A stretch of DNA of 64,000 nt from Neolewinella agarilytica (GTDB taxonomy: Bacteria; Bacteroidota; Bacteroidia; Chitinophagales; Saprospiraceae). The notes under the pieces are model-generated. The model was not told where the DNA came from. It saw only the letters and a list, made by a program, of their open reading frames with translations, and made no database searches. Shown here piece after piece: positions 1-64,000 of the stretch. The stretch is from assembly GCF_900110645.1 (NCBI RefSeq), contig NZ_FOFB01000001.1:62001-126000 (forward strand). The letters run 5' to 3'. The position numbers and the translations under genes are program-made. The first letter of the stretch is position 1. Each line of letters starts with the position of its first letter.

Positions 1-2
1 CG

Positions 3-1031
3 GAATGTGGAGACACCCCTCAACTGGACGGAACGGGCAGTTCGCCCGAACCCGGAGGAGACATCATTTACGCCTGGAGTGCGGAGGATGGTGGAGCATT
101 TGTTGGCCGAACAGATGTGGCACGACCATCCGTTACCGGCCCCGGCACCTACCAGCTCATCGTCACCAACCTGAACAACGGCTGTTCGGACACCAGTCGA
201 ACAACGGTCACCCTTGCTGATCAGGAAGCGGCTATGCTGCCCGCCAGCTTCACCACTTGTGAAATCCCGACGGTAGTGGAAGGCAATTTGCCCGCCGGTA
301 CGACGGGAGTCTGGACTTCCTATAATGATGACGGCGCCGTATTCACGGTAGATAACAATCGGGCCACGATTACGGAGTTAGGAGAAGGCATCAACCTGGT
401 CTGGACGCTTTCCGCCGCGGGCTGTCCTGATTACAGTTCTGATTCCCTCCGGGTTTCTCCGGAGGAAGGCCCGACGGCCAACGATGATGTACTTCAAGTG
501 ATCGGCGATGACAACATCGGACAGATTGATCTCTTGCTCAATGATCAACGGACCGGTCCGGTAGAGGTTACCCTGCTGACCGAGCCTGGATTTGGCGAAA
601 TTACCATTGATCTCAATGGCAACATCACCTTTGAATCGCCGTTGGGGCTTACCTCTACTACGACGGTGGATTACGAAGTCTGTAGCACCGTTTGTGAAGG
701 CTTATGTGACCAGGCGACGCTGACCATCCGCGCCAGTGCGGATGGCTCAGACCCGACGGTGTTCAATGCCTTCACGCCAAACGGCGACGGCATGAACGAT
801 ATCTTCGTTTTTGATATCCTCAACCTTCGCCCGGACGAATTCCCGGACAACGAGCTCATCATTTTCAACCGCTGGGGAGACATCCTTTACGAAGCCAAGC
901 CCTACAACAACGACTGGGACGGCACTAGCAATGGTGGAACGCCCGTTCCCGAAGGCACCTACTACTACATTCTGCGCCTGAACGTGGGCGAGGGTGAAAT
1001 CATCCGGGGGGATGTGACGGTGGTGCGGTAG
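3..1031 (+). CDS. gliding motility-associated C-terminal (CHU_C) domain protein, 5' truncated by window
   Basis: The frame is open from the first bases of the window, so the true start lies upstream; the GTG at 117 is internal. The visible 342 residues contain Ig/PKD-like beta-rich segments rich in Thr, Gly and Asp. They end in a typical CHU_C domain: an FTPNGDGMND motif at 774-803, a FNRWG motif, and a YYYILRL strand before the stop. In Bacteroidota this C-terminal domain marks surface or secreted proteins handled by the type IX secretion system. The ligand or role of the upstream part cannot be told. A tandem repeat array begins directly after the stop codon. Confidence 0.9.
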   Translation, partial: ECGDTPQLDGTGSSPEPGGDIIYAWSAEDGGAFVGRTDVARPSVTGPGTYQLIVTNLNNGCSDTSRTTVTLADQEAAMLPASFTTCEIPTVVEGNLPAGTTGVWTSYNDDGAVFTVDNNRATITELGEGINLVWTLSAAGCPDYSSDSLRVSPEEGPTANDDVLQVIGDDNIGQIDLLLNDQRTGPVEVTLLTEPGFGEITIDLNGNITFESPLGLTSTTTVDYEVCSTVCEGLCDQATLTIRASADGSDPTVFNAFTPNGDGMNDIFVFDILNLRPDEFPDNELIIFNRWGDILYEAKPYNNDWDGTSNGGTPVPEGTYYYILRLNVGEGEIIRGDVTVVR

Positions 1032-1149
1032 GCAGGTTGGAGGTTGCAGGTTAGCAGGTTGCAGGTTAGCAGGTTGCAGGTTAGCAGGTTGCAGGTTGCA
1101 GGTTGCAGGTTGCAGGTTGCAGGTTGCAGGTTGCGGGTTGCGGGTTGGA
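1032..1149. repeat. GCAGGTT tandem repeat array
   Basis: The array starts at the first base after the CHU_C stop codon. Three 15-base units (GCAGGTTAGCAGGTT type) are followed by about six 7-base GCAGGTT units that become degenerate (GCGGGTT). It sits between the stop codon and the rho-independent terminator of the upstream gene. No coding function is apparent. Confidence 0.9.
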
Positions 1150-1189
1150 GGCAGCATTCAGGTACGGTCCTGAATGCTGCCTTCTTTTT
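1150..1189 (+). terminator. rho-independent terminator
   Basis: A perfect 12-bp stem (GGCAGCATTCAG at 1150-1161 and its complement at 1170-1181) with an 8-base loop is followed by TTCTTTTT. It would end transcription of the CHU_C gene. Confidence 0.85.
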
Positions 1190-1384
1190 GGGCGCGGGGC
1201 CGCAGGTGCAGGGTTTTGCCGGTCACCACGCGCTCCGCGCGTGCACGGGCTTAGCGCGGTCCCCGCGCTGAGGAGCAATGATTCAGGGGCGCGTACGCGG
1301 AGCGTACTTAGCCCGTTCACGCGCGGGAGCGCGTGGAGACCGGGGCCTTGCTCCTCTACCCCACTCTGCACCTGCGGCTGCGGC
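1190..1384. repeat. nested inverted-repeat element with dispersed-motif ends
   Basis: Copies of the dispersed GC-rich motif face each other at 1190-1210 and 1367-1384. Inside them a second, nearly perfect arm pair lies at 1219-1254 and 1307-1343 (about 33 of 37 positions pair). The centre holds small hairpins (AGCGCGG/CCGCGCT, GTACGCGGAGCGTAC). There is no credible ORF. The inner arm sequence recurs at 10057-10087. This looks like a small non-coding palindromic element between a terminator and the tRNA-Leu promoter. Confidence 0.6.
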
Positions 1385-1417
1385 TGAAACTTCTTGCACA
1401 ACTCATGACCTTTTCTC

Positions 1418-1447
1418 TTGGCAATATCCCACAAAGAATTACCTTTG
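1418..1447 (+). promoter_or_regulatory. Bacteroidota-type promoter of tRNA-Leu
   Basis: TTG (1418-1420), a 19-base spacer, then TACCTTTG (1440-1447) match the known Bacteroidota -33/-7 pattern TTG/TAnnTTTG. The tRNA starts 11 bases downstream. Confidence 0.7.
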
Positions 1448-1491
1448 CAGCCTACCCGCCCGGATGGCGGAACTGGTAGACGCGCTGGACT

Positions 1492-2215
1492 CAGATTGCG
1501 GCCTTGTTTGCTCATACTTTTTGTTTGTATATTGAAGCATGCGCTACAAATACACAAAACAAGAACTACAAGCCGCTGTTACTGCTTCGTTTAGTATTGC
1601 CCAGGTTTGCAGAATGCTGCAAATTAAAGCTGCCGGAGGAAATTACACTACCCTTAAGCAGAAGTTTAAGGATTGGAACATTGATACTTCCCATTTTCGT
1701 GGTCAAGGATGGAATGTTGGTTTAAAATTTAAGCCGAATCCCAAAAAGCCTTTGTCTGAGATTATGGTGAAGAACTCGAGTTATCAACCTTACAAACTTA
1801 AGCGTAGGTTATTGAAAGAGAAGATAAAGAAACGTGTTTGCGAATCTTGCAAAAACACGAAGTGGTTGAGCGAAGAGATTCCCTTGGAACTTCACCATGT
1901 AAACGGAGATAGACATGACAATAGACTTGTCAATCTGCAATTTCTTTGTCCTAACTGTCATGCCCTCACGGATAACTATCGAGGTAGAAACATTGGGTTG
2001 CCCGGGAAGAAATTCCCGGAGTAGAACTCGTCAAATTCGGTGAACGCTTCAATGGTGACATTGATGCCAATACCGAGCTAAGCCCCACAACACTGCGGGG
2101 AAAGTGTAGAGACTTGACGGCGAGCACCTAACGGCATTCATGCCTATGGTGAAGATAAAGTCCAGACCACAAACGCCAAGGAGCTTAGGCGGCGACGAAA
2201 GTCGTAGATGGTAAG
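1492..2215 (+). ncRNA. group I intron in the tRNA-Leu anticodon loop
   Basis: The intron follows a U (1491) and ends in G (2215), as group I introns require. A guide segment at 1993-1999 can pair with both exons: GGTT with exon-1 GACT (U-G at the splice site) and the preceding TTG with exon-2 TAA (P10). Next is a P2 hairpin CCGGGAA-GAAA-TTCCCGG (2002-2019). The core follows with TCAAATTCGG, GAGACTTGACGG (about 2109-2120), AAGATAAAGTCC (about 2152-2163) and a final CGACGAAAGTCG hairpin. Order and core strings resemble the cyanobacterial tRNA-Leu(UAA) intron (IC3-like) as I remember it. An HNH gene fills the region between the 5' splice site and the guide. Confidence 0.85.
1539..2024 (+). CDS. 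HNH homing endonuclease inside the group I intron
   Basis: The 161-aa protein has an N-terminal helix-turn-helix-like region (residues 5-45) and a C-terminal HNH nuclease. Zinc ligands are C101/C104 and C137/C140, the HNH signature LELHHVNGDRHDN is at about 116-128, and CPNCH at 137-141. Such enzymes cut intron-less alleles and spread the intron. Start is the ATG at 1539, 47 bases into the intron, in the predicted P1 loop. The last 11 or so codons overlap the intron guide sequence and P2, so coding and ribozyme constraints coincide there. It is more AT-rich than most neighbours. The target would be the uninterrupted tRNA-Leu gene (inference). Confidence 0.88.
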   Translation: MRYKYTKQELQAAVTASFSIAQVCRMLQIKAAGGNYTTLKQKFKDWNIDTSHFRGQGWNVGLKFKPNPKKPLSEIMVKNSSYQPYKLKRRLLKEKIKKRVCESCKNTKWLSEEIPLELHHVNGDRHDNRLVNLQFLCPNCHALTDNYRGRNIGLPGKKFPE

Positions 2216-2272
2216 TAAAATCCAGTTTCCATTGTGGAAGTACGGGTTCGATTCCCGTTCCGGGCACGGTAA

Positions 2273-2311
2273 ATCGGCCGCTGACGAAAGTTGGCGGCCG
2301 ATTGTTGTTTT
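2273..2311 (+). terminator. rho-independent terminator after tRNA-Leu
   Basis: ATCGGCCGC (2273-2281) pairs perfectly with GCGGCCGAT (2294-2302) across a 12-base loop and is followed by TGTTGTTTT. It lies 6 bases after the mature tRNA end. Confidence 0.8.
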
Positions 2312-2337
2312 GGGGGAGGCATGGGCTACAACCGGAA

Positions 2338-2369
2338 CGCTCGAAGGTCCCGCAATACTGCGGGACGCT
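2338..2369. repeat. partial copy of the CGCTCGAAGGTC palindromic repeat
   Basis: CGCTCGAAGGTCC (2338-2350) overlaps a perfect 8-bp hairpin GTCCCGCA-ATAC-TGCGGGAC (2347-2366). The same block recurs almost letter for letter at 56596-56625, inside a longer palindromic repeat. Confidence 0.6.
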
Positions 2370-2386
2370 AAGGTTCCTTTGATCAA

Positions 2387-2617
2387 TCAAGCAGCCATCA
2401 TCTCTTTTACGTGCACCACAATGTTTATCGCCATTATGGCTGCCAGCGCCAGCCCCAACAGTCGCATCCAGAGTGCGTTACCCTTGCGGAATTCTTCCGC
2501 ACGAGCTTTTGACTCGTCGCTTCCGAAGGAGAGAACTCCCCGGGCGAACAGATAGAGATAAAGGCCAAGGGCAAAGAGGAGAACCTCAAGGACAAGTAGA
2601 AAGATAGAAGCTTGCAT
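2387..2617 (-). CDS. small two-helix membrane protein
   Basis: The 76-aa protein has a hydrophobic helix at residues 4-27 (FLLVLEVLLFALGLYLYLFA) and a second at about 51-70. A charged central stretch (DESKARAEEFRKGN) separates them. I do not recognise a named family. It lies alone on the minus strand, divergent from the carboxylase gene. Length, ATG start and clean membrane topology argue that it is a real gene, but the function is unknown. Confidence 0.7.
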   Translation of the reverse strand: MQASIFLLVLEVLLFALGLYLYLFARGVLSFGSDESKARAEEFRKGNALWMRLLGLALAAIMAINIVVHVKEMMAA

Positions 2618-2657
2618 AGCGCGAAGATACTAGTTTGGGTATTGAACGGGCTGATTC

Positions 2658-2689
2658 CGGTTGAGGTACTGTGGGCAGTACCTCAACCG
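2658..2689. repeat. perfect 14-bp hairpin upstream of the carboxylase gene
   Basis: CGGTTGAGGTACTG (2658-2671), a 4-base loop TGGG, then its exact complement to 2689. No T-run follows on either strand, so it is not a standard terminator. It lies about 120 bases before the carboxylase start, between divergent genes, and could be a leader-RNA structure or an operator. Confidence 0.7.
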
Positions 2690-2807
2690 ATTTAACCCAG
2701 CACGAAAAAAGATAGAATTACTATGTTCAATAATCTGCCTAAGAAAAACTAACTTGCGGCAACCGACTAACCAACGGCCTACCACAAAAATTTTAGCCCC
2801 TCCGATC

Positions 2808-4442
2808 ATGACCAAAAAAGAACAAACCGCCGCAGCTTACGAAGATGAGATGCACCTGCAACTTTCCCGGCTGAAACACCGACTGGAAAAAATCAAAGAA
2901 GGTGGCGGTGCCAAGCGCATCAAGAAGCAACACGACAAAGGAAAACTAACCGCCCGGGAGCGGGTGGATGCGCTGATCGATCCCGATACAGACTTTCTGG
3001 AGTTTGGCTCCTTTGCCGGCTACGAGATGTACAAAGGCTACGGCGGTTGTCCCGCCGGCGGCGTAGTGACCGGCTACGGACGTGTTCAGGGCCGTCTCTG
3101 CGTGATTGTAGCTAATGACGCGACGGTTAAAGCTGGTGCCTGGTTCCCCATTACCGGTAAGAAGAACCTCCGCGCCCAGGAAATCGCCATGGAAAACCAC
3201 GTGCCGATCATTTACCTCGTAGATAGTGCCGGAGTCTTTTTACCGATGCAGGACGAGATTTTCCCCGACAAGGAGCACTTCGGCCGCATCTTCCGCAACA
3301 ACGCGAAGATGAGCGCTATGGGCATTCCACAGATTGCTGCCGTTATGGGCAGCTGCGTAGCGGGTGGCGCTTACCTGCCGATTATGTCTGATGAAAGCCT
3401 GATCGTGGAAGGTACCGGCTCTATCTTTCTGGCCGGGCCTTACCTTGTACGTGCCGCCATTGGCGAGCAGGTAGATGCCGCCGACCTGGGCGGCGCAGAG
3501 ATGCACGCCTCCGTCTCTGGTGTAATTGACTATAAATGTAAAGACGACGGTGCCTGCCTGGAAAAGATTCGCGATCTCGTAGGCCGGATGCCCGAGAAGG
3601 TCGTTACGGTTTATGACCGGGCGGAGCCCAAACTCCCCAGCGAAGACCCCAATGCGCTACTGAAGGTACTGCCCGCTGACCGCGCCAAGCCCTACAGCGG
3701 CCGTGAGCTGCTGGCGGCGATGGTAGACGGCGGAGAGTTCACGGAATTCAAAGAAGACTACGGACAGACATTGCTCTGCGCTTACGCCCGCATTGACGGT
3801 TGGTCCGTCGGCATCGTCGCCAACAATCGTGAGGTCGTCAAGAGCGGTAAGGGAGAAATGCAGTTCGGTGGCGTGATCTATTCTGACTCCGCCGACAAAG
3901 CCGCCCGCTTCATAATGATCTGCAACCAGAAGCAGATCCCGTTGGTGTTTTTGCACGATGTATCGGGATTCATGGTGGGCAGCCGCTCCGAACAGGGCGG
4001 CATCATCAAGGATGGTGCGAAGATGGTCAACGCGATGGCGAACAGCGTGGTGCCGAAATTCACCGTCGTGATGGGCAATAGCTACGGTGCGGGTAACTAC
4101 GCCATGTGCGGCCGTGCTTATGACCCGAGGCTCATGCTGGCCTGGCCCACGGCCCGGCTGGCGGTCATGGGCGGAGCCCAGGCTGCGAAGGTGCTGCTGC
4201 AGATTCAGGTCGGCAGCCGTAAGGCGAAGGGCGAGGTTGTCTCTGCCGCAGAAGAGGAAGCGCTGCTCAAAAAAATCACCGATCGCTACGACGCACAAAC
4301 CAGCCCCTACTACGCTGCCGCTCGCCTTTGGCTCGACGAAATCATCGACCCGCGTACTACGCGAAACTGGATTTCAGCAGGAATCGAAGCAGCCACGCAT
4401 GCACCAGTGGCGGACTGGAAGATGGGGGTTTTGCAGACCTAA
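2808..4442 (+). CDS. acyl-CoA carboxylase carboxyltransferase (beta) subunit, methylcrotonyl-CoA carboxylase type
   Basis: The 544-aa protein has the two crotonase-like carboxyltransferase halves of biotin-dependent acyl-CoA carboxylases. The N-terminal half contains ARERVDALIDPDT and SAGVFLPMQDEIFPDKEHFG, the latter characteristic of 3-methylcrotonyl-CoA or geranyl-CoA carboxylase beta subunits. The C-terminal half has the glycine-rich GNSYGAGNYAMCGRAYDP segment. It transfers carboxyl from biotin to an acyl-CoA, likely in leucine degradation. An in-frame ATG at 2661 exists, but the ATG at 2808 (MTKKEQTAAAYEDEM) gives the usual family length and is chosen. The biotin-carboxylase partner is not in the window. 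Confidence 0.9.
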   Translation: MTKKEQTAAAYEDEMHLQLSRLKHRLEKIKEGGGAKRIKKQHDKGKLTARERVDALIDPDTDFLEFGSFAGYEMYKGYGGCPAGGVVTGYGRVQGRLCVIVANDATVKAGAWFPITGKKNLRAQEIAMENHVPIIYLVDSAGVFLPMQDEIFPDKEHFGRIFRNNAKMSAMGIPQIAAVMGSCVAGGAYLPIMSDESLIVEGTGSIFLAGPYLVRAAIGEQVDAADLGGAEMHASVSGVIDYKCKDDGACLEKIRDLVGRMPEKVVTVYDRAEPKLPSEDPNALLKVLPADRAKPYSGRELLAAMVDGGEFTEFKEDYGQTLLCAYARIDGWSVGIVANNREVVKSGKGEMQFGGVIYSDSADKAARFIMICNQKQIPLVFLHDVSGFMVGSRSEQGGIIKDGAKMVNAMANSVVPKFTVVMGNSYGAGNYAMCGRAYDPRLMLAWPTARLAVMGGAQAAKVLLQIQVGSRKAKGEVVSAAEEEALLKKITDRYDAQTSPYYAAARLWLDEIIDPRTTRNWISAGIEAATHAPVADWKMGVLQT

Positions 4443-4444
4443 CA

Positions 4445-4479
4445 ATTCTCGATTCTCGATTCTCGATTTTGGATTCTTG
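4445..4479. repeat. ATTCTCG heptamer tandem array
   Basis: Five consecutive 7-base units (ATTCTCG three times, then ATTTTGG, ATTCTTG) start 2 bases after the carboxylase stop codon. Like the GCAGGTT array at 1032, it begins at a gene end. Confidence 0.8.
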
Positions 4480-4510
4480 ATTTAGCTCACTGATATTTGG
4501 TTAGCTTACA

Positions 4511-5155
4511 ATTATCTATATAAATACCACGCAACTCGCAAAAGCCTACAGAATAGAAACAGAAAGACTCGTCATCCGCTGCTATAAGCCGGAGGACGCT
4601 GCCTTATTGAAAGCCTCCATTGACGAGAGCCTGGAGCACCTGAAGCCCTGGATGACCTGGGCAATGAATGAACCGGAAGATCTGGAAGCTAAAGTCAATC
4701 GAATGAGGAAATACCGGGGGCAGTTCGACTTGGGGATTGACTACGTTTATGGCATATTCAACCCAGAAGAAACCATTTTGATTGGCTCCTCTGGTCTACA
4801 TACGGGCCCTGGCGAAAATGCCCGGGAAATTGGTTACTGGATTAACGCTAACCACCTTAATCAGGGCTACGCAACGGAGGTTGCTAAAGCGTTAACCAAA
4901 GTGGGTTTTGAGATAGAAGAATTGGAACGCATTGAAATACGCTGCACATCTAACAACTTTCGGAGTCAAAACGTACCCAAAAAACTGGGATATATACATG
5001 AAGCAACCCTAAGAGATCGCTCCCTGGATTCTTATGGCAAAAAAAGAGACCTGATGATATGGAGTATGTTTAGGGAGGATTATTTGAATAATCCAGTAAA
5101 GGATATTAAGCTTGATGTTTTTGATCTGGTGGGGAACTCGATAAACACGTTCTGA
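4511..5155 (+). CDS. GNAT family N-acetyltransferase (RimJ/RimL type) with no standard start codon
   Basis: The protein resembles ribosomal-protein-alanine acetyltransferases: N-terminal YRIETERLVIR, a substrate segment ESLEHLKPWM, and the acetyl-CoA region EIGYWINANHLNQGYATEV followed by IEIRCTSNNFRSQNVPKKLGY. The conserved N-terminus reads through from about 4544, but no ATG, GTG or TTG occurs in frame between the stop at 4502 and the TTG at 4607. Starting at 4607 would remove the first beta-strand. I place the start at ATT 4511 provisionally; a non-standard start or a lost start codon are both possible. AT-rich compared with its neighbours. Substrate unknown. Confidence 0.75.
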   Translation: MIYINTTQLAKAYRIETERLVIRCYKPEDAALLKASIDESLEHLKPWMTWAMNEPEDLEAKVNRMRKYRGQFDLGIDYVYGIFNPEETILIGSSGLHTGPGENAREIGYWINANHLNQGYATEVAKALTKVGFEIEELERIEIRCTSNNFRSQNVPKKLGYIHEATLRDRSLDSYGKKRDLMIWSMFREDYLNNPVKDIKLDVFDLVGNSINTF

Positions 5156-5193
5156 CAAAGCTTATTTGGGCACCTAAATTCAACGCAGGTGCA

Positions 5194-6498
5194 TCAATCA
5201 ACTTGCTTATTTAAAAATTTCTTTTTAGCGACTTCACCTCTTTCTAATAGCTGTTTAAATTTTTCCCGATCATTTAGAGTACTGAAGAGGGCATCATCTA
5301 GCACCTTAACCGCATAAAAAGAATCTCTTTTTTCTATTTCCAGTAAGAGATCCATAGCTGCGGATTCCTGCTGAGTATTCGCAAAGTATCTGGCCAGGTT
5401 CATTTCGCAGAGGGGCCTCATCCATTCCTGTTTAACGTTTCTGATTGAAAGCTGAATAAAAGGTAACGCCTTACTGAACTTACCTTCTCGCATATAGGCT
5501 TCAGCCTTGAAGGCGAGGTATTGTGACCTTTCAGGCAGGTAAGCAAGTAAAGTATCAATCGATCTGTGAGCTGACTTAATTTCGTCCTTTAAAATTGCCA
5601 ACTGGGCCCTAAGCTCTATTTGATCAGTGGGGTCTTCCCAATTAGCATCATAGGCAATTCCATATCCGCTGCCACTCGCCCACCTTCTGAAAGCACTAGC
5701 TGAATGCCCGTATCCCAGAAGTATGTACCTATTTTCCATTTTCTCAAATGTCGTAAAAACATTCTCATGATCAGCCCAGGTGGGATCAAAACTAACCCAA
5801 CCTCGATTATCGAAATAAACTTCTACCCAGTTATGAAACTCAATTCTTTTTTGGCCTTTATATTTTATGGTCGCCCCCATGGCCAGCCTGGACGGAATAC
5901 CAAGGTTTCTTAGAAGCGCAATCATCAACTCTGCATATTCGGTACAATCCCCTCTACCTTTCCTTAGCGCTTTTTTTGCTCCTTGGCGCTCACTATAAAA
6001 GTTGTTGTATTCCAAGTGGTTACGCGTAAAGTCAAATACGTTTTCAATGGTCTCAAGTTTAGATTCACCCTTGAGCTTTGTAGCGACTTCACCTATTTTT
6101 TTATCAGTCGACTGAATCATTTCTTCAGGTTGAAGAAAGGCTGACATATCAATGTCATCTTCATTTACAGTTAAGTCAGAATTTGATTTCCTCAATGAAT
6201 TTTCGGTAAGGATTAAGGTAGATAAAACAATTATTTCCTGCAATTCAGTGCTTCGGGAAATGTTCCAAACAGCTAGTAGTCCACCCTGTCTGCGAAGTGT
6301 GTCATCTGGCTGGCGATTATACTTCAGGGTAATTGCTTCTTGCTTCCCCGGACGAGATTCAGGCAGTAGGCATTCTATCTTTCCTGTGGTAAATGGCTGT
6401 ATGGTAAAAGATTGTGCCAGGGAAACAATTCTTTGGGCATCACACAAAGAAGATTCCAAGGATATAAATGCTACGAGTAATAGAATTAATCTCTTCAT
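5194..6498 (-). CDS. secreted transglutaminase-like protein with helical C-terminus
   Basis: The 434-aa protein has a signal peptide (MKRLILLLVAFISLESSLCDA) and a transglutaminase-like domain with a readable Cys-His-Asp triad: C185 in RGDCTEYAE, H222 in FHNWVEVY and D238 in SFDPTW. The region after about residue 290 is helical and TPR-like. Members of this superfamily act as proteases or peptide hydrolases more often than as cross-linkers. The gene is convergent with the GNAT gene; both are AT-rich with codon use unlike the carboxylase, suggesting joint acquisition. Substrate unknown. Confidence 0.85.
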   Translation of the reverse strand: MKRLILLLVAFISLESSLCDAQRIVSLAQSFTIQPFTTGKIECLLPESRPGKQEAITLKYNRQPDDTLRRQGGLLAVWNISRSTELQEIIVLSTLILTENSLRKSNSDLTVNEDDIDMSAFLQPEEMIQSTDKKIGEVATKLKGESKLETIENVFDFTRNHLEYNNFYSERQGAKKALRKGRGDCTEYAELMIALLRNLGIPSRLAMGATIKYKGQKRIEFHNWVEVYFDNRGWVSFDPTWADHENVFTTFEKMENRYILLGYGHSASAFRRWASGSGYGIAYDANWEDPTDQIELRAQLAILKDEIKSAHRSIDTLLAYLPERSQYLAFKAEAYMREGKFSKALPFIQLSIRNVKQEWMRPLCEMNLARYFANTQQESAAMDLLLEIEKRDSFYAVKVLDDALFSTLNDREKFKQLLERGEVAKKKFLNKQVD

Positions 6499-6570
6499 TA
6501 GTCTTAGTGTATAAGAAGTTATTGGGCATCAAAAAAGAAACAGGCTTTCCAACCCCGTCAAAGCCAATAG

Positions 6571-6664
6571 ATTAGGATTACCAGGATTTTGATAGAATTA
6601 ATAGGATTGCCTAACTGCTATCATGAGATCCTAAAAATCCTACCCTAATCCTAATAATCCTACT
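6571..6664. repeat. AGGATT/AATCCT inverted short repeats
   Basis: Several TTAGGATT/CCAGGATTTT units (6571-6616) are followed by the complementary series ATCCTAAAAATCCTACC and CTAATCCTAATAATCCT (6628-6662). The two halves can fold into a long imperfect hairpin in the gap upstream of the transglutaminase gene. Confidence 0.6.
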
Positions 6665-6692
6665 CCCCCGGCCAAAAAGGAAAGGCTCTATC

Positions 6693-7598
6693 TCAATCCA
6701 AAATAATCGCCCCCAGCCCCAGCGCCTTAAACGCCTTATCGTAGGCCATCATTTCGGCACCGAGAATGGCATCCCGGCGGGCGGCTAGTGGCTTCCATTC
6801 GGTCATCAGGTCCGTCAGGCGGGCCTTGGCCCCGGCGGTGACGGTGGGGTGCGGTCCGTCGACGTAGTCTTTGAGCTCCATAAGCTCCGCGTTGAGGCGG
6901 TTGTGAAAGTTGATAACGTCCTGGAAGGTTTTCTGGTCAGGCTGCACGAGCTCGCGTTCCCAGGCGTCAATGTGAGCAAGCAGGCTATCGGCGAGGGTTA
7001 GTACGGTCTCCACAGCGGGCTTGCCTTTCAGTAACTTCTTATGGGCGGATAGTTGCTCTTTGGCGGATCGAAGCTTAGTCACCGACTCATGCAATTCCGT
7101 GATGGCGCCGGAGACCTGAGCTAAGACTTCCTGCTGCTCCGCATAGGCTGCCGCAGTGGCCTTGATGGTCGGATTAGCGAGGACATTGGCGGTGGTCTCT
7201 ACCGTCGTCTCCCCCTGCGTCAGGCGCAGGGTGTAGGTGCCCGGCGCCACCAGGGTGCCAGCGTAGCTACCATAGACGAAGACTTTGTCAACGGCTGGCA
7301 ATGTCTCTCGTCGAAAGTCCCAGGTAAACCGGTTATAGCCAGCTTTAGCCGGTAGTGCGGCCAGTTTGCCCGGCCCTCCGGGCCAGGATTTGAAACCCTT
7401 TACCTCCTTACTGGAATACGAACGGATCACCACACCATTTTCCAATACCTCCAGCGTCACTTCACTGCTATCTCCGGGTTCTGCCAGGTAATAATCGAGC
7501 GTAACTCCTGAAGCCGGGTTTTGCCCAACGGAGCCAGCGCCGTTCGTTACCACCAAGGATGAGGTAGCTGTCTTTGGGCGTAAACAAGGACAGGGCAT
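6693..7598 (-). CDS. C-terminal fragment of frameshifted BNR/VPS10-type glycosidase-like protein
   Basis: This frame continues the gene annotated at 7468-9834. From GAGSVGQNPASGVTLDYYLAE onward it matches the C-terminal part of large Bacteroidota VPS10/BNR-repeat proteins: a beta domain (VFVYGSYAGTLVAPGTYTLRLTQG) and a helical tail. The ATG at 7598 lies inside the overlap and is probably not a true start. A single indel near 7540 would fuse the two frames into a protein of about 1040 aa, the usual family size. Whether this is a real mutation or a sequencing error cannot be decided here. Confidence 0.75.
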   Translation of the reverse strand: MPCPCLRPKTATSSLVVTNGAGSVGQNPASGVTLDYYLAEPGDSSEVTLEVLENGVVIRSYSSKEVKGFKSWPGGPGKLAALPAKAGYNRFTWDFRRETLPAVDKVFVYGSYAGTLVAPGTYTLRLTQGETTVETTANVLANPTIKATAAAYAEQQEVLAQVSGAITELHESVTKLRSAKEQLSAHKKLLKGKPAVETVLTLADSLLAHIDAWERELVQPDQKTFQDVINFHNRLNAELMELKDYVDGPHPTVTAGAKARLTDLMTEWKPLAARRDAILGAEMMAYDKAFKALGLGAIILD

Positions 7599-9834
7599 TG
7601 GGTTTGGCGGACAAACTCCGCAAGCTCCCTACGTCATCAAGAATCCAGAAGGACCGACCCGCCGTAGCGGCTACGAGGTCATTAGCCTGAAAGACAAGAT
7701 CATTGATGGGTACTACCGGAAGGTTGAGTTGAAAGGGCGACCAATTATCCCCACCATCAACGGAGAGGAAGATGCCCGTCTCGGTGCCGGCATAAAGCAC
7801 TCCGGCTTTATCTGGGTCTTCGCGGACCACCCGCACAAAGGTATGCTTACCCGTGATGCCCCTGGTAATGCTACGCCAGCTGGCGCCATAGTCTGTTGTT
7901 TTGAAAATGTAGGGTTTCAGGTCCATCTGCTTGTAGCGCATGGCGACCACGTAGGCCGTCGCGGGATCGTGGGGAGACACTTCGATGCTGTTGATGATAC
8001 CTTCGGGGAGGTTATTGGGGGTAACGTTTTTCCAGTTCGCACCGCCATCGCGGGTGAGGTGAACTAGGCCATCATCACTCCCGGCCCAGAGAACGCCTTT
8101 CTCATGGGGAGACTCCACCAGGGCCATGAGCGTATTGTAATTCTCACCGCCAGCGGCTTCGTTCGTGTAAGGGCCACCGCCGGGGCCTTGTTTAGATTTA
8201 TCGTTCCGGGTAAGGTCGGGGCTCACGGCCGTCCAGCTCATACCACCATCCGTTGTTTTGAACACGACGTTTCCGGCGTGATAGATCGTACCACGATCAT
8301 GTGGAGAACTAATGATGGGAGCATTCCAATTAAAGCGGTATTTGAAATCGGCGGGGACGTTGCCCAAGGCAAGCTCAGGGTATTCCTTGATGTCTTTCGT
8401 CGTCTTTGAATCAGCGAACCATTTCGCGATAATGCCCTGATAGCAGCCGCCATAGACCACCGTTGGGTTATCAGGGTCAAAGGCCAGGAAGGCACTTTCA
8501 CAACCAGCGACGGTTTCCCAGTCTTTCCAGTCGATACCCCGGCTGCTCGTCTGGCTGGCGATGCGGAGAGCGGAGTTGTCCTGTTGGCCGCCGTAGACAT
8601 TATAGGGCACCAGATTGTCCGTAATTACACGGTAGAACTGGCTCGTTGCCTGGTTTTGCTGGCTGCTCCAACTCTTACCGCCGTTGTTGGAGACGTTGGC
8701 TCCACCGTCATTGGAGTTCACCATCCGTTGGTTATTGTCGGGGTCGATCCACAGGTGGTGATTATCGCCGTGGGGCGTCCCTATCCTGCTCCAACTTTGG
8801 CCACCGTCGGTAGACTTCATAACCGGAGCGTTGGCGACGTAGACGGTGTTCTCGTCCTGCGGGTCCGCAAAGATTTCCATGTAGTACCAGGAGCGGGCAA
8901 CGTTAACGCGGTCTTTGCTGACCTGCTTCCAGCTATCGCCGCCGTCATCGGAACGGTAGACGCCGCCTTCTTCTCCTTCAGCTTCGATTACGGCGTAGAC
9001 TCTATCGCCGTTGGCGCGGGATACGGAAATGCCCGCCTTGCCGAATGCTTTGGGCAGCCCATCGGCCATTTTCTTCCAGCTTAATCCGCCGTCGGCAGAT
9101 TTATAGAGCCCAGAGCCAGGGCCGCCGGAAATCATCGTCCAGGGCGTCCGCTGGTGATCCCACATGGCAGCGTAGAGCACCAGCGGATTGGTCATATCCA
9201 TCACCAGAGAGACACAGCCCGTTGTTTCGTTGACGTAGAGCGTGCGCTCCCAGTTTTTGCCAGCATTCTTTGTCCGGTAGACTCCCCGCTCTCCGCCAGG
9301 GCCAAATTGTGCGCCCTGGGCGGCGACAAAAATAGTTTCGTGATCATCCGGGTGAATAACTACGTCTCCGATATGACGGCTTTCGTCGAGGCCAATATGT
9401 TTCCAGCTTTTTCCCGCATCCGTGGAACGGTAAACGCCATCTCCCATGGAGGTCATGACACCACGAGCGGCGTGTTCGCCCATACCAGCGACTACAACGT
9501 TAGGGTTTTGCTCCGAGACGGCCAGTGCGCCGACGGTGCCAGTTTCCAGGAAACCATCGGAGACGTTTTCCCAGCTGATGCCGTCGTTGACCGTCTTATA
9601 AATGCCGCCACCGGTGGAGCCCATGTAGTAAACGCCAGGCTGGCCGACGACACCAGTCGAGGTGACCGAACGGCCGCCGCGGAAGGGGCCGATGTTACGC
9701 CATTCGAGGCCGTTAAAGATGGTGTCGGTGAGAGTGGCTACGGTTGGAATAGCCTGACTAGCTCTCTTTTTTTTGCGTTGGGCGTGAGTGGGGATGGCCA
9801 GTAGTAGAACAAGGAACAGGAAGAAATAGCGCAT
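7468..9834 (-). CDS. secreted BNR/sortilin (VPS10)-type repeat protein, N-terminal part, frameshifted
   Basis: The 788-aa frame has a signal peptide (MRYFFLFLVLLLAIPTHAQ) and many beta-propeller BNR/Asp-box repeats of the form STDGGQSW, KTTDGGMSW and SVDGGDNW, starting with LEWRNIGPFRGGRS. The family is annotated as WD40/YVTN/BNR-like glycosyl hydrolases or VPS10 domain proteins and is exported. The reading departs from the family after LFTPKDSYLIL and ends in a low-complexity Arg/Trp-rich tail. The family-like sequence resumes in another frame (see 6693-7598). The gene is therefore broken as read. Confidence 0.85.
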   Translation of the reverse strand: MRYFFLFLVLLLAIPTHAQRKKKRASQAIPTVATLTDTIFNGLEWRNIGPFRGGRSVTSTGVVGQPGVYYMGSTGGGIYKTVNDGISWENVSDGFLETGTVGALAVSEQNPNVVVAGMGEHAARGVMTSMGDGVYRSTDAGKSWKHIGLDESRHIGDVVIHPDDHETIFVAAQGAQFGPGGERGVYRTKNAGKNWERTLYVNETTGCVSLVMDMTNPLVLYAAMWDHQRTPWTMISGGPGSGLYKSADGGLSWKKMADGLPKAFGKAGISVSRANGDRVYAVIEAEGEEGGVYRSDDGGDSWKQVSKDRVNVARSWYYMEIFADPQDENTVYVANAPVMKSTDGGQSWSRIGTPHGDNHHLWIDPDNNQRMVNSNDGGANVSNNGGKSWSSQQNQATSQFYRVITDNLVPYNVYGGQQDNSALRIASQTSSRGIDWKDWETVAGCESAFLAFDPDNPTVVYGGCYQGIIAKWFADSKTTKDIKEYPELALGNVPADFKYRFNWNAPIISSPHDRGTIYHAGNVVFKTTDGGMSWTAVSPDLTRNDKSKQGPGGGPYTNEAAGGENYNTLMALVESPHEKGVLWAGSDDGLVHLTRDGGANWKNVTPNNLPEGIINSIEVSPHDPATAYVVAMRYKQMDLKPYIFKTTDYGASWRSITRGITGKHTFVRVVREDPDKAGVLYAGTETGIFLSVDGGDNWSPFQLNLPVVPINDLVFQANDLVAATAGRSFWILDDVGSLRSLSAKPNALSLFTPKDSYLILGGNERRWLRWAKPGFRSYARLLPGRTRR

Positions 9835-10551
9835 GTAAATAGTGTGATTGGGTTGGAAGGTATGGTTTTTTTGGTAGTGAAGGAAACCCCCTTCCCGGCC
9901 CTATCCACGGGGGAGGGAGCAAGTAAAACGCTGAGCGTTTTGTATCGCCCCCGGGAAGACCTGCAGTAGTGATGGTAGAGTCACAGACCGAAGACTCGGA
10001 TGGAGCCTATCACCCATTGGCAAGATGTGATATCCTTATCCCCCGGAGGGCGAGGAGTCCGTACGTGCGCGGGAGCACGTGGTGACCTGGCACCACCTCA
10101 CCGGCCGAAGGCACCGAAGCCTGTGTGCCTTTCCGTATTAAGGAGATACTGGCAGCTTTGACGGCAAATTCGATGGCCATGCGCCAACGATCGGTTCGCC
10201 CGGCTTTGGAAGGCGCTGCGTATTGACAACTATATCGGTGTTGGAAGAATTGATGACAATTGTTATGTCCATTTTAGGAAATTTTTGGATGAGTAATATT
10301 ATTTACTTCAGCGATAATCAGGAACTGCACTGCTTCTTAAGCATTCCCTTGCACCTGCGGCCCCGCGCCCTTGTCCCGCCGAAACGATCATGCCGAAACG
10401 GACCAGGTAACAAAGCAGTCTGATATTAGGAATTGTTTTGTGCATTGGGTGACACACGGCGGCATAGTGACGGGCGTAACCGCAGGAAGAGTGATAGTGT
10501 CACAACACCATCAAGTTTCACATTCTGTGTAAATCGGCCGAATCCGTAGTC
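9835..10551. other. 717-bp intergenic region with mixed repeats, no credible gene
   Basis: Contents seen: a CCCTTCCC/GGGAGGG stretch and the hairpin AAAACGCT-G-AGCGTTTT (9925-9941); an arm (10057-10087) matching the inner arm of the repeat at 1190-1384; and a copy of the dispersed GC-rich motif at 10349-10370. Short ORFs have no family features. It looks like a repeat sink between divergent genes. Confidence 0.6.
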
Positions 10552-10559
10552 TATATTTG
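10552..10559 (+). promoter_or_regulatory. -7 promoter element of hemE
   Basis: TATATTTG fits the Bacteroidota -7 consensus TAnnTTTG exactly and ends 4 bases before the first hemE ATG. That spacing implies a leaderless or almost leaderless mRNA. No clear -33 TTG was found at the expected distance. Confidence 0.55.
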
Positions 10560-10563
10560 CGAA

Positions 10564-11598
10564 ATGATGTACGATAACGACCTCTTCCTCCGTGCCGCCC
10601 GTGGTGAACAAGTTGATCGCCCTCCCGTCTGGCTCATGCGTCAGGCCGGACGGATACTCCCGCAGTACCGCGCCCTGCGGGCCAAACTGAGCGGGTTTAA
10701 AGAGTTAGTTTCTACCCCGGACCTGGCGGCAGAAGTAACCATTCAGCCCGTTGATGAACTGGGAGTGGATGCGGCCATCATTTTCAGTGACATCCTCGTA
10801 ATTCCGGAAGCACTGGGCCTGGATTACAATATGGTGGAAAAAGTCGGCCCCCGGTTTCCGGAGGTCATCAAGTCGATGGCTGACGTCGAAAAATTACGTC
10901 CGGCGGCGGATGCTCCGGGGCATTTGGGCTACGTTTATGATGCACTCGACGCCACCAAAAAGGCGCTCAACAATCGCGTCCCCCTCATCGGCTTCGCCGG
11001 TGCCCCCTGGACCATCTTCGCCTACATGGTCGAAGGCGGCGGTAGCAAGACCTTTAGTAAGGCCCGGGCGATGCTCTACAAAGACCCCGCTTTGAGCCAT
11101 GCTTTGCTGGAGCGCATTGCACGGGCTACGGCGGCTTATCTGAAAGGAAAGATCGAGCACGGCGCCGATCTGATTCAGCTCTTTGACAGCTGGGCGGGGG
11201 TCTTGCCGCGTGCCCATTACGAAGAGTTTAGCCTGCGCTACATCCGATTGATCATCGATGAGCTGGGCGGTAAAGTTCCCGTCACCGTTTTCGCCAAAGA
11301 CGCCCGGCACGCTCTGCCTAAGATCGGAGAACTGCCTTGCGACGTGGTGCAGCTCGACTGGATCGCAGACCCGGTGCAGGCGCGGACGCAGGTGCAGGGG
11401 AAAGTCCTGCAGGGCAACCTTGACCCCGTACAGCTCTACGCTCCGCAGGAGGAAATCGTTGCGGCAACGACTAAGATGATCAACACCTTCGGCGGCCGTC
11501 ACATCGTCAATCTCGGTCACGGGGTTTACCCCGACACTCCGCTCGATGGCGTACGTGCGTTCGTGGACACGGTGAAGGCGCATCGCTACCCGGCGTAA
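10564..11598 (+). CDS. hemE: uroporphyrinogen decarboxylase
   Basis: The 344-aa cytosolic enzyme decarboxylates uroporphyrinogen III to coproporphyrinogen III in haem synthesis. Family signatures are clear: [18 protein letters not shown] near the N-terminus, [15 protein letters not shown] in the middle, LQGNLDP and the C-terminal [17 protein letters not shown]. Two ATGs stand in tandem (10564, 10567); either may be used. The stretch coding for ARTQVQGK (11379-11396) contains the dispersed GC-rich motif, and the next 20 bases resemble the arm of the small element at 52147. Confidence 0.95.
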
Positions 11599-11739
11599 GC
11601 TGCCTCCGGTAGCGACCGGCCAAAGCGGCTTCCAGCCATGCTATAAGTTTGTAGCGCGTGCAGAGCACGCTTTGTCCCGTCGTGCGCAGAGCGCGCATAC
11701 TCCGGAGAACCACCCCACGGATAAATCCGTATATCTACC

Positions 11740-12453
11740 ATGAAACTTCCGCTATTCCTCCTCTTCGTCTTATTTACCTTTGCCTGCGAAGACGATGATG
11801 ACTTTCAGGACAATATGACGCCCATGGGCCCCACCCAAGACACTCTCCGCCAAATCACTTACCTCGCCCTGGGCGACAGCTACACCATCGGCACCAGTGT
11901 CACGGCCCAGGAGCGCTGGCCGGATCAACTCTCGGCCGCGCTGGCCGACCAACATTCCATTGAAGTCTCCGATCTGGATATCATCGCCGTTAACGGCTGG
12001 ACGACGCGCGACCTCATCAATGGGATCAACGCGGGCGTCCCCCGCAACGAATACGATCTGGTCTCCCTGCTCATCGGTGTCAACAATCAGTATCAGGGGA
12101 AATCGATTCGCGAATACGAGCTGGAGTTCTGGGAATTACTCAACACGGCCATCAGTTATGCCGGGGGCGACAAGAATAAGGTCTTTGTAGTTTCCATTCC
12201 GGACTATGCCTTCACGCCCTTTGGCGGTGGAAGTCAGCAGATAACGGATGAGCTGGTGGAGTTTAATGCCTCCGGGCGTCGCCTTGCGACGGAAGCCGGG
12301 ATTCCGTTTTACAACATCACTCCCATCAGTCAGGAAGCCCAGGATGACCCTGAGCTGGTGGCCAGTGACAACCTGCACCCCAGCGGTAAACAGTATGCTC
12401 GTTGGGTTGAGGAGGTTATTCTTGCGCAGGTAGCTCGCTTGCTGGAAGAGTAA
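11740..12453 (+). CDS. SGNH/GDSL-family lipoprotein hydrolase
   Basis: The 237-aa protein starts with a lipoprotein signal (LFVLFTFAC, Cys at 16) and an acidic spacer. It has the SGNH blocks: LALGDSYTIG (nucleophile Ser), LIGVNNQYQG in place of the usual GxND, and DNLHPSG with the catalytic Asp-His pair near the C-terminus. Family members are esterases, lipases or deacetylases of cell-surface carbohydrates. Probably anchored in the outer membrane or periplasm. The substrate is unknown. Confidence 0.88.
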   Translation: MKLPLFLLFVLFTFACEDDDDFQDNMTPMGPTQDTLRQITYLALGDSYTIGTSVTAQERWPDQLSAALADQHSIEVSDLDIIAVNGWTTRDLINGINAGVPRNEYDLVSLLIGVNNQYQGKSIREYELEFWELLNTAISYAGGDKNKVFVVSIPDYAFTPFGGGSQQITDELVEFNASGRRLATEAGIPFYNITPISQEAQDDPELVASDNLHPSGKQYARWVEEVILAQVARLLEE

Positions 12454-12569
12454 AAGCACGGGCCGCATTGCCCCAAAACCATCTTTGCCCCTGCGCGTGG
12501 CGCCCTGTAAACGCAACCTTTAGGCCCCTTCGGTTATTTCCTTAATTCATCATCAAACGAGGAATCAAT

Positions 12570-13145
12570 ATGGCCCATTTTGCCGAAGTCGTTACCGACA
12601 TAAATAACACTGCCACCCACGAAACCATCATTCTCGGAGGGGGCTGTTTTTGGTGTACCGAAGCCGTCTATGTAGAGCTCAAAGGCGTCAAGCGCGTCGT
12701 CAGCGGCTACAGTGGAGGGCCCGAAGAAACGGCTAACTATGAAGCCGTTTGTACTAAAACCAGCGGGCACATCGAGGTGATACTGGTGGACTTTGACCCC
12801 AGTGTCATTACCACCCGCCAGATCCTTGAAGTTTTCTTCGCTACCCACGACCCCACTACGCCCGACCAACAGGGAAATGACAAAGGGCCTCAGTACGCCA
12901 GTGCGGTATTCTACACGACTGAAGAGCAGAAAGCCATTGCAGAAGAACTGATGGCCGAGGTGGTGCCAGAGCTCTATGGTGCTCCCGCAGTAACGCACGT
13001 TCTCCCCCACGAAACGTTCTACGCTGCGGAAGATTACCACCAGGATTACTACAATAAAGTCGGAAGCCGGAACAGCTATTGCTCGTTTGTGATCACCCCG
13101 AAGGTGGGGAAATTCCGGAAGCAATTTTCGGCTCTACGAAAGTAA
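12570..13145 (+). CDS. msrA: peptide-methionine (S)-S-oxide reductase MsrA
   Basis: The 191-aa protein carries the catalytic motif GGGCFWCTEA (nucleophile C26, C29) near the N-terminus, then GYSGG and QGNDKGPQYASAVFY, all typical of MsrA. It reduces the S-epimer of methionine sulfoxide in proteins and restores enzymes after oxidative damage. The conserved domain begins about 18 residues after the ATG. A diverged copy of the dispersed GC-rich motif (12484-12505) lies in the gap before the gene. Confidence 0.93.
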   Translation: MAHFAEVVTDINNTATHETIILGGGCFWCTEAVYVELKGVKRVVSGYSGGPEETANYEAVCTKTSGHIEVILVDFDPSVITTRQILEVFFATHDPTTPDQQGNDKGPQYASAVFYTTEEQKAIAEELMAEVVPELYGAPAVTHVLPHETFYAAEDYHQDYYNKVGSRNSYCSFVITPKVGKFRKQFSALRK

Positions 13146-13158
13146 GATAGGTTCGTAA

Positions 13159-13238
13159 GTCTTTTGGTATTTTGGCGCTTTGAATCTTTACAATATCGTT
13201 GAAGAATCTCAGCGCCGTATGGCCAAATACCAAAAGAC
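13159..13238 (+). promoter_or_regulatory. inverted repeat enclosing the threonine aldolase start codon
   Basis: GTCTTTTGGTATTTTGGC (13159-13176) and GCCAAATACCAAAAGAC (13222-13238) are complementary except for one bulged T. A GGCGC/GCGCC pair lies at the inner edge. The right arm begins at the third base of the chosen ATG (13219). In the mRNA this would fold the start region into a long hairpin. Confidence 0.6.
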
Positions 13239-14259
13239 CATGACCGTCAATCTAACTTCTGACACCGCCACCCGCCCGACCCCGAAAATGCTACAGGCAA
13301 TGTTCGCCGCCGAAGTGGGCGACGATGTCTTCCGGCAGGACCCCACCGTCAACAAACTGGAAGCCACGGCTGCCGAGCGCTTTGGTATGGAGGCCGCCTT
13401 GTATTGCCCGTCGGGCACCATGACCAACCAGCTCGCCATTAAGTGCCATACGCAAGCGCTGGACGAGGTGATATGTGAAGAGAAAAGCCACATCTATCAG
13501 TATGAAGGCGGGGTATACAGCATGCTCTCCAGCGTGAGTATGAACCTGATCAAGGGCGAGCGGGGAAAATTATTGCCGGGTCAGATTTCGGCGGCCGTCA
13601 AGCCACGCTACGACTGGCTCCCCATTTCCAGCCTGCTGGTGATCGAGAACACCTGCAATAAAGGCGGCGGTTCCATCTATACCAATGAAGAGGCGCGGAC
13701 GCTGGTGCAAGAGGCGCGTTCCTCCGGATTAGCCGTGCATTTAGACGGTGCCCGCCTGTTCAATGCACTGGTGGAAACCAAAGAGAGTCCCGCCGACTGG
13801 GGCAAAACGTTTGATACCATCAGCATCTGCCTGAGCAAGGGGCTCGGTGCGCCCGTAGGGAGTCTGCTGCTGGGCCCTGAAAATCTCATTGACCGGGCCC
13901 GCCGCTACCGTAAAGTACTGGGCGGTGGCATGCGACAAGCCGGCTACCTGGCCGCTGCTGGCCTCTACGCCCTGGAGCATCACACCGATCGCCTGGCGGA
14001 AGACAATGCCCGGGCCCGCCGCCTGGGCGAAGCCCTGGCTCCCCTACCCTTCGTTGCCTCCGTGGAAACGGTGGAAAGCAACATTTGCATCTTTCACCTT
14101 GCCGGTGCCCTTATGGCCGCAGACTTCCTCGACGACCTGGCGGAACACGGCATCCAGGCGGTACCCTTCGGTCCGCAAATGGTACGTTTTACGACTCATC
14201 TCGACGTGACGGACGAGATGGTCGACCATGTGATACGGACTTTGCAGAAAATGGCTTGA
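13219..14259 (+). CDS. low-specificity L-threonine aldolase
   Basis: The 346-aa PLP enzyme of aminotransferase fold type I cleaves L-threonine or L-allo-threonine to glycine and acetaldehyde. Visible signatures: LTSDTATRPTPKMLQAM at the N-terminus, VGDDVFRQDPTVNKLE, the HLDGARLFNA segment, and the PLP-lysine region ISICLSKGLGAPVGS. The open frame extends to a TTG at 13180, but the ATG at 13219 (MAKYQKTMTVNLTSD) or at 13240 fits family length better. A long inverted repeat covers the start region. Confidence 0.93.
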   Translation: MAKYQKTMTVNLTSDTATRPTPKMLQAMFAAEVGDDVFRQDPTVNKLEATAAERFGMEAALYCPSGTMTNQLAIKCHTQALDEVICEEKSHIYQYEGGVYSMLSSVSMNLIKGERGKLLPGQISAAVKPRYDWLPISSLLVIENTCNKGGGSIYTNEEARTLVQEARSSGLAVHLDGARLFNALVETKESPADWGKTFDTISICLSKGLGAPVGSLLLGPENLIDRARRYRKVLGGGMRQAGYLAAAGLYALEHHTDRLAEDNARARRLGEALAPLPFVASVETVESNICIFHLAGALMAADFLDDLAEHGIQAVPFGPQMVRFTTHLDVTDEMVDHVIRTLQKMA

Positions 14260-14952
14260 TTACCGAATATAACTACACAGAATCCCCAGCTTGAGCTTAT
14301 TTCGTCCAAAGTCGAATACCTGGGTGGGAAGCTGAGAGTCGACTACTACGTAAACCTTGGTTTTACCTCCTTCCATCGGAGTCACCCAAATAAGAATTTT
14401 CTCGCCAAAGCTCCCCGTTCCCGTTCCGGGAATGCTGGCCTTCAACCGACCGCCATCGCGGTCGCCTGATTCCATTTGCATCCCTGCCTGACGGATGGCC
14501 TCCCGGCAAGTGTGATAAGCAGCTCCGTAGCTTTTGTGCAGAATGATGGTTTGATCCTTCATGGAGGGTGAGCCCGTATACTCCACCTCGCCGAAAAAGC
14601 CCTTCGTTATCTCTTCTTCCTTTTTTTCCGGTTCGGGGCTAAGGTCCAGTTTAAAGACCTCTTTCTCTTCCTTTGGTGCCTCCTCTTCCACTATCGCCGG
14701 TCTTCGTTCAATTTCGTGGACTGAATCCCTCAGTCCGCCCTTAATGCGGTTTTGCACCCGACCAATATCTTCCTTTGAGAGCGTTCCCATTTCTATCCGG
14801 TCGCTTAATTCCCGTTCCCGCTTACCGAGTTGTACGATTCGTTTACGATCTGGGTGGCCTTCCGGCAGAAAAGCTGTTAGCTCATCAATTACTGCTCTGT
14901 AGTCATCGGCTTCGATGAGAGAAAGGAAGTGGCTTTTTTCGTCTTTGGTCAT
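14260..14952 (-). CDS. EAD11-like N-terminal / unknown C-terminal domain protein, copy 2
   Basis: The 230-aa protein is a paralogue of the gene just upstream (14956-15669). The N-terminus (residues 1-85) is all-helical: LIEADDYRAVIDELTAFL, then VQLGKRERELSDRIEMGTLSKEDIGRVQNRI. This resembles effector-associated domain 11, a module found on bacterial STAND-type and conflict proteins. A charged linker (PEPEKKEEE) leads to a 105-residue alpha/beta domain with GFFGEVEYTGS, a central SFGEKILIWVTP and a final DFGRNKLKLG. The C-terminal family is not recognised. Only 3 bases separate it from its paralogue, so the two are surely co-transcribed. The EAD11 call comes from pattern resemblance only. Confidence 0.75.
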   Translation of the reverse strand: MTKDEKSHFLSLIEADDYRAVIDELTAFLPEGHPDRKRIVQLGKRERELSDRIEMGTLSKEDIGRVQNRIKGGLRDSVHEIERRPAIVEEEAPKEEKEVFKLDLSPEPEKKEEEITKGFFGEVEYTGSPSMKDQTIILHKSYGAAYHTCREAIRQAGMQMESGDRDGGRLKASIPGTGTGSFGEKILIWVTPMEGGKTKVYVVVDSQLPTQVFDFGRNKLKLGILCSYIR

Positions 14953-14955
14953 AGC

Positions 14956-15669
14956 TTATAGTAGATGGCTTACCAGCAAATTTAGTTTATTGTTGTTCCG
15001 CCCCCAGTCAACCACCATGGTTTTCAGCACGGAGTCCACGATTATGTGTACACTGGTCTGTTGGTCATTTACGGGCGTAACGAAGATCAGGACGCGTTCT
15101 CCAAAGCTGGTGATAAAGTTTCCTGAAGTACTGGCTTCGATACTCCCGTTAGCGCGGTCTTGCGCATCGAGACTCATTCCCGCCGCAGAAATTGCCCCCA
15201 GACAGCGATTCCACGCCTCCTCATACCGTGTTGCCAGCGTGATCTTTTTCTCTTTCATGCTCATCGAACCACGGTACTGAACCGTTCCGAAAAAGCCCTC
15301 CCTGCTGCCGGGCTTAGACCGAAAAGCGTCCGCAGGCTTCGGCGGAGGAGAGGGAGTTGCTTCTTCCTTCACGGACACCTTCGGAGGCGGAGGAGTAACA
15401 GGGACCTCCTCAATCGGCGGACGGTCCATCGTTTGTACAATATGGAGCAGTGTGTCGGCAATTTGGTTCTTGGCCAGCTTCGCATCCTCCTGAGCGATGA
15501 TGGCATCCATACTCTGATCGTCGAGTTCCCGGAAGCGACGGGCGAGCTTGATTAGTCGCAGGTAAGAAGGGTGATCAATGGATAGCTTATCCTGCAAGAG
15601 TTCAATGGCATCATCCACCTGATCATCAGCTACTAGGTCGTAGAGTTGGCGCTTGAGTTTCTTGTCCAT
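14956..15669 (-). CDS. EAD11-like N-terminal / unknown C-terminal domain protein, copy 1
   Basis: The 237-aa protein has the same layout as its downstream paralogue. Residues 5-82 are helical and EAD11-like (LVADDQVDDAIELLQDKL; LIKLARRFRELDDQSM; AKLAKNQIADTLLHI). A Pro-rich linker with a PPPKP run follows, then the conserved C-terminal domain GFFGTVQYRGSMSMKEK to VVDWGRNNNKLNLL. The linker differs completely from that of the paralogue while both domains are retained, which suggests selection on the two-domain arrangement. No membrane segment or signal peptide. Function unknown; a cytosolic adaptor or sensor role is possible. Confidence 0.75.
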   Translation of the reverse strand: MDKKLKRQLYDLVADDQVDDAIELLQDKLSIDHPSYLRLIKLARRFRELDDQSMDAIIAQEDAKLAKNQIADTLLHIVQTMDRPPIEEVPVTPPPPKVSVKEEATPSPPPKPADAFRSKPGSREGFFGTVQYRGSMSMKEKKITLATRYEEAWNRCLGAISAAGMSLDAQDRANGSIEASTSGNFITSFGERVLIFVTPVNDQQTSVHIIVDSVLKTMVVDWGRNNNKLNLLVSHLL

Positions 15670-15894
15670 GGGTCCGCGTTTTTCACTTTAAGGAGATGGC
15701 GTAGGTTCCCAAAATAAGCCGTTTTGAGCAAAACCCGATGATTCGCCTATTCTCAGGTGTACTCAGCTGGCCGATGGCCCAATACCCGGGGAAGGAGGTG
15801 GCGGCCGGCCGGGCTAATTGATTGTGCGACCGATTCTCATTAATGATGCATCTCGCGAAACACAACTCTAAGAGCAGTGTCTATTCGTCAGCGC

Positions 15895-17838
15895 TTAGCT
15901 GACTTCAAGCCCGATCTGCTCTGCCAACTCAAGGGCGATGCGTTTACTGCGGAAATTCTCATCGGCATTTTCCCAAACCATCAGGGCCCGGGAGAGTGCT
16001 TGCTGCGCCTCCACGCTTTTGCCCTGCAGGTGCAGCGTGGTAGCATACTCCAACAGAATTTCAGGATGATTCACCTGAGACTTCAACTCCTTCTCCAGTA
16101 CAGTAATGGCAGAATCATAGCGCCCCGTCCAACGATAGGCACGCGCAAAGAGAAGCGCCTGATCAGGGCTTTGTTTATTGAGTAGAATCTCATCTACAAT
16201 GGCTGCTGCTTCATCATGTTTATCGGTTAAAACCGCCTTAACCATTTCTCCCAATTGGGCCATTAAAGGCCCCATTTGGGTAAACTTGTCTTCGCATTCT
16301 TCGAGTTTTTTCAGTTCCTCCTCTTCCCTTATTCCTTCAGCAATCATCTGTATTGGCAGGTAGCAACGATAGAGTTCTTCCAGCTCAGGGTCATAATCAC
16401 CCAATTCATCCACCAGCTCATAGACCTTTTCGTAGTCATCCGTTTTAAGGGTGTAAATGGATTTTGCCGGATAGTTCCGGCTAACCAGCACATTCTTGGG
16501 CACCACCTTAATTAAGGAGGCCTCATAGCGGTGGAGACGGTATAACCTGATTAAAGCCTGCTCCCGGTTAGAGAGCTCGGCCGCCGTTTGCATAAGGTAA
16601 ATAGCAGAATCAAGGCCATAGGTTACCTCGTAGTGATATTCCAACGCCTGATAAGGGTAGTATTCGTAGGGATACACCTTCCGGAAAGACTCCATTAACC
16701 GGTACAGATTAGTGTAATCTCCCTGCACATTGAACAATATTGATTTATAGCCATATTGCTCCCGTTCCGGCAAGACATCAGCCAGGCGCACCGCCAAACG
16801 GAGAAGAAGAATCGAACTGTCTTTTTTGCCCTGACCGTAAAGCTTATCCCCTAAAGCGTAAGCACAGACGGCACAATTCGGATCACTGCGAAGAGATTTT
16901 CGGAAGTAAGACACGGGAGCATCCAGTTCTCCGGCATTTTTCCGAAAGGCGATCGTTCCTTTGATGTAATCCTCCAGTGCTTCGACCTTATCCGTGAGGA
17001 GTGCAGCCACTGGCAAATCGGTGCTTAAATCATTGAGCTCATCTACTAATGGGAGGTAATTGAGAATCTGTGCATTAAGCTGGTCCACCACGCCGTATAT
17101 GTCAGCAGATGCCCCCTGTAAGGTTTGTACGGGCTTGCCATCCCGGGTACGGTAGAGTGCTCCGTCCGCCTCGTGGCCTTCCGCTCCGACCTTAAAATCA
17201 ACGCGGACGAAATAGTCCGTGCTCGCCCGTTCCGCAATACGCCGCTGGGTAGCCAGATTTATGTCAGAAAACTGTTCTGCACTAAAGCGATCATAATAGG
17301 TATTGAGCGAAATGGTGCTCGTGGTGATAATCTCCGGGCGTTGGCGGAGATCATCCGTTAACAGCAAGGCATAAGCCGTTCCCCACCAGTCCTGATCAGA
17401 ATCATCCAAGCGGTTACTGAAATCAAATATGGCAATTCGCTGGACAGAAGAGGAAGCCGGAATAACCCGCTCGGAAGAGTTGCCCGCATCATCAATCACG
17501 GCAACGGTTTCCGTAACGGGCGCTGCATCAGCACCAGCGATCAGACAGGCGGATAAAACTACTAAGCCAACATTCAAGCCAGTAAGCCACCGCTTCCACC
17601 CACCGAGCCTACTATTACTGGATGGCGGCACCCCCCGGTAATAAATCAGCAGTGCCACCGCGGGGATCAGCCCTAACCATAGCAACAGGTATCGGTCTAC
17701 CCAGACGCCCGAGAAATCATAGCGGCTCGTCATAAACTCAACGAACTGTAGCACCCCAAAGCCAACGGCCAGGTAAGTACCTAATAGTTGAGGTACCTGC
17801 CGGGACCAAAGTTTCTGCATAAAGGAAGTTTCAGACAT
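15895..17838 (-). CDS. membrane-anchored TolB-like / tetratricopeptide repeat protein
   Basis: The 647-aa protein has three N-terminal membrane helices (about 16-35, 47-65 and 87-105). Next is a segment RIAIFDFSNRLDDSDQDWWG that resembles the TolB-like/CsgG-type domain placed before TPRs in adenylate-cyclase-like proteins. From about residue 300 onward TPR-like helical repeats run to the C-terminus (FARAYRWTGRYDSAITVLEKEL; LHLQGKSVEAQQALSRAL). Probably an inner-membrane scaffold or stress sensor. It lies 225 bp upstream of the two EAD11-like genes on the same strand, so a functional link is possible but unproven. Confidence 0.8.
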   Translation of the reverse strand: MSETSFMQKLWSRQVPQLLGTYLAVGFGVLQFVEFMTSRYDFSGVWVDRYLLLWLGLIPAVALLIYYRGVPPSSNSRLGGWKRWLTGLNVGLVVLSACLIAGADAAPVTETVAVIDDAGNSSERVIPASSSVQRIAIFDFSNRLDDSDQDWWGTAYALLLTDDLRQRPEIITTSTISLNTYYDRFSAEQFSDINLATQRRIAERASTDYFVRVDFKVGAEGHEADGALYRTRDGKPVQTLQGASADIYGVVDQLNAQILNYLPLVDELNDLSTDLPVAALLTDKVEALEDYIKGTIAFRKNAGELDAPVSYFRKSLRSDPNCAVCAYALGDKLYGQGKKDSSILLLRLAVRLADVLPEREQYGYKSILFNVQGDYTNLYRLMESFRKVYPYEYYPYQALEYHYEVTYGLDSAIYLMQTAAELSNREQALIRLYRLHRYEASLIKVVPKNVLVSRNYPAKSIYTLKTDDYEKVYELVDELGDYDPELEELYRCYLPIQMIAEGIREEEELKKLEECEDKFTQMGPLMAQLGEMVKAVLTDKHDEAAAIVDEILLNKQSPDQALLFARAYRWTGRYDSAITVLEKELKSQVNHPEILLEYATTLHLQGKSVEAQQALSRALMVWENADENFRSKRIALELAEQIGLEVS

Positions 17839-17864
17839 CTAACGGGTGTTTACGTTGAGAAATA

Positions 17865-17872
17865 CAAATATA
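17865..17872 (-). promoter_or_regulatory. -7 promoter element for the TolB/TPR gene
   Basis: On the minus strand this reads TATATTTG, a full TAnnTTTG match, 26 bases before the ATG at 17838. No TTG was seen at the -33 position. Confidence 0.5.
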
Positions 17873-18128
17873 GCCTATAAGGTTTCTGTGAATTCCTGCC
17901 TGCTGGTCATTTCGGGGCAAACGCATCAAATCCAAAATCGTATTTCGACAGTTTATTTTTGCTCCAATCAAACGCAGGCCTTATCCGGGTTAACTGCGGC
18001 GGGCAGCCGCTAAACAATGCCTTTAGTTTTTCCGCGGGGCAGAAAAAATAAAGGTGAAGGAGGAGAAACTTCCGAATGAGGTGTGAATAACCCGCACACC
18101 GTAAAAGAACAAAAACTACCTTCACCAG

Positions 18129-18662
18129 ATGAAGATCTATACCAAAACCGGAGACAAAGGCCAGACCGGACTCTACTCCGGTCGCCGACTGAGCAAAGCC
18201 CACCCGCGCGTAGAAGCCTACGGTACGGTTGATGAGCTCAACAGTTTCGTTGGATTGCTGCGAGATACCGTGAACGACGAAGCTATCCGGGCCGAGCTAT
18301 TAGCGCAGCAACACCACCTCTTCGCACTTGGTGCAGCCATGGCCGACGATCGCCCAGGTGAGGCCTACCGTCTCCCGGATCATGCTGCTACGGACCTGGA
18401 GACGTCCATCGACCGCATGAATGAGGAACTCCCGAAGATGACCCATTTCATCCTGCCGGGCGGAGCCCCGGCCGTCAGTCACGCCCACGTGTGCCGTACT
18501 GTTTGCCGCCGTGCGGAGCGGCGGACCGTTGAGCTGGCCGGGGAGGTAGAACTGGACGACAGCATTATTATTTACCTGAATCGGTTAAGCGACTGGTTTT
18601 TTGTGTTGTCGCGGCACCTTAGTCTGAAAATGGGTGTGGAAGAGATTAGGTGGATAAGCTAA
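18129..18662 (+). CDS. cob(I)yrinic acid a,c-diamide adenosyltransferase, PduO type
   Basis: The 177-aa protein begins with the PduO-type signature MKIYTKTGDKGQTGLYSG and has VEAYGTVDELNSFVG and the C-terminal CRRAERRTVEL...YLNRLSDWFFVLSR helix. It transfers the adenosyl group of ATP to cob(I)alamin, making coenzyme B12. No cobalamin riboswitch was found upstream. The 290-bp gap before it holds only a small GCGGC/GCCGC hairpin. Adenosyl-B12 would serve enzymes such as methylmalonyl-CoA mutase, not in this window. Confidence 0.93.
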   Translation: MKIYTKTGDKGQTGLYSGRRLSKAHPRVEAYGTVDELNSFVGLLRDTVNDEAIRAELLAQQHHLFALGAAMADDRPGEAYRLPDHAATDLETSIDRMNEELPKMTHFILPGGAPAVSHAHVCRTVCRRAERRTVELAGEVELDDSIIIYLNRLSDWFFVLSRHLSLKMGVEEIRWIS

Positions 18663-18668
18663 ACTCCC

Positions 18669-18676
18669 TACCTTCG
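18669..18676 (+). promoter_or_regulatory. probable -7 element (TACCTTCG) of the 3-hydroxyacyl-CoA dehydrogenase gene
   Basis: TACCTTCG differs from TAnnTTTG by one base. It sits 23 bases before the ATG at 18700, just after the adenosyltransferase stop. A similar TATCTTCG precedes the nuclease gene. Confidence 0.35.
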
Positions 18677-18699
18677 CTCCCCTAACCAAGCCAACCAAC

Positions 18700-19584
18700 A
18701 TGAACATTTCTGTAATCGGAGCCGGCCAGATGGGTGCCGGTATCGCCCAGGTTTTTGCCGTCGGCGGACACACCGTAAGCCTCATTGACATCAGCCAGGA
18801 ATCCCTGGACCGTGGCCTTGCCGCGATTCGAAAAAGCCTGGAAAGAATCGTTAAAAAGGAAAAGATAACGGCTGAGCAGCTGGAAGCGGCCATGAAAAAC
18901 ATCCAGACCTATACGGACATGGGCGCCGGAGCGCAGGATGCAGAGCTGGTCATTGAAGCAGCAACGGAAAACGTAGACCTGAAGCTCAAAATCTTTGCTC
19001 AGTTGGATTCCATTGCACCTGCGTCCGCGCCCCTTGCCACCAACACTTCCAGCATCAGTATTACCCGCATCGCGGCGGCCACTAAACGCCCGGACAAAGT
19101 GATCGGTATGCACTTCATGAACCCGGTTCCGGTGATGAAGCTCGTCGAAGTCATCCGTGGCTACGCCACCAGTGACGCCACCACCCAACTGGTGATGGAC
19201 CTGAGCCGCGAGCTCGGCAAAGTCCCCGTTGAAGTGAACGACTACCCCGGCTTTGTCGCTAACCGCATCCTGATGCCCATGCTCAACGAAGCGATGTACA
19301 CCCTTTGGGAAGGCGTCGGCGGCGTGGCTGAGATCGACACCGTTATGAAGCTCGGCATGGCCCATCCCATGGGCCCGCTGCAACTGGCCGACTACATCGG
19401 CCTCGACACCTGCCTCGCCATCCTCAACGTCATGAAGGAAGGCTTCGGCCGCCAACACTACCAGCCCTGCCCCCTGCTCGTCAACATGGTCACTGCCGGA
19501 AAACTGGGCCGTAAATCCGGCGAAGGCTTCTACGATTACTCAGCCGGAGGGAAAGAATTAATCGTAAGTAGTAGCTTTAAGTAA
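18700..19584 (+). CDS. 3-hydroxybutyryl-CoA dehydrogenase
   Basis: The 294-aa NAD-dependent enzyme has a Rossmann motif GAGQMGAG (residues 7-14) and the signature IGMHFMNPVPVMKLVEVIRG with the catalytic His. The C-terminal helical domain contains NDYPGFVANRILMPMLNEA. It interconverts 3-hydroxyacyl-CoA and acetoacetyl-CoA in beta-oxidation or butanoate metabolism. It is compact like short-chain Hbd and lacks an enoyl-CoA hydratase part. The IAPASAPLA stretch (19013-19032) coincides with the dispersed GC-rich motif. Confidence 0.93.
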   Translation: MNISVIGAGQMGAGIAQVFAVGGHTVSLIDISQESLDRGLAAIRKSLERIVKKEKITAEQLEAAMKNIQTYTDMGAGAQDAELVIEAATENVDLKLKIFAQLDSIAPASAPLATNTSSISITRIAAATKRPDKVIGMHFMNPVPVMKLVEVIRGYATSDATTQLVMDLSRELGKVPVEVNDYPGFVANRILMPMLNEAMYTLWEGVGGVAEIDTVMKLGMAHPMGPLQLADYIGLDTCLAILNVMKEGFGRQHYQPCPLLVNMVTAGKLGRKSGEGFYDYSAGGKELIVSSSFK

Positions 19585-19604
19585 CCAAACCAGTTCTTAT
19601 CACC

Positions 19605-20414
19605 GTGGAGAATACGACCTGCTTAAACTGCCAAACCGCGTTCTCCGGACACTTCTGCCCCAACTGCGGGCAAAAGGCAAGCACCCGTCGGTACAGCTGG
19701 AGCTACGTTTTCTCCAAAGACTTCCTTTCGGATATTTTCAACTTTGATCGTGGCTTTTTGCATACACTAAGGGACCTGTCCTACCGCCCCGGACACCTGG
19801 TAAATGACTATCTGCAGGGAAAGCGAAAAACCTATTTTAACGCCGTTGGCTTCCTTCTCATAGTGCTGGCAATCGAAGCCCTGTTATGGAGCTTGTCGCA
19901 GAATTCGGTTGCAGAGCTGATGCTGGACAACTTCAATGCTCAACTGCGGGACCAGCCTGATCCAGGTATTACCCTGGAGGATGTAGAGATCATGCTCAGG
20001 AATCAAAAGATAATTTTCCTCCTGACGGTGCCATTGGCGGCGTTCTTCAGCTGGCTGGTTCTTAAGCGGCTGCTGTACAACTTTCTGGAGCATTGCATTG
20101 CCATTATCTTCCTTTTAGCGATGAACACCATGCTAGGGTTTTCTGCCGGTCTGCTGGGCCTTCTGCCCATAAGCATGGACACCTTCAAGCTTATATATGC
20201 ACCTATTTCCCTGATCGTGATTGCTTTTGATTTCCTGCTGATATGGCAGTTTAGCCAGAAAGCAGACTACAGTCTGGGCGGCAGGATCTGGAGAACCGCT
20301 TTGACCTTTATCCTGGTCATCACCGTCATTGCGGGAAGCCTGCAATTTGCCATGGGCATATCCAAAGGATACCGCGATGCCGGAAAATCTGTTCCTGTGG
20401 AAAGCTCAGAATAA
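19605..20414 (+). CDS. DUF3667 membrane protein with N-terminal zinc ribbon
   Basis: The 269-aa protein starts with two CxxC pairs (CLNCQ, CPNCG) forming a zinc ribbon. The DUF3667 core follows: FSKDFLSDIFNFDRGFLHTLRDLSYRPG and the conserved DYLQGKRKTYFNAVGFLL. Four or five membrane helices make up the rest. DUF3667 is common in Bacteroidota and of unknown function. The start is GTG at 19605, 20 bases after the upstream stop, so co-transcription with the dehydrogenase gene is likely. Confidence 0.85.
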   Translation: MENTTCLNCQTAFSGHFCPNCGQKASTRRYSWSYVFSKDFLSDIFNFDRGFLHTLRDLSYRPGHLVNDYLQGKRKTYFNAVGFLLIVLAIEALLWSLSQNSVAELMLDNFNAQLRDQPDPGITLEDVEIMLRNQKIIFLLTVPLAAFFSWLVLKRLLYNFLEHCIAIIFLLAMNTMLGFSAGLLGLLPISMDTFKLIYAPISLIVIAFDFLLIWQFSQKADYSLGGRIWRTALTFILVITVIAGSLQFAMGISKGYRDAGKSVPVESSE

Positions 20415-20464
20415 AACTTAATCTGGAGATAACCTACCCTTTTCCGGAAGCTTACTATTAAACC

Positions 20465-20472
20465 TATCTTCG
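20465..20472 (+). promoter_or_regulatory. probable -7 element (TATCTTCG) of the nuclease gene
   Basis: TATCTTCG, one base from TAnnTTTG, lies 52 bases before the ATG at 20525 in the gap after the DUF3667 gene. Confidence 0.35.
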
Positions 20473-20524
20473 CCTACCAAAAATCATCCGCATGGTGATT
20501 TTTTCCTCAAACCAAACCAACCAT

Positions 20525-23500
20525 ATGCGCGCGTTTTTCTTCTTTCTGGCTGTCTGCCTGACAGTTTCCCTCTCTGCACAGGAGGTAATAATTACCGGCC
20601 TGATGGACGGCACTCAGGGCGGTTCACCCCGTGCTCTTGAAATCTACGTTTCCGGAACGGTCAACCTTACCGGACTCCGCCTGGAACGATCAGCCAACAG
20701 TAATAATTTCCCCGATGATCAACTTGATCTGACGGGGAACTACACGGACGAGTTCATCTACATCGTCAATAACAGCGCTGATTTCGCCAGTGCTTTTGGT
20801 AGCGCCGGAGACTTTGCCAACGTTACGACGGATCAGGGATTACTATCCGTTAACGGAAATGATGCTTTTCGGATCATCAATATCTCTAGTGGCGTTGTCA
20901 TTGATCAAACCGGAGGAGAAGAAGGAGACAACGGAGCTGTTCTATATGAAGACGGCTACCTGTATCGTAACGACAATACCGGCCCGGACGGAGGCTGGGT
21001 AGCTGCCAATTGGGTTAATTTTCTAAACGTACTTGACGGCCAGACATTTGCAGAAATGGGAGCTACCGTCCCCTTCGGCACCTACTCCACTACCCCTCCC
21101 GGCCCCAGCGTTAGTGCTATGGCCAACGGAGATCTTACGGAACCAGCCACTGACGGTGGCTTTACCGTCACTCTCTCTGAAGCCGCCGCCGGTCCCGTGA
21201 CTGTGATGTACACACTGGGCGGTACCGCCACCGTTGGCGACGACTACAGCGACCCGGGCAGTGGCAGCGTTGTTATCCCCATGGGTATGTTATCCGCTGA
21301 CATCAACATCGAAGTCGAAGATGATATGGATTCCGAGCCCGCAGAAATCATTGAGATTACGCTCACAGGCGTGAGTGACGCCACCTTTGCCCTTGGCGGC
21401 GGAGCGACCATTAATGTTTTTGACGATGAGCCCGTTAGCGCCACACCCATTCATACCGTACAGGGCAGTGGAACCAGTAGCCCCATGACCGGACAAACGG
21501 TTAGTATCGAAGGGATCGTTGTCGGAGACTTCCAGGGTGGCACGGGTGTTGGTCTGGGAGGTTTCTTCGTTCAGGAAGAAGACGCTGATGCAGATGCTGA
21601 CCCATCCACCTCAGAAGGCGTTTGGGTTTTTGACAACTCTGCCGGCATTGACGTCAATGTTGGAGACCTGGTGCAGGTTACCGGTGTGGTCGAAGAATCC
21701 AGTGATCTGACCCAGATCAATGTTACGGGTGGCGGTGCCACGGTCAATATTGCCAGCACTGGCAACACCTTACCAACGGCAGCAACACTTGACCTGCCCG
21801 TCGCTCAGGAGAGCAATTACGAATCTTTTGAAGGGATGCTGACCGCTGTGGCAGACAATACCTACATCACCGAAACCTTTAGCGTTGGCCGCTTCGGGGA
21901 GTTCACCGTTTCTGAAGAAGAGCGGCTTATTCAATTTACCGAATGTAATGCCCCCGACCCAGTCGCCCTGGCCGCTTACAACGACGCGCAGGATTTACGC
22001 AAGCTCATCGTAGACGATGGCCGTAGTGGAGACAATGCTTTCCCAATTATTCTCGGTAACGGCTATGAAGTAAACGCCACCAACAGCATTCGCAGTGGAA
22101 CGGTGGTTACTGGCCTCACGGGTGTAATTGACGAACGCTTCGGCAGCTACCGTATGCAGGGCACCGACTTCACCCTCGCCGGTGGCAATGAACGGCCTAC
22201 CGCTGCGCCAGCGGTAGGTGGCAATCTCACCGTTGTGGGTATGAACGTACTCAATTACTTTACTACCCTCGGTAGCCGCGGAGCGGATAATGCTGCTGAG
22301 TTTGATCGTCAGGAAGCCAAGATTGTAAATGCAATCTGTGAACTGGATGCAGACATTTTTGGCCTTGCGGAAATCGAAAACAACGGATATGGTGCCAGTG
22401 GGGCACTGCAAACTCTAATCGACGCCATCAGCGCAGAGTGTGGTATTACCTATGACTTCGTCACCGCCCCTAACAGCGGTATGGACCAAATCCAGGTTGC
22501 TCTGATTTACAAGACCTCTACCGTAGAAGAATCCGGAACGGCGGCCTCTCTCAGCACACCGGCGGCGGTATTCAGCAGCAACCGAATTCCCGTCGCCCAA
22601 ACCTTCCGCATCATCGAAGCAAGCAACGCCAGCTTTGGCCAGCAAGTAACGGTCTGCGTGAACCACTGGAAGAGTAAAGGCGGAAGCTGTGGTGCCGGAG
22701 ACGACGACACGGGCGGCGCCGGCAGCTGTGATGGCACCCGGACCGATGCCGCTATTGCTATCCGCGACTGGCTCAGCGCCGATCCTACGGGAAGCGGAGA
22801 GACGGACCAGCTGGTAATCGGTGACCTTAATGCCTACAGCCAGGAAGCTCCCATTACCACGATGATCAATGCGGGCTTTGTCAATACCGTTCGCGACCAG
22901 AACGGAGGCAGCAGCTTTCCTTGCGGTAGCGTTCCTTCCTACGTTTTCCGAGGAGAATGGGGCAGCCTGGACCACGCTCTCGCCAGTGCAACACTCGCCG
23001 CTAAAGTGACGGGAGCTACTCCCTGGACGGTCAACGCACCAGAACCAACCGCACTTGACTACGATACCCAGTTTAACGACCCCGCGCTCTACGCTGATGA
23101 CTTCTACCGTTTTAGCGACCACGACCCCATAGTGGTCGGAATGGACCTCGGCCCAGCATTACCCGTTGAATTACTGTCTTTCACCGGCCAGGAAGACAAT
23201 GGCGATGTACTATTGCAATGGGAAACCGCTACGGAGCAAGCGACCGATCGCTTTGAAGTCCAGCGCCGCGATGCCAACAACGACTTTATCCTCATCGGTA
23301 CCGTAGCCGCTGCCGGCAACAGCAGTACTCCACAAAGCTACTCCTTCACTGACGAAGAGCCCTTCAGCGGTGAAAATGCCTACCGGCTACGCATCATTTA
23401 CCTCGACGGTAGCGAAGCCTTCAGTGACATCGTCACCGTAGAAATTGACCCCACCAATTCCCTTCAGCTGATTCCTCTTTCCGGAGGCCAGGATTACCGC

Positions 23501-23686
23501 CTCTCCGGCGCGCCCCTGGGCACAGAGTATTTGCTGACTGACGCCCGTGGTGCCCAGTTATCCAAAGGCTCCGTCAATGCGGAAACAACCGACATTAATG
23601 GTAACGGCCTGCCTACCGGCGTATACTTCCTGATGGTACGTACACCCAACGGTAAAGCGCATAGCTTCAAGCTGATGCTGCGGTAG
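20525..23686 (+). CDS. secreted ExeM/NucH-family endonuclease with Calx-beta domain and type IX-like tail
   Basis: The 1053-aa protein has a signal peptide (MRAFFFFLAVCLTVSLSAQ), a lamin-tail-like beta domain, a Calx-beta domain (about 195-300) and an OB-fold like that of ExeM (IEGIVVGDFQ...GVVEESSDLTQI). An endonuclease/exonuclease/phosphatase domain follows (about 560-885) with DIFGLAEIENNGYG, VNHWKSKGGSC, VIGDLNAYSQEAP and SDHDPIVVGMDL. The last 80 residues look like a type IX sorting domain ending in SFKLMLR. It likely degrades extracellular DNA for phosphate or biofilm remodelling. Start moved from an upstream ATG (20492) to 20525 so that the signal peptide is N-terminal. Confidence 0.9.
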   Translation: MRAFFFFLAVCLTVSLSAQEVIITGLMDGTQGGSPRALEIYVSGTVNLTGLRLERSANSNNFPDDQLDLTGNYTDEFIYIVNNSADFASAFGSAGDFANVTTDQGLLSVNGNDAFRIINISSGVVIDQTGGEEGDNGAVLYEDGYLYRNDNTGPDGGWVAANWVNFLNVLDGQTFAEMGATVPFGTYSTTPPGPSVSAMANGDLTEPATDGGFTVTLSEAAAGPVTVMYTLGGTATVGDDYSDPGSGSVVIPMGMLSADINIEVEDDMDSEPAEIIEITLTGVSDATFALGGGATINVFDDEPVSATPIHTVQGSGTSSPMTGQTVSIEGIVVGDFQGGTGVGLGGFFVQEEDADADADPSTSEGVWVFDNSAGIDVNVGDLVQVTGVVEESSDLTQINVTGGGATVNIASTGNTLPTAATLDLPVAQESNYESFEGMLTAVADNTYITETFSVGRFGEFTVSEEERLIQFTECNAPDPVALAAYNDAQDLRKLIVDDGRSGDNAFPIILGNGYEVNATNSIRSGTVVTGLTGVIDERFGSYRMQGTDFTLAGGNERPTAAPAVGGNLTVVGMNVLNYFTTLGSRGADNAAEFDRQEAKIVNAICELDADIFGLAEIENNGYGASGALQTLIDAISAECGITYDFVTAPNSGMDQIQVALIYKTSTVEESGTAASLSTPAAVFSSNRIPVAQTFRIIEASNASFGQQVTVCVNHWKSKGGSCGAGDDDTGGAGSCDGTRTDAAIAIRDWLSADPTGSGETDQLVIGDLNAYSQEAPITTMINAGFVNTVRDQNGGSSFPCGSVPSYVFRGEWGSLDHALASATLAAKVTGATPWTVNAPEPTALDYDTQFNDPALYADDFYRFSDHDPIVVGMDLGPALPVELLSFTGQEDNGDVLLQWETATEQATDRFEVQRRDANNDFILIGTVAAAGNSSTPQSYSFTDEEPFSGENAYRLRIIYLDGSEAFSDIVTVEIDPTNSLQLIPLSGGQDYRLSGAPLGTEYLLTDARGAQLSKGSVNAETTDINGNGLPTGVYFLMVRTPNGKAHSFKLMLR

Positions 23687-23725
23687 AAAAAATCTGCCCC
23701 ACCTCCGATAAGACCGGTCGATTTG

Positions 23726-23770
23726 AAAAATCGCTCTAACCCGCAAAGGCGAGGTTAGAGCGATTTTTTT
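23726..23770. terminator. bidirectional rho-independent terminator
   Basis: TCGCTCTAACC (23731-23741) and GGTTAGAGCGA (23753-23763) form an 11-bp stem with A5 before and T7 after it. It serves the nuclease gene (+) and the convergent sulfatase gene (-). Confidence 0.9.
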
Positions 23771-23813
23771 ATCCGGAAGATACTGTTTGATCGGGAGGCA
23801 CTAGCCATCACCA

Positions 23814-25403
23814 TCAATCCTCCACCTTCAGCTCCGTCTTCAGGGCTGCCATTCGCTCCTTCAGGCGGGTTTCCACGGCTTCCAGTTCGGGGTCTCCGAT
23901 TCGGTTATTCATTTCGTTTGGGTCCGTCTCCAGATCAAAGAGTTCGTAACTTTCAAAACCCGGCTCCGTGAACTGGATGAGTTTGTAACGTCCATCCCGC
24001 ACCCCTTCATGACGGGCGACCCGGTGGTAGCTATCCATTTGCTGATAGTAGCGGTAGTAGATGTCTTCTCGCCAATCTTCGGGTCTATTGCCTTCCAGTA
24101 GTGGCTTCAGGGACGCTCCTTGCAACTCCGCGGGCGGTGAAATGCCGGCATAATCCAGCAAGGTGGAGCTCAGATCGATATTCAGCACCAGGTCTTCGTT
24201 GACTGAAGCGGGCTTAACCCCGGCCGGGTACCGAATCATTAAAGGTGTACGATGGCTCTCTTCGTACATAAACCGCTTATCATACCAGCCATGTTCGCCC
24301 AGGTAAAAGCCCTGGTCAGAAGTATAAATAACGATCGTGTTTTCAGCCAGACCGGATTCGTCCAGGTAATCCAACACCCGACCAACGTTATCGTCTACGG
24401 ACTTAACACTGGCCAGATAATCCTGCATATAGCGCTGGTAGCGCCATTCCAGTTCCTTGTCCGTCCCTTTCACCGCGAGCCATTCCTCCCCTACCCGTTT
24501 CAGGAAGGGCTCCCAGGCTTTCTGCTGGGCGGGGCTCAGCCGGCCAAGCTGGCGACGAAAGTTTTTCACCTGATCAAATTTGGGGTCTTTAATGAAAGTG
24601 GCACCTCCCGTTCCCGGGTCAGGATTTTGATAATCACCGGTTACTTTCAGGTCGTGACTGGTAAACATATCGGCAATTCGCATATCAGCGTTTTCGGCAG
24701 CGGGCCGGCCTTCATAGCTATCGCGTAAGTTGGCGGGCACCGGATAGCGCTTATCCAGTAATCCCGGCAGATCATTAGTATCGGGCATCCAGTTCCGGTG
24801 GGGTGCTTTATGCCAGTAGAGCATCATAAAAGGCTGGTCAGAATCATCCGTAGCCGCCTTACGCAGCTCCCGAAGTGCGTAGTCGGTAATGACCGTGGAA
24901 GTGTAGCCTTCTACGGCATCCAGCGTGTCTCCGTTATGAACAAAAACGGGCGAGTAATAGCTCCCCTGCCCGATGAGTCCGTGGAATTCATCAAAACCCC
25001 TCGGGATGGCCTTCAGGTGATGCTTGCCAATCAACGAAGTGCGGTAGCCAGCCTTATGCAGTTCTTCGGGGAAAGTCCATTGGTTCGGATTAAAGGGACT
25101 CAGGTTATCGATTTTGCCGTTAAGGTGGCTGTACTTCCCCGTCATGATGGCAGCCCGGCTGGGCGCACAGATCGAGTTCGTAACGAAGCTGTTCCGGAAC
25201 AGCATCCCTTCTTTAGCAATCCGATCCAGATTCGGCGTTTTGATCAATTCATCAGAGTAGGCCGAAATGGCACGCTGGGCGTGATCATCCGACATAATGA
25301 AGAGGATATTGGGCCGGGGCGTTGGCTCATTTGCAACATCATTCTGGGCGCGGTCGCAGGTGCAAAGCAGGATCAATAAAAGCAGGGGAAATGTGTGTCT
25401 CAT
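23814..25403 (-). CDS. sulfatase (arylsulfatase-type, formylglycine-dependent)
   Basis: The 529-aa exported protein has a hydrophobic signal ending in LLCTCDRAQ, probably a lipoprotein. The alkaline-phosphatase-like sulfatase fold shows metal residues in NILFIMSDDHAQR, the formylglycine motif C79-APSR followed by AAIMTGK, and IYTSDQGFYLGEHGWYDKRFMYEE. Cys rather than Ser means activation by an anaerobic or copper-type maturase, not in the window. Such enzymes desulfate marine polysaccharides or glycosaminoglycans. The codons for CTCDRAQ coincide with the dispersed GC-rich motif (25346-25367). Confidence 0.93.
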   Translation of the reverse strand: MRHTFPLLLLILLCTCDRAQNDVANEPTPRPNILFIMSDDHAQRAISAYSDELIKTPNLDRIAKEGMLFRNSFVTNSICAPSRAAIMTGKYSHLNGKIDNLSPFNPNQWTFPEELHKAGYRTSLIGKHHLKAIPRGFDEFHGLIGQGSYYSPVFVHNGDTLDAVEGYTSTVITDYALRELRKAATDDSDQPFMMLYWHKAPHRNWMPDTNDLPGLLDKRYPVPANLRDSYEGRPAAENADMRIADMFTSHDLKVTGDYQNPDPGTGGATFIKDPKFDQVKNFRRQLGRLSPAQQKAWEPFLKRVGEEWLAVKGTDKELEWRYQRYMQDYLASVKSVDDNVGRVLDYLDESGLAENTIVIYTSDQGFYLGEHGWYDKRFMYEESHRTPLMIRYPAGVKPASVNEDLVLNIDLSSTLLDYAGISPPAELQGASLKPLLEGNRPEDWREDIYYRYYQQMDSYHRVARHEGVRDGRYKLIQFTEPGFESYELFDLETDPNEMNNRIGDPELEAVETRLKERMAALKTELKVED

Positions 25404-25821
25404 GTGCTAAATGTAGTTATTGAACACTACAATTCTTACCCCATGAGCGCGCAATCTCCTGATTGGTTTATTTCCTGCAATGCAGGTGGCAAAAACAACT
25501 CCCTCAGCAACTGGTTACCCCAGGACAATCACAATCTCGAGTAAAGCGAACGCTCGAAGGTCCTTTCAGGCCCCTTCCAGGTCCGTGCTTTGCCTTGCAT
25601 AAGGGACCTTTGAGCATCTCGTCGGAGAGCTTACGATTCCCTGCTGGTTACCTTTTTTTGCGGATTACAACATTATCCTCTACTGCCCCTGAAATGATTA
25701 TCATCCCGAAGTGAAGCCTGCTTCCGGTTTATTCATTGCACCAGCGTCCGCGCCGGTTGAAGAACCTGATGCAGTGTTCCGTTTTTCTAAGTTCAGCCAA
25801 TATTTTACGAAAAGGAAATGG
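25404..25821. other. 418-bp intergenic region with a palindromic repeat and a dispersed-motif copy
   Basis: No credible gene. It holds a long palindromic repeat at 25524-25640, TGGTTACC direct repeats flanking it (near 25511 and 25644), and one copy of the dispersed GC-rich motif at 25736-25754. Confidence 0.6.
25524..25640. repeat. palindromic repeat of the CGCTCGAAGGTC family
   Basis: CGCTCGAAGGTCC (25551-25563) pairs with GGGACCTTTGAGC (25603-25615). Outside it, CAATCACAATCTC (25526-25538) pairs loosely with GAGCTTACGATTC (25626-25638). Arms and order match the repeats at 56558-56729 and 61966-62106, so this is a diverged copy of the same element. Confidence 0.6.
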
Positions 25822-27132
25822 TTAGCTTTTTCCTTCTGCATAGAAGTCATCCAGCTTTCGCTCCTGCGGCTCATTAAGCTTACCGACTGACTTACCAACG
25901 AGCATGGCTACCGTTGCATCGCCCGTTACGTTGGCGACCGTACGGCACATATCCAGTGGGCGGTCAACGGCAAAGATGAGCGCCAGGCCTGCTTCCGGGA
26001 TACCCGCCTGCCCCAGGACGATGACGAGCATTACCATGCCTGCACCGGGCACGGCGGCCGAACCAATACTGGCTGCCAGCGCCGTAGTTATGATGCCAAG
26101 TTGAGTCATCAGGTCGAGGTTCATCCCATAAGCCTGAGCAATAAATACGGCAGCTACTGCCTGGTAAAGGCTGGTACCGTCCATGTTAATCGTAGCCCCG
26201 ATGGGCAACACGAAACTGGTTACTTCTTCGTCCACTCCCAGGTGCTCTTCCACCCTTTCCATGGTAACGGGCAGCGTAGCGGCACTGGAGCTGGTGGAGA
26301 AAGCCAACAACTGGGCCGGGCTAATGCCGTTGAAGAAGAATTTCATTCCCTTTCCGGTAAATACTTTGACCAGCGTCGGATAGACCAAAAAGATCATTAT
26401 GCCCAGGCCCGCTAAAACACAGAGAGAATAGTACAACAATGCTTTAAACAGGCCAGCACTGGGCGCTTCTACCACTAAAGCGGCCAGGAGTGCAAACACA
26501 CCATAGGGAGCAGCGATCATGATGAGGTCAATGAGTTTTAGTACCACTTCATTGACACCATCAAAGAAATCTTTCACTGGCTGGGCCTTCTTCGGGTCAA
26601 TCAGAATGAGACCTATCCCAAAGCAGATTACGAAAAAGATCACCTGCAGCATATTGCCGTTACTACTGGCGGCGCCGACGATGTTGTCGGGCACCAGATC
26701 CACCAGTGCCTGCAGTGGCCCGGCTTCCCGTTGGGCTTCTGCGTCCATGATGCGTTTTCCGGCGTCAGCGGCAAAGTCGTTCAGGAGGCTATCGCGGGTA
26801 GACTCATCGAGCCCACGCCCGGGACCAACCATGTTGACAATGCCCAGACCGATGACGATCGCCAGAACGGTGGTTCCAACGTAGATGGCGATCGTACGGC
26901 CGCCCATGGCGGAGAGCTTGGAAATATCCTTCAGGTCCGTGATCCCCTTGATCAGGCTAGCCACGATCAGCGGAATAGCGATCAGTTTGAGACTGTTAAT
27001 GAAAATGGTGCCGAAGGGTTTGATCCAATCCTTTACGAAGCCGCCCCACTCCAATTGGTTAGCGAGAATACCGAAGAGAATTCCGGCAACCATGCCGAGG
27101 AGGATTTGCCAATGGAGCGCAAGCTTTTTCAT
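25822..27132 (-). CDS. dicarboxylate/amino acid:cation symporter (DAACS family)
   Basis: The 436-aa inner-membrane carrier resembles GltP/GltT/DctA. It shows the N-terminal helices, KLIAIPLIVASLIKGITDL, the serine-rich hairpin AFSTSSSAATLPVTMERVEEHLG, the substrate/cation helix LPIGATINMDGTSLYQAVAAVFIAQ, and AVDRPLDMCRTVANVTGDA near the C-terminus. It takes up glutamate, aspartate or C4-dicarboxylates with Na+ or H+. Stands alone between repeat-rich gaps. The exact substrate cannot be assigned from sequence. Confidence 0.93.
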   Translation of the reverse strand: MKKLALHWQILLGMVAGILFGILANQLEWGGFVKDWIKPFGTIFINSLKLIAIPLIVASLIKGITDLKDISKLSAMGGRTIAIYVGTTVLAIVIGLGIVNMVGPGRGLDESTRDSLLNDFAADAGKRIMDAEAQREAGPLQALVDLVPDNIVGAASSNGNMLQVIFFVICFGIGLILIDPKKAQPVKDFFDGVNEVVLKLIDLIMIAAPYGVFALLAALVVEAPSAGLFKALLYYSLCVLAGLGIMIFLVYPTLVKVFTGKGMKFFFNGISPAQLLAFSTSSSAATLPVTMERVEEHLGVDEEVTSFVLPIGATINMDGTSLYQAVAAVFIAQAYGMNLDLMTQLGIITTALAASIGSAAVPGAGMVMLVIVLGQAGIPEAGLALIFAVDRPLDMCRTVANVTGDATVAMLVGKSVGKLNEPQERKLDDFYAEGKS

Positions 27133-27328
27133 GTTTCACCTGATTTAGGAGGGGAAAGATAGAAACTCAGGGTTGGACTGGGTAGATATCGGAGCCTAAA
27201 TCAATAAAAGCCTCGCAAAGTAGGTTTTCGTATCCTGCTTTCTGGCTAAATCAGACTTTGTCTTTTGAAAGATACGGGCGAGGGGCCGCGGGTGCAGTGG
27301 GAGTTGATGAGAGCCAGGTCCCCGCCCC

Positions 27329-28243
27329 TCAGGCAATTACTTTACTTCCATTAAGAACGGCCTCTGGCTGTGGCCGGTCATTTGCCTCCTGATCAGATGG
27401 GTTATTTTTGATCTGAGGTCTGTTAACTTCCGTTGCCGGCATGCCTTGACGAACCTTATCAAAAAAGTCAGGAGAAGGTGCATAGCTTGTCCAGCCACCA
27501 TCAACGAGCAGTGTTTGACCGGTGATATGCCGGGAAACAGGATTGAGCAGGAAGCCAACCGTAGCCGCCACGTCTTCAGGCTGTCCCACTTTACCGTTGG
27601 GGTTGAGTTTTGCCCAGATTCCGGCGTAGTCGGGTTCTTCTTCCATGGTTCTTTCCGTCAGGGTCGCGCCGGGCGAAACACAGTTAATGCTGATGCCTAA
27701 TGGTCCCAGGGGAAGGGTCAGTTGCTTAGCCAGCATGCTGATGCCGGCTTTTGACATACCATAAGCCGCCAGATTATTGTAAGCGCGGGCACCAACGTTA
27801 GATCCGATCAGAACGATGTTACCACCACTACCCTGCTCTTTCATCTTTGCGGCAGCGGCCTGCGCCAAAAAGAAAGTCCCCCGCAGATTCAGGTTTACTA
27901 CCTTTTCAAAGCTTTCGGGGGTGAAGGAAAAGAAATCTCCAAATTCCGTCAGGCCGGCATTCGCCACGATCATTTCCAGGCGGCTATTGGGAATCTCAGC
28001 AGCAAAATCCACCATTTCACGGATGAAATTTACGTCTCCGGCATCGCCGGGATAAGCGTGAGCCAGTTTGCCATCGGTTGCTCTGTTTAGCTTTAATGCA
28101 GCCTGAGCAGCCACTTTAGGGTTAATATCATTGATGATTACGTTTGCTCCTTCACGGATCAAATGCTCCGCGATGGCGTAGCCAATTCCATTACCTGATC
28201 CGGTAACAATAGCGGTCTTATTCGAAAAAGGCTGGAAAATCAT
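27329..28243 (-). CDS. short-chain dehydrogenase/reductase
   Basis: The 304-aa classical SDR has the NAD(P) motif TGSGNGIG (15-22), the NAG motif ([11 protein letters not shown]), the active-site Ser (IGSNVG) and YGMSK. It ends its core with LVDGGWTSY, typical of glucose-1-dehydrogenase/FabG-like SDRs. About 45 extra C-terminal residues rich in Asn and Pro follow the core, which is unusual. Substrate unknown. Possibly sugar related, given the surrounding catabolic genes (inference). Confidence 0.88.
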
Positions 28244-28499
28244 ATTTGGTTATTTTTAGGGGTATGCACTTGTCTAACTACTCGTCTAAAGCGTAACGAA
28301 GACCGAATTGTTTTGAAAAAATCAACGTGTAAACACCGTTTTGACGTGTAAGTATTTTGTTAGGTCACCATCCGACAAGTGCAAATTCATCCTAAGCTGC
28401 CCGTAAACAGTCATTAAAAGGTAGAAAGCCCGGGTTGAGTCGATCAAATCATCAAAAAAGGATAATTTGCGAAAATTTTGTCCGCAGAGACTTTAATCT

Positions 28500-28529
28500 G
28501 ACCATAAGAAGTCTGTCACAGACCATAAG
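28500..28529 (+). promoter_or_regulatory. direct repeat plus small hairpin before thyA
   Basis: GACCATAAG occurs at 28500-28508 and 28521-28529, exactly two helical turns (21 bases) apart. The hairpin GTCTG-TCA-CAGAC (28511-28523) lies between. It is 13 bases before the thyA ATG, so a translational or transcriptional operator is possible. Confidence 0.4.
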
Positions 28530-28541
28530 GACCTTTTTAGT

Positions 28542-29447
28542 ATGCAAAGCTATCTCACCCTTCTTGACCACATTCTCACCAAGGGAACAACTAAAGGTGA
28601 CCGTACGGGAACCGGAACCAAATCTGTTTTCGGTTATCAAATGCGCTTTGATCTCCGGCAGGGTTTTCCGCTCCTGACCACCAAAAAGGTTCATTGGAAA
28701 AGTATCGTTCATGAGCTCATTTGGTTCATCAGGGGAGATACCAACTTACGCTACCTCGTCAAAAATGGTGTGCGAATCTGGAACGAATGGCCCTTTCAGT
28801 ACTATCTGCAGCAGAACGGATTAGCAGAAAGCTTCCCGAAACACAGCCCGGAATGGAAGTCCGAGATGAAAGCCTTTGTACAACAGATTATCGACGATGC
28901 GGATTTCGCCGCGAAATGGGGAGAGCTCGGTCCGGTATACGGACGTCAATGGCGAAACTTCAGCGGAGTTGATCAATTAGCCGGCGTTATTGAATCGATC
29001 AAAACGAACCCGGATAGTCGCCGGCATATCGTTACGGCCTGGAACCCGGTGGATATTCCGGAGATGGCCAAAGCGGGGCTTCCGCCTTGTCATACGATGT
29101 TTCAGTTTTACGTTGCTGACGGTCACCTCAGCTGCCAGCTGTATCAACGTTCGGCGGATACTTTCCTGGGGGTCCCCTTCAACATTGCTTCTTATGCCCT
29201 TTTAGTCCATTTAGTGGCCAGGGAGTGTGAGCTTAAAGTCGGAGATTTTGTCCACACACTGGGAGATGCTCACCTCTACAGCAACCACCTGGAACAAACG
29301 AAAGAACAACTCTCTCGTACACCGGGCAAACTGCCCACTTTACGGATCAGAGATGATGCACCGGGAATTTTTGACATCGGGTTCGACGATATCGAGCTGA
29401 TTGGCTATAATCCGCAGCCAGGGATTAAGGCTCCGATTGCGGTTTAG
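28542..29447 (+). CDS. thyA: thymidylate synthase ThyA
   Basis: The 301-aa folate-dependent enzyme methylates dUMP to dTMP. All hallmark segments are present: [42 protein letters not shown], the catalytic-Cys segment [32 protein letters not shown] and THTLGD-type [12 protein letters not shown]. Family length is normal, with an insertion near residues 88-105. No dihydrofolate reductase gene follows it here. Confidence 0.96.
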
Positions 29448-29570
29448 GGAGTAGATCGATCTCTAATGGTAAGCTGGGCAAAGTTTTCAATTTCAATCAA
29501 CGATTGAAGAAAGTTATGGCAAAGCTAGTCGTCATGATGCAGAAACTCAGCTGTTCAAGCTGTATAAAGA

Positions 29571-29674
29571 GGCTTCGAGGACCGCTTAGTCCAATCAGGA
29601 GGACCTCGGAGCGACCTACGAGCGCCCCGGCGAAGAGCGTTCGATTGCCCTGTTACGAACGGCGACTCGAAGCC
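29571..29674. repeat. degenerate inverted repeat downstream of thyA
   Basis: GGCTTCGAG (29571-29579) and CTCGAAGCC (29666-29674) face each other across about 85 bases containing GGACCTCGGAGCG and CTACGAGCG. The words recall the CGCTCGAAGGTC palindromic family, but the match is loose. Confidence 0.4.
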
Positions 29675-29701
29675 AAACGCTTGAAGTGAGACCTGATACA
29701 A

Positions 29702-30343
29702 TTAGCCTCCGGCTGAAGCCGGGGCTACAGCTTCCAGGCGAGCGACCAGATTTCGGACCGTTTTTGCGGGTCCACCGGTCATGACCTCCTTACGGAGCCA
29801 ATTCGGCAGTCCGGCGCCAGCGGCTGTCCGGACGGTGCAGCTGATATCAATTCCGCCTTCGGGCCGGGGAGCGATGATCCAGACAGCGGAATAAACGCCA
29901 ATGCGATCGACTCCCTTGTTGGGTGGGATGGCTTCCGGATCGGCCTTGATCGTACGCGTGAGAACTCCCGTCCCGGGGTCAATTAACTGTGAAATAGTGC
30001 CAACGACTTCCCGGTCACCAAAGGGGAAAGGCATATCGATGCGTGAATAGTAGGTGTAGGCGTTAGCCTCTCCTCCGGGGAGAACGTAAGCTTCGGCACA
30101 GCGATGAACCCATTCCGGGTAATTGGGCGCATCATCGATAATATCCTGAGCTTGCTTTACGGTAGCCTGAGCGGAAGTGGTGACGCGGACGCTCATTTCA
30201 TCGTTGGCTTCGGAACGAACGTAGACTTTGACACCGCCTTCGGCGGTGCGTAACTCGAACGCACTTTGCCCCCAAAGCCCGCTTTGCACCAGCGTCAGCG
30301 CCCAAAGAATCAATAATGACGGTAAAAAACGCTTATGTGTCAT
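29702..30343 (-). CDS. exported START/SRPBCC lipid-binding-like protein
   Basis: The 213-aa protein has a signal peptide (ILWALTLVQSGLWGQS) and a START-type helix-grip domain: VTTSAQATVKQAQDIIDD, NYPEWVHRCAEAYVL, YTYYSRIDMPFPFGDREVVG and a C-terminal amphipathic helix. Similar proteins are found in Bacteroidota beside unrelated genes. Binding of a hydrophobic ligand in the periplasm is likely but untested. Codons in the signal peptide overlap the dispersed GC-rich motif (30283-30303). Confidence 0.82.
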   Translation of the reverse strand: MTHKRFLPSLLILWALTLVQSGLWGQSAFELRTAEGGVKVYVRSEANDEMSVRVTTSAQATVKQAQDIIDDAPNYPEWVHRCAEAYVLPGGEANAYTYYSRIDMPFPFGDREVVGTISQLIDPGTGVLTRTIKADPEAIPPNKGVDRIGVYSAVWIIAPRPEGGIDISCTVRTAAGAGLPNWLRKEVMTGGPAKTVRNLVARLEAVAPASAGG

Positions 30344-30407
30344 AAATACACGTTAAAGGATGACTTAGTTATTAATAAGGTTGCTTACATTTCGAAAAAT
30401 TCAGTCG

Positions 30408-31766
30408 ATGCAACGATTTACACTAACTATTCTTTGTCTTGCCTTAGCTTTTCCATTGCTATCTCAGGACGGATTCAGCCCATTGTTCAACGGTAAAAAC
30501 CTGGACGGTTGGGAATCATACGGTGGCACGGCCCCCTTTATTGCCGAAGGCGACGCGATCTTGGGTACCGCAGTAATGAACACGCCCAACACCTTCCTCT
30601 GTACGGAAAAAGAGTACGGCGATTTCGTACTGGAAATGGAGTTCAAAAACGAGGCCCCGCTCAACTCCGGTGTGATGGCCCGCGGCCAATGGCGGCAGGA
30701 AGAAGACCTCCGCAGAATATTTGGCTATCAGGTAGAAATCGATCCCAGTGAACGGGCCTACACGGCCGGCATCTACGATGAGCGAAGACGTGGCTGGATC
30801 TACCCACTACACTACAACCCTCCGGCAAGAACAGGTTTCAAGCAGGGCGCCTGGAATAAACTTCGAATTGAATTTGTGGGTACGAGTCTCAAAACTTTCC
30901 TCAACGGCAAACCCATTGCGAACCTGGTGGACGACATGGATGCCAAGGGCATGATCTGCCTGCAGGTGCACAGCGTAAACAAAGAACTGGCCGGTAAAGA
31001 AATGCGTTGGCGGAATATCCGGATCAAGGAGAACCCAACGGCTGCTGACCTGATGAAAGGCCCCGCTGCCCCCCAGGTTAATCTGGTACCCAACAGTCTG
31101 ACGGACAGTGAGCGGCGGCAGGGTTGGCGCCTTCTTTGGGATGGTAAAACAAGTGCCGGATGGCGGGGAGCCAAATTGGACGGATTTCCGGAAAAAGGCT
31201 GGGAGATAAAGGACGGCGAGCTGAAAGTGCTACCCAGCGACGGCGGCGAAAGTACCAATGGCGGAGATATCATCACCACCGATCACTTCAGCAATTTCGA
31301 GCTGCAGTTTGAGTTTAAACCCACCAAAGGGGCTAACTCCGGTGTGAAGTACTTCGTTGACCCCAAGTTGAATAAGGGAGCTGGCTCTGCCATCGGCTTG
31401 GAGTTTCAAATCCTGGACAATGCCGTACACCCTGACGCTAAAAAGGGAGTTGCCGGCAATCGTACAGCGGGCTCTCTCTATGACCTCATCACCGCAAAAG
31501 TGCTGGATACGCCCAGAAAGGTAGAAACCAAAATCAATGGCTGGAACCGGGGAAGAATTATCGTACGGGGCGGCCATGTGGAGCATTGGCTCAATGGGTA
31601 TAAGGTCGTAGAATACGATCGCTTTAGTCAAATGTTTAGCGCCCTGGTGGCGTACAGCAAATATAAAGACTGGGAGAACTTCGGCCGCTGGCCCGCCGGG
31701 CCGATTCTGCTTCAGGATCACGGCGACGCTGTTTCTTTCCGATCCATCAAAATCCGGGAGTTCTAG
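30408..31766 (+). CDS. double-domain DUF1080 (3-keto-glycoside hydrolase-type) secreted protein
   Basis: The 452-aa protein has a signal peptide (MQRFTLTILCLALAFPLLSQ) and two DUF1080 domains in tandem. One starts at FSPLFNGKNLDGW (about 23-210), the other at WRLLWDGKTSAGWRG (about 240-450). Each has the concanavalin-like strands (SGVMARGQ; SGVKYFVD) and an LNGKPIANL or LNGYKVVEY strand. DUF1080 proteins are linked to hydrolysis of 3-keto-glycosides made by Gfo/Idh/MocA dehydrogenases, and such a gene follows 52 bp downstream. Start moved from a TTG (30381) to the ATG preceding the signal peptide. Confidence 0.9.
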   Translation: MQRFTLTILCLALAFPLLSQDGFSPLFNGKNLDGWESYGGTAPFIAEGDAILGTAVMNTPNTFLCTEKEYGDFVLEMEFKNEAPLNSGVMARGQWRQEEDLRRIFGYQVEIDPSERAYTAGIYDERRRGWIYPLHYNPPARTGFKQGAWNKLRIEFVGTSLKTFLNGKPIANLVDDMDAKGMICLQVHSVNKELAGKEMRWRNIRIKENPTAADLMKGPAAPQVNLVPNSLTDSERRQGWRLLWDGKTSAGWRGAKLDGFPEKGWEIKDGELKVLPSDGGESTNGGDIITTDHFSNFELQFEFKPTKGANSGVKYFVDPKLNKGAGSAIGLEFQILDNAVHPDAKKGVAGNRTAGSLYDLITAKVLDTPRKVETKINGWNRGRIIVRGGHVEHWLNGYKVVEYDRFSQMFSALVAYSKYKDWENFGRWPAGPILLQDHGDAVSFRSIKIREF

Positions 31767-31818
31767 AGCGTATTCCTGCTTTACCTCAACGTTTCATCCC
31801 AAAAAACAATTAACGATC

Positions 31819-33135
31819 ATGTCTACCAGAAGAAAATTCATTCGCAATGCTGCCCTGGCCAGTGCCGGTGTGGCCATTGGAATGCCCGCTTACTCGCGGA
31901 ATTCCATTATCGGTGCTAACCGTCAAATTAACGTAGCCGTCTTCGGCACGAACAGCCGGGGAAATTCCCTGACCGGCACCTTTGCCAAAGCTCAGGACTC
32001 TTTAGTCTATGGCATTGGAGATGTGGACACCCGCGCCGTTGCCAAAGGGCAGAAAACGGTATTTGATGCCACTGGCCGTAAGCCAAAGGGCAACCAGGAC
32101 TTTCGTCGCTTCCTGGAGGACCGTGACGTAGATGCCGTCGTGATTGCCACCCCGGATCACTGGCACGCACCGATGGCCATTATGGCATTGGAGGCTGGTA
32201 AACACGTTTACCTCGAGAAACCCTCCAGCCACAACCCACACGAAGGAGAGTTACTCGTCGCCAAACAAAAGCGAGAAGGTAAACTGGTGCAAATGGGTAA
32301 TCAGACCCGTAGCTCCGTGAGCCTGAACAAGGTCATCAAAGAGATTCATGATGGCCTCATTGGAAAAGCTTACGCCGGTAAAGCCTGGTACAGCAATACC
32401 CGTAAAGGTATCGGTGTTGGCAAAGTAACCCGCAAGCCGGAGTGGCTGGACTGGGACCTCTGGCAAGGCCCAGCTCCCCGTCAGGAATACACAGACAACC
32501 TGGTTCATTACAACTGGCACTGGTTCTGGAAGTATGGCACGGGTGAGCTCTTAAATAACGGTACCCACGAAATCGATATGTGTCGCTGGGCGCTGGACGT
32601 GCACTACCCCACCCGCGTAAGCAGCACCGGAGGTCGCTACCACTATGATGATGACTGGGAAGCTTTTGACACCCAGCTGGCCAGCTATGAGTTCGGCGAC
32701 GATAAGACCATCCACTGGGAAGGCAAAAGCTGCAACGGAAAGACTTTCTATAACCAGGGGCGTGGCTCCTTAATCCACGGCACCGAAGGAAGCGTACTGA
32801 TGGGCCGCTGGGGCTTTAAGGTATTTAACCTCAAAGGAGAAGAAATCCGTTCCGAAAGAGAATCCGGCAAGAGCGTAAGCATGGGTACTGCCGGCGGGGG
32901 AAGCCTGGACGATCGCCACATCCATAACTTCATCTCCGCCATCAACGGAGACGCCGAGCTCAATAGCCCGATCGATGACGCCAACCCAAGCGTAACCATC
33001 TGTCACCTCGGTAATATGGCCCAGCGCCTTAAGATGGATCTACATACGGATCCCAAAACCGGCATGCCGAAGGAAAAAGAAGCCATCGCCATGTGGAAGC
33101 GGGAGTATGAGAAAGGATGGGAGCCTAAAGTATAA
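31819..33135 (+). CDS. Gfo/Idh/MocA family oxidoreductase with Tat signal
   Basis: The 438-aa protein begins with a twin-arginine signal (MSTRRKFIRNAALASAG). The Rossmann part has VAVFGTNSRG instead of the standard GxGxxG, then AVVIATPDHWHAPMAIMALEAGKHVYLEKPSSHN with the catalytic EKP. The C-terminal domain has ELLNNGTHEIDMCRWAL. Exported Bacteroidota members of this subfamily oxidise the C3 hydroxyl of glycosides. It shares an operon with the double DUF1080 protein and is convergent with a TIM-barrel epimerase-like gene, which supports a glycoside 3-oxidation route. Confidence 0.92.
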   Translation: MSTRRKFIRNAALASAGVAIGMPAYSRNSIIGANRQINVAVFGTNSRGNSLTGTFAKAQDSLVYGIGDVDTRAVAKGQKTVFDATGRKPKGNQDFRRFLEDRDVDAVVIATPDHWHAPMAIMALEAGKHVYLEKPSSHNPHEGELLVAKQKREGKLVQMGNQTRSSVSLNKVIKEIHDGLIGKAYAGKAWYSNTRKGIGVGKVTRKPEWLDWDLWQGPAPRQEYTDNLVHYNWHWFWKYGTGELLNNGTHEIDMCRWALDVHYPTRVSSTGGRYHYDDDWEAFDTQLASYEFGDDKTIHWEGKSCNGKTFYNQGRGSLIHGTEGSVLMGRWGFKVFNLKGEEIRSERESGKSVSMGTAGGGSLDDRHIHNFISAINGDAELNSPIDDANPSVTICHLGNMAQRLKMDLHTDPKTGMPKEKEAIAMWKREYEKGWEPKV

Positions 33136-33277
33136 GGCTGCTATACAGCTTAAAATTTCAGACGCTCCCTGCGCGAACTTGCAGGCGAAAAGGATCGCTA
33201 GCGCTTCCTATTCTGGCAGACGCGCTTCGCGCTTTTAGGTGCTCCCCTCGGTCGGACTCAAAAGTGCGAAGTGCGTC

Positions 33278-34234
33278 TTAATCCAACGCCTTCTCTACGG
33301 AGGACTTAACCGCATGGAAAGTAGCGGCGATGGCCAACTCATTATCCATCTGATTCAGGGTGGAGTTGAAGGGCTCGGCACGGACGGGTCCGTCATAACC
33401 GATTTTGACCAGTGCCCTGATGAAGCCAGCCAGGTCGATAACTCCGGTGGCACCGGGGAGCTCCCTGGCGACATCCGTCTGATCAATGAGCTTCAGTTGG
33501 GCGTTGGCGTCGTTGAGGTCAACGGCGACGATTTCTTCGTTCTTCCATTGCATCAGGTCTTCTACGGATTCCTGGGCAGTATACCAGTGGTAACTGTCAA
33601 GAATTACACCAACATTAGGCTCCCCGATCAGGGCAATCATTTCCCGGAGTTCCTTCCCGGTGGAAATAAAGGCAAAACGGGCGTTGTGCCGGATGGAGGG
33701 CGTGCCTAAGTATTCCAACCCAAGCTGAATGCCATGTTGACCAAGAATACGGGCTGCATCCCGCAGTCGGTCCGCGTGCTGCTTCATATTCTCATTGTAG
33801 GTAAGTTGATCATGGCCGGAGACGATCCAGGTGCCGATTCGGGTGACGCCAATATCTGCCAGATTCTTAGCGTGGACCGGTAATGCTCCAAGATCCGCCT
33901 TGAACTGACTTTCGGATTTACGGAACTCGACGGGCAGACCGTTAGCTCCCCAGGCAATATTATTCTTCCTGGCCTTGTCTGCGAAGGCCGCCTTTTTTTT
34001 ATCAGTCCACCCCTCCACCCATTGAGCGGGTATGGAAAGTGCTCCGTAGCCGTGCTTAATGGCTGCTGCCAATAGCTCATCGGCGGTACCGTTAACACCA
34101 ATTGCATCGGCTTTTAAACTAAGGGCGAACTTAACTTCTGCGGGTAATGCAGACAGACTAGATTGACTACCGGCGGCAGTAGCCAAAGCTGAAGGAAGGA
34201 TAAGGCCGGAAGCCAGAAAAGTTCTACGTTGCAT
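33278..34234 (-). CDS. Tat-exported sugar phosphate isomerase/epimerase-like TIM-barrel protein
   Basis: The 318-aa protein starts MQRRTFLASG, a Tat-like leader, followed by an AP-endonuclease-2/xylose-isomerase-like barrel: GYGALSIPAQW, IGTWIVSGHDQLTYNEN, GLEYLGTP, GVILDSYHWYTAQES and PVRAEPFNS. Metal ligands are likely the Glu, Asp, His and Glu in these strands. The ATG at 34234 is used; the frame extends two codons to a TTG. It lies convergent with the Gfo/Idh/MocA gene and fits a 3-keto-sugar isomerase or lyase step (inference). Confidence 0.87.
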   Translation of the reverse strand: MQRRTFLASGLILPSALATAAGSQSSLSALPAEVKFALSLKADAIGVNGTADELLAAAIKHGYGALSIPAQWVEGWTDKKKAAFADKARKNNIAWGANGLPVEFRKSESQFKADLGALPVHAKNLADIGVTRIGTWIVSGHDQLTYNENMKQHADRLRDAARILGQHGIQLGLEYLGTPSIRHNARFAFISTGKELREMIALIGEPNVGVILDSYHWYTAQESVEDLMQWKNEEIVAVDLNDANAQLKLIDQTDVARELPGATGVIDLAGFIRALVKIGYDGPVRAEPFNSTLNQMDNELAIAATFHAVKSSVEKALD

Positions 34235-34278
34235 GATCAAAAAAATTTTCAGTTAATATCGGCCCTGAAGCGGAGTAA

Positions 34279-35205
34279 CTATTCACAAAAATCACCCACG
34301 AAGTCCAGCACCAGGCGGGTGTACTCGTCTCTTCGCCAGATAATGTTGTGGGCGTGCCAGGCTCCCCAATCGAGTGGATGATAAGTTAAGAGTTCTCTTG
34401 GAGTCGCAGCGGCGATGTTGTCTGACTGAACGGGCCCCGTCAGGGTGTCTGCTTGTGAATGAAATAACAATAGTGGTACTTCCAGCCTGGAAGCTGCTTC
34501 CACGGGGCGAATTTCGTCAAAGTCAAACTCTCCCCGCCAGCCCGCCCAGCCGAAAGCGCCGGGCGTTAGTATCTTAAGAGCGTTTCCGTAGTCTTTCAAG
34601 CCGCGTTCCATGATAGCACTTTCCCAACTGTCGAAGGGGCTTTCAGCTACGATCCAGGCGGGCTTTTCTGCCGCCCGCTCAGCGGCCAGAATAACCGTTG
34701 CTCCACCCCAGCTTTCTCCGTACCAACCAATCTTGTGCATCGGCAAACCGGTTTCCTGCCGAAGAAAAGCTGATGCAGCCATCAAATCCGTCGCTTCGTG
34801 GTAACCGCCGCTGCCGTAGGAGTCAGGGCTGGAAGTTCCGTGTCCGCGATGGTCATACAACAAGAGCGCGCAGCCACAACTATCAAAGATGGGCGCATAC
34901 TTGAGCATATTTGCCCGATTGACGCTATACCCGTGCGCCATCACTACTCCACAACGAACGGTATCGGGCTGAAAGAGCCATCCCTTCAATTCAATTCCAT
35001 CATGTGGGCTTTCAAAACTGATATCCTCGGGAACGGGAAGCGTTTGTAACAGACTATCCAGATCCAGCGACCAGCGCTCCTGGTTCATTTGATATACGGT
35101 AGCAATATCACGGTCCGGCGTGTGAAGAATCAGGCTACTGAAAAACCAGGTAATACTGATGTAGAGCACGACGAGGACACCTGAAAAAAGTAAGAGTTTA
35201 CGCAT
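34279..35205 (-). CDS. membrane-anchored alpha/beta hydrolase
   Basis: The 308-aa protein has one N-terminal membrane anchor (MRKLLLFSGVLVVLYISITWFF) and an alpha/beta-hydrolase domain: VVMAHGYSVNR (oxyanion), LLYDHRGHGTS, the nucleophile elbow WYGESWGGAT, the acid in FHSQADTLTG and a His near WHAHNIIW. It resembles YqkD/BAAT-like exported esterases. Substrate unknown. It is 44 bp upstream of the isomerase gene on the same strand, so they may share a transcript. Confidence 0.87.
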   Translation of the reverse strand: MRKLLLFSGVLVVLYISITWFFSSLILHTPDRDIATVYQMNQERWSLDLDSLLQTLPVPEDISFESPHDGIELKGWLFQPDTVRCGVVMAHGYSVNRANMLKYAPIFDSCGCALLLYDHRGHGTSSPDSYGSGGYHEATDLMAASAFLRQETGLPMHKIGWYGESWGGATVILAAERAAEKPAWIVAESPFDSWESAIMERGLKDYGNALKILTPGAFGWAGWRGEFDFDEIRPVEAASRLEVPLLLFHSQADTLTGPVQSDNIAAATPRELLTYHPLDWGAWHAHNIIWRRDEYTRLVLDFVGDFCE

Positions 35206-35284
35206 GATGGGCAAATATATGCTATTACAACTCCCCCTGCAGCTCTGCTGAGCCTAGCCGAAGTGCCTGCACTCCACTGCCCCG

Positions 35285-36856
35285 CTATCGCATCAACATC
35301 ATGGAACCAGAAAATTCCCGCTCTCCCCCATCGTCCATTAATAAACGAACCCGATAGACGTATACACCCGGCGCAGCTTTACGGCCATGATCAGTGCCAT
35401 CCCAATCCAGGCCTGAGGAGATAAGACTACCCCAACGATCATAGACCGACAAGTCAAGCACCTCCAGTATGTCCTCATTCCCGAATACTTCATAGCGATC
35501 ATTAACCCCATCGCCATTCGGCGAAAAGGCCGTAGGGAAATAAACATTGTAGTAATCAATGTCTACTAAAACAAGACTGTCACAGCCGATGGAAGAAGGT
35601 ATCGAAATAGCGTGATTACCAGCAGTTCTAAGTCGGCGTCCGGCCACTTCAAAGGCTTCGCCGTCAAATATTTTCGCCGAGAGAGTATCCGCCAGATCAA
35701 CCAATACCCGTAGATCGAGCGTGACGATACTGTCGCAATTATTTACGGATTTAAAGGTGTCGATATAAGACCCTGTCTCCGTTAGTTCCCGCCCTCCAAA
35801 AGGAAAAACCTCGGCCGTACAAATGGTCGCACTTGCTTCCCGTTCGATGGGAAAAACCTGGTGGTTGTAAGCAGGGGTAACCCGGCAACCATCCGCATCC
35901 TCCACCCGGCATACGTACTGACCAAAACCGTACATGCGGCTGAGCATCGGGGTAATTTCACCCACCAGAGCGACTCCTTCCAGATACCACTGGTAGCTCA
36001 GATTATCACGTGAAGGAAGCTGTAAGGTAAAAGCATCGGAACAGAGGTGAGCCGTGCCGCTAATCTTAAATTGAAAAGATTCAAAATCCGCAAGTAGCAA
36101 ATTGTCGAAGAAGTAATACAATGAAACTTGGGAAGGCCTTTCCTGACAAGCTGGCCCAATGGCAATAGCCCGGATATCCTCCGTTGGTGTAACTTCTATT
36201 CCGGATTTTACCCATTGATTCCCACTTCCTCCCTGAACACGAGTGGACCCAAGACGAACCCAGCCGGGTCCGTTGGTAGGACAACCGAGGTCCACCTCGC
36301 CCACTCCAAAGGGCAGATTAGCGCAATCTGTAGCTCCGAAAAACGTAACATTGATGGGCGGAGAGTTGATAAGATTAGAGAAACCTAAATCAAACTCAAA
36401 GCGATACCGGTTACCGGCAATGAGCGGATTCAGCAAGCAAGCTCCGGCGTATTCCTTCCAATTGGATTGAGGAACGGTCTCTTCCATAAAAGCTGGTCTG
36501 CCGTCCCTGAATCCCATAATTCCTTCTCCATCGGGAAATGGCCGGGGCGGCAGGTAGTCGTCCCAACCGGCCCAGCCACAATCGTGGATCAAATCAGTAG
36601 TCGGCTCCGAAGCCTGAATCCAGCCGGAAGCGCAGCCCAACTGGCTTCTACTGCCAGGACAACAGTCTGCCTCCTCAAATGAGGGATTAGGGATCAGCGA
36701 AACGGGTGCCGCCACCGGGCAGTCGCAGTCAGGATCGTTAAGGTCAATCAAGCCATCCAGATCATCATCAATGGCATTGTCACATATCTCTGCGGTCTGA
36801 CCAAGAACAACCGGGCTACAAACCAGTATTAACAGCCCCCACAACAAAGACTGCAT
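35285..36856 (-). CDS. secreted protein with CHU_C gliding-motility C-terminal domain
   Basis: The 523-aa protein has a signal peptide (MQSLLWGLLILVCSPVVLGQ), then an acidic MopE-like calcium segment (CDNAIDDDLDGLIDLNDPDCDC). A galactose-binding-like domain starting at NPSFEEADCCPG, an Ig-like region with paired cysteines, and a CHU_C domain follow (FSPNGDGVNDRYEVFG, VYDRWG, VYVYRVRLLMDD). Such proteins are exported by type IX secretion and attached to the surface. The second CHU_C protein in this window. Ligand unknown. Confidence 0.9.
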   Translation of the reverse strand: MQSLLWGLLILVCSPVVLGQTAEICDNAIDDDLDGLIDLNDPDCDCPVAAPVSLIPNPSFEEADCCPGSRSQLGCASGWIQASEPTTDLIHDCGWAGWDDYLPPRPFPDGEGIMGFRDGRPAFMEETVPQSNWKEYAGACLLNPLIAGNRYRFEFDLGFSNLINSPPINVTFFGATDCANLPFGVGEVDLGCPTNGPGWVRLGSTRVQGGSGNQWVKSGIEVTPTEDIRAIAIGPACQERPSQVSLYYFFDNLLLADFESFQFKISGTAHLCSDAFTLQLPSRDNLSYQWYLEGVALVGEITPMLSRMYGFGQYVCRVEDADGCRVTPAYNHQVFPIEREASATICTAEVFPFGGRELTETGSYIDTFKSVNNCDSIVTLDLRVLVDLADTLSAKIFDGEAFEVAGRRLRTAGNHAISIPSSIGCDSLVLVDIDYYNVYFPTAFSPNGDGVNDRYEVFGNEDILEVLDLSVYDRWGSLISSGLDWDGTDHGRKAAPGVYVYRVRLLMDDGGEREFSGSMMLMR

Positions 36857-37030
36857 ACGCCTGGAGCGTGAAGCGGTTAGAAACCGTTTAAGGACAATTT
36901 TTTTCTTGATCTTCAGTGATAGTTTACCTGCCTAAATATATGTTTTTCCTGATAATTCAAGCCAAACAACAAATAATACATCGCATAGCGACATGAAACC
37001 GACTTTCTATTCTGCCAATAACCTTTTTAA

Positions 37031-37051
37031 GGCGCGGACGCAGGTGCAAAG
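37031..37051 (+). repeat. copy of the dispersed GC-rich motif
   Basis: GGCGCGGACGCAGGTGCAAA followed by G, in the 257-bp gap between the CHU_C and radical SAM genes. It stands out against AT-rich flanks. The next bases (GAAAGCAGTGAAAA) resemble the interior of the related elements at 43386 and 47491. Confidence 0.75.
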
Positions 37052-37082
37052 TAAATACCAATAGAAAGCAGTGAAAATTATA

Positions 37083-37109
37083 AACATAAAACATTTTATG
37101 TTATATTTG
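37083..37109 (+). promoter_or_regulatory. 20-bp palindromic operator and leaderless promoter of the radical SAM gene
   Basis: AACATAAAACATTTTATGTT (37083-37102) is a perfect palindrome apart from its CA centre. Its last base is the first T of a full -7 element TATATTTG (37102-37109). The ATG follows 4 bases later. A repressor bound there would block RNA polymerase. Confidence 0.65.
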
Positions 37110-37113
37110 CAGT

Positions 37114-38379
37114 ATGAACCACAGAACGGGAGAAAAGCTAAAAATTCTGGCTGACGCCGCTAAGTATGACGTAAGCTGCAGCAGCAGCGGAAGCAAGCGC
37201 AAGAACACCCCTGATGGCCTGGGCAACGCCACCGGCATGGGTATATGCCACACGTACACCCAGGATGGTCGTTGTGTCTCTTTGCTCAAAATTCTGTTGA
37301 CCAATCACTGTATTTTCGATTGTGCCTACTGCGTCAGCCGTAAGAGCAACGACGTGAAGCGCGCCGCCTTTACGGTTCAGGAGGTGGTTGATCTTACGAT
37401 TAACTTCTACAAGCGTAACTACATCGAAGGGCTCTTTCTCAGCTCCGGTATCTTTAAGGATGTGGACTACACCATGGAGCGTCTTGTTCGCGTAGCTAAA
37501 AAGCTTCGTACGGAGCATAAATTCAATGGCTACATCCACCTGAAAGCTATCCCCGGTGCCAGCGACGAGTTGATCCATGAAGCGGGTCTCTATGCTGACC
37601 GCCTGAGCGTCAATCTGGAAATGCCCAGTGAAATGAGTCTCAAAAAAGTGGCTCCGGAAAAAAGCTTCAAGGATGCCTACGCCCCAATGAATTTCCTTAA
37701 AGAATCCATTGACGGTTACCGGGCAGAAAGCAAGGCCCTGATTAAGTCCGTCCACAAGCCCAACTTTGCGCCAGCCGGCCAGTCTACCCAAATGGTTATT
37801 GGGGCCAGCCCGGAAACCGACCAGGACATCCTTTCCCTGTCCGCTACTCTATACGACAAGCAATCCCTGAAGCGGGTCTACTACAGCGGTTATGTTCCCA
37901 TTAGTGATGACAACCGCCTGCCAACGCTTAGTGCTCCGCCCCTCCGGCGGGAGAACCGCCTCTATCAGGCTGACTGGCTGATGCGCTTCTATGGATTCGA
38001 CGCCCATGAAATAGTTGATGACAATAACCCGATGCTGGATCCTGACCTTGATCCTAAACTAGCCTACGCTCTCCGGAACCCGGCATTATTCCCTGTAGAC
38101 ATCAACACCGCTCCCCTGGAGATGATTCTCCGCATCCCCGGCGTCGGTGTAAAGTCCGCCCGAAAGATCGTCCAATCCCGTCGTTTCCAGCCCTTACGCC
38201 GGGAACACCTGAAGAAAATAGGGATTGTCTGGAAGCGATCTCAGTACTTTCTTATTTGCGCGGACAAGGATTTCCGGCAGCTGGGCTTCGACCCGAAAAT
38301 TATCCGGCACCGAATTTTGCACGGACGAAGCGCAAGCGGTCGCCACGTCGATACGGGGCAATTGGCACTCTTTGGCTAG
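37114..38379 (+). CDS. putative DNA modification/repair radical SAM protein
   Basis: The 421-aa protein has a radical SAM cluster motif C66-IFD-C70-AY-C73 and the family N-terminus LKILADAAKYDVSCSSSGSKR. A helix-hairpin-helix region lies near residues 330-360 (INTAPLEMILRIPGVGVKSARKIV). It matches the Bacteroidota/Firmicutes family annotated as DNA modification/repair radical SAM protein, usually next to a SAM-linked uracil-DNA-glycosylase-like partner. No partner is adjacent here, since the next gene is an unrelated lipoprotein on the other strand. A strong palindrome overlaps the promoter, so damage-inducible control is conceivable (inference). Confidence 0.92.
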   Translation: MNHRTGEKLKILADAAKYDVSCSSSGSKRKNTPDGLGNATGMGICHTYTQDGRCVSLLKILLTNHCIFDCAYCVSRKSNDVKRAAFTVQEVVDLTINFYKRNYIEGLFLSSGIFKDVDYTMERLVRVAKKLRTEHKFNGYIHLKAIPGASDELIHEAGLYADRLSVNLEMPSEMSLKKVAPEKSFKDAYAPMNFLKESIDGYRAESKALIKSVHKPNFAPAGQSTQMVIGASPETDQDILSLSATLYDKQSLKRVYYSGYVPISDDNRLPTLSAPPLRRENRLYQADWLMRFYGFDAHEIVDDNNPMLDPDLDPKLAYALRNPALFPVDINTAPLEMILRIPGVGVKSARKIVQSRRFQPLRREHLKKIGIVWKRSQYFLICADKDFRQLGFDPKIIRHRILHGRSASGRHVDTGQLALFG

Positions 38380-38380
38380 A

Positions 38381-38881
38381 CTAGCGCGAAGAGAAAGTCC
38401 CCGTCATGTCCAGTGGGAAGCTCGGGCCAAAGTCTTCGGAGATCGTTACAGTTCCATTAATAATCCAGCTGTTGTCAATACTAAGGCGGTTTCCCGTCAG
38501 TGTTCCTCCGGTTACACGGCCTACTGGTTCGTTTACCGTCCGCTCACTGGTAAAAGCAAAGGTCTTCAGCCCCGCCCAGTCTCCATCGGAGAAAGAAAAT
38601 TCCGTCAGGGTATTCGGGACAACGATGTAAATCGTCTGGTTGCTTTCATCTCCGCTTAGCGAAATATCCGGATCTACCGTTCTGGTCTGCTGAAGGATCA
38701 AAGTTGAGTCCGTACGGGTAAAAATCGTGAAGGTATCTTCTCCCGGAACGATGTCAATATCGACATCATAGTCATACACCGCCAAACGGGCAATACTAAT
38801 AGAATTACCGATGACTACGGGATCATCGGGCGGACAACCGTAGAGTAAAACCGACAGAGCAAGTAAAATGAAGTATCGCAA
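38381..38881 (-). CDS. hypothetical lipoprotein
   Basis: The 166-aa protein has a lipoprotein signal (MRYFILLALSVLLYGC, Cys16) and a beta-rich mature part with many Asp, Thr and Ser (YDVDIDIVPGEDTFTIF; TIYIVVPNTLTEF; GTVTISEDFG). No family is recognised. Its stop codon lies 1 base from the end of the convergent radical SAM gene, with no room for a terminator between them. Confidence 0.75.
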   Translation of the reverse strand: MRYFILLALSVLLYGCPPDDPVVIGNSISIARLAVYDYDVDIDIVPGEDTFTIFTRTDSTLILQQTRTVDPDISLSGDESNQTIYIVVPNTLTEFSFSDGDWAGLKTFAFTSERTVNEPVGRVTGGTLTGNRLSIDNSWIINGTVTISEDFGPSFPLDMTGTFSSR

Positions 38882-39138
38882 GAGTGGATAATTTTGTGCG
38901 AAAGTACCTATTGAGAGGCCGAAGATAGCTCCCGAAACAGGCTATTCCGTTTGTCTGGTAATCAGCGTGTCGGACTTAAGACTCAAAACGCGGAGCGTTT
39001 TTAAAAGTTCCTCCCCATAGGACCGCCCCAGACAGGCACGAAGCGCACGGTTAGGGAGGAATTCCAAGCGGTAATATCTCCCCCAATCCTGGCTTGGGTT
39101 TCACCCTCACAAACAGATCAACCTACCCTTAGCGTTCA
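38882..39138. other. intergenic region with an AAAACGC hairpin
   Basis: No gene seen. It contains the hairpin AAAACGC-GGA-GCGTTTT (38985-39001) and CCTCCCC-rich flanks. This resembles the regions at 9890-9941 and 53531-53593. The rest is unremarkable. Confidence 0.5.
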
Positions 39139-39181
39139 ACAAAAAACGAATGGCTGGTGAGCGTCGTGCCACCAGCCATTC
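39139..39181 (-). terminator. rho-independent terminator of the TPR gene
   Basis: A 12-bp perfect stem (GAATGGCTGGTG at 39148-39159, complement at 39170-39181). On the minus strand it is followed by GTTTTTTGTT. It lies 38 bases after the TPR stop codon. Confidence 0.85.
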
Positions 39182-39219
39182 GAACTTTATTGGATATAAA
39201 AAGGAAGAACTCTCCCTGC

Positions 39220-40545
39220 TTACATACCCTTTTCCTTGAAGTAAGACTTCTCAACTTTTTCACCAGCCTGAATCTTTTCAATACGGGCTTTGAACTCATT
39301 GGAAGTTTCAAACTCACTGTTACGGGCAAACATCTCCTTAAGGGCGATGAGCGTGTTCAGATCATTCGGGTCAGACATTTCTGCCTTCTGGAAGTAAGGA
39401 AGTGCTTTGTTGAACTCAGCATCCACCTTGGCCTTCATGGCGTCATACTTCTTCTGTCCTTCCTTAGAGTAATCATCACCAAGCTTGATCAGCTCCTGCG
39501 TCATGGCAGCACCACGGTTGTAGATCAACGCACCAAGGCTGTAGATCAGGCGCGTAGCTTCAGCGTCTTTCGTAAGACCTGTTTCGTACTGAGACTGTGC
39601 TTTGTTGAAGTAGTCTGTAGCCTTAGCCTCATCACCTTCTTCATTTGCCTTATTGTAAAGCTGCTCGTATACCTGACCGAGGGTAGCGTACAGGCTAACA
39701 TTGTCTGGCTCTTTGTTGATCGCTTCCTGCAACTTATCCGTCAGCTCGTCAAGGCGACCTTCTGCCAGGTAGTAGTTGATCTCCGTGAACAACAGGTTGG
39801 TTTCTTCCGGGAATTTCTCACGGCCTTCAGCCAGGAATTTACCGGCCATCTTCATGTCGCCTTTACCGCTGTAAACCTTGTACAGACCATCGTACAGACC
39901 AGAGTCATCGTACTTAGCGTCGTAGAGGTCCTTGAACATAACTTCAGCGTCATCGAACTTCTCGAGGAGAATAGCGGACAGACCTGCGTAGTACTTCTCG
40001 TCGTTGAGCTTAGCTTCATCCAGAGCAGACTCACCACCATTTTCCTTTAGAAAATTGTGTAGCATTACGCTCGTCTGAAAAGCTTCGAAACTGGCTTCGT
40101 AGTTCTTATCCTGAATGGCGTAGATGCCTTCATTAGAGACATTGCCCTGAATACCGGTCAGACCCTTAAGAGCAGCTTTCTTTCCACCCTTCTTCTCACT
40201 TTTTGCAAAAGCCTCCATGTAAGCTTTAGCGCCCAAAACAGCCGCATTTTCCACAAGAGCATTAGCAGTAGAAGGATCGACAACCCGCTGCTGAATGTAG
40301 TTGGCAATAAGGCCGGAGTAAATGTCGCCTGCCTCCAGCAGAGCTTTAGGGTCTGCGGCAACTGCGCCGTCTTTCATGGCGACTTGAATCATATCCGCAG
40401 CTTCTTTGAGTGCCTCTCCATCCTGATTGAGGGAGTAGCTGTCAAATGCTTTCTTGGCGGCTTTAAGCGCGTCTGCTCCCGTCTGGGCCGTCAGGGCCGT
40501 TGCGGAGAGGAGAAGTACGAGCATGCTAAATAAAATGTTACGCAT
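39220..40545 (-). CDS. exported tetratricopeptide repeat protein
   Basis: The 441-aa protein has a signal peptide (MRNILFSMLVLLLSATALTAQ) and TPR-type helical pairs throughout: AAVLGAKAYMEAFAKSE, ILLEKFDDAEVMFKDLYDAKYDDSGLYDGLYKVYSGKGDMKMAGKFL written as successive repeats, then TLGQVYEQLYNKANEEGDEAKATDYFNKAQ. It is Lys/Glu-rich. Likely a periplasmic or outer-membrane scaffold. The frame extends 53 codons upstream, but the ATG at 40545 starts the signal peptide. It has its own strong terminator. Partner unknown. Confidence 0.85.
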   Translation of the reverse strand: MRNILFSMLVLLLSATALTAQTGADALKAAKKAFDSYSLNQDGEALKEAADMIQVAMKDGAVAADPKALLEAGDIYSGLIANYIQQRVVDPSTANALVENAAVLGAKAYMEAFAKSEKKGGKKAALKGLTGIQGNVSNEGIYAIQDKNYEASFEAFQTSVMLHNFLKENGGESALDEAKLNDEKYYAGLSAILLEKFDDAEVMFKDLYDAKYDDSGLYDGLYKVYSGKGDMKMAGKFLAEGREKFPEETNLLFTEINYYLAEGRLDELTDKLQEAINKEPDNVSLYATLGQVYEQLYNKANEEGDEAKATDYFNKAQSQYETGLTKDAEATRLIYSLGALIYNRGAAMTQELIKLGDDYSKEGQKKYDAMKAKVDAEFNKALPYFQKAEMSDPNDLNTLIALKEMFARNSEFETSNEFKARIEKIQAGEKVEKSYFKEKGM

Positions 40546-40682
40546 GATGGTAGTTTGTTGGTTTTTCGTAATTGGTTTACGTCCGTGTAGACGTTCACTG
40601 CGTGAGTTTGATAACACGGAAACGTTAATTGCTGCCGCAAAAGTCGTTAATACATTCCTAAAAATAAAGGAATCTTGCAGTA

Positions 40683-40722
40683 GAGTAAAAACCCGTGCCA
40701 CCATTTTAACGGTAACACGGGT
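40683..40722 (-). terminator. rho-independent terminator of gyrA
   Basis: On the minus strand ACCCGTGTTACC pairs with GGTGGCACGGGT (one wobble) across an AT-rich loop and is followed by TTTTTACTC. It lies 36 bases after the gyrA stop codon. Confidence 0.75.
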
Positions 40723-40757
40723 TAATTGATCGGTGTAATTGCGTGTAAAAACGGAGG

Positions 40758-43328
40758 TTATTCCTCCTCGTTGCTTTCTTCTTCGTCCTCACCTGCAGGT
40801 ACAACGGCCACATCGGCAATCGCGTCACCTTTTTCCAGGCGAATGAGCTTTACGCCCTGAGTAGAGCGCCCCATTACGCGGAGCTCGTCCATTGTAGTGC
40901 GAATCAGTATTCCGGAGCGATTGGTGATCATCAGGTCTTCGTCGTCAGTCACCGCCTTCAGCGCAACGAGTTCGCCGGTTTTTTCGGTCACCTTCATCGT
41001 GCGTACTCCCTTACCTCCCCGGTTGGTGATTCGATAGTCATCAAAAGCAGAGCGTTTGCCCATACCCTGAGAGCTGACGACGAGGATCGTCTTGTCAGCG
41101 TCCAGCTCATGATCAATCGTAACCATACCGATTACAGAGTCATCTTCGCCGTTGAGCGAAATACCCCGGACACCAGTTGCCGTACGGCCCATGTTCCGGA
41201 CCTTCTCTTCTTCGAAGTGAATGGCCTGTCCCTTACTGGTTGCCAGGAAAACGTGGCTGCTGCCATTCGTCAGCTTAGCTTCAATAAGCTGATCATCCTC
41301 ATTAATCGAAATGGCGTTGATACCATTTGTGCGCGGCCGGGAGTAAGCCTCCAGGTTTGTCTTCTTCACAATACCTTTCTTAGTCGCGAAGATGATGGAG
41401 TGCTGCTCGAGGAACTCTTCATCGGTCAGGTCAGCTACACTGATGTAAGCCCGGACGTTATCATCCTTCGGCATCGCCAAAATGTTCTGAATCACCCGCC
41501 CGGCGGAATTCTTACCCGCCTCCGGAATTTCATAGATACGGAGCCAGAAACAACGCCCCTGCTCCGTAAAGAGCATCAGGTAATTGTGGTTACTGGCGAT
41601 GAACATGTGTTCCACGAAGTCCTTATCCCGGGTTTTGGAGCCACGGCTGCCGCGGCCACCACGACTTTGGGCGCGGTACTCATTAACCAGTGTTCGCTTG
41701 ATGTAACCAAGCTTGGAGATGGTCACCACAACGTCTTCATCAGCGATCATATCGGTGATGGAAATGTCTGAGGTGTCGAGGCTGATTTCAGAGCGCCGCT
41801 CGTCACCGAAGCGGGTCTTGATGTCAATCAGTTCTTCCTTGACGATGGACCGCTGACGCGATTCGCTGCCCAGAATGTCTTTCAGGTCATCAATAAGCGC
41901 CTTAATCTCGTCGTACTCTTCACGGATCTTATCGATCTCCAGTCCCGTCAGTTTCTGAAGGCGCATATCAAGGATGGCCTTCGCCTGCCATTCGGAGAGG
42001 ACATTGCCATCTTCAACAACAAACTCTCCGGTCTGAACCTCCTTTACAAGGTCACCAAACTTGGCCCAGAAGGCTTTCTTGTCGTCAATGAACTCTCCCT
42101 TCATCAAAGCAATCTTAGCTTCTTCAGGAGTGGCGGAGGCACGAATCAGGGCAATTACCTCATCGAGATAATCAAGAGCGATCAGCAGTCCGATCAGGAT
42201 GTGTGCACGTGCAAGGGCCTTGTTCAGCTCATACTGTGTCCGGCGTTGAATGACCTCGATCCGGAAGAGGATAAACTCTTCGATCATGTCTTTCAGATTC
42301 AGTGTCATCGGCCGGCCGTTAACGAGGCAGACGTTATTAACCCCGAAGCTGGTTTGCAGCGCGGTGTACTTGTAGAGATAGCTAAGCACGATGGAACCCA
42401 TCGCGTCCCGCTTAATTTCGATGGCTATGCGCAGACCGTCCCGGTCAGAAAGGTCCTGTACGTTGCTTACGCCCGTGATTTTACCTTCGTTGACGAGTTC
42501 AGCGATTTTAGCCACCAGGGTAGCCTTGTTAACCTGATACGGAATCTCGGTAATGATGATCGTCTCGCGGTCATTGTCATCAACAACGACTTCTGCCCGT
42601 CCACGAAGGACGACTTTACCACGCCCCGTACGGAAGGCTTCCCGAACACCGTCGATACCGTAGATGATACCTCCGGTAGGAAAATCAGGTGCCTTGATGT
42701 AATTCATTAATTCATCGATGCTGATCTCCGGGTTGTCTACCGTAGCAACGATTCCATCCACCACCTCATTCAGGTTGTGGGGCATCATGTTCGTAGCCAT
42801 ACCAACGGCGATACCAGAGGCACCGTTCACGAGCAGGTTCGGAATACGGGTAGGCAATACGGTAGGCTCCTTGAGCGTATCGTCAAAGTTCAGTTGAAAG
42901 TCAACCGTATCTTTATCAAGGTCTCCGAGGATGCTGTCGCTGATGCGCTCCATCCGGGCCTCCGTGTATCGCATGGCGGCGGGGCTGTCCCCGTCCATAG
43001 AACCAAAGTTACCCTGACCGTCAACCAGCGGATAGCGGAGAGACCAATCCTGAGCCATCCGCACCATCGTATCGTAAACGGAACTGTCACCATGCGGGTG
43101 GTACTTACCGAGTACCTCACCAACAATACGGGCGGACTTCTTGTGAGAACTCCGGAAACTCAGGCCAAGTTGATCCATTCCGTACAGTACCCGCCGGTGT
43201 ACGGGTTTAAGCCCATCGCGAACGTCGGGCAGCGCCCGGCTAACGATAACCGACATCGAATAATCGATGTAGGCGGATTTCATCTGGTCTTCAATGTTGA
43301 CCGGAATAATGCGCTGTTTATCTGGCAT
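40758..43328 (-). CDS. gyrA: DNA gyrase subunit A
   Basis: The 856-aa type IIA topoisomerase subunit cuts and rejoins DNA to introduce negative supercoils with GyrB. The N-terminal breakage domain has [19 protein letters not shown] and the quinolone region [19 protein letters not shown], with S82 and D86 matching wild-type sensitive residues. The catalytic Y121 is in [10 protein letters not shown]. The C-terminal beta-pinwheel contains the GyrA-box-like [10 protein letters not shown] (Q-R-G-G-R-G-G type). It ends in an acidic tail ([10 protein letters not shown]). Normal length. Its terminator is at 40683-40722. Confidence 0.97.
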
Positions 43329-43385
43329 ATTTTTTTATCTGGTAAAAGCGTAAATCTTAGTGTAACGGCCTGAATACGGGCAATT

Positions 43386-43497
43386 GGGCGCATACGCAGG
43401 AGGCAATCAAGGGTTAAGCAGCAAGGTGAAAAAGTGCGGCTCGGAGCCGATGAAATTTACTTTGCCACTCAACTTACATTGCACCAGCGTCAGCGCC
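43386..43497. mobile_element. MITE-like element with dispersed-motif ends
   Basis: The left end GGGCGCATACGCAGG..CAA (43386-43406) and right end TTGCACCAGCGTCAGCGCC (43479-43497) are imperfect inverted repeats of the dispersed GC-rich motif. The 112-bp element holds a central hairpin CGGCT-CGG-AGCCG and the word AAGGTGAAAAAGTG, similar to GCTGAAAAAGTC in the element at 52147. It lies in the 415-bp gap upstream of gyrA. No ORF; the rest of the gap shows nothing notable except the araC hairpin. Confidence 0.6.
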
Positions 43498-43705
43498 TGA
43501 ACAACTAATTTTTCAGTTCCTGTCGGAGCTGTCCGCGAAGATACAAAAACATGGCTCATTTACCTACTTTTGAGCCCGCCAAATTACGCCTTTTTCAAGC
43601 GATCATTCTCCCTGTTTTTCTGTGGGCCAAACGGCACCACTCTCCCCCCTGTCTGGAGTCTGAAATTGCCGTCAGTGCTTGCTGAATACTACATTTTGCA
43701 CATTC

Positions 43706-43736
43706 GGCTAAAGCTATCAAACGGGCAGCTTTAGCC
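43706..43736 (-). terminator. hairpin after the AraC gene
   Basis: GGCTAAAGCT (43706-43715) and AGCTTTAGCC (43727-43736) form a perfect 10-bp stem 7 bases after the AraC stop codon. No T-run follows on the minus strand, so termination efficiency is uncertain. Confidence 0.45.
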
Positions 43737-43743
43737 GGCCGGT

Positions 43744-44577
43744 TTACGGCTGGTGTTGCTTGCGGTATTGCAGCGGAGTCAGCTCCATAAAGCGCTTGAA
43801 CTGACGGTGAAAAAACGGCAAGGACGCAAAACCGCAGGCCGGGGCAATTCTCCCTACGGGCCAGTCTGTTTCTATCAACAACTGGCTGGCTCGGTTCACC
43901 CGATATTCGTTCAAAAAGGAAAAAAATGGACGCCCCATTGTTTTGCGAAAGAAGCGGTTAAAGGCTTGTTCTGACAGATGCACTTCCTGAGCGATTTCAA
44001 GCAATTTGACCTTTCGCTGAAAGTTTTGCTCCACGAAACGATGGATGCGCTGCATACGACTGCCATGCCCTGAAGATATCGGCTGCTGAAAGCTTGAGTT
44101 CGATAATGATGTCCACCGGCAGCTTGTCAGTTGCTGAAGTACTGACAGCAGCTGGAGGTACTGCTCCGCCGGCGGCAAAGTTGGCAGGCGATGGACTTCC
44201 ATCCGCAGAGATTGGACATCCCGGAGATCAAACAACAAGCCCTTAGCAGCGGCTTGTAATAGTTGGAACACACCGTCCAGTTCCGGAGCCCGGGAGTAAG
44301 TTTCAGGGCTCCACTGAATCACCGTAGAACGGCTCCTGCCCGTTCGGGGCTGGTTCTTCCAGCAATGCGGAAGATTGCCCTGCAGCAAGACCAGTTCTCC
44401 CGGCGCATAGGCACCTACGTAGTCGCCGATAAACTTGGTACCACTGCTTTCTTCGATCAGGGTCAGCTCGTGCTGGGGGTGAAAATGCCAGGGCGTATTA
44501 AAAGAGGCCTCTGCATAATGAAAAGCATTAATGGATTGCCGGTTACCAACCGGAAGATCTTCAAAAACAGCACGCAT
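43744..44577 (-). CDS. AraC-family transcriptional regulator
   Basis: The 277-aa protein has an N-terminal cupin-like sensor domain (HFHPQHELTLIEESSGTKFIGDYVGAYAPGE is spread across residues 32-62). A C-terminal double helix-turn-helix follows, with LLEIAQEVHLSEQAFNRFFRKTMG and RIAPACGFASLPFFHRQFKRFMELTP. It is divergent from the P450 operon with a 144-bp shared intergenic region, so it most likely controls that operon and itself. The inducer is probably the P450 substrate or a precursor (inference). Confidence 0.92.
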   Translation of the reverse strand: MRAVFEDLPVGNRQSINAFHYAEASFNTPWHFHPQHELTLIEESSGTKFIGDYVGAYAPGELVLLQGNLPHCWKNQPRTGRSRSTVIQWSPETYSRAPELDGVFQLLQAAAKGLLFDLRDVQSLRMEVHRLPTLPPAEQYLQLLSVLQQLTSCRWTSLSNSSFQQPISSGHGSRMQRIHRFVEQNFQRKVKLLEIAQEVHLSEQAFNRFFRKTMGRPFFSFLNEYRVNRASQLLIETDWPVGRIAPACGFASLPFFHRQFKRFMELTPLQYRKQHQP

Positions 44578-44721
44578 AATTGCTTTTTTAGCTGAATATC
44601 AAGCGCATTTACCCAGCGGGATGATAGAATAAGGTACTTTTTGGTTTGAATGCGCAATATAGTACTTGCCCGAACAGGAGAACTTTGTCAAACTACTGAG
44701 TGACCATTCCAAGTATCGATT

Positions 44722-45894
44722 ATGCCCACAAAAAAGTGCCCTTTCAGTGATTTCCCCGACCCTTTTGCCGCCGCTCGTGAAGCGGAAGGTATTCAGGAAA
44801 TTGACGATCAGGGAGACCCCGTAAAAATGGTTCTGGGCCACCGAAACGTACGCAAAAGCGCCCATGACTGGAAGACTTATCAATCCGGTGCCAAACCCGG
44901 TAGAATAGTCGTCCCGTCCGAGGTTAACATCCGTGATATCAGGCAGATCCCCTTTGAGACGGACCCGCCAGAACATACTGCTTATCGCGCTTTAGTGGAA
45001 GCGTGGTTTCGCCGGCCACTGGAAGAAGCGTATGAAGCGGCACTTACTGAATTGATCAACAGTGAGCTTGATCGGGCGCTGAACGCAGGTGCCATGGAGG
45101 TCGTCCATGATTTTGCCTTACCCTTACAATCCCGTGCACTGACGTTGTTGCTCAACTGCCCCAGGCAGGAAGCCGAGCACTGGATCGGCTGGGGTACCCA
45201 CGTTTTCCGCAGTGATGATGACCCGCTGGACAGCGGCAAGGCCAATCAGCTCTATGACTACCTGGACGCAGAGATCGCCCGCGCCGGAAAGGACCCGGAA
45301 AACGGGACAGACCTTTACGCCCATCTGCTTCGGGCGGAATACAAAGGACGAAAGCTTACAATCGAGGAGATAAAAGGCGTGATGATCCTGACCTTCGCGG
45401 GTGGACGGGATACCGTCATCAACGCCGTCACCAACACCCTGGCCTATTTTGCCGGAAACCCCGAGGATTTAGCCCGGCTCAAAGAAAATCCGGACCTGAC
45501 CACCCGGGCAGTGGAAGAACTGGTGCGCTACTTCTCTCCCCTGACACACATGGGCCGGGTAGCCACCAAAGATGCCGAAGTAAGTGGTTGCCCCGTTGCC
45601 GCCAACACCAGAATCTCCCTGGCCTGGGCCGCCGCTAACCGGGACCCCGGCGTGTTCGAAAACCCGAACGAAGTGGTCATTGAACGGAAAGCCAACCCAC
45701 ACCTTGGTTTTGGCTTCGGTATTCACAAATGTCTGGGCGCTCCGCACGCCCGTCAGGTCTTAAAAGTCCTGATCAATGCACTCGCCAGGCGAGTAAATAA
45801 AATCGAAGTAACCAACTACGAAGACAATATCGAACAGTGGGGAGAATTCGAAAGGAAGGTCGGTTTTCACCGCCTTCAAATCCAGATATCCTAA
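44722..45894 (+). CDS. bacterial class I cytochrome P450
   Basis: The 390-aa soluble P450 has the I-helix oxygen-binding motif FAGGRDTV (225-232), the K-helix ExxR at 266-269, and the haem loop FGFGIHKCLGAPHAR with ligand C337. It resembles CYP101/CYP108-like terpenoid hydroxylases. It is the first gene of an operon with a putidaredoxin-like ferredoxin (29-bp gap) and a matching reductase, giving a complete electron chain from NAD(P)H to haem. Divergent AraC regulator. Substrate unknown. Confidence 0.95.
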   Translation: MPTKKCPFSDFPDPFAAAREAEGIQEIDDQGDPVKMVLGHRNVRKSAHDWKTYQSGAKPGRIVVPSEVNIRDIRQIPFETDPPEHTAYRALVEAWFRRPLEEAYEAALTELINSELDRALNAGAMEVVHDFALPLQSRALTLLLNCPRQEAEHWIGWGTHVFRSDDDPLDSGKANQLYDYLDAEIARAGKDPENGTDLYAHLLRAEYKGRKLTIEEIKGVMILTFAGGRDTVINAVTNTLAYFAGNPEDLARLKENPDLTTRAVEELVRYFSPLTHMGRVATKDAEVSGCPVAANTRISLAWAAANRDPGVFENPNEVVIERKANPHLGFGFGIHKCLGAPHARQVLKVLINALARRVNKIEVTNYEDNIEQWGEFERKVGFHRLQIQIS

Positions 45895-45923
45895 ACGACC
45901 AACGTAAATAAAAAGCAACGAAA

Positions 45924-46232
45924 ATGGCCAACATCACATTCATCACCCAGGCGGGAAAATCGCTGAAACTTGCAGCCGACTCCGGCTCCGTTATGGAGCT
46001 TGCCGTTAATAATAATGTACCCGGTATCGATGGTGATTGCGGAGGCGTCTGCTCCTGCGCTACCTGTCACGTACACGTCGCCCCTGAAGATTGGGAAAAA
46101 ACCGGTGCTCCGGGAGACCTGGAAAAAGACATGCTGGAGTTCGACGATAACGTCAACGAATTTAGCCGACTGAGCTGTCAGATTTCCATTACGGAGGCAT
46201 TGGACGGTATCACCCTTAAAGTTGCTAACTAA
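45924..46232 (+). CDS. putidaredoxin-type [2Fe-2S] ferredoxin
   Basis: The 102-aa ferredoxin has the adrenodoxin/putidaredoxin ligand pattern C39-x5-C45-x2-C48 and C85 (in RLSCQI), with DGDCGGVCSCATCHVHV as the cluster loop. An extra Cys (C43) lies in the loop. The TAA stop overlaps the ATG of the reductase gene by one base, so the two are translationally coupled. It carries electrons from the reductase to the P450. Confidence 0.95.
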   Translation: MANITFITQAGKSLKLAADSGSVMELAVNNNVPGIDGDCGGVCSCATCHVHVAPEDWEKTGAPGDLEKDMLEFDDNVNEFSRLSCQISITEALDGITLKVAN

Positions 46233-47485
46233 TGGTGGACAGAACGGCTCATCAAACCTGCCTCATCATCGGGGCCAGCCATGCGGGCGTAAATGCAGCT
46301 TTCGCGCTAAGGAAGCAGGGCTGGAAGGGAAACATTAAGCTCTTTGACCGGGAGCCCGAATTACCCTATCATCGCCCTCCCCTCTCCAAGGTTTTTCTTT
46401 CCGGGGACACTGGTGTTGAAGACAGTCTCCTTAAAGGTATCAGCAGTTATGAATCGGAGAATATTGATCTTCAGACGGGAAGGTCTGTAACCGAAATCCT
46501 GCCGAAGGATAAAATTGTCCGTTTATCGGACGGAGAGACCTGCTCCTATGACCAGCTTCTACTCGCTACGGGTGCCAGCCCCCTGATGCCTCCGATTCCC
46601 GGCTTAAAAAGCAGCCACAAAATTTTCGGGCTACGGACGGCAGCGGACGCCCGTGGTATCCGAAACGCTTTTTTTGCCAGCTCCGGAAAAAGGGTTGTGG
46701 TAATCGGGGGAGGATATATCGGGTTAGAGGCCGCAGCCTCCTTACGCAAACTTGGGGGCAGGGTGACCGTTTTGGAAAGAGAAGAGCGGGTTTTAGCCAG
46801 GGTTACTTCTCCGGAGATGTCAGCTTTCTTTACGCGCTTACATACTGACAAAGGCGTTAGCATTGCTACCGGGCGGAACGTAACTGCCATCGAAATAAAA
46901 GGGAGTGAGCTTGAAGTATTCTGCGGAGACGGATCACGATACGCCGCAGATATGCTTATCGTCGGCGTTGGTGTGGTGGTCAACACTGCGTTAGCACAAA
47001 TGGCCGGGTTGAAAATCTCCAACGGAATTGCGGTGAATGCCCGGATGCAGACTTCTGATCCGGACATTTACGCCATCGGAGACTGTACTTCCTTTTTTCA
47101 CCCGCGCTATAAAAAAGAAATTCGCCTGGAATCGGTGCAAAATGCCGTGGACCAGGCCAAAGTTGCCGCAGCGAATATCTGCGGCATTCCAACGGAGTAT
47201 GCTTCGCTTCCCTGGTTTTGGTCCGATCAGTTTGAGGTAAAGCTTCAGATGTGTGGCCTGGCATCGGGATACGATCGCTTGGTCGTTCGCCGGGAAGAAG
47301 GAGATGATCCACACCAGCATTCCTGTTGGTATTTCTCCGGCGACAAGCTGCTGGCGGTGGATGCCGTCAATCATGCCCGCGCTTACATGCTGGGCATGAA
47401 GTTGCTCAAAGAAGGCAAGCACCCGGCCCCGGAAAAACTAGAGGACCTCAGCCTGGCGTTGCACCCCAGGACGGTATTGGCTTAG
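46232..47485 (+). CDS. FAD-dependent ferredoxin reductase (putidaredoxin reductase type)
   Basis: The 417-aa flavoprotein has the FAD motif IIGASHAGVNAA at the N-terminus (serine in place of the second Gly), the RPPLSK motif of oxygenase-coupled reductases and the NAD motif VVIGGGYIGLEAAASL. It also has YAIGDCTSF and a C-terminal reductase domain with WFWSDQFEVKLQM. It passes electrons from NAD(P)H to the ferredoxin encoded just upstream. Confidence 0.95.
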   Translation: MVDRTAHQTCLIIGASHAGVNAAFALRKQGWKGNIKLFDREPELPYHRPPLSKVFLSGDTGVEDSLLKGISSYESENIDLQTGRSVTEILPKDKIVRLSDGETCSYDQLLLATGASPLMPPIPGLKSSHKIFGLRTAADARGIRNAFFASSGKRVVVIGGGYIGLEAAASLRKLGGRVTVLEREERVLARVTSPEMSAFFTRLHTDKGVSIATGRNVTAIEIKGSELEVFCGDGSRYAADMLIVGVGVVVNTALAQMAGLKISNGIAVNARMQTSDPDIYAIGDCTSFFHPRYKKEIRLESVQNAVDQAKVAAANICGIPTEYASLPWFWSDQFEVKLQMCGLASGYDRLVVRREEGDDPHQHSCWYFSGDKLLAVDAVNHARAYMLGMKLLKEGKHPAPEKLEDLSLALHPRTVLA

Positions 47486-47490
47486 CAACA

Positions 47491-47507
47491 GGCGCGAACG
47501 CAGGTGC
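47491..47507 (+). repeat. copy of the dispersed GC-rich motif
   Basis: GGCGCGAACGCAGGTGC begins 6 bases after the reductase stop codon. The following GAAAGGTTAAACAGCAAAG resembles the interior of the element at 43386. No right end was found, so this is a solo end or a truncated copy. Confidence 0.65.
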
Positions 47508-47621
47508 TATGAAAGGTTAAACAGCAAAGCAGAAACAACTGCTATTCTTATCGTGAGGCAACTTAAATCTAAGCTTTCACTTTTTTCTGAAACCAAACGC
47601 CGCCCCAATCGTTCCTTCTGC

Positions 47622-48362
47622 ATGGCAACAACTGATCACAACGTAATAAAGCCTTACGGCGAAGAAGACTCCAAGAAAGCTGAAGTTGGCAAGATGTTTG
47701 ACAGCATCGCCCCGAACTACGACCTGCTCAACCGGGGCACCTCTCTGGGAGTGGATACGCTTTGGCGGGCCAAGATGATTAAACAGCTCGACTCCGCCGT
47801 GCATAAGAAGATTCTGGACGTAGCCACGGGCACCGCCGACGTTGCCATCCAGACCATAAAGCGGGCGAACGTAGACCACGTCACCGGGCTGGACCTGAGT
47901 GAGGGAATGTTGAAATACGGCCGAAAGAAGGTTTCAGCGGCGGGGCTGGATGATCGGATCACCCTGGTTCAGGGTGACAGTGAGGACCTTCCTTACGAGG
48001 ATGATTCCTTCGATGCCGTCACCGTTTCTTTCGGCGTCCGCAACTTTGAAAACCTGGAAAAAGGCCTGGCAGAAATGCGTCGTGTACTTCGTCCGGGAGG
48101 AAAATTAGTGATTCTGGAGTTCAGCCGTATTACCTTTGCGCCCATTCGTTGGGGCTTTAATTTCTACTTCGGTAAAATTATGCCGCTAATCGGACGTTTA
48201 CAGTCCAAAGATCCCCGAGCATACGCCTATCTCTTTGAGAGCGTCCAGGCATTCCCCAGTGGAAAAGCCTTCACGGACAAGCTTGACAAGCTGGGCTATA
48301 AACAGACTGAATGCAAAGCGTTAACTTTCGGAATTGCCTCCATTTATACGGCCGTGAAGTAA
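47622..48362 (+). CDS. ubiE: demethylmenaquinone methyltransferase (MenG/UbiE)
   Basis: The 246-aa SAM-dependent methyltransferase has the UbiE signatures: MFDSIAPNYDLLNRGTSLGVDTLWR, the SAM-binding ILDVATGTADVA, VTVSFGVRNFENLEKGLAEMRRVLRPGG and ILEFS. It performs the last step of menaquinone synthesis. The frame extends upstream to a GTG, but the ATG at 47622 gives the normal length. It overlaps the next gene, as ubiE and porT-like genes often do in Bacteroidota. Confidence 0.94.
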   Translation: MATTDHNVIKPYGEEDSKKAEVGKMFDSIAPNYDLLNRGTSLGVDTLWRAKMIKQLDSAVHKKILDVATGTADVAIQTIKRANVDHVTGLDLSEGMLKYGRKKVSAAGLDDRITLVQGDSEDLPYEDDSFDAVTVSFGVRNFENLEKGLAEMRRVLRPGGKLVILEFSRITFAPIRWGFNFYFGKIMPLIGRLQSKDPRAYAYLFESVQAFPSGKAFTDKLDKLGYKQTECKALTFGIASIYTAVK

Positions 48363-49057
48363 TCCTCACCCTGCTGCTGGTGGTATTTCTTTGCACCTGC
48401 GGCCGCGCCCAATTCGTGGGCGGCAAGAACTACAATTTCCAGGATTTCCAGGCTAAACCTTTCTACTTTGGCCTCACCCTGGGCTTTAACTCCAGCCGGT
48501 ACACCCCGTTTCGGAGTGAAGAATTTTTGTTCAGCGACACCATCGTGTCCGTCAAAAGTTTATCGGGCCCGGGCTTCAACCTGAACATGATTGCTAACCT
48601 GAAGATCGGTAAGTACTTCGACTTCCGCTTCCTTCCGGGCTTCAGCTTCGCCGAGCGCCGGCTGAACTACGAACAGCAAAACCGCGGCCGTTCCGACCTG
48701 CAGGAATCCGTCCAATCTGTTTTCGTAGAGCTTCCCTTTCACTTCCGCTATAAGTCGGCGCCTTACCACGACAAACGGCTTTTCCTCATTGCCGGGGTAA
48801 AGTATAGCTTCGATGTGGCCAGCGAGAGCCGCACCCGGCAGTCCGATAACCTGGTGCGGATTAGTCCGCACGATTTCCACGTCGAGTACGGCGCCGGAAT
48901 GCAGTTCTTCTTTGATTATTTCATCTTCTCACCGGAGTTCAAGGTCAGTCAGGGTATCGGCAATACCCTGCTCTTCAACCCTAACCTACCGCAGAGTACG
49001 GTGCTGGATAAGGTATTGAGCCGAACGTTTACGATTTCGTTTCATATTGAGGGGTAG
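48311..49057 (+). CDS. PorT-like outer-membrane beta-barrel protein
   Basis: The 248-aa protein has a signal region (VILTLLLVVFLCTCGRAQ) and alternating beta-strands: YFGLTLGFNSSRY, NLNMIANLKIGKYFDFRFLPGFSFAERRL as separate strands, VFVELPFHFRYKS, FHVEYGAGMQFFFDYFIFSPEFKVSQG. PorT is an assembly factor of type IX secretion and is commonly placed next to ubiE. The only plausible start (ATG 48311) overlaps ubiE by 52 bases and gives a long n-region. The codons for CTCGRAQ match the dispersed GC-rich motif (48390-48410). Confidence 0.85.
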   Translation: MQSVNFRNCLHLYGREVILTLLLVVFLCTCGRAQFVGGKNYNFQDFQAKPFYFGLTLGFNSSRYTPFRSEEFLFSDTIVSVKSLSGPGFNLNMIANLKIGKYFDFRFLPGFSFAERRLNYEQQNRGRSDLQESVQSVFVELPFHFRYKSAPYHDKRLFLIAGVKYSFDVASESRTRQSDNLVRISPHDFHVEYGAGMQFFFDYFIFSPEFKVSQGIGNTLLFNPNLPQSTVLDKVLSRTFTISFHIEG

Positions 49058-49199
49058 GATAGAGCCTTATTGGGGTTACCCCCCGCAGGCAGCCCCGAAG
49101 CGAAACCCAACTTGCGTTCCCAGGCTCTGCGAGCTGCCACAACGGGATCCAGTGAACGAAAACCCTAAAAGGCCAGTAGCCACGACCAGAAAACGCTTA

Positions 49200-49658
49200 T
49201 TACACGACGTAGCGACGCATTCCTCTACGTACCGCCTCCAGCGTAAGTGCATACACAAAATGCCCGGCAAACTCATTGACAGCGTAAGCTGGCTTTACCT
49301 CCGTTGGCCAGGGCTCTAAATCTAGTGCCGGAACAACTGATCCGTGCGTCAGAGCATAAAACCCCAGCCCGAAGGGAGCGCCTAAACCACTCGTTATCTC
49401 TGGCACCACTTCACCGGAGACACCGTACAGAACGCCCGTACCAACACCAAAAGTAACGTGGATCCCCATGGAAGCCCGATCCTTTTCTTTATCGCTTAGC
49501 GTCCGTTCAGTGATGCGCTGCGCAATTATTGCCGGCGGCGTGTCTGTATCCTCATCACGAACGGGGAAGTAATCTTCCCAGACAGTTTTGGCGATGGTCG
49601 CTGCTACTCCGGCAACGAAACCACACAGGGCGCCTTTGAGTAAGTTTTCCGAAGTCAT
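49200..49658 (-). CDS. DUF1440/YagU-like membrane protein
   Basis: The 152-aa protein begins LLKGALCGFVAGVAATIAKTVWE, a Gly/Ala-rich membrane helix. Central segments follow (SMGIHVTFGVGTGVLYGVSGE; GLGFYALTHGSVVPALDL), and it ends with AVNEFAGHFVYALTLEAVRRGMRR, which resembles the tail of the inner-membrane protein YagU (DUF1440). Function unknown. It stands alone on the minus strand. Confidence 0.65.
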   Translation of the reverse strand: MTSENLLKGALCGFVAGVAATIAKTVWEDYFPVRDEDTDTPPAIIAQRITERTLSDKEKDRASMGIHVTFGVGTGVLYGVSGEVVPEITSGLGAPFGLGFYALTHGSVVPALDLEPWPTEVKPAYAVNEFAGHFVYALTLEAVRRGMRRYVV

Positions 49659-50020
49659 CTTATGCTTTTTCCTCTATAACCTGAAGAATAGCGGAAGATG
49701 TTCGTTTTGCCTACGCTTATAGTGCATTTCTCCTCACGACAGGGGAATTTGCCCCGCCTGATTCGTGTACTACTGTCCGTAAAGCGCTTCAAAACGCAAA
49801 AACATGAGTCATCCCTAATTTTCGGATTAGATGACGGTGTTTTCTGGCAAAAAATAGGATTTTTAGCGATCAGCGGACAGCATTCAGGCAAAACGGCTCT
49901 GAATGCTGTCCGCTGATCGCTTTTTTATACCGACCGAACCAGGTTCCATCCGAGAAAACACAGAAAAGGCTGCCCAAACTCCGGGATGAGCCATGTTTCA
50001 TGGAATGTACAGGTCAAAAC
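49659..50020. other. 362-bp intergenic region carrying a long terminator hairpin
   Basis: Apart from the 22-bp hairpin annotated at 49866-49927, nothing convincing is seen. Two overlapping ORFs of about 75 codons, one per strand, have no family features. Confidence 0.5.
49866..49927. terminator. 22-bp perfect hairpin, probable bidirectional terminator of tpiA
   Basis: The arms 49866-49887 and 49899-49920 are perfectly complementary over 22 bp with an 11-base loop. TTTTTTAT follows on the plus strand; on the minus strand CTAAAAATCCTATTTTTT follows. The inner stem CAGCATTCAG/CTGAATGCTG is the same as in the terminator at 1150-1189. The only gene reading into it is tpiA on the minus strand. Confidence 0.75.
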
Positions 50021-50773
50021 TTACCGCGCCTTAATAATCGGCACAAAGTTCTCCACACTCAGGCTGGCACCGCCCACCAGACCACCGTCTACGTCAGGCA
50101 TACCAAATATTTCTTCCGCGTTGGCGGGCTTCACAGAACCGCCGTAGAGAATGGTCACATTAGCAGCAATCTCGCTGCCGAACTGATTGTCGATCATCCG
50201 GCGGATGTGCGCGTGCATATCCTGCGCTTGCTGCGGGCTGGCCGTAACGCCCGTGCCAATAGCCCAAACGGGTTCATAGGCAATAACCACTTCTTTAATT
50301 TGATCACGGGACAGGCTAAAGAGTGCTTCCTCAATCTGCTTACTCACCACCATTTCGTGGTTACCCGCTTCACGGACGTTGAGTTTTTCTCCACAACAAT
50401 AAATCGGCTTAATGCCTGCAGCGAGGGCTTTCAATACCTTAGTATTGATGAGGGAGTCATCTTCATTAAAGTACTCTCTCCGCTCACTGTGGCCGAGAAT
50501 AACGTAGTCGATTCCGGCGTCAGCCAGCATCGAAGCACTCAACTCTCCGGTGTAGGCTCCCTTATCTTCGTGGTGCATGTTCTGCGCAGCAACGAAATAG
50601 CCAGGGTTGGCAGCAGTAACCGCCTTAACCTGCATCAACTGAATGGCGGGTACACCAAAGACAACCTTTGTGGAGGGTGTTCCAGCGGCAGCAATCACGC
50701 CTTCGGCCAGTGCTTTACCTTCTGTGGGGGTAGTGTTCATTTTCCAGTTTCCGGCAACCATTGTTCGTGACAT
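50021..50773 (-). CDS. tpiA: triosephosphate isomerase
   Basis: The 250-aa glycolytic enzyme interconverts dihydroxyacetone phosphate and glyceraldehyde 3-phosphate. Signatures: MVAGNWKMN with the catalytic Lys, YVILGHSERREYF with the catalytic His, VIAYEPVWAIGTG with the catalytic Glu, and LYGGSVKPANAEEIF. The reading frame continues 36 codons upstream, but MSRTMVAGNWKMN at 50773 is the standard start. A 20-bp repeat copy begins 7 bases before the start codon. Confidence 0.97.
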   Translation of the reverse strand: MSRTMVAGNWKMNTTPTEGKALAEGVIAAAGTPSTKVVFGVPAIQLMQVKAVTAANPGYFVAAQNMHHEDKGAYTGELSASMLADAGIDYVILGHSERREYFNEDDSLINTKVLKALAAGIKPIYCCGEKLNVREAGNHEMVVSKQIEEALFSLSRDQIKEVVIAYEPVWAIGTGVTASPQQAQDMHAHIRRMIDNQFGSEIAANVTILYGGSVKPANAEEIFGMPDVDGGLVGGASLSVENFVPIIKAR

Positions 50774-50779
50774 AGTACT

Positions 50780-50937
50780 GTAGTTTTGTAGTAATGTAGT
50801 TTTGTAGAGGCTACCGCACGTTGGAGGAACGATAACTAAAATCAGGGGTTCTTTCTTAAGGGGATATTTATGTAATCGCAATCAGGTAAGCAATAAGAAG
50901 CACCTCCAACGCAAGCACTACATTACTACAAAACTAC
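50780..50937. repeat. 20-bp perfect inverted repeat between tpiA and bioB
   Basis: GTAGTTTTGTAGTAATGTAG (50780-50799) and its exact complement (50918-50937) enclose 118 bases, and each arm contains a GTAGT repeat. The left arm lies in the tpiA 5' region; the right arm is 17 bases from the end of bioB. No ORF is present inside. Confidence 0.85.
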
Positions 50938-50954
50938 CCGGCTACAATACTATT

Positions 50955-52037
50955 TTACTTCCGCTTCGCTTCGTTCCGTTCAATTTTATGTCCGGGCCGG
51001 CTCCACTTGATCCGGGTTTTCTCTCCGGGGGCACCGGGGTCTTCGGTTATGGCGGGTTTTTCGCCTTTAGCGTAGGGTGCCGTAGGGCGGAGGCCGAGCG
51101 CGTTGAACATTTCGAGGTCCTCGAAAGCTTCGGGGTTTGGAGTAGTGAGCAGTTTATCTCCCGCAAAGATAGAACCCGCCCCCGCCAGGAAGCAGAGGGC
51201 CTGGCCTTCGGGGCTCATCGTCGTACGGCCGGCGCTGAGACGAACCGTACAGTTGGGCATCACGATTCGGGTGACGGCGATCATGCGGACCATCTCGAAG
51301 ATGTTCACCTGCTGCTGGTCTTCCAGCGGAGTGCCTTCCACGGCAACGAGTGCGTTGATGGGCACGGACTCTGGCTGGGGCGTCAGGCTGGCCAGGGTAA
51401 GGAGCATCTTCAGCCGATCGTCGATGCTTTCGCCCATACCAATGATACCGCCGGAACAGACCGTAAGGCCGGCTTTGCGGGCGTTACCGATGGTGTCCAG
51501 GCGGTCCTGGTAGCCACGGGTAGAGATCACTTCTTTGTAGTACTCTTCGGAAGAGTCCAGGTTATGGTTGTAGGCGTAGAGGCCGGCAGCGGCCAGGCGC
51601 TCCGCCTGATTGGGCGTCAACATGCCGAGAGTCGCGCAGACCTCCATATCGAGGCCATTGACGGTACGGACGAGATCCAGCACCTGCTCAAATTCTTCGT
51701 CATCGCGCACGTTACGCCAGGCAGCGCCCATGCAAAGGCGGCTCGAGCCCAGGCCTTTGGCGCGTTCGGCAGCGGTTTTCACCTGCTCTACGGTCATCAG
51801 GGCATTCTCCTCGATGTCCGTGTGATAACGGGCGGCCTGCGGGCAGTAGCCGCAGTCTTCCGGGCATCCACCAGTCTTGATGCTGAGCAGGCTGCTCATC
51901 TGCACTTCATTGGGGTCATGATGCTCCCGGTGCACGGAAGCAGCACGGAAGACGAGGTCCATCATCGGCTGTTGGTAGAGGTCACGAACCTCATCAAGGG
52001 TCCAGCGGCGGAGAATAGGGTCAGTCTTTACGGTCAT
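50955..52037 (-). CDS. bioB: biotin synthase
   Basis: The 360-aa radical SAM enzyme inserts sulfur into dethiobiotin. It has the cluster motif C58-PED-C62-GY-C65 in SIKTGGCPEDCGYCPQ, YNHNLDSSEEYY, GGIIGMGES and VRLSAGRTTM with the Arg that binds the auxiliary [2Fe-2S] cluster. The ATG at 52037 (MTVKTDPILRRW) is chosen over one 24 bases upstream. Biotin would serve the acyl-CoA carboxylase at 2808. Octamer repeats lie about 45 bases upstream of the start. Confidence 0.96.
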   Translation of the reverse strand: MTVKTDPILRRWTLDEVRDLYQQPMMDLVFRAASVHREHHDPNEVQMSSLLSIKTGGCPEDCGYCPQAARYHTDIEENALMTVEQVKTAAERAKGLGSSRLCMGAAWRNVRDDEEFEQVLDLVRTVNGLDMEVCATLGMLTPNQAERLAAAGLYAYNHNLDSSEEYYKEVISTRGYQDRLDTIGNARKAGLTVCSGGIIGMGESIDDRLKMLLTLASLTPQPESVPINALVAVEGTPLEDQQQVNIFEMVRMIAVTRIVMPNCTVRLSAGRTTMSPEGQALCFLAGAGSIFAGDKLLTTPNPEAFEDLEMFNALGLRPTAPYAKGEKPAITEDPGAPGEKTRIKWSRPGHKIERNEAKRK

Positions 52038-52080
52038 ACGGATCGTTTTTAGCGCTGGCAAATGTAGGGAATAGTGAAGG

Positions 52081-52112
52081 AATGAATGGGAGAATGAAGG
52101 AATGAGAAAATG
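52081..52112. repeat. AATGARRG-type short tandem repeat upstream of bioB
   Basis: Units AATGAATGGGAG, AATGAAGG, AATGAGAA follow one another. It is a short, degenerate relative of the octamer array at 60021-60100, and both lie upstream of minus-strand start codons. Confidence 0.55.
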
Positions 52113-52146
52113 TACTAACCATTATCTTCCCCGGGGCAAATGTTTT

Positions 52147-52253
52147 GTGGGCGCGAACGCAGGTGCAAGGGAAGGTTTTAGAGGGCAATGCTGAAAAAGT
52201 CAGCGTACGCTCATTGCTTTTCAACTTTCCACTGCACCTGCGCCAGCGCCCAC
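52147..52253. mobile_element. 107-bp MITE-like element with 21-bp inverted ends
   Basis: The ends 52147-52167 and 52233-52253 are inverted repeats identical at 18 of 21 positions (outer GTGGGCGC, inner CGCAGGTGCA; only the 3 central bases differ). Inside, GCAATG/CATTGC and the palindrome AGCGTACGCT can fold further. There is no ORF. The right end abuts the stop codon of the phospholipase-like gene (52254). No clear target-site duplication was seen. Ends belong to the dispersed GC-rich motif family. Confidence 0.7.
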
Positions 52254-53513
52254 CTACTCATGAATTCGCCCTTTAATTTTTCCGCCCTTAAGCGCCTGAT
52301 CCAGCGTATCCGTTTTGGCGTATAGCACGGGGTCTGGCGAAAGGCGGTTCAGGTCCGGCTGTCCGGCGTCTACCCAACAAGTGTACCAGACACTACCGAT
52401 GGACTTGATAGTTGCCCGGAAACGCTCCTCCACCATGCCCTGCATTTCCTTATCCCAGGCAGCAGCAAACTCTGCCGACTGCGTCTTGATCGTGCGGCCC
52501 AGCCGCTCATCAAAAACCATCTGCTGATCCGAAGGATAGGTATCGCGCAGGCGTTGCTCCGTGCGCAGGACACTGTCCACCAGACTGTGGCTCTTCAGAA
52601 TAACGTCCCAGTAATACTCCCGGGGGTTCTCGATGTATTCTGCCTTCCCTACGAAGTAATCGTAGGTGTCATCCGCAAACAATTCCGGAATGCGGCTTTC
52701 CCAGAAAGCATGGATCCCCGTCTGCCCGGTCATCTGCCCGTTATAGTTTTCGGTCGTGTGTAAGGGTACGTGCGCATCGCCTACATAATGGCCCATCTCC
52801 GCGCAGAGGCGGAGGATTTTATCCGCATTCTCTTCAGCGAAGGCGTTCGTAATCCGCCGGTGCATTTGCTCCAGGTGGTAGGGCAAAATACCGTAGCCGC
52901 TGAAATTGTCGCGAACGGAAATTTTTCCGCCGCCCTCCGGCACGGGGAAGCCGACGGCCCGCAGACTGTCACTGCTCACCACCAGCTCATCCTCGTAATA
53001 CACTGGCAGCACGTTCCTGATCCAGAAACTCCGGTAACTCCCCAACTGAACCTCCAGCGTTTTCCCGGCGCTACTGCGCAGAATCACCCGGCTGTCATTG
53101 TCGAAAAGATAGTCAGGGTCCGCCTGATTGATGGCATCTACCTTCCAGGTAACGGTGTCATTCGACGAATCGATAACCAGCAGATCGGCCTTCCAGAGCA
53201 GGGCATCCGTCCAGCGGCGCGGAACATGCTCAAAGTTTTCGCTTACTCCCCAGTGGTCAATATCGATGTAGTGGCGTACGGCCTCGTGTTTAGTGGCGTA
53301 GCGGCGTTTATCCGGGTCGACGGCATGGTCCGTGATCCACTCAATGTTGGCCCGAAAGAAGGGCATCATCTCCTGATCGAGCGTAAAAACGGCCAGGCGG
53401 TTAAGACGACGATGGCCGAAAAAGCCCCATTGCGGGTCTTCAGCAATCGTCCAGGCGCTAAAAGCAATGAGCGCCAGGAAAAGAGTAACAAAAAAGGTGG
53501 TGGTGAACCGCAC
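52254..53513 (-). CDS. zinc-dependent phospholipase C / S1-P1 nuclease-fold protein
   Basis: The 419-aa exported protein has an N-terminal hydrophobic segment and WGFFGHRRLNRLAVF, in which an N-terminal Trp and His would bind zinc after processing. It also has RHYIDIDHWG and the C-terminal metal motif MGHYVGDAHVPLHTTENYNG followed by GIHAFWESRIPELF. These His/Asp residues match the trinuclear zinc site of the PLC/S1-P1 superfamily. Bacteroidota members are annotated as zinc-dependent phospholipase C family proteins. Substrate unknown. A MITE-like element abuts its stop codon. Confidence 0.88.
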   Translation of the reverse strand: MRFTTTFFVTLFLALIAFSAWTIAEDPQWGFFGHRRLNRLAVFTLDQEMMPFFRANIEWITDHAVDPDKRRYATKHEAVRHYIDIDHWGVSENFEHVPRRWTDALLWKADLLVIDSSNDTVTWKVDAINQADPDYLFDNDSRVILRSSAGKTLEVQLGSYRSFWIRNVLPVYYEDELVVSSDSLRAVGFPVPEGGGKISVRDNFSGYGILPYHLEQMHRRITNAFAEENADKILRLCAEMGHYVGDAHVPLHTTENYNGQMTGQTGIHAFWESRIPELFADDTYDYFVGKAEYIENPREYYWDVILKSHSLVDSVLRTEQRLRDTYPSDQQMVFDERLGRTIKTQSAEFAAAWDKEMQGMVEERFRATIKSIGSVWYTCWVDAGQPDLNRLSPDPVLYAKTDTLDQALKGGKIKGRIHE

Positions 53514-53576
53514 GGCATTGTTTTTTGAAACCCCCTCCCCAACCCTTACCGTAATACTGCGGGATGAGGGAGTGGG

Positions 53577-53593
53577 AAAACGCTCCGCGTTTT
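53577..53593. repeat. AAAACGC hairpin
   Basis: AAAACGC-TCC-GCGTTTT is preceded by a CCCCCTCCCC..GGGAG stretch with GTAATACTGCGGGAT. It parallels the structures at 9925-9941 and 38985-39001. It lies in the gap upstream of the phospholipase-like gene. Confidence 0.55.
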
Positions 53594-53656
53594 AATTATC
53601 GAGATCGTTTAGTATACAGCCAGATCATTCGGTATTGGATGTAAACTTTCCAGCAT

Positions 53657-54670
53657 TTAAAAAGAGTCATACCCCACCAGTAACGGCAGCGTTGTTTCTA
53701 CGTTCAAAAGTACCCAATCCTCTCCGTTATTGATGTAGGCTTTAAAGGATTTTATGTCTCCGCTTGTGATCACTTCACCACTCTTAGGGTCGTTTTGGTA
53801 GGTGACTTCCTGGTATTGGGGATACAACTCCATCACTTTCTCATCTTCCCCTTCTTCTTTAAGGGTGATGATGGCGAAGGGGAGTTTTTCTTTAGCTTCC
53901 TCCATCCCCTTTTCGTCCTCGTTCTGGTAACGGTTTACATAGTATTTTTCGTAGCGGGCCAAAATCCCTTCTGCGACACCACGAGCGATATCCCTACCTG
54001 TTTGCTCCGATTCATAAAAGGGTTTTAGCTGGTATTGACTTCCTTGCTTTTCCAAAAGGAAGCTTTTATTCCGGATGGTAGGATATTCGATGCTGAAACG
54101 TTCTACCCGGTCGGGGTCTATCCGAAAATAGACCTTATCCCTCCAGTCATCGTCCCAAAGATTGAAGCGAGCCCGAATATTTCCGGTCCAGCCCGTCATT
54201 TGCACGATGTAAGGGTTTTCGCTTCCCTCCATGATCGCAAAAGTGCCCATTTCATCGTTGGTGGAGCCCCCGATGTAGTAGCCACGCAATTTCTTACCGG
54301 CTTCGTCGAAGAGCTGGACGAGTATGCCCTCCGTTGCCAGGTTTTTCACCATGTTAGGCACGGCTTTACTGGTTGGCAGCGACTGAATGTCTATCTTCTG
54401 CAAGGTCGTCATCATATTCTTCATGATGTTCTCATTAGCCGGGCGGCCATCTACCAGCCAACCGGTAACTCCTCCCCGGGTAAAGGTGGCGGTATGCTCT
54501 TTCCGGTCAGCGATGAAGATCCGGTGCACCTCGTCAATATTTGAATAACCGAACTGCCGGTCGTTGCCCCGCTCGCTCACTTTTTCAGGTGCAGCGCCTG
54601 CGGTGGTAGCGTACCAGGCAATGCCCCCCAAAAGCAGCACGGCCAGTAAAAGAATAAGGGTACGATTCAT
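53657..54670 (-). CDS. DUF4340 domain-containing protein
   Basis: The 337-aa protein has an N-terminal membrane anchor (LILLLAVLLLGGIAWYATT) and a DUF4340 beta domain: VHRIFIADRKEHTATFTR, GWLVDGRPANENIMKNMMTTLQ, then VERFSIEYPTIRNKSFLLEK. It lies 92 bp downstream of gldG on the same strand. DUF4340 proteins commonly sit next to GldG-type ABC components and probably act with them in the cell envelope (inference). Confidence 0.87.
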   Translation of the reverse strand: MNRTLILLLAVLLLGGIAWYATTAGAAPEKVSERGNDRQFGYSNIDEVHRIFIADRKEHTATFTRGGVTGWLVDGRPANENIMKNMMTTLQKIDIQSLPTSKAVPNMVKNLATEGILVQLFDEAGKKLRGYYIGGSTNDEMGTFAIMEGSENPYIVQMTGWTGNIRARFNLWDDDWRDKVYFRIDPDRVERFSIEYPTIRNKSFLLEKQGSQYQLKPFYESEQTGRDIARGVAEGILARYEKYYVNRYQNEDEKGMEEAKEKLPFAIITLKEEGEDEKVMELYPQYQEVTYQNDPKSGEVITSGDIKSFKAYINNGEDWVLLNVETTLPLLVGYDSF

Positions 54671-54762
54671 GGGTATAACTTTAGTTCAGAAGCGCGAAAT
54701 TGAGGCTAATTATGCAGAGCCCGGCCATTCGACGGCAATATTTTCGGGTTGGGTCGGCTTGC

Positions 54763-56499
54763 TTACCCCTTCTGTGCATACCGGCGCCGGCGGAGCCAGT
54801 TAAACAACAGCCCGAAAATGGCCAGTAGAACCATCGGAACCAAAAGGTTAATGGTTCGCCATTTGTTAGCCTCAGCAATGGCTGCTTCCTTGTCGATCAA
54901 TCGCAGCTTCACGTCCTTGCCCCTTGCGGCAATCACTCCGTCGGGGTTCATGAGGTACTCGATAGCGTTGAGCATAAGCGCCTTATTGGCGTACTGAAAT
55001 TTCTCCCAGGGGTTAATGCCTAAGGCCCGGTAGCCCTGGCTGCTAACGCCGTTGGCCAATACATCCCCATCAGCAATAATGATCATGCTGGTGGGCGCAG
55101 ATTTCCCTTTAAAGTCCATCCCTTGTGCCCGAAGACTCTGTTCGTTCTCCCGGCTCAGTCGGTTAGCATAGGGGCTGGTAAAGCTCCCCTCCAACAGGTA
55201 AGCTAAGGGCAAATTGCTTTCATTGAAACGATCCAGGTCCATCTCATATTTCTGGGCGTCCAGGTCAATGGGAGACGGTAGTCGTTGCCGACGGGAGCGG
55301 TTACTGGTCGACAGCAGGAGTGTTTTCTTGACCGAAGGGTCTTCGTCGTTAACCGTTTCGATAACGGAAGGGAAACGCAAGTCTACGGGGTCCAGATTTT
55401 TAATGATGGGATGATCTCCCTCCGGTACTGCCATCACGTGATAAGGAAAGGGCACCATTGAAATATTCGGTTTCCCTCCGGTACTACCCGTTACGATTCC
55501 GATACGGGTACTGACCAGGTCAAGTGCCAAAACGGGATCGAGCCGAAAACCGTATTTGAAGAACATGTCTTCCAGTCCGAGTTCTCTGGCCTGGGGGTAG
55601 AACTCATTTCTGCCCTGAAGAGAATCATAGTCCATCCCTACAGCATCAATGGCCCAGAGCACCTTACCACCGTTCATTACGTATTGATCGAGTTTGAAGG
55701 CATCAAAGTCCGAGAATGGCTTCGTCGGCTTCGCAACGATGAGCAGTTTTACATCCTGTGGAATGGTAGCGAAACTATCCAGATCAATGGGCCCGAGGTC
55801 ATAGTCCTCCCGCAGACTGCGGACCAAATCAACGGTGTTAGGCCCGGGCAGTTCTCCGTGCCCCAGGGTAAAGCCGATGAGTGGTTTATCGTTATTGGTT
55901 AGTCCTTCAATAGCACGGCTGAAGTTATACTCTAACAAAGCTTCCGCCTGATTTACCTGCCGCTCTTCGCTGACGTTAGGCAGCGCATTGCCGAGGAAAG
56001 GAACGACGCGGGTACGGTTGCCGTAGTAGACAATTGCGTAGGGATAAATGGCATTGACCGAACGCTCGGCAGCGCTGGCGGCGGAGAACACCGTGACGGG
56101 CGTAATGCCAAGATCTTCCTGCAGTTGCTTCTGCCGTTCCTGTATTTGTTCCGCGCTACCGCCGGAGAGCGGGTCAGCAAATTCCCATTCCAATTTTGGA
56201 GAATAACCGGAAAAATCGACCAATAATTCCTCCACCTTATCCTTTAGCCGCTGGTAATTGGCGGGGAGATCTCCGTCCAGCAATACCCGAACGAAGATGG
56301 GCTCTTCAATGGACCGCAATTGTTCTGCCGTATTTTCCGTGAGGGTAAACCGCTTATCCTCCGTAAGGTCCCACGCGCCGTAAAGTGATGTGCCACCAAT
56401 GCGAGTGTTAGCCAACACATTGATGATGATCAACAGCGCTACAGCGAGTAGCAATTGGATCAGCGATTGGGTACGGTTTTTACGTTCGAGTTCAGCCAT
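54763..56499 (-). CDS. gldG: GldG-type gliding motility ABC transporter component
   Basis: The 578-aa protein starts MAELERKNRTQSLIQLLLAVALLIIINVLAN, a membrane anchor, followed by DLTEDKRFTLTENTAEQL, typical of GldG. The ABC_transp_aux domain has GFTLGHGELPG, LLIVAKPTKPFSD and GKVLWAIDAVGMDYDSLQGR, and a C-terminal membrane helix (LLVPMVLLAIFGLLFNWLRRRR). GldG works with GldF and GldA in gliding. No gldF is adjacent, since the neighbours are a lipoprotein gene and DUF4340. The frame extends 84 codons upstream into repeat DNA; the ATG at 56499 is the real start. Confidence 0.9.
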   Translation of the reverse strand: MAELERKNRTQSLIQLLLAVALLIIINVLANTRIGGTSLYGAWDLTEDKRFTLTENTAEQLRSIEEPIFVRVLLDGDLPANYQRLKDKVEELLVDFSGYSPKLEWEFADPLSGGSAEQIQERQKQLQEDLGITPVTVFSAASAAERSVNAIYPYAIVYYGNRTRVVPFLGNALPNVSEERQVNQAEALLEYNFSRAIEGLTNNDKPLIGFTLGHGELPGPNTVDLVRSLREDYDLGPIDLDSFATIPQDVKLLIVAKPTKPFSDFDAFKLDQYVMNGGKVLWAIDAVGMDYDSLQGRNEFYPQARELGLEDMFFKYGFRLDPVLALDLVSTRIGIVTGSTGGKPNISMVPFPYHVMAVPEGDHPIIKNLDPVDLRFPSVIETVNDEDPSVKKTLLLSTSNRSRRQRLPSPIDLDAQKYEMDLDRFNESNLPLAYLLEGSFTSPYANRLSRENEQSLRAQGMDFKGKSAPTSMIIIADGDVLANGVSSQGYRALGINPWEKFQYANKALMLNAIEYLMNPDGVIAARGKDVKLRLIDKEAAIAEANKWRTINLLVPMVLLAIFGLLFNWLRRRRYAQKG

Positions 56500-56557
56500 A
56501 ATTCTGGAAAGAGAACGCGAAGATAGGGCGTTGGGGTATTTTTGGTGGGGGGAATTT

Positions 56558-56729
56558 GGTAGCGTGCCCGAGCGAGCGCAAGCTTCACGCAGGGACGCTC
56601 GAAGGTCCCGCAATACTGCGGGACGCTTAAAGGTCCAACGGATAGTGGCAGGTAAACCTCGAAGCGTCTTGGAAGGACCTTCGAGCGTTTGCTCTTTTCC
56701 GACTTTGCAATTGCCCTGGGTAGCGTGCC
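56558..56729. repeat. palindromic repeat of the CGCTCGAAGGTC family with 11-bp flanking direct repeats
   Basis: CGCTCGAAGGTCC (56596-56608) pairs with GGACCTTCGAGCG (56675-56687), and the GTCCCGCA hairpin of 2347-2366 is present too. GGTAGCGTGCC occurs in direct orientation at both ends (56558-56568 and 56719-56729), like a target duplication or a conserved end. No ORF. It fills the gap between gldG and the upstream lipoprotein gene. Confidence 0.7.
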
Positions 56730-56769
56730 AGGGCAAACCCAATTCCGGCATAAAAGCCGGAGAACCAGT

Positions 56770-57261
56770 CTAGCGCCTCACCAATTCCATCTTGAGCCAG
56801 CGAGCCCGGCTGAATTCTTCCCCATCGGTGCCCACGATCCCCTGCACTACAATCTCGTTTCCAGCTTTAATTTTGACGTTCCTGATTCGAAAGTTGAAAG
56901 CTTCGCCAGCCTCCCAGGGCTCCGTACTCAGGGGCAGCTTCTTTTTACCAACTGTTTTATCATTGACGAGAATTTCGAAGGCAGACTGTCCGTCACTTTC
57001 CCCAATGCCGTAAAAGACAATATCGTAGCGCCCGCTTTGCCCGAGAAAACGATGAGCAATGGCGCCCGTCTTTTTCAAGTTGGGGTTGAGCGCCAACAGC
57101 GGCATACCGGTGAAATTATCCAGATAAAAATCGCTGTCTTCGTAAGGGAAATCTTTGGACATCAGTGTGGTGATCGTTCCAGCAGGATCTTGAGGTCCGG
57201 TCGTGGTGGTCGCACAGGCGGACAAAAGCACAGCTAGAGATAACAGAAGAAGGAAGCGCAT
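56770..57261 (-). CDS. hypothetical lipoprotein
   Basis: The 163-aa protein has a lipoprotein signal (LLLLSLAVLLSAC, Cys16), a Thr-rich start, and a beta-rich mature domain (GRYDIVFYGIGESDGQSAFEILVN; GEAFNFRIRNVKIKAGNEIVVQGI) that looks like a carbohydrate-binding or Ig-like fold. No family is recognised with certainty. Similar sequences may be DUF1080-associated or esterase-associated binding domains (weak inference). Confidence 0.75.
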   Translation of the reverse strand: MRFLLLLSLAVLLSACATTTTGPQDPAGTITTLMSKDFPYEDSDFYLDNFTGMPLLALNPNLKKTGAIAHRFLGQSGRYDIVFYGIGESDGQSAFEILVNDKTVGKKKLPLSTEPWEAGEAFNFRIRNVKIKAGNEIVVQGIVGTDGEEFSRARWLKMELVRR

Positions 57262-57669
57262 TACAAAGACAATTTCGGTGGTAGATAAAGGGCTAATTTA
57301 CTGCCTCAGAGAGAGATTGCCGAATTGGATGTTCATTGGCTACTAATTGGCTCTTCGGGGGCTTACTTTCAAACAAATGTCAATTTGTAAGAGACTATGT
57401 CACTGGTACCATTCATCAGTGATAGTAACAGACGAAGAACTAAACCTTGTTGCCAGATCAAATTTAGTGCAACTGCTGTGATCAACACGATAGCCTTTAG
57501 TCCCGATAGGGACGGGCCAGCTCCTTAGCGAGGTACGCAAGAGCGGCGAAGCCAGCGATGGCGTGCCTCGCAAACAAGCTATGTAATACTTGATTTTCCC
57601 GAAAGCAAAGCCCACCTCTAGTAGAAAAATTATTCCCGATCCAAAAGACGATTCCCTTACCTTAGCCCA
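57262..57669. other. 408-bp intergenic region with an inverted repeat, no credible gene
   Basis: An inverted pair AGCGAGGTACGC (near 57528) and GCGTGCCTCGC (near 57560) follows CCCGATAGGGACGGG. The one long open stretch (minus strand from 57768) is composed of this repeat DNA and overlaps the real plus-strand gene. Confidence 0.5.
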
Positions 57670-58980
57670 ATGCCACAGCCCCTCATCACCGTTCTGAGTG
57701 CGCACCGCCATCCGCGACTTCGTTACACGCTTAAAGAGCTTGGACGAGACCTTGGCTACCAGTTTCAATTGATGACAGACCGGGAAAAGTGGACAGCATC
57801 ATCGGCTGACGCAAAAGTGGTGTATGGTGAGGCGAAAAAGGGAGAAACAGCCTGGCCGGCGCATCCGGTTTTGCAGGGCGCGGACGCGGGTGCAAAGGAT
57901 TTGACCGTTGACAGCAAGGAAGGAACACCCCGTTTCTTCGCCAGCGGCGAAGGCCATGACCTCCTGGCCTGCATTTTCTTTGCACTCTCCCGCTACGAGG
58001 AATACCAGGCCTTTACCCCTGACCATCATGGCCGCTTCCCGGCCAGCGAAAGCCACGCCCAACAGCATGGCTACCTGGAGCGCCCCGTCGTGCGGGAATG
58101 GGCAACGCTATTGGCGGACTCTTTGCGGAGAGACTTCCCCACCCTGCCGCCGCCTAAGCGGCGGCCCTTCACCTTCCAACCCACCTACGACATCGACATC
58201 CTCTGGGCCTGGCAACACCGCGGCCTGCGGGGAATCGGCGCAGGAATCAAGGATTTTTTCAGCGGCCGGTTCGGCCGGGCCTGGAGAAGATTCACCGCTC
58301 CGAAGGAGCAGGACCCTTTCCAAACCCTTGCCTATATCCGGTCTTTGCACCCGCGTACGCGCCCTCAAATTTTCTGGCTGCTATCCAACGGACAAGACCG
58401 CCGCGATACAAACCCCTACCCCATACCTCCCGCTCAGGAGGCTTTAATTCAGGAACTCGCCGAGCAATCTACCATCGGTATTCATCCCAGCTATCACAGT
58501 AGTGACCGCCCTGAACTCATCCGGGAAGAAATTGCCCGACTGAAAGGCATCATCGGCCGAAATCCACTGCACTCCCGCCAGCATTTTCTGCGCTTTCGCA
58601 TTCCCCAAACCTACCGGGAGCTGCAACGCTCCGCCATCACTAATGATCACAGCATGGGGTACGCCGATGCCGTTGGATGGCGCGCGGGCACTAACCTGCC
58701 TTTCCACTGGTACGATCTCGAGCGGGAAAGCATGACCGGCCTGCTCGTCCATCCCTTCGCCGCCATGGACGGTACCCTTAAAGATTATCTCCAGCTCTCC
58801 GTTCCGGAAGCCCTGAGAAAAGTGGAGACTCTCGCTGAAGATGTTCGCCCCTTCGGAGGGGTTTTTCCGCTCCTGTGGCACAACAGCAGTTTTTCCGACG
58901 ATTATGGTTGGGCCGGCTGGCGGGAAATGTATGAGGAGTGCGTAAAATTCCTGGGGGATGGAGCGATTATCTCCGGCTGA
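57670..58980 (+). CDS. polysaccharide deacetylase family protein
   Basis: The 436-aa protein resembles Bacteroidota polysaccharide deacetylase family proteins: an N-terminal region with DLLACIFFALSRYEEYQAF and HGRFPASESHAQQHGYLERPVV, then FTFQPTYDIDILWAWQHRG (metal-binding Asp pair). Further motifs are IGIHPSYHSSDRPE, RQHFLRFRIPQTYRELQ and WHNSSFSDDYGWAGWREMYEE. It likely acts on an envelope polysaccharide. Two copies of the dispersed GC-rich motif lie in opposite orientation inside the coding sequence (57876-57897, coding QGADAGAK; 58344-58364, coding SLHPRTRP). Confidence 0.85.
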   Translation: MPQPLITVLSAHRHPRLRYTLKELGRDLGYQFQLMTDREKWTASSADAKVVYGEAKKGETAWPAHPVLQGADAGAKDLTVDSKEGTPRFFASGEGHDLLACIFFALSRYEEYQAFTPDHHGRFPASESHAQQHGYLERPVVREWATLLADSLRRDFPTLPPPKRRPFTFQPTYDIDILWAWQHRGLRGIGAGIKDFFSGRFGRAWRRFTAPKEQDPFQTLAYIRSLHPRTRPQIFWLLSNGQDRRDTNPYPIPPAQEALIQELAEQSTIGIHPSYHSSDRPELIREEIARLKGIIGRNPLHSRQHFLRFRIPQTYRELQRSAITNDHSMGYADAVGWRAGTNLPFHWYDLERESMTGLLVHPFAAMDGTLKDYLQLSVPEALRKVETLAEDVRPFGGVFPLLWHNSSFSDDYGWAGWREMYEECVKFLGDGAIISG

Positions 58981-59122
58981 GGGGCTCCGCCCAGAACGGC
59001 CAAGGGAGCGCAGTGACTTTGGCCGTGTGACGCATGATATTACTTTAGCTACCGCTGTTACGCGCTCCGGGAGCCTGCGGCCCCGTTCGCGTTCGGGGCA
59101 CAGCCCCTCAACCAGAGATCAC

Positions 59123-60007
59123 CTACAGCAAAGGCTGTAAGGTATCCAGCGAGGTCTGGGTCAACTGCGCATAAAATTCTTCCGTAAACGCTGAGCTGCC
59201 ATGGTCTTCCAGAAACTTTTTCTGCTCAGGAGACAGGCCAACCGGGTTGGTATCGATACTGCCGGGATAAGGGTTCGCCGGCGTGCGGTCCAGGGGCGGG
59301 CAGAACTCCACGGAGACGGCGCCATCGTAGCCAATTTCTTTGAGCACACCGATGATGGCCGCCCAGTCCAGGCTCCCCATGCCGGGGGCCATGCGGTTGT
59401 TATCGGCGACGTGGAAGCCGTGGAGACGATCAGCACTTCGGCGCAAAGCGGCGGCCCAGTCCGCTTCCTCCAAATTCATGTGGAAGATGTCCAGGCAAAC
59501 TCCGCAGTTCTCCCCCGTGGCTTCTGCTAATGCATAAGCCTGATCCGCCCGGTTGACGAAGTAGGTCTCGAAGCGGTTGATGGGTTCAATCCCCAGCAAA
59601 ACGCCCGCTTTTTCCGCATGAGCATATATCTCCTGCATACTGGCGACTGCCCATTTCCACTCCTCCTCCGGACGGCCGTCCGGGACGATCTTACCCACCG
59701 TGCCCGGCACGACGGAGACCATGTGTCCATCCAGTTCTTTCACCATATCGACGAGGCTTTTGACGTAGGTGACGGAGTTAGCCCGTTCGTCCGGATCAGC
59801 AGAGAGCAGGTTCAAACCGTCTTCCATCAGGGTCACACTACCCCAGCACTTGAGGCCATAATCTTTGAGTTGCTGCCGTACTACTTTGGTATCGTAGAGC
59901 TGGGGAGCGCCCATGATTTCAATGGAGCCGTAGCCCATGGAGGAGATGCGACGGAGGGTAGTTTCGAGGGGCTCGGCCCGCATCCAGTTGTGAATGGAAA
60001 GGTGCAT
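59123..60007 (-). CDS. hydroxypyruvate isomerase-like / sugar phosphate isomerase TIM-barrel protein
   Basis: The 294-aa cytosolic xylose-isomerase-like barrel shows MGYGSIEIMGAPQLYD, VLLGIEPINRFETYFVN, GVCLDIFHMNLEEADWAAALR, HGFHVADNNRMAPGMGSLDW and AVSVEFCPP, with Glu, Asp, His and Glu metal ligands. It is like D-tagatose/D-psicose epimerases and hydroxypyruvate isomerases. The frame runs 33 codons upstream through an octamer array (repeating FSHSLIPS), but the ATG at 60007 is the real start. Last gene of a minus-strand set with a 2-hydroxyacid dehydrogenase, a VOC protein and an enolase-superfamily enzyme. Confidence 0.88.
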   Translation of the reverse strand: MHLSIHNWMRAEPLETTLRRISSMGYGSIEIMGAPQLYDTKVVRQQLKDYGLKCWGSVTLMEDGLNLLSADPDERANSVTYVKSLVDMVKELDGHMVSVVPGTVGKIVPDGRPEEEWKWAVASMQEIYAHAEKAGVLLGIEPINRFETYFVNRADQAYALAEATGENCGVCLDIFHMNLEEADWAAALRRSADRLHGFHVADNNRMAPGMGSLDWAAIIGVLKEIGYDGAVSVEFCPPLDRTPANPYPGSIDTNPVGLSPEQKKFLEDHGSSAFTEEFYAQLTQTSLDTLQPLL

Positions 60008-60020
60008 GAGGAAGGGAGTG

Positions 60021-60100
60021 AATGAGGGAATGAGAGAATGAGAGAATGAGGGAATGAGAGAATGGGAGAATGAGGGAATGAGGAAATGAGAGAATGACAG
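60021..60100. repeat. AATGAGRG octamer tandem array
   Basis: About ten 8-base units (AATGAGGG, AATGAGAG, AATGGGAG, AATGAGGA) run without interruption, ending at AATGACAG. The array begins 14 bases upstream of the isomerase ATG (minus strand), so it lies in the 5' untranslated region. It adds an open frame to the gene, so unit-number change could alter expression. Confidence 0.9.
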
Positions 60101-60129
60101 GTTCACAGGTTCTTTGAGCGGTAGGTCTT

Positions 60130-61080
60130 CTAGCCCAGCGCCGCCCCATTAAACAAGTAATGTCGATCAATCGCCTGCCCGTTCAGAACAGCCATGGTAT
60201 TGCGGACAGAAATTAAGCAAATTTCGCGGTAGGTATTGGCCGTAAGGCTGGCGGCGTGGGGAGTTACCAGTACGTTGGGCAGTGCCAGTAAGGCAGCCCG
60301 CGCTTCGCCATCAAGGCCGAGAACGTCCGATGCGTAGCCGCCGATCGCTCCGCTTTGCAGTCCGGAAAGGAGGGCTGTTTCGTCGATGATCTCAGCGCGG
60401 GCGGTGTTAATGATCGACGCGCCGGGGCGCAGGTGAGCGAGGGCTTCAGCATTAAGTAACTGTCGGGTGGTGGCCCGGAGCGGCAGGTGGACGGAGATGA
60501 TGTCACACTCCGCCAGCAGGTCGGGTAGCTGTCGGGCATCCTTGCCGTCCAACTTTGCCGGCACCTGCGGGTGCGCCATGTGCAAGACTTGCATACCAAA
60601 AGCCAGCGCCAGGTTTTTCACCCGCTGACCAATGTTGCCAAAGCCCATGATGCCGAGGGTCTTGCCGCGAATCTCATCGCCGCTAAAGGAGGTTCGGAAG
60701 GCCCAGTTACCCGCCTTTACGGCGGTGGCGGCGGCGAAGGTCTGCCGTTGCAGGCTCAGCATCAGGTTCAGGGTATGCTCGGCTACGGTGTCGGCATTGC
60801 TGCCGGGGGCGTTGATCACCTGGACGCCACGTTTGGTGGCGTGTTTTACGTCGACATTGTCCAAACCGACACCACAGCGGGCAATGACCCGAAGGTTAAA
60901 ACAAAGATCGATCAGCTCAGCGGAGACATCACCTTTACCCCGGGTCACGATGGCGTGAATGTCGTTAGCACGAGCCAGCTTCGGGCCGGAGCCTGGTGTC
61001 TCTGCCATCAGCAAGGTCGCAGACGCCTCGAGCAAGTCATGTGCCTCGGGCGCAATGGTTTCGAGTAAAAGGATATTCAT
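60130..61080 (-). CDS. D-2-hydroxyacid dehydrogenase (phosphoglycerate dehydrogenase-like)
   Basis: The 316-aa NAD-dependent enzyme has the substrate-side motif RCGVGLDNVDVKHATKRGV, the Rossmann motif LGIMGFGNIGQRV, the catalytic Arg in NTARAEIIDETALL, the Glu region in LGLDGEAR, and the His in VTPHAASLTANTYR. It oxidises or reduces 2-hydroxy acids. It lacks the ACT domain of long SerA enzymes, and the genes around it suggest sugar-acid metabolism. It starts 6 bases after the VOC gene, so they share an operon. Confidence 0.9.
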   Translation of the reverse strand: MNILLLETIAPEAHDLLEASATLLMAETPGSGPKLARANDIHAIVTRGKGDVSAELIDLCFNLRVIARCGVGLDNVDVKHATKRGVQVINAPGSNADTVAEHTLNLMLSLQRQTFAAATAVKAGNWAFRTSFSGDEIRGKTLGIMGFGNIGQRVKNLALAFGMQVLHMAHPQVPAKLDGKDARQLPDLLAECDIISVHLPLRATTRQLLNAEALAHLRPGASIINTARAEIIDETALLSGLQSGAIGGYASDVLGLDGEARAALLALPNVLVTPHAASLTANTYREICLISVRNTMAVLNGQAIDRHYLFNGAALG

Positions 61081-61086
61081 AGTTGC

Positions 61087-61572
61087 TTATTCACCGGTGT
61101 ATAAGGTAGCATTCTCTGCCTTATATCCCCGGAAGTCGTTGCGGCCGGAAACATAGAGCCCTTCCTGGTAGAGTTCATCTTCAAAAATAGCCGGGTCGAT
61201 GGAATCGGCGTCTTCGGGGCGGGAAACGAATTCGACCAGGTTACCGGAGGGATCCCGCACGAATAGTTGCATGACGCCTTTCTGCAGCTGCCGGACCTTA
61301 CCCCAGGGCTTGATGTCAATGATGCCTAGCTCTTTCATCCGGTAAAAGACTTCGTTGAAGTTATCCACCGTAATGCACAAGTGGCCACGAAATGATTGCT
61401 CATCCTCCCATTCGGAGAGGTGAAGCTGTTGTCCGTTCGGGAATTTGAAAAAGGCCGTGGGATAGTCAAAAACGAAGGCAGGGACGGCTTCTAATCCTAC
61501 TTCTTCCTCATAGAACTTCGCCGCCGTTTCCAGCTGATCAACGATAAGAGTGACGTGGTTGATTTCGGGCAT
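61087..61572 (-). CDS. VOC (glyoxalase/dioxygenase superfamily) protein
   Basis: The 161-aa protein has the paired beta-alpha-beta-beta-beta motifs of the vicinal oxygen chelate fold: MPEINHVTLIVDQLETAAKFYEEEVGL and HLCITVDNFNEVFYRMKELGI, with VMQLFVRDPSGNLVEFVSRPED. Metal ligands are likely H6, H70 and E114 or nearby. A C-terminal extension of about 35 residues follows. It is immediately upstream of the dehydrogenase gene. Likely a lyase, isomerase or epimerase acting on a small acid; substrate unknown. Confidence 0.87.
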   Translation of the reverse strand: MPEINHVTLIVDQLETAAKFYEEEVGLEAVPAFVFDYPTAFFKFPNGQQLHLSEWEDEQSFRGHLCITVDNFNEVFYRMKELGIIDIKPWGKVRQLQKGVMQLFVRDPSGNLVEFVSRPEDADSIDPAIFEDELYQEGLYVSGRNDFRGYKAENATLYTGE

Positions 61573-62103
61573 GATCAAGATTTGGAGTAAGATAGGAAGG
61601 CGCGGGCGCAGGTGCAAGCTTATCGAGGGGTGCGAAGTGCAAGGGAGGCTCTTTGAAAAGAGTCGAGAAAATTAGAATTTCTATTATTGGGCGGTGGGTT
61701 GACAGGGTAAGGAGAGAGACCGTGAAACTTGCACAAAGTGTACAGACCCAACTAACACATTGTATTTTTTAATATTTAACACAACACTGTCACTCACGCA
61801 TTGTGTTGTTACCAACTACCTACGCACCTCAAACTTAACAAGCACAAGCCTTCCAGCTCTAAAAGCCTTGCGTAATGGCCAATATCATGCGATCTTGAGT
61901 TGACGTAATTGACAAAAATATAGCGCAACAAAGTCACTTATCCACGGTTCATGCTGCGTATACCAAGGCAATCGCAAGCTCTCCGCCGAGACGCTCAAAG
62001 GTCGCTCCGCGACGCTTTGAGGTCCCTTAAGCGAGGTAAAGCGGACCTCGAAGCGTCCTGGAAGGACCTTCGAGCGTCCGCGTTACCCGAGCTTGCGATT
62101 GTC
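61573..62103. other. 531-bp intergenic region with two repeat types
   Basis: It contains a dispersed GC-rich motif copy at 61599-61618 and a palindromic repeat at 61966-62106. The middle (61680-61960) is AT-rich with GTGTTAAATATT-like words and an inverted CAATGTGTTAG/CATTGTGTTG theme, but no gene. Confidence 0.6.
61599..61618 (+). repeat. copy of the dispersed GC-rich motif
   Basis: GGCGCGGGCGCAGGTGCAAG, 27 bases upstream of the VOC start codon on the opposite strand. It is one of about 20 copies in the window. Confidence 0.75.
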
Positions 62104-62106
62104 CTA
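61966..62106. repeat. palindromic repeat of the CGCTCGAAGGTC family
   Basis: Terminal arms CAATCGCAAGCTC (61969-61981) and GAGCTTGCGATTG (62089-62101) are perfect inverted repeats. Inner arms GACGCTCAAAGGTC (61990-62003) and GGACCTTCGAGCGTCC (62064-62079) also pair, and GACGCTTTGAGGTC and GACCTCGAAGCGTC pair at the centre. The whole 140-base stretch can fold into one long hairpin. It ends at the stop codon of the enolase-superfamily gene. Confidence 0.75.
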
Positions 62107-63264
62107 CTGCGCATACTCCCCCACAAAATCCCAATCCGGCGTCACCCCCAAGCCCGGTCTGGTGGGTGCTTCGATGTGACCATCTACCGCCACTATTTTT
62201 TCGTTCACCAGATCATACATCATCGGGTTGCCGCCGGAGGAGAATTCGATGATGGCCGCAGAGGAACTGGCGAAGGCTACTGCCACCCCCGCCATAAAAC
62301 TGAAGGCCGAGCCCCAGCAATGCGGGGCCAGCTCCAACTGGTAGGCTTCGGCCAGCCCGGCGACCCGCCGGGCCTCGGTAATCCCGCCAATGATGGCGCA
62401 ATCGGGCTGGACGACGTCTACGGCCCGGTGCTCAATGAGTTCGCGTACGTTGAAGCGGGTGAACTCGCTCTCCCCCGCCGCAATGGGGGTACAGGTGGAG
62501 GCGCGGACTTCCGCCGTACCGATTTTGTTATCCGGAGAGATGGGTTCTTCGAACCAGTAGAGATGGCTATCCTCTACACCCCGGCAAAACTGCTTTGCCT
62601 CCGGCACACTGTAGGTACCATGGGCATCGGCCATAATCTTCACCTCAGGGCCAAGGGCCTCGCGGGCGGCGCGGACACGGGCCACGGAGTTGGCCACCGT
62701 CTCATCCATCACCCCAACGCGCATTTTCACCGCCTTAAAACCTTTGGAGCAGTAGCCGAGGAGTTGCTCTCCGATATTATCCGCGTCCGCCCAACCGCCA
62801 CTGGCGTAGGCTTCCATCCGTGGGCGAAGGGCTCCGCCCAGCAGCTGCACGACGGGCACGTTGAGGTCTTTGCCCAACAGATCCCACAAAGCCATATCGA
62901 CGCCGCTCATGGCGGCGACGTGAATACCCCGGTTACCGAGTACGGGAAAGACTCGTCCGCGTTTGATGGCGTAGTGATCGCGGGTTCCGTTATACATCCG
63001 CTCCCAGAGTTCGTTGATGTTGCGGGCGTCACGACCGACCAACATGGGAGCCAGCTCCTTCTCTACGCAGGTAACAATGGAAGAACAGCTGCCGGAGGAA
63101 CCTACGGCGGCTTTACCCTCTCCAAAACCCTGGCGGCCGTCTTCGGTAGTGACAACAACGAGGGTCATATCAAAATCCGTAAGCAATCCGTAATCCGACC
63201 GGTGCTGTTTGGCCTTAGGAATGGGGCAGGAAAGCCAGTAGGCTTCAACTTTGGCGATTATCAT
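62104..63264 (-). CDS. mandelate racemase/muconate lactonizing enzyme (enolase superfamily) protein
   Basis: The 386-aa protein has an N-terminal capping domain and a beta-barrel with FKAVKMRVG (catalytic Lys), IMADAHGTYS, LYWFEEPIS and TPIAAGESEF as metal ligands Asp, Glu and Glu. DVVQPDCAIIGG and the catalytic His in LAPHCWGSAF follow. Enzymes of this type dehydrate sugar acids such as galactonate, gluconate or fuconate. With the dehydrogenase, VOC and TIM-barrel genes downstream it fits a sugar-acid pathway. The ATG at 63264 (MIIAKVEAYW) is chosen over one 48 bases upstream. Confidence 0.92.
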   Translation of the reverse strand: MIIAKVEAYWLSCPIPKAKQHRSDYGLLTDFDMTLVVVTTEDGRQGFGEGKAAVGSSGSCSSIVTCVEKELAPMLVGRDARNINELWERMYNGTRDHYAIKRGRVFPVLGNRGIHVAAMSGVDMALWDLLGKDLNVPVVQLLGGALRPRMEAYASGGWADADNIGEQLLGYCSKGFKAVKMRVGVMDETVANSVARVRAAREALGPEVKIMADAHGTYSVPEAKQFCRGVEDSHLYWFEEPISPDNKIGTAEVRASTCTPIAAGESEFTRFNVRELIEHRAVDVVQPDCAIIGGITEARRVAGLAEAYQLELAPHCWGSAFSFMAGVAVAFASSSAAIIEFSSGGNPMMYDLVNEKIVAVDGHIEAPTRPGLGVTPDWDFVGEYAQ

Positions 63265-63379
63265 GGATGCTAAGGTTTTGTTAAACGCGGAATTTACGGA
63301 TTTGAGCTGCAACCACGCCTAGCGACTTCAGTCATTATGACGAATAATAGCTTCCCTGCCTGAATTCAACGGACAAATT

Positions 63380-64000
63380 ATGAAACACCTCTCCTTATTC
63401 TGTTTATTCCTGATTTCGCTTTCGGGATACGCCCAAACCTTCCTGACCGGAACCATCATTGACGCGAAGAACGGGCAAGCCATCCCCTACGTCAATGTAG
63501 GCCTGGTGGGCAAAAACACGGGTACGGTATCCAACGACAATGGCACTTTCGACTTACGCGTCTCTGCGCGAGATGAGAATGCTGAAATCCGGGTATCTAT
63601 TCTCGGCTATCAGAGTCAATCCTTCACGGTTAAACAGCTCGAGGCCAAACTGGAAGAGAACGCTGCACTCAGGCTTCAGGCCCAGGCCTACAACCTTGAT
63701 GAGATTGTTGTCGTTCCGAAATTCACAAAAACGAAAAGGTTCGGAAACCGGGCTGTATCCACTAACCTTAATGACGGTTTTGCCGGCGACAAACTCGGGC
63801 GTGAAGGAGGCATCGTAGTGAAATTAAAAGAGCGGTACCGCCCGGCAGTTGTCACTAACTTCAGCACTTACATCGTCAAAAACACCTACGATGAAATAAC
63901 CTTCCGCCTCAACTTTTATACCGTAAAGAATGGACTGCCCGACAAGCCGCTCCCCCGGGAAAGCATCATCATTAGCAGCAAGATCGAGAAGGGCGTACTC
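63380..64000 (+). CDS. CarboxypepD_reg-like domain protein, 3' truncated by window
   Basis: 207 residues are visible. A signal peptide (MKHLSLFCLFLISLSGYAQ) is followed by a carboxypeptidase-regulatory-like beta sandwich: LTGTIIDAKNGQAIPYVNVG, GTVSNDNGTFDLRVS and YNLDEIVVVPK, the usual link to a barrel or plug. In Bacteroidota this domain heads TonB-dependent receptors and other surface proteins. After DEIVVVP the sequence (FGNRAVSTNLNDGFAGDKLG) does not look like a TonB plug, so it is probably the non-receptor class. The C-terminus is outside the window. Confidence 0.85.
   Translation, partial: MKHLSLFCLFLISLSGYAQTFLTGTIIDAKNGQAIPYVNVGLVGKNTGTVSNDNGTFDLRVSARDENAEIRVSILGYQSQSFTVKQLEAKLEENAALRLQAQAYNLDEIVVVPKFTKTKRFGNRAVSTNLNDGFAGDKLGREGGIVVKLKERYRPAVVTNFSTYIVKNTYDEITFRLNFYTVKNGLPDKPLPRESIIISSKIEKGVL

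Follow-up and report, generated by a model that had tools for sequence, protein, structure and literature searches.

The locus raises two questions: whether a tRNA-Leu(UAA) gene cut in two by 724 nucleotides is a functional gene that carries a group I intron, and where this intron and the endonuclease encoded in it came from. In the window, by which the whole 64-kb stretch of DNA analysed here is meant, ARAGORN finds no tRNA when run without introns, and with introns allowed it calls a tRNA-Leu(taa) across 1458–2266 with an intron of 724. The initial annotation, which had described a tRNA-Leu split by a group I intron with an HNH gene in a Bacteroidota chromosome, is borne out by the Rfam match, the HNH frame and the Bacteroidota relatives described below, and the two halves do join once the 724 bases are removed (Table 1).

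Table 1. Features of the split tRNA-Leu(UAA) gene, in window coordinates
Feature	Position	Strand	Basis
5' exon of tRNA-Leu(UAA), last base U33	1458..1491	+	sequence, ARAGORN with introns
P1 5' strand: exon A31 C32 U33, then intron C A G	1489..1494	+	read from sequence
Group I intron, 724 nt, terminal G	1492..2215	+	Rfam match, covariation in an alignment of 26 cores
HNH endonuclease gene, 161 aa, in P1 loop; last codons overlap guide and P2	1539..2024	+	frame, PHROG
P1 3' strand / internal guide UUGGGUU	1993..1999	+	by eye; motif GGGUUG in 8/8 U33/U34 introns
P2 hairpin	1999..2023	+	core alignment
P3 5' strand CUCGUC, partner 2119–2124	2027..2032	+	double changes in 4/6 pairs
P4 5' strand, partner 2071–2076	2037..2042	+	core alignment
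Core string GAGACUUGACGGCGAG: P7 5' strand (by eye) and P3 3' strand	2109..2124	+	alignment
Core string AAGAUAAAGUCC with P7 3' strand (by eye)	2152..2163	+	alignment
Last hairpin CGACGAAAGUCG, the final helix; compensatory changes among relatives	2193..2204	+	alignment
3' exon of tRNA-Leu(UAA), first base U34, CCA not encoded	2216..2266	+	sequence, ARAGORN with introns

The group I intron of cyanobacterial tRNA-Leu(UAA) is inserted between U34 and A35. The intron described here interrupts the same tRNA in the anticodon loop and is likewise of group I, but it is inserted one nucleotide earlier, carries an HNH gene in the P1 loop and resides in Bacteroidota; the classical definition of the tRNA-Leu(UAA) intron by its U34/A35 insertion thus does not describe it. 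The site also precedes by one nucleotide that of the other tRNA-Leu introns found in this analysis, whose loci include Bacteroidota tRNA-Leu introns at U34/A35. U33/U34 is the sole junction that restores GGACTTAAAATCC, because a C follows GGACT and a G precedes TAAAATCC, and the placement after U33 with a terminal G, as proposed in the initial annotation, is therefore fixed by the flanking bases.

Rfam Intron_gpI matches positions 1976–2180 with 52.5 bits (cut-off 50, E 1.8e-10); nothing else in the window matches Rfam at curated cut-offs. In the alignment of 26 tRNA-Leu introns, both partners have changed with pairing retained in 37 of the 56 predicted core pairs; P7 lies outside these predicted core pairs and was read by eye. 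The P2 hairpin, both core strings and the closing hairpin noticed at the outset were all recovered in this fold. One of the 37 pairs, in P4, is U-A in exactly the seven U33/U34 rows of the alignment and G-C in the other 19.

A guide able to pair with both exons had been claimed earlier, with no position attached; a guide is supported, and it is situated 3' of most of the HNH gene. By eye, P1 consists of the pairs U33·G1996, in which the U before the 5' splice site is paired with a G, C32-G1997 and A31-U1998, and the terminal G is G2215. A G30·U1999 pair is possible in competition with P2, while the intron bases C A G are able to pair with G1995, U1994 and U1993 (by eye); alternatively, 1993–1995 could pair with U34 A35 A36 of the 3' exon as P10. 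The guide changes with the exon and the site. Beside the GGGUUG of the U33/U34 introns, it is GGGCUG in 29 of 30 fMet introns, where the exon has G31, and GGGCGG in one, and it is UGAGUG in 22 of the 25 U34/A35 Leu introns. One U34/A35 intron (L105) has UGGGUG, the single change that would give U33 a G partner. A candidate guide closer to the 5' splice site, at about 1500, had also been picked by eye; it was set aside because relatives do not conserve it.

The host genome (6.2 Mb, 74 contigs, completeness 100) yielded 49 tRNA matches from 150 of 249 first-look candidates that were scored. Ten of the 49 are at least 80 nt long: Leu TAG, CAG, CAA and GAG, five Ser and one Tyr. When the exons were joined and used as a BLAST query, the host genome gave only the two halves and tRNA-Leu(CAA), and the second intact tRNA-Leu(UAA) that the initial annotation had allowed for is seen neither in this search nor among the tRNA matches. 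UUA accounts for 111 of the 1284 Leu codons in the 29 long frames of the window. Since no other UAA gene was found, the intron would have to be removed, and splicing is predicted to work. That the gene is invisible to ARAGORN without introns could also mean that the two exons are relics of a tRNA which the cell has ceased to produce; this is highly improbable in a genome rated 100% complete in which no other UAA gene was found, and four of the seven intron-bearing genomes of the genus have lost or broken the HNH gene yet retain the core and the exons. Intron-split tRNA genes escape standard tRNA finders, and the cited passages on tRNAscan-SE 2.0 describe 36 genomes with an fMet or Ile2 gene seemingly missing because of group I introns (PMC8450103).

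Intronless alleles, which had been suggested as a check, are common in the genus: tRNA-Leu with the anticodon TAA is uninterrupted in 13 of 21 genomes, split in seven and present in both forms in none, with one genome (55% complete) having neither form. Downstream of occupied and empty alleles alike lie a gene for a small membrane protein, so named by eye, and one for a carboxyltransferase (Pfam Carboxyl_trans). The latter served for a host tree of 14 genomes, five of them with the intron. In this tree, four intron-bearing genomes each pair with an intronless one (G018–G004, 88; G001–G006, 100; G011–G008, 83; G017–G003, 100), while the introns of G001 and G011 are sisters (88.8/100) and their hosts are not. 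This pattern fits repeated gain and loss of the intron. The HNH frame is intact in three of the seven genomes with a split gene, broken in one MAG (L035) and absent in three. A search of the genome contigs for the HNH protein gave three loci, from Lewinellaceae bacterium SD302, Neolewinella aquimaris DSM 105137 and a MAG. In G011, the split tRNA-Leu with identical introns lies on two contigs (L041, L042).

The cyanobacterial source that had been considered for the intron fared less well. Three overlapping samples were searched for group I matches, which are present in 26 of the 120 relatives, in 56 of the 298 genomes from the family and in 30 of the 395 from the phylum. Similar tRNA introns are thus at hand within the family and the phylum, and it is to phages that the endonuclease leads; in this comparison of Bacteroidota introns and phage genes no cyanobacterial donor is required, though a very old transfer may lie further back. 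A tRNA could be assigned to 77 of the 88 intron loci: fMet, with insertion at U33/C34, in 30, Leu at U34/A35 in 25, Ile(CAU) in 12, Leu at U33/U34 in eight (two of them identical copies in one genome) and Arg(UCU) in two. The other 11 are L012, L013, L014, L036, L066, L067, L069, L103, L108, L114 and L116. Among the assigned loci, the U33/U34 Leu site occurs only in seven genomes of its own genus. At the phylum level, ARAGORN gives a split tRNA in 30 of 39 loci, some of them doubtful, and these were kept out of the tree. The introns in tRNA-Arg(UCU) (L039, L120) apparently lie in the anticodon loop, and a split tRNA-Arg(tct) is called by ARAGORN also in another Bacteroidota family (e.g. L154, L157–L159, L161–L163). 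Two high-scoring group I introns, L012 and L013, are situated close to the end of tmRNA, as judged by eye.

A second group I intron is present in the host genome itself, in tRNA-fMet after U33; it is 302 nt long and ORF-less (L001, G000:C37:178881-179091). Elsewhere in this genome, an odd array of tRNAs for Ser, Cys, Ser, Trp, Met CAU and Arg (L010, G000:C27:517200-518800) contains an uninterrupted CAU tRNA that is initiator-like by eye. The U33/U34 intron might be a copy of the genus's own tRNA-fMet intron that jumped into tRNA-Leu: both are inserted after U33, nearly all of both kinds start with CA, their guides are similar (UUGGGYU), and the two introns co-occur in G000, G002, G010, G011 and G017. 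The guide is common to the two, however, because the insertion site is common. The U33/U34 ribozymes form one clade (100/100), and in an unrooted tree of fMet and Leu introns only, the two kinds are split at 88.5/97. At J2/3 the U33/U34 introns have GUAGAAC, which they share with most U34/A35 Leu introns and not with fMet introns. Forcing the U33 Leu introns together with the fMet introns of their own genus is rejected by the AU test (p=0.016) and not by the SH test (p=0.064), and such a recent jump was discarded as a candidate and is considered improbable. The other three tree constraints are mutually compatible on the unrooted tree and settle no sister group. A deeper fMet origin of the U33/U34 Leu introns would be compatible with this tree, which leaves room for it.

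The site may instead have arisen by the sliding of a U34/A35 intron by one nucleotide, or a group I intron may have founded the U33/U34 site separately. A separate founding would agree with the long stem that leads to the U33 clade, with an endonuclease that differs from that of the U34/A35 introns, and with the cited report of tmRNA group I introns at four neighbouring T-loop subsites, one of them reported only in Saprospiraceae (PMC11915505). Those introns likewise occupy neighbouring subsites of one loop, although it is the T-loop of tmRNA, and the few that carry a gene encode a LAGLIDADG enzyme according to the cited passages (PMC11915505). On the other hand, core motifs are common to the U33/U34 and U34/A35 introns, the guides, when aligned by exon position, differ opposite U33 by one A-to-G change, and the U34/A35 intron L105 already has a G opposite U33. 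A separate founding is a possibility of some weight, at less than even odds.

Within the intron, 47 nt precede the HNH gene. Residues 2–152 of its product match positions 5–155 of the 245-position profile of PHROG 10822, a phage HNH (5.9e-45), and the best record with a name is a gene of Dulem virus 42, with 55.6% identity over 94% of the protein. C101, C104, H120, C137, C140 and H141 are invariant in 26 HNH sequences, and Pfam HNH and HNH_3 are below cut-off. The three intact genes give a dN of 0.20–0.25 with dS saturated. The predicted structure (mean pLDDT 85.1, pTM 0.54) would consist of N-terminal helices and a C-terminal part with strands and helices at the HNH motif. Foldseek returned 136 matches to the predicted structure at E<=10, none of them at E<=0.001, and the plasmid collection searched contained no match at E 1e-5.

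A tree of 100 HNH proteins has the three enzymes of U33 introns (99.9/100) and the five of U34 introns (97/100) each in a clade of its own. A 100/100 split divides the two clades, the former lying together with 53 phage HNHs and the latter with 39. Phage L280 and L281 join the U34 intron enzymes (94.8/99). Phage L204, in which the HNH gene lies directly between tRNA-Leu(UAA) and tRNA-Thr, pairs with the U33 intron enzymes weakly (74.7/64), and many inner nodes are likewise weak. Because the two clades are separate and placed among phage HNHs, it appears that tRNA-Leu(UAA) introns gained a phage-type enzyme on two separate occasions; the position of the intron HNHs within the phage diversity suggests the direction from phage to intron.

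Freestanding homing endonucleases are generally found near what they cut. Phage HNHs that lie beside tRNA-Leu would on this ground be aimed at tRNA-Leu, even though adjacency of an endonuclease gene to a tRNA gene is no proof that the gene is cut. Among the matches listed, 41 of the 73 distinct phage relatives of the U33-type enzyme have a tRNA within 200 nt, and the nearest is Leu in 26 (43 and 27, respectively, when open-frame ends are taken as gene limits); after clustering at 60%, these become 25 of 37 clusters, with Leu nearest in 18. When only the 23 clusters that have three or more tRNAs are considered, Leu is the nearest in 16 against 5.2 expected (0 of 20,000 draws), and UAA is nearest in 9 of 36 loci against 2.5 expected (p 0.0002), again among the matches listed. 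For the U34-type enzyme, also among the matches listed, 31 of 36 clusters have a tRNA near, 20 of them Leu; Leu is nearest in 17 of 26 against 4.1 expected, and UAA in 21 of 52 against 3.9. Distances below 0 were counted as 0, ties go by map order, and the counts leave out 24 of 97 phage loci and 9 of 80 as duplicate proteins or for lack of a usable match. The two phage sets overlap in part and draw on 80 of 246 matches (A2 scan) and on the best 80 (A3 scan), so they are neither independent nor complete. For nine of the 73 listed relatives, including some of the closest (L203, 59%; L211, 55%; L212 and L214, 53%), the locus contains no tRNA, and in Dulem virus 42 there is no tRNA within 2.5 kb of the HNH relative. 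In a set of 13 phage records, tRNA-Leu is the immediate neighbour in at least four, four have no tRNA in the stretch, and one has tRNAs lacking an isotype. Of the phage loci, 15 were checked against Rfam, and none of these contains a group I intron at its cut-off.

These neighbours could reflect only that tRNA clusters are hot spots for endonucleases, and would then be uninformative on the target of the intron. A control phage HNH family is indeed also found near tRNAs, within 200 nt in 13 of 21 distinct relatives, but Leu is nearest in 0 of these 13, with Leu tied at an estimated distance of 0 in one locus (L392). The excess of Leu within loci, found for the relatives of both Leu-intron enzymes among the matches listed, also speaks against such an explanation, and so do the relatives of the enzymes from Ile(CAU) and fMet introns, in which Leu is nearest in 0 of 9 loci and CAU tRNAs in 7 of 9. 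Hot spots alone are thus a rather unlikely explanation. The Ile(CAU) introns L072, L077 and L084 encode a further HNH-like protein, unlike the Leu-intron HNHs, which is HNH by eye and for which Pfam gave no family at 0.01; its phage relatives (L360–L363) have a CAU tRNA, that is Ile or Met, within 66 nt in 4 of 4 loci and as the nearest in three. The fMet-intron enzymes of the host family match Pfam PDDEXK_5 and PDB 2ost (E 3.6e-71), the latter of which we take to be I-Ssp6803I. A CAU tRNA, initiator-like by eye in all four cases, abuts four of their five phage relatives, and the fifth contig stops at the match. In Synechocystis, it is the tRNA-fMet intron that carries the homing endonuclease I-Ssp6803I, according to the cited passages (PMC1995217); it is also a tRNA intron with a homing endonuclease, from which the intron described here differs in the tRNA and the endonuclease family.

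The reading preferred here, with a probability of roughly 0.7, is that of a mobile group I intron in the only tRNA-Leu(UAA) gene detected in this bacterium of the Neolewinella group, whose HNH was acquired from a freestanding phage HNH already targeting tRNA-Leu genes. The transcript would fold into a group I ribozyme, with P1 formed by exon A31-C32-U33 and the guide that lies 3' of the HNH gene. Guanosine would attack after U33, and U33 would then attack after the terminal G, to yield the 85-nt tRNA. The HNH protein would cut intronless tRNA-Leu(UAA) genes and repair would copy the intron in, which splits, and hence protects, the cut site. This HNH would have been acquired separately from the other phage-type HNH, found in the U34/A35 introns. 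A phage-type endonuclease in a split tRNA suggests how such mobile introns arise: as the simplest account, we infer that tRNA introns repeatedly took up phage endonucleases which were already directed at the tRNA gene in question.

More broadly, phages and bacterial tRNA introns may share one pool of tRNA-isotype-specific endonucleases, from which the Leu (twice), Ile(CAU) and fMet introns each captured a phage enzyme aimed at the matching phage tRNA, the second enzyme in Leu having come with the one-nucleotide shift of the site. This proposal is slightly favoured. With phage relatives beside the matching tRNA in four endonuclease groups, the idea of capture is open to cutting assays. A related process is collaborative homing, in which, in the two phages described in the cited passages, a freestanding phage endonuclease cuts at the site of an ORF-less intron, and which has been proposed as a route from a freestanding endonuclease to a mobile intron (PMC3984707). 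Unlike in those phages, the present, sequence-based case concerns tRNA genes, bacterial chromosomes and four endonuclease groups, in which cutting is a prediction. Homing endonucleases have also been reported in phage tRNA regions, namely SegB of T4 and HNH genes in tRNA clusters, in passages that draw no link to bacterial tRNA introns or to one isotype (PMC6409571). The passages on collaborative homing and on SegB agree with the placement of freestanding endonucleases near their targets. A literature search by title and abstract opening found nothing on group I introns in Bacteroidota tRNA-Leu, which is weak evidence, as subscription journals were mostly outside it.

Several minor features were also observed. 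Between the upstream frame and the tRNA, repeated GGTTGCAGGTTAGCA-like units are seen by eye at window positions 1031–1145. Phage contigs with HNH relatives also carry GOLLD RNA and tmRNA (L231, 832–1246; L280, 3142–3499). In the uncultured phage L181 (LR745208), five tRNA-Leu genes lie in a row directly beside the HNH relative.
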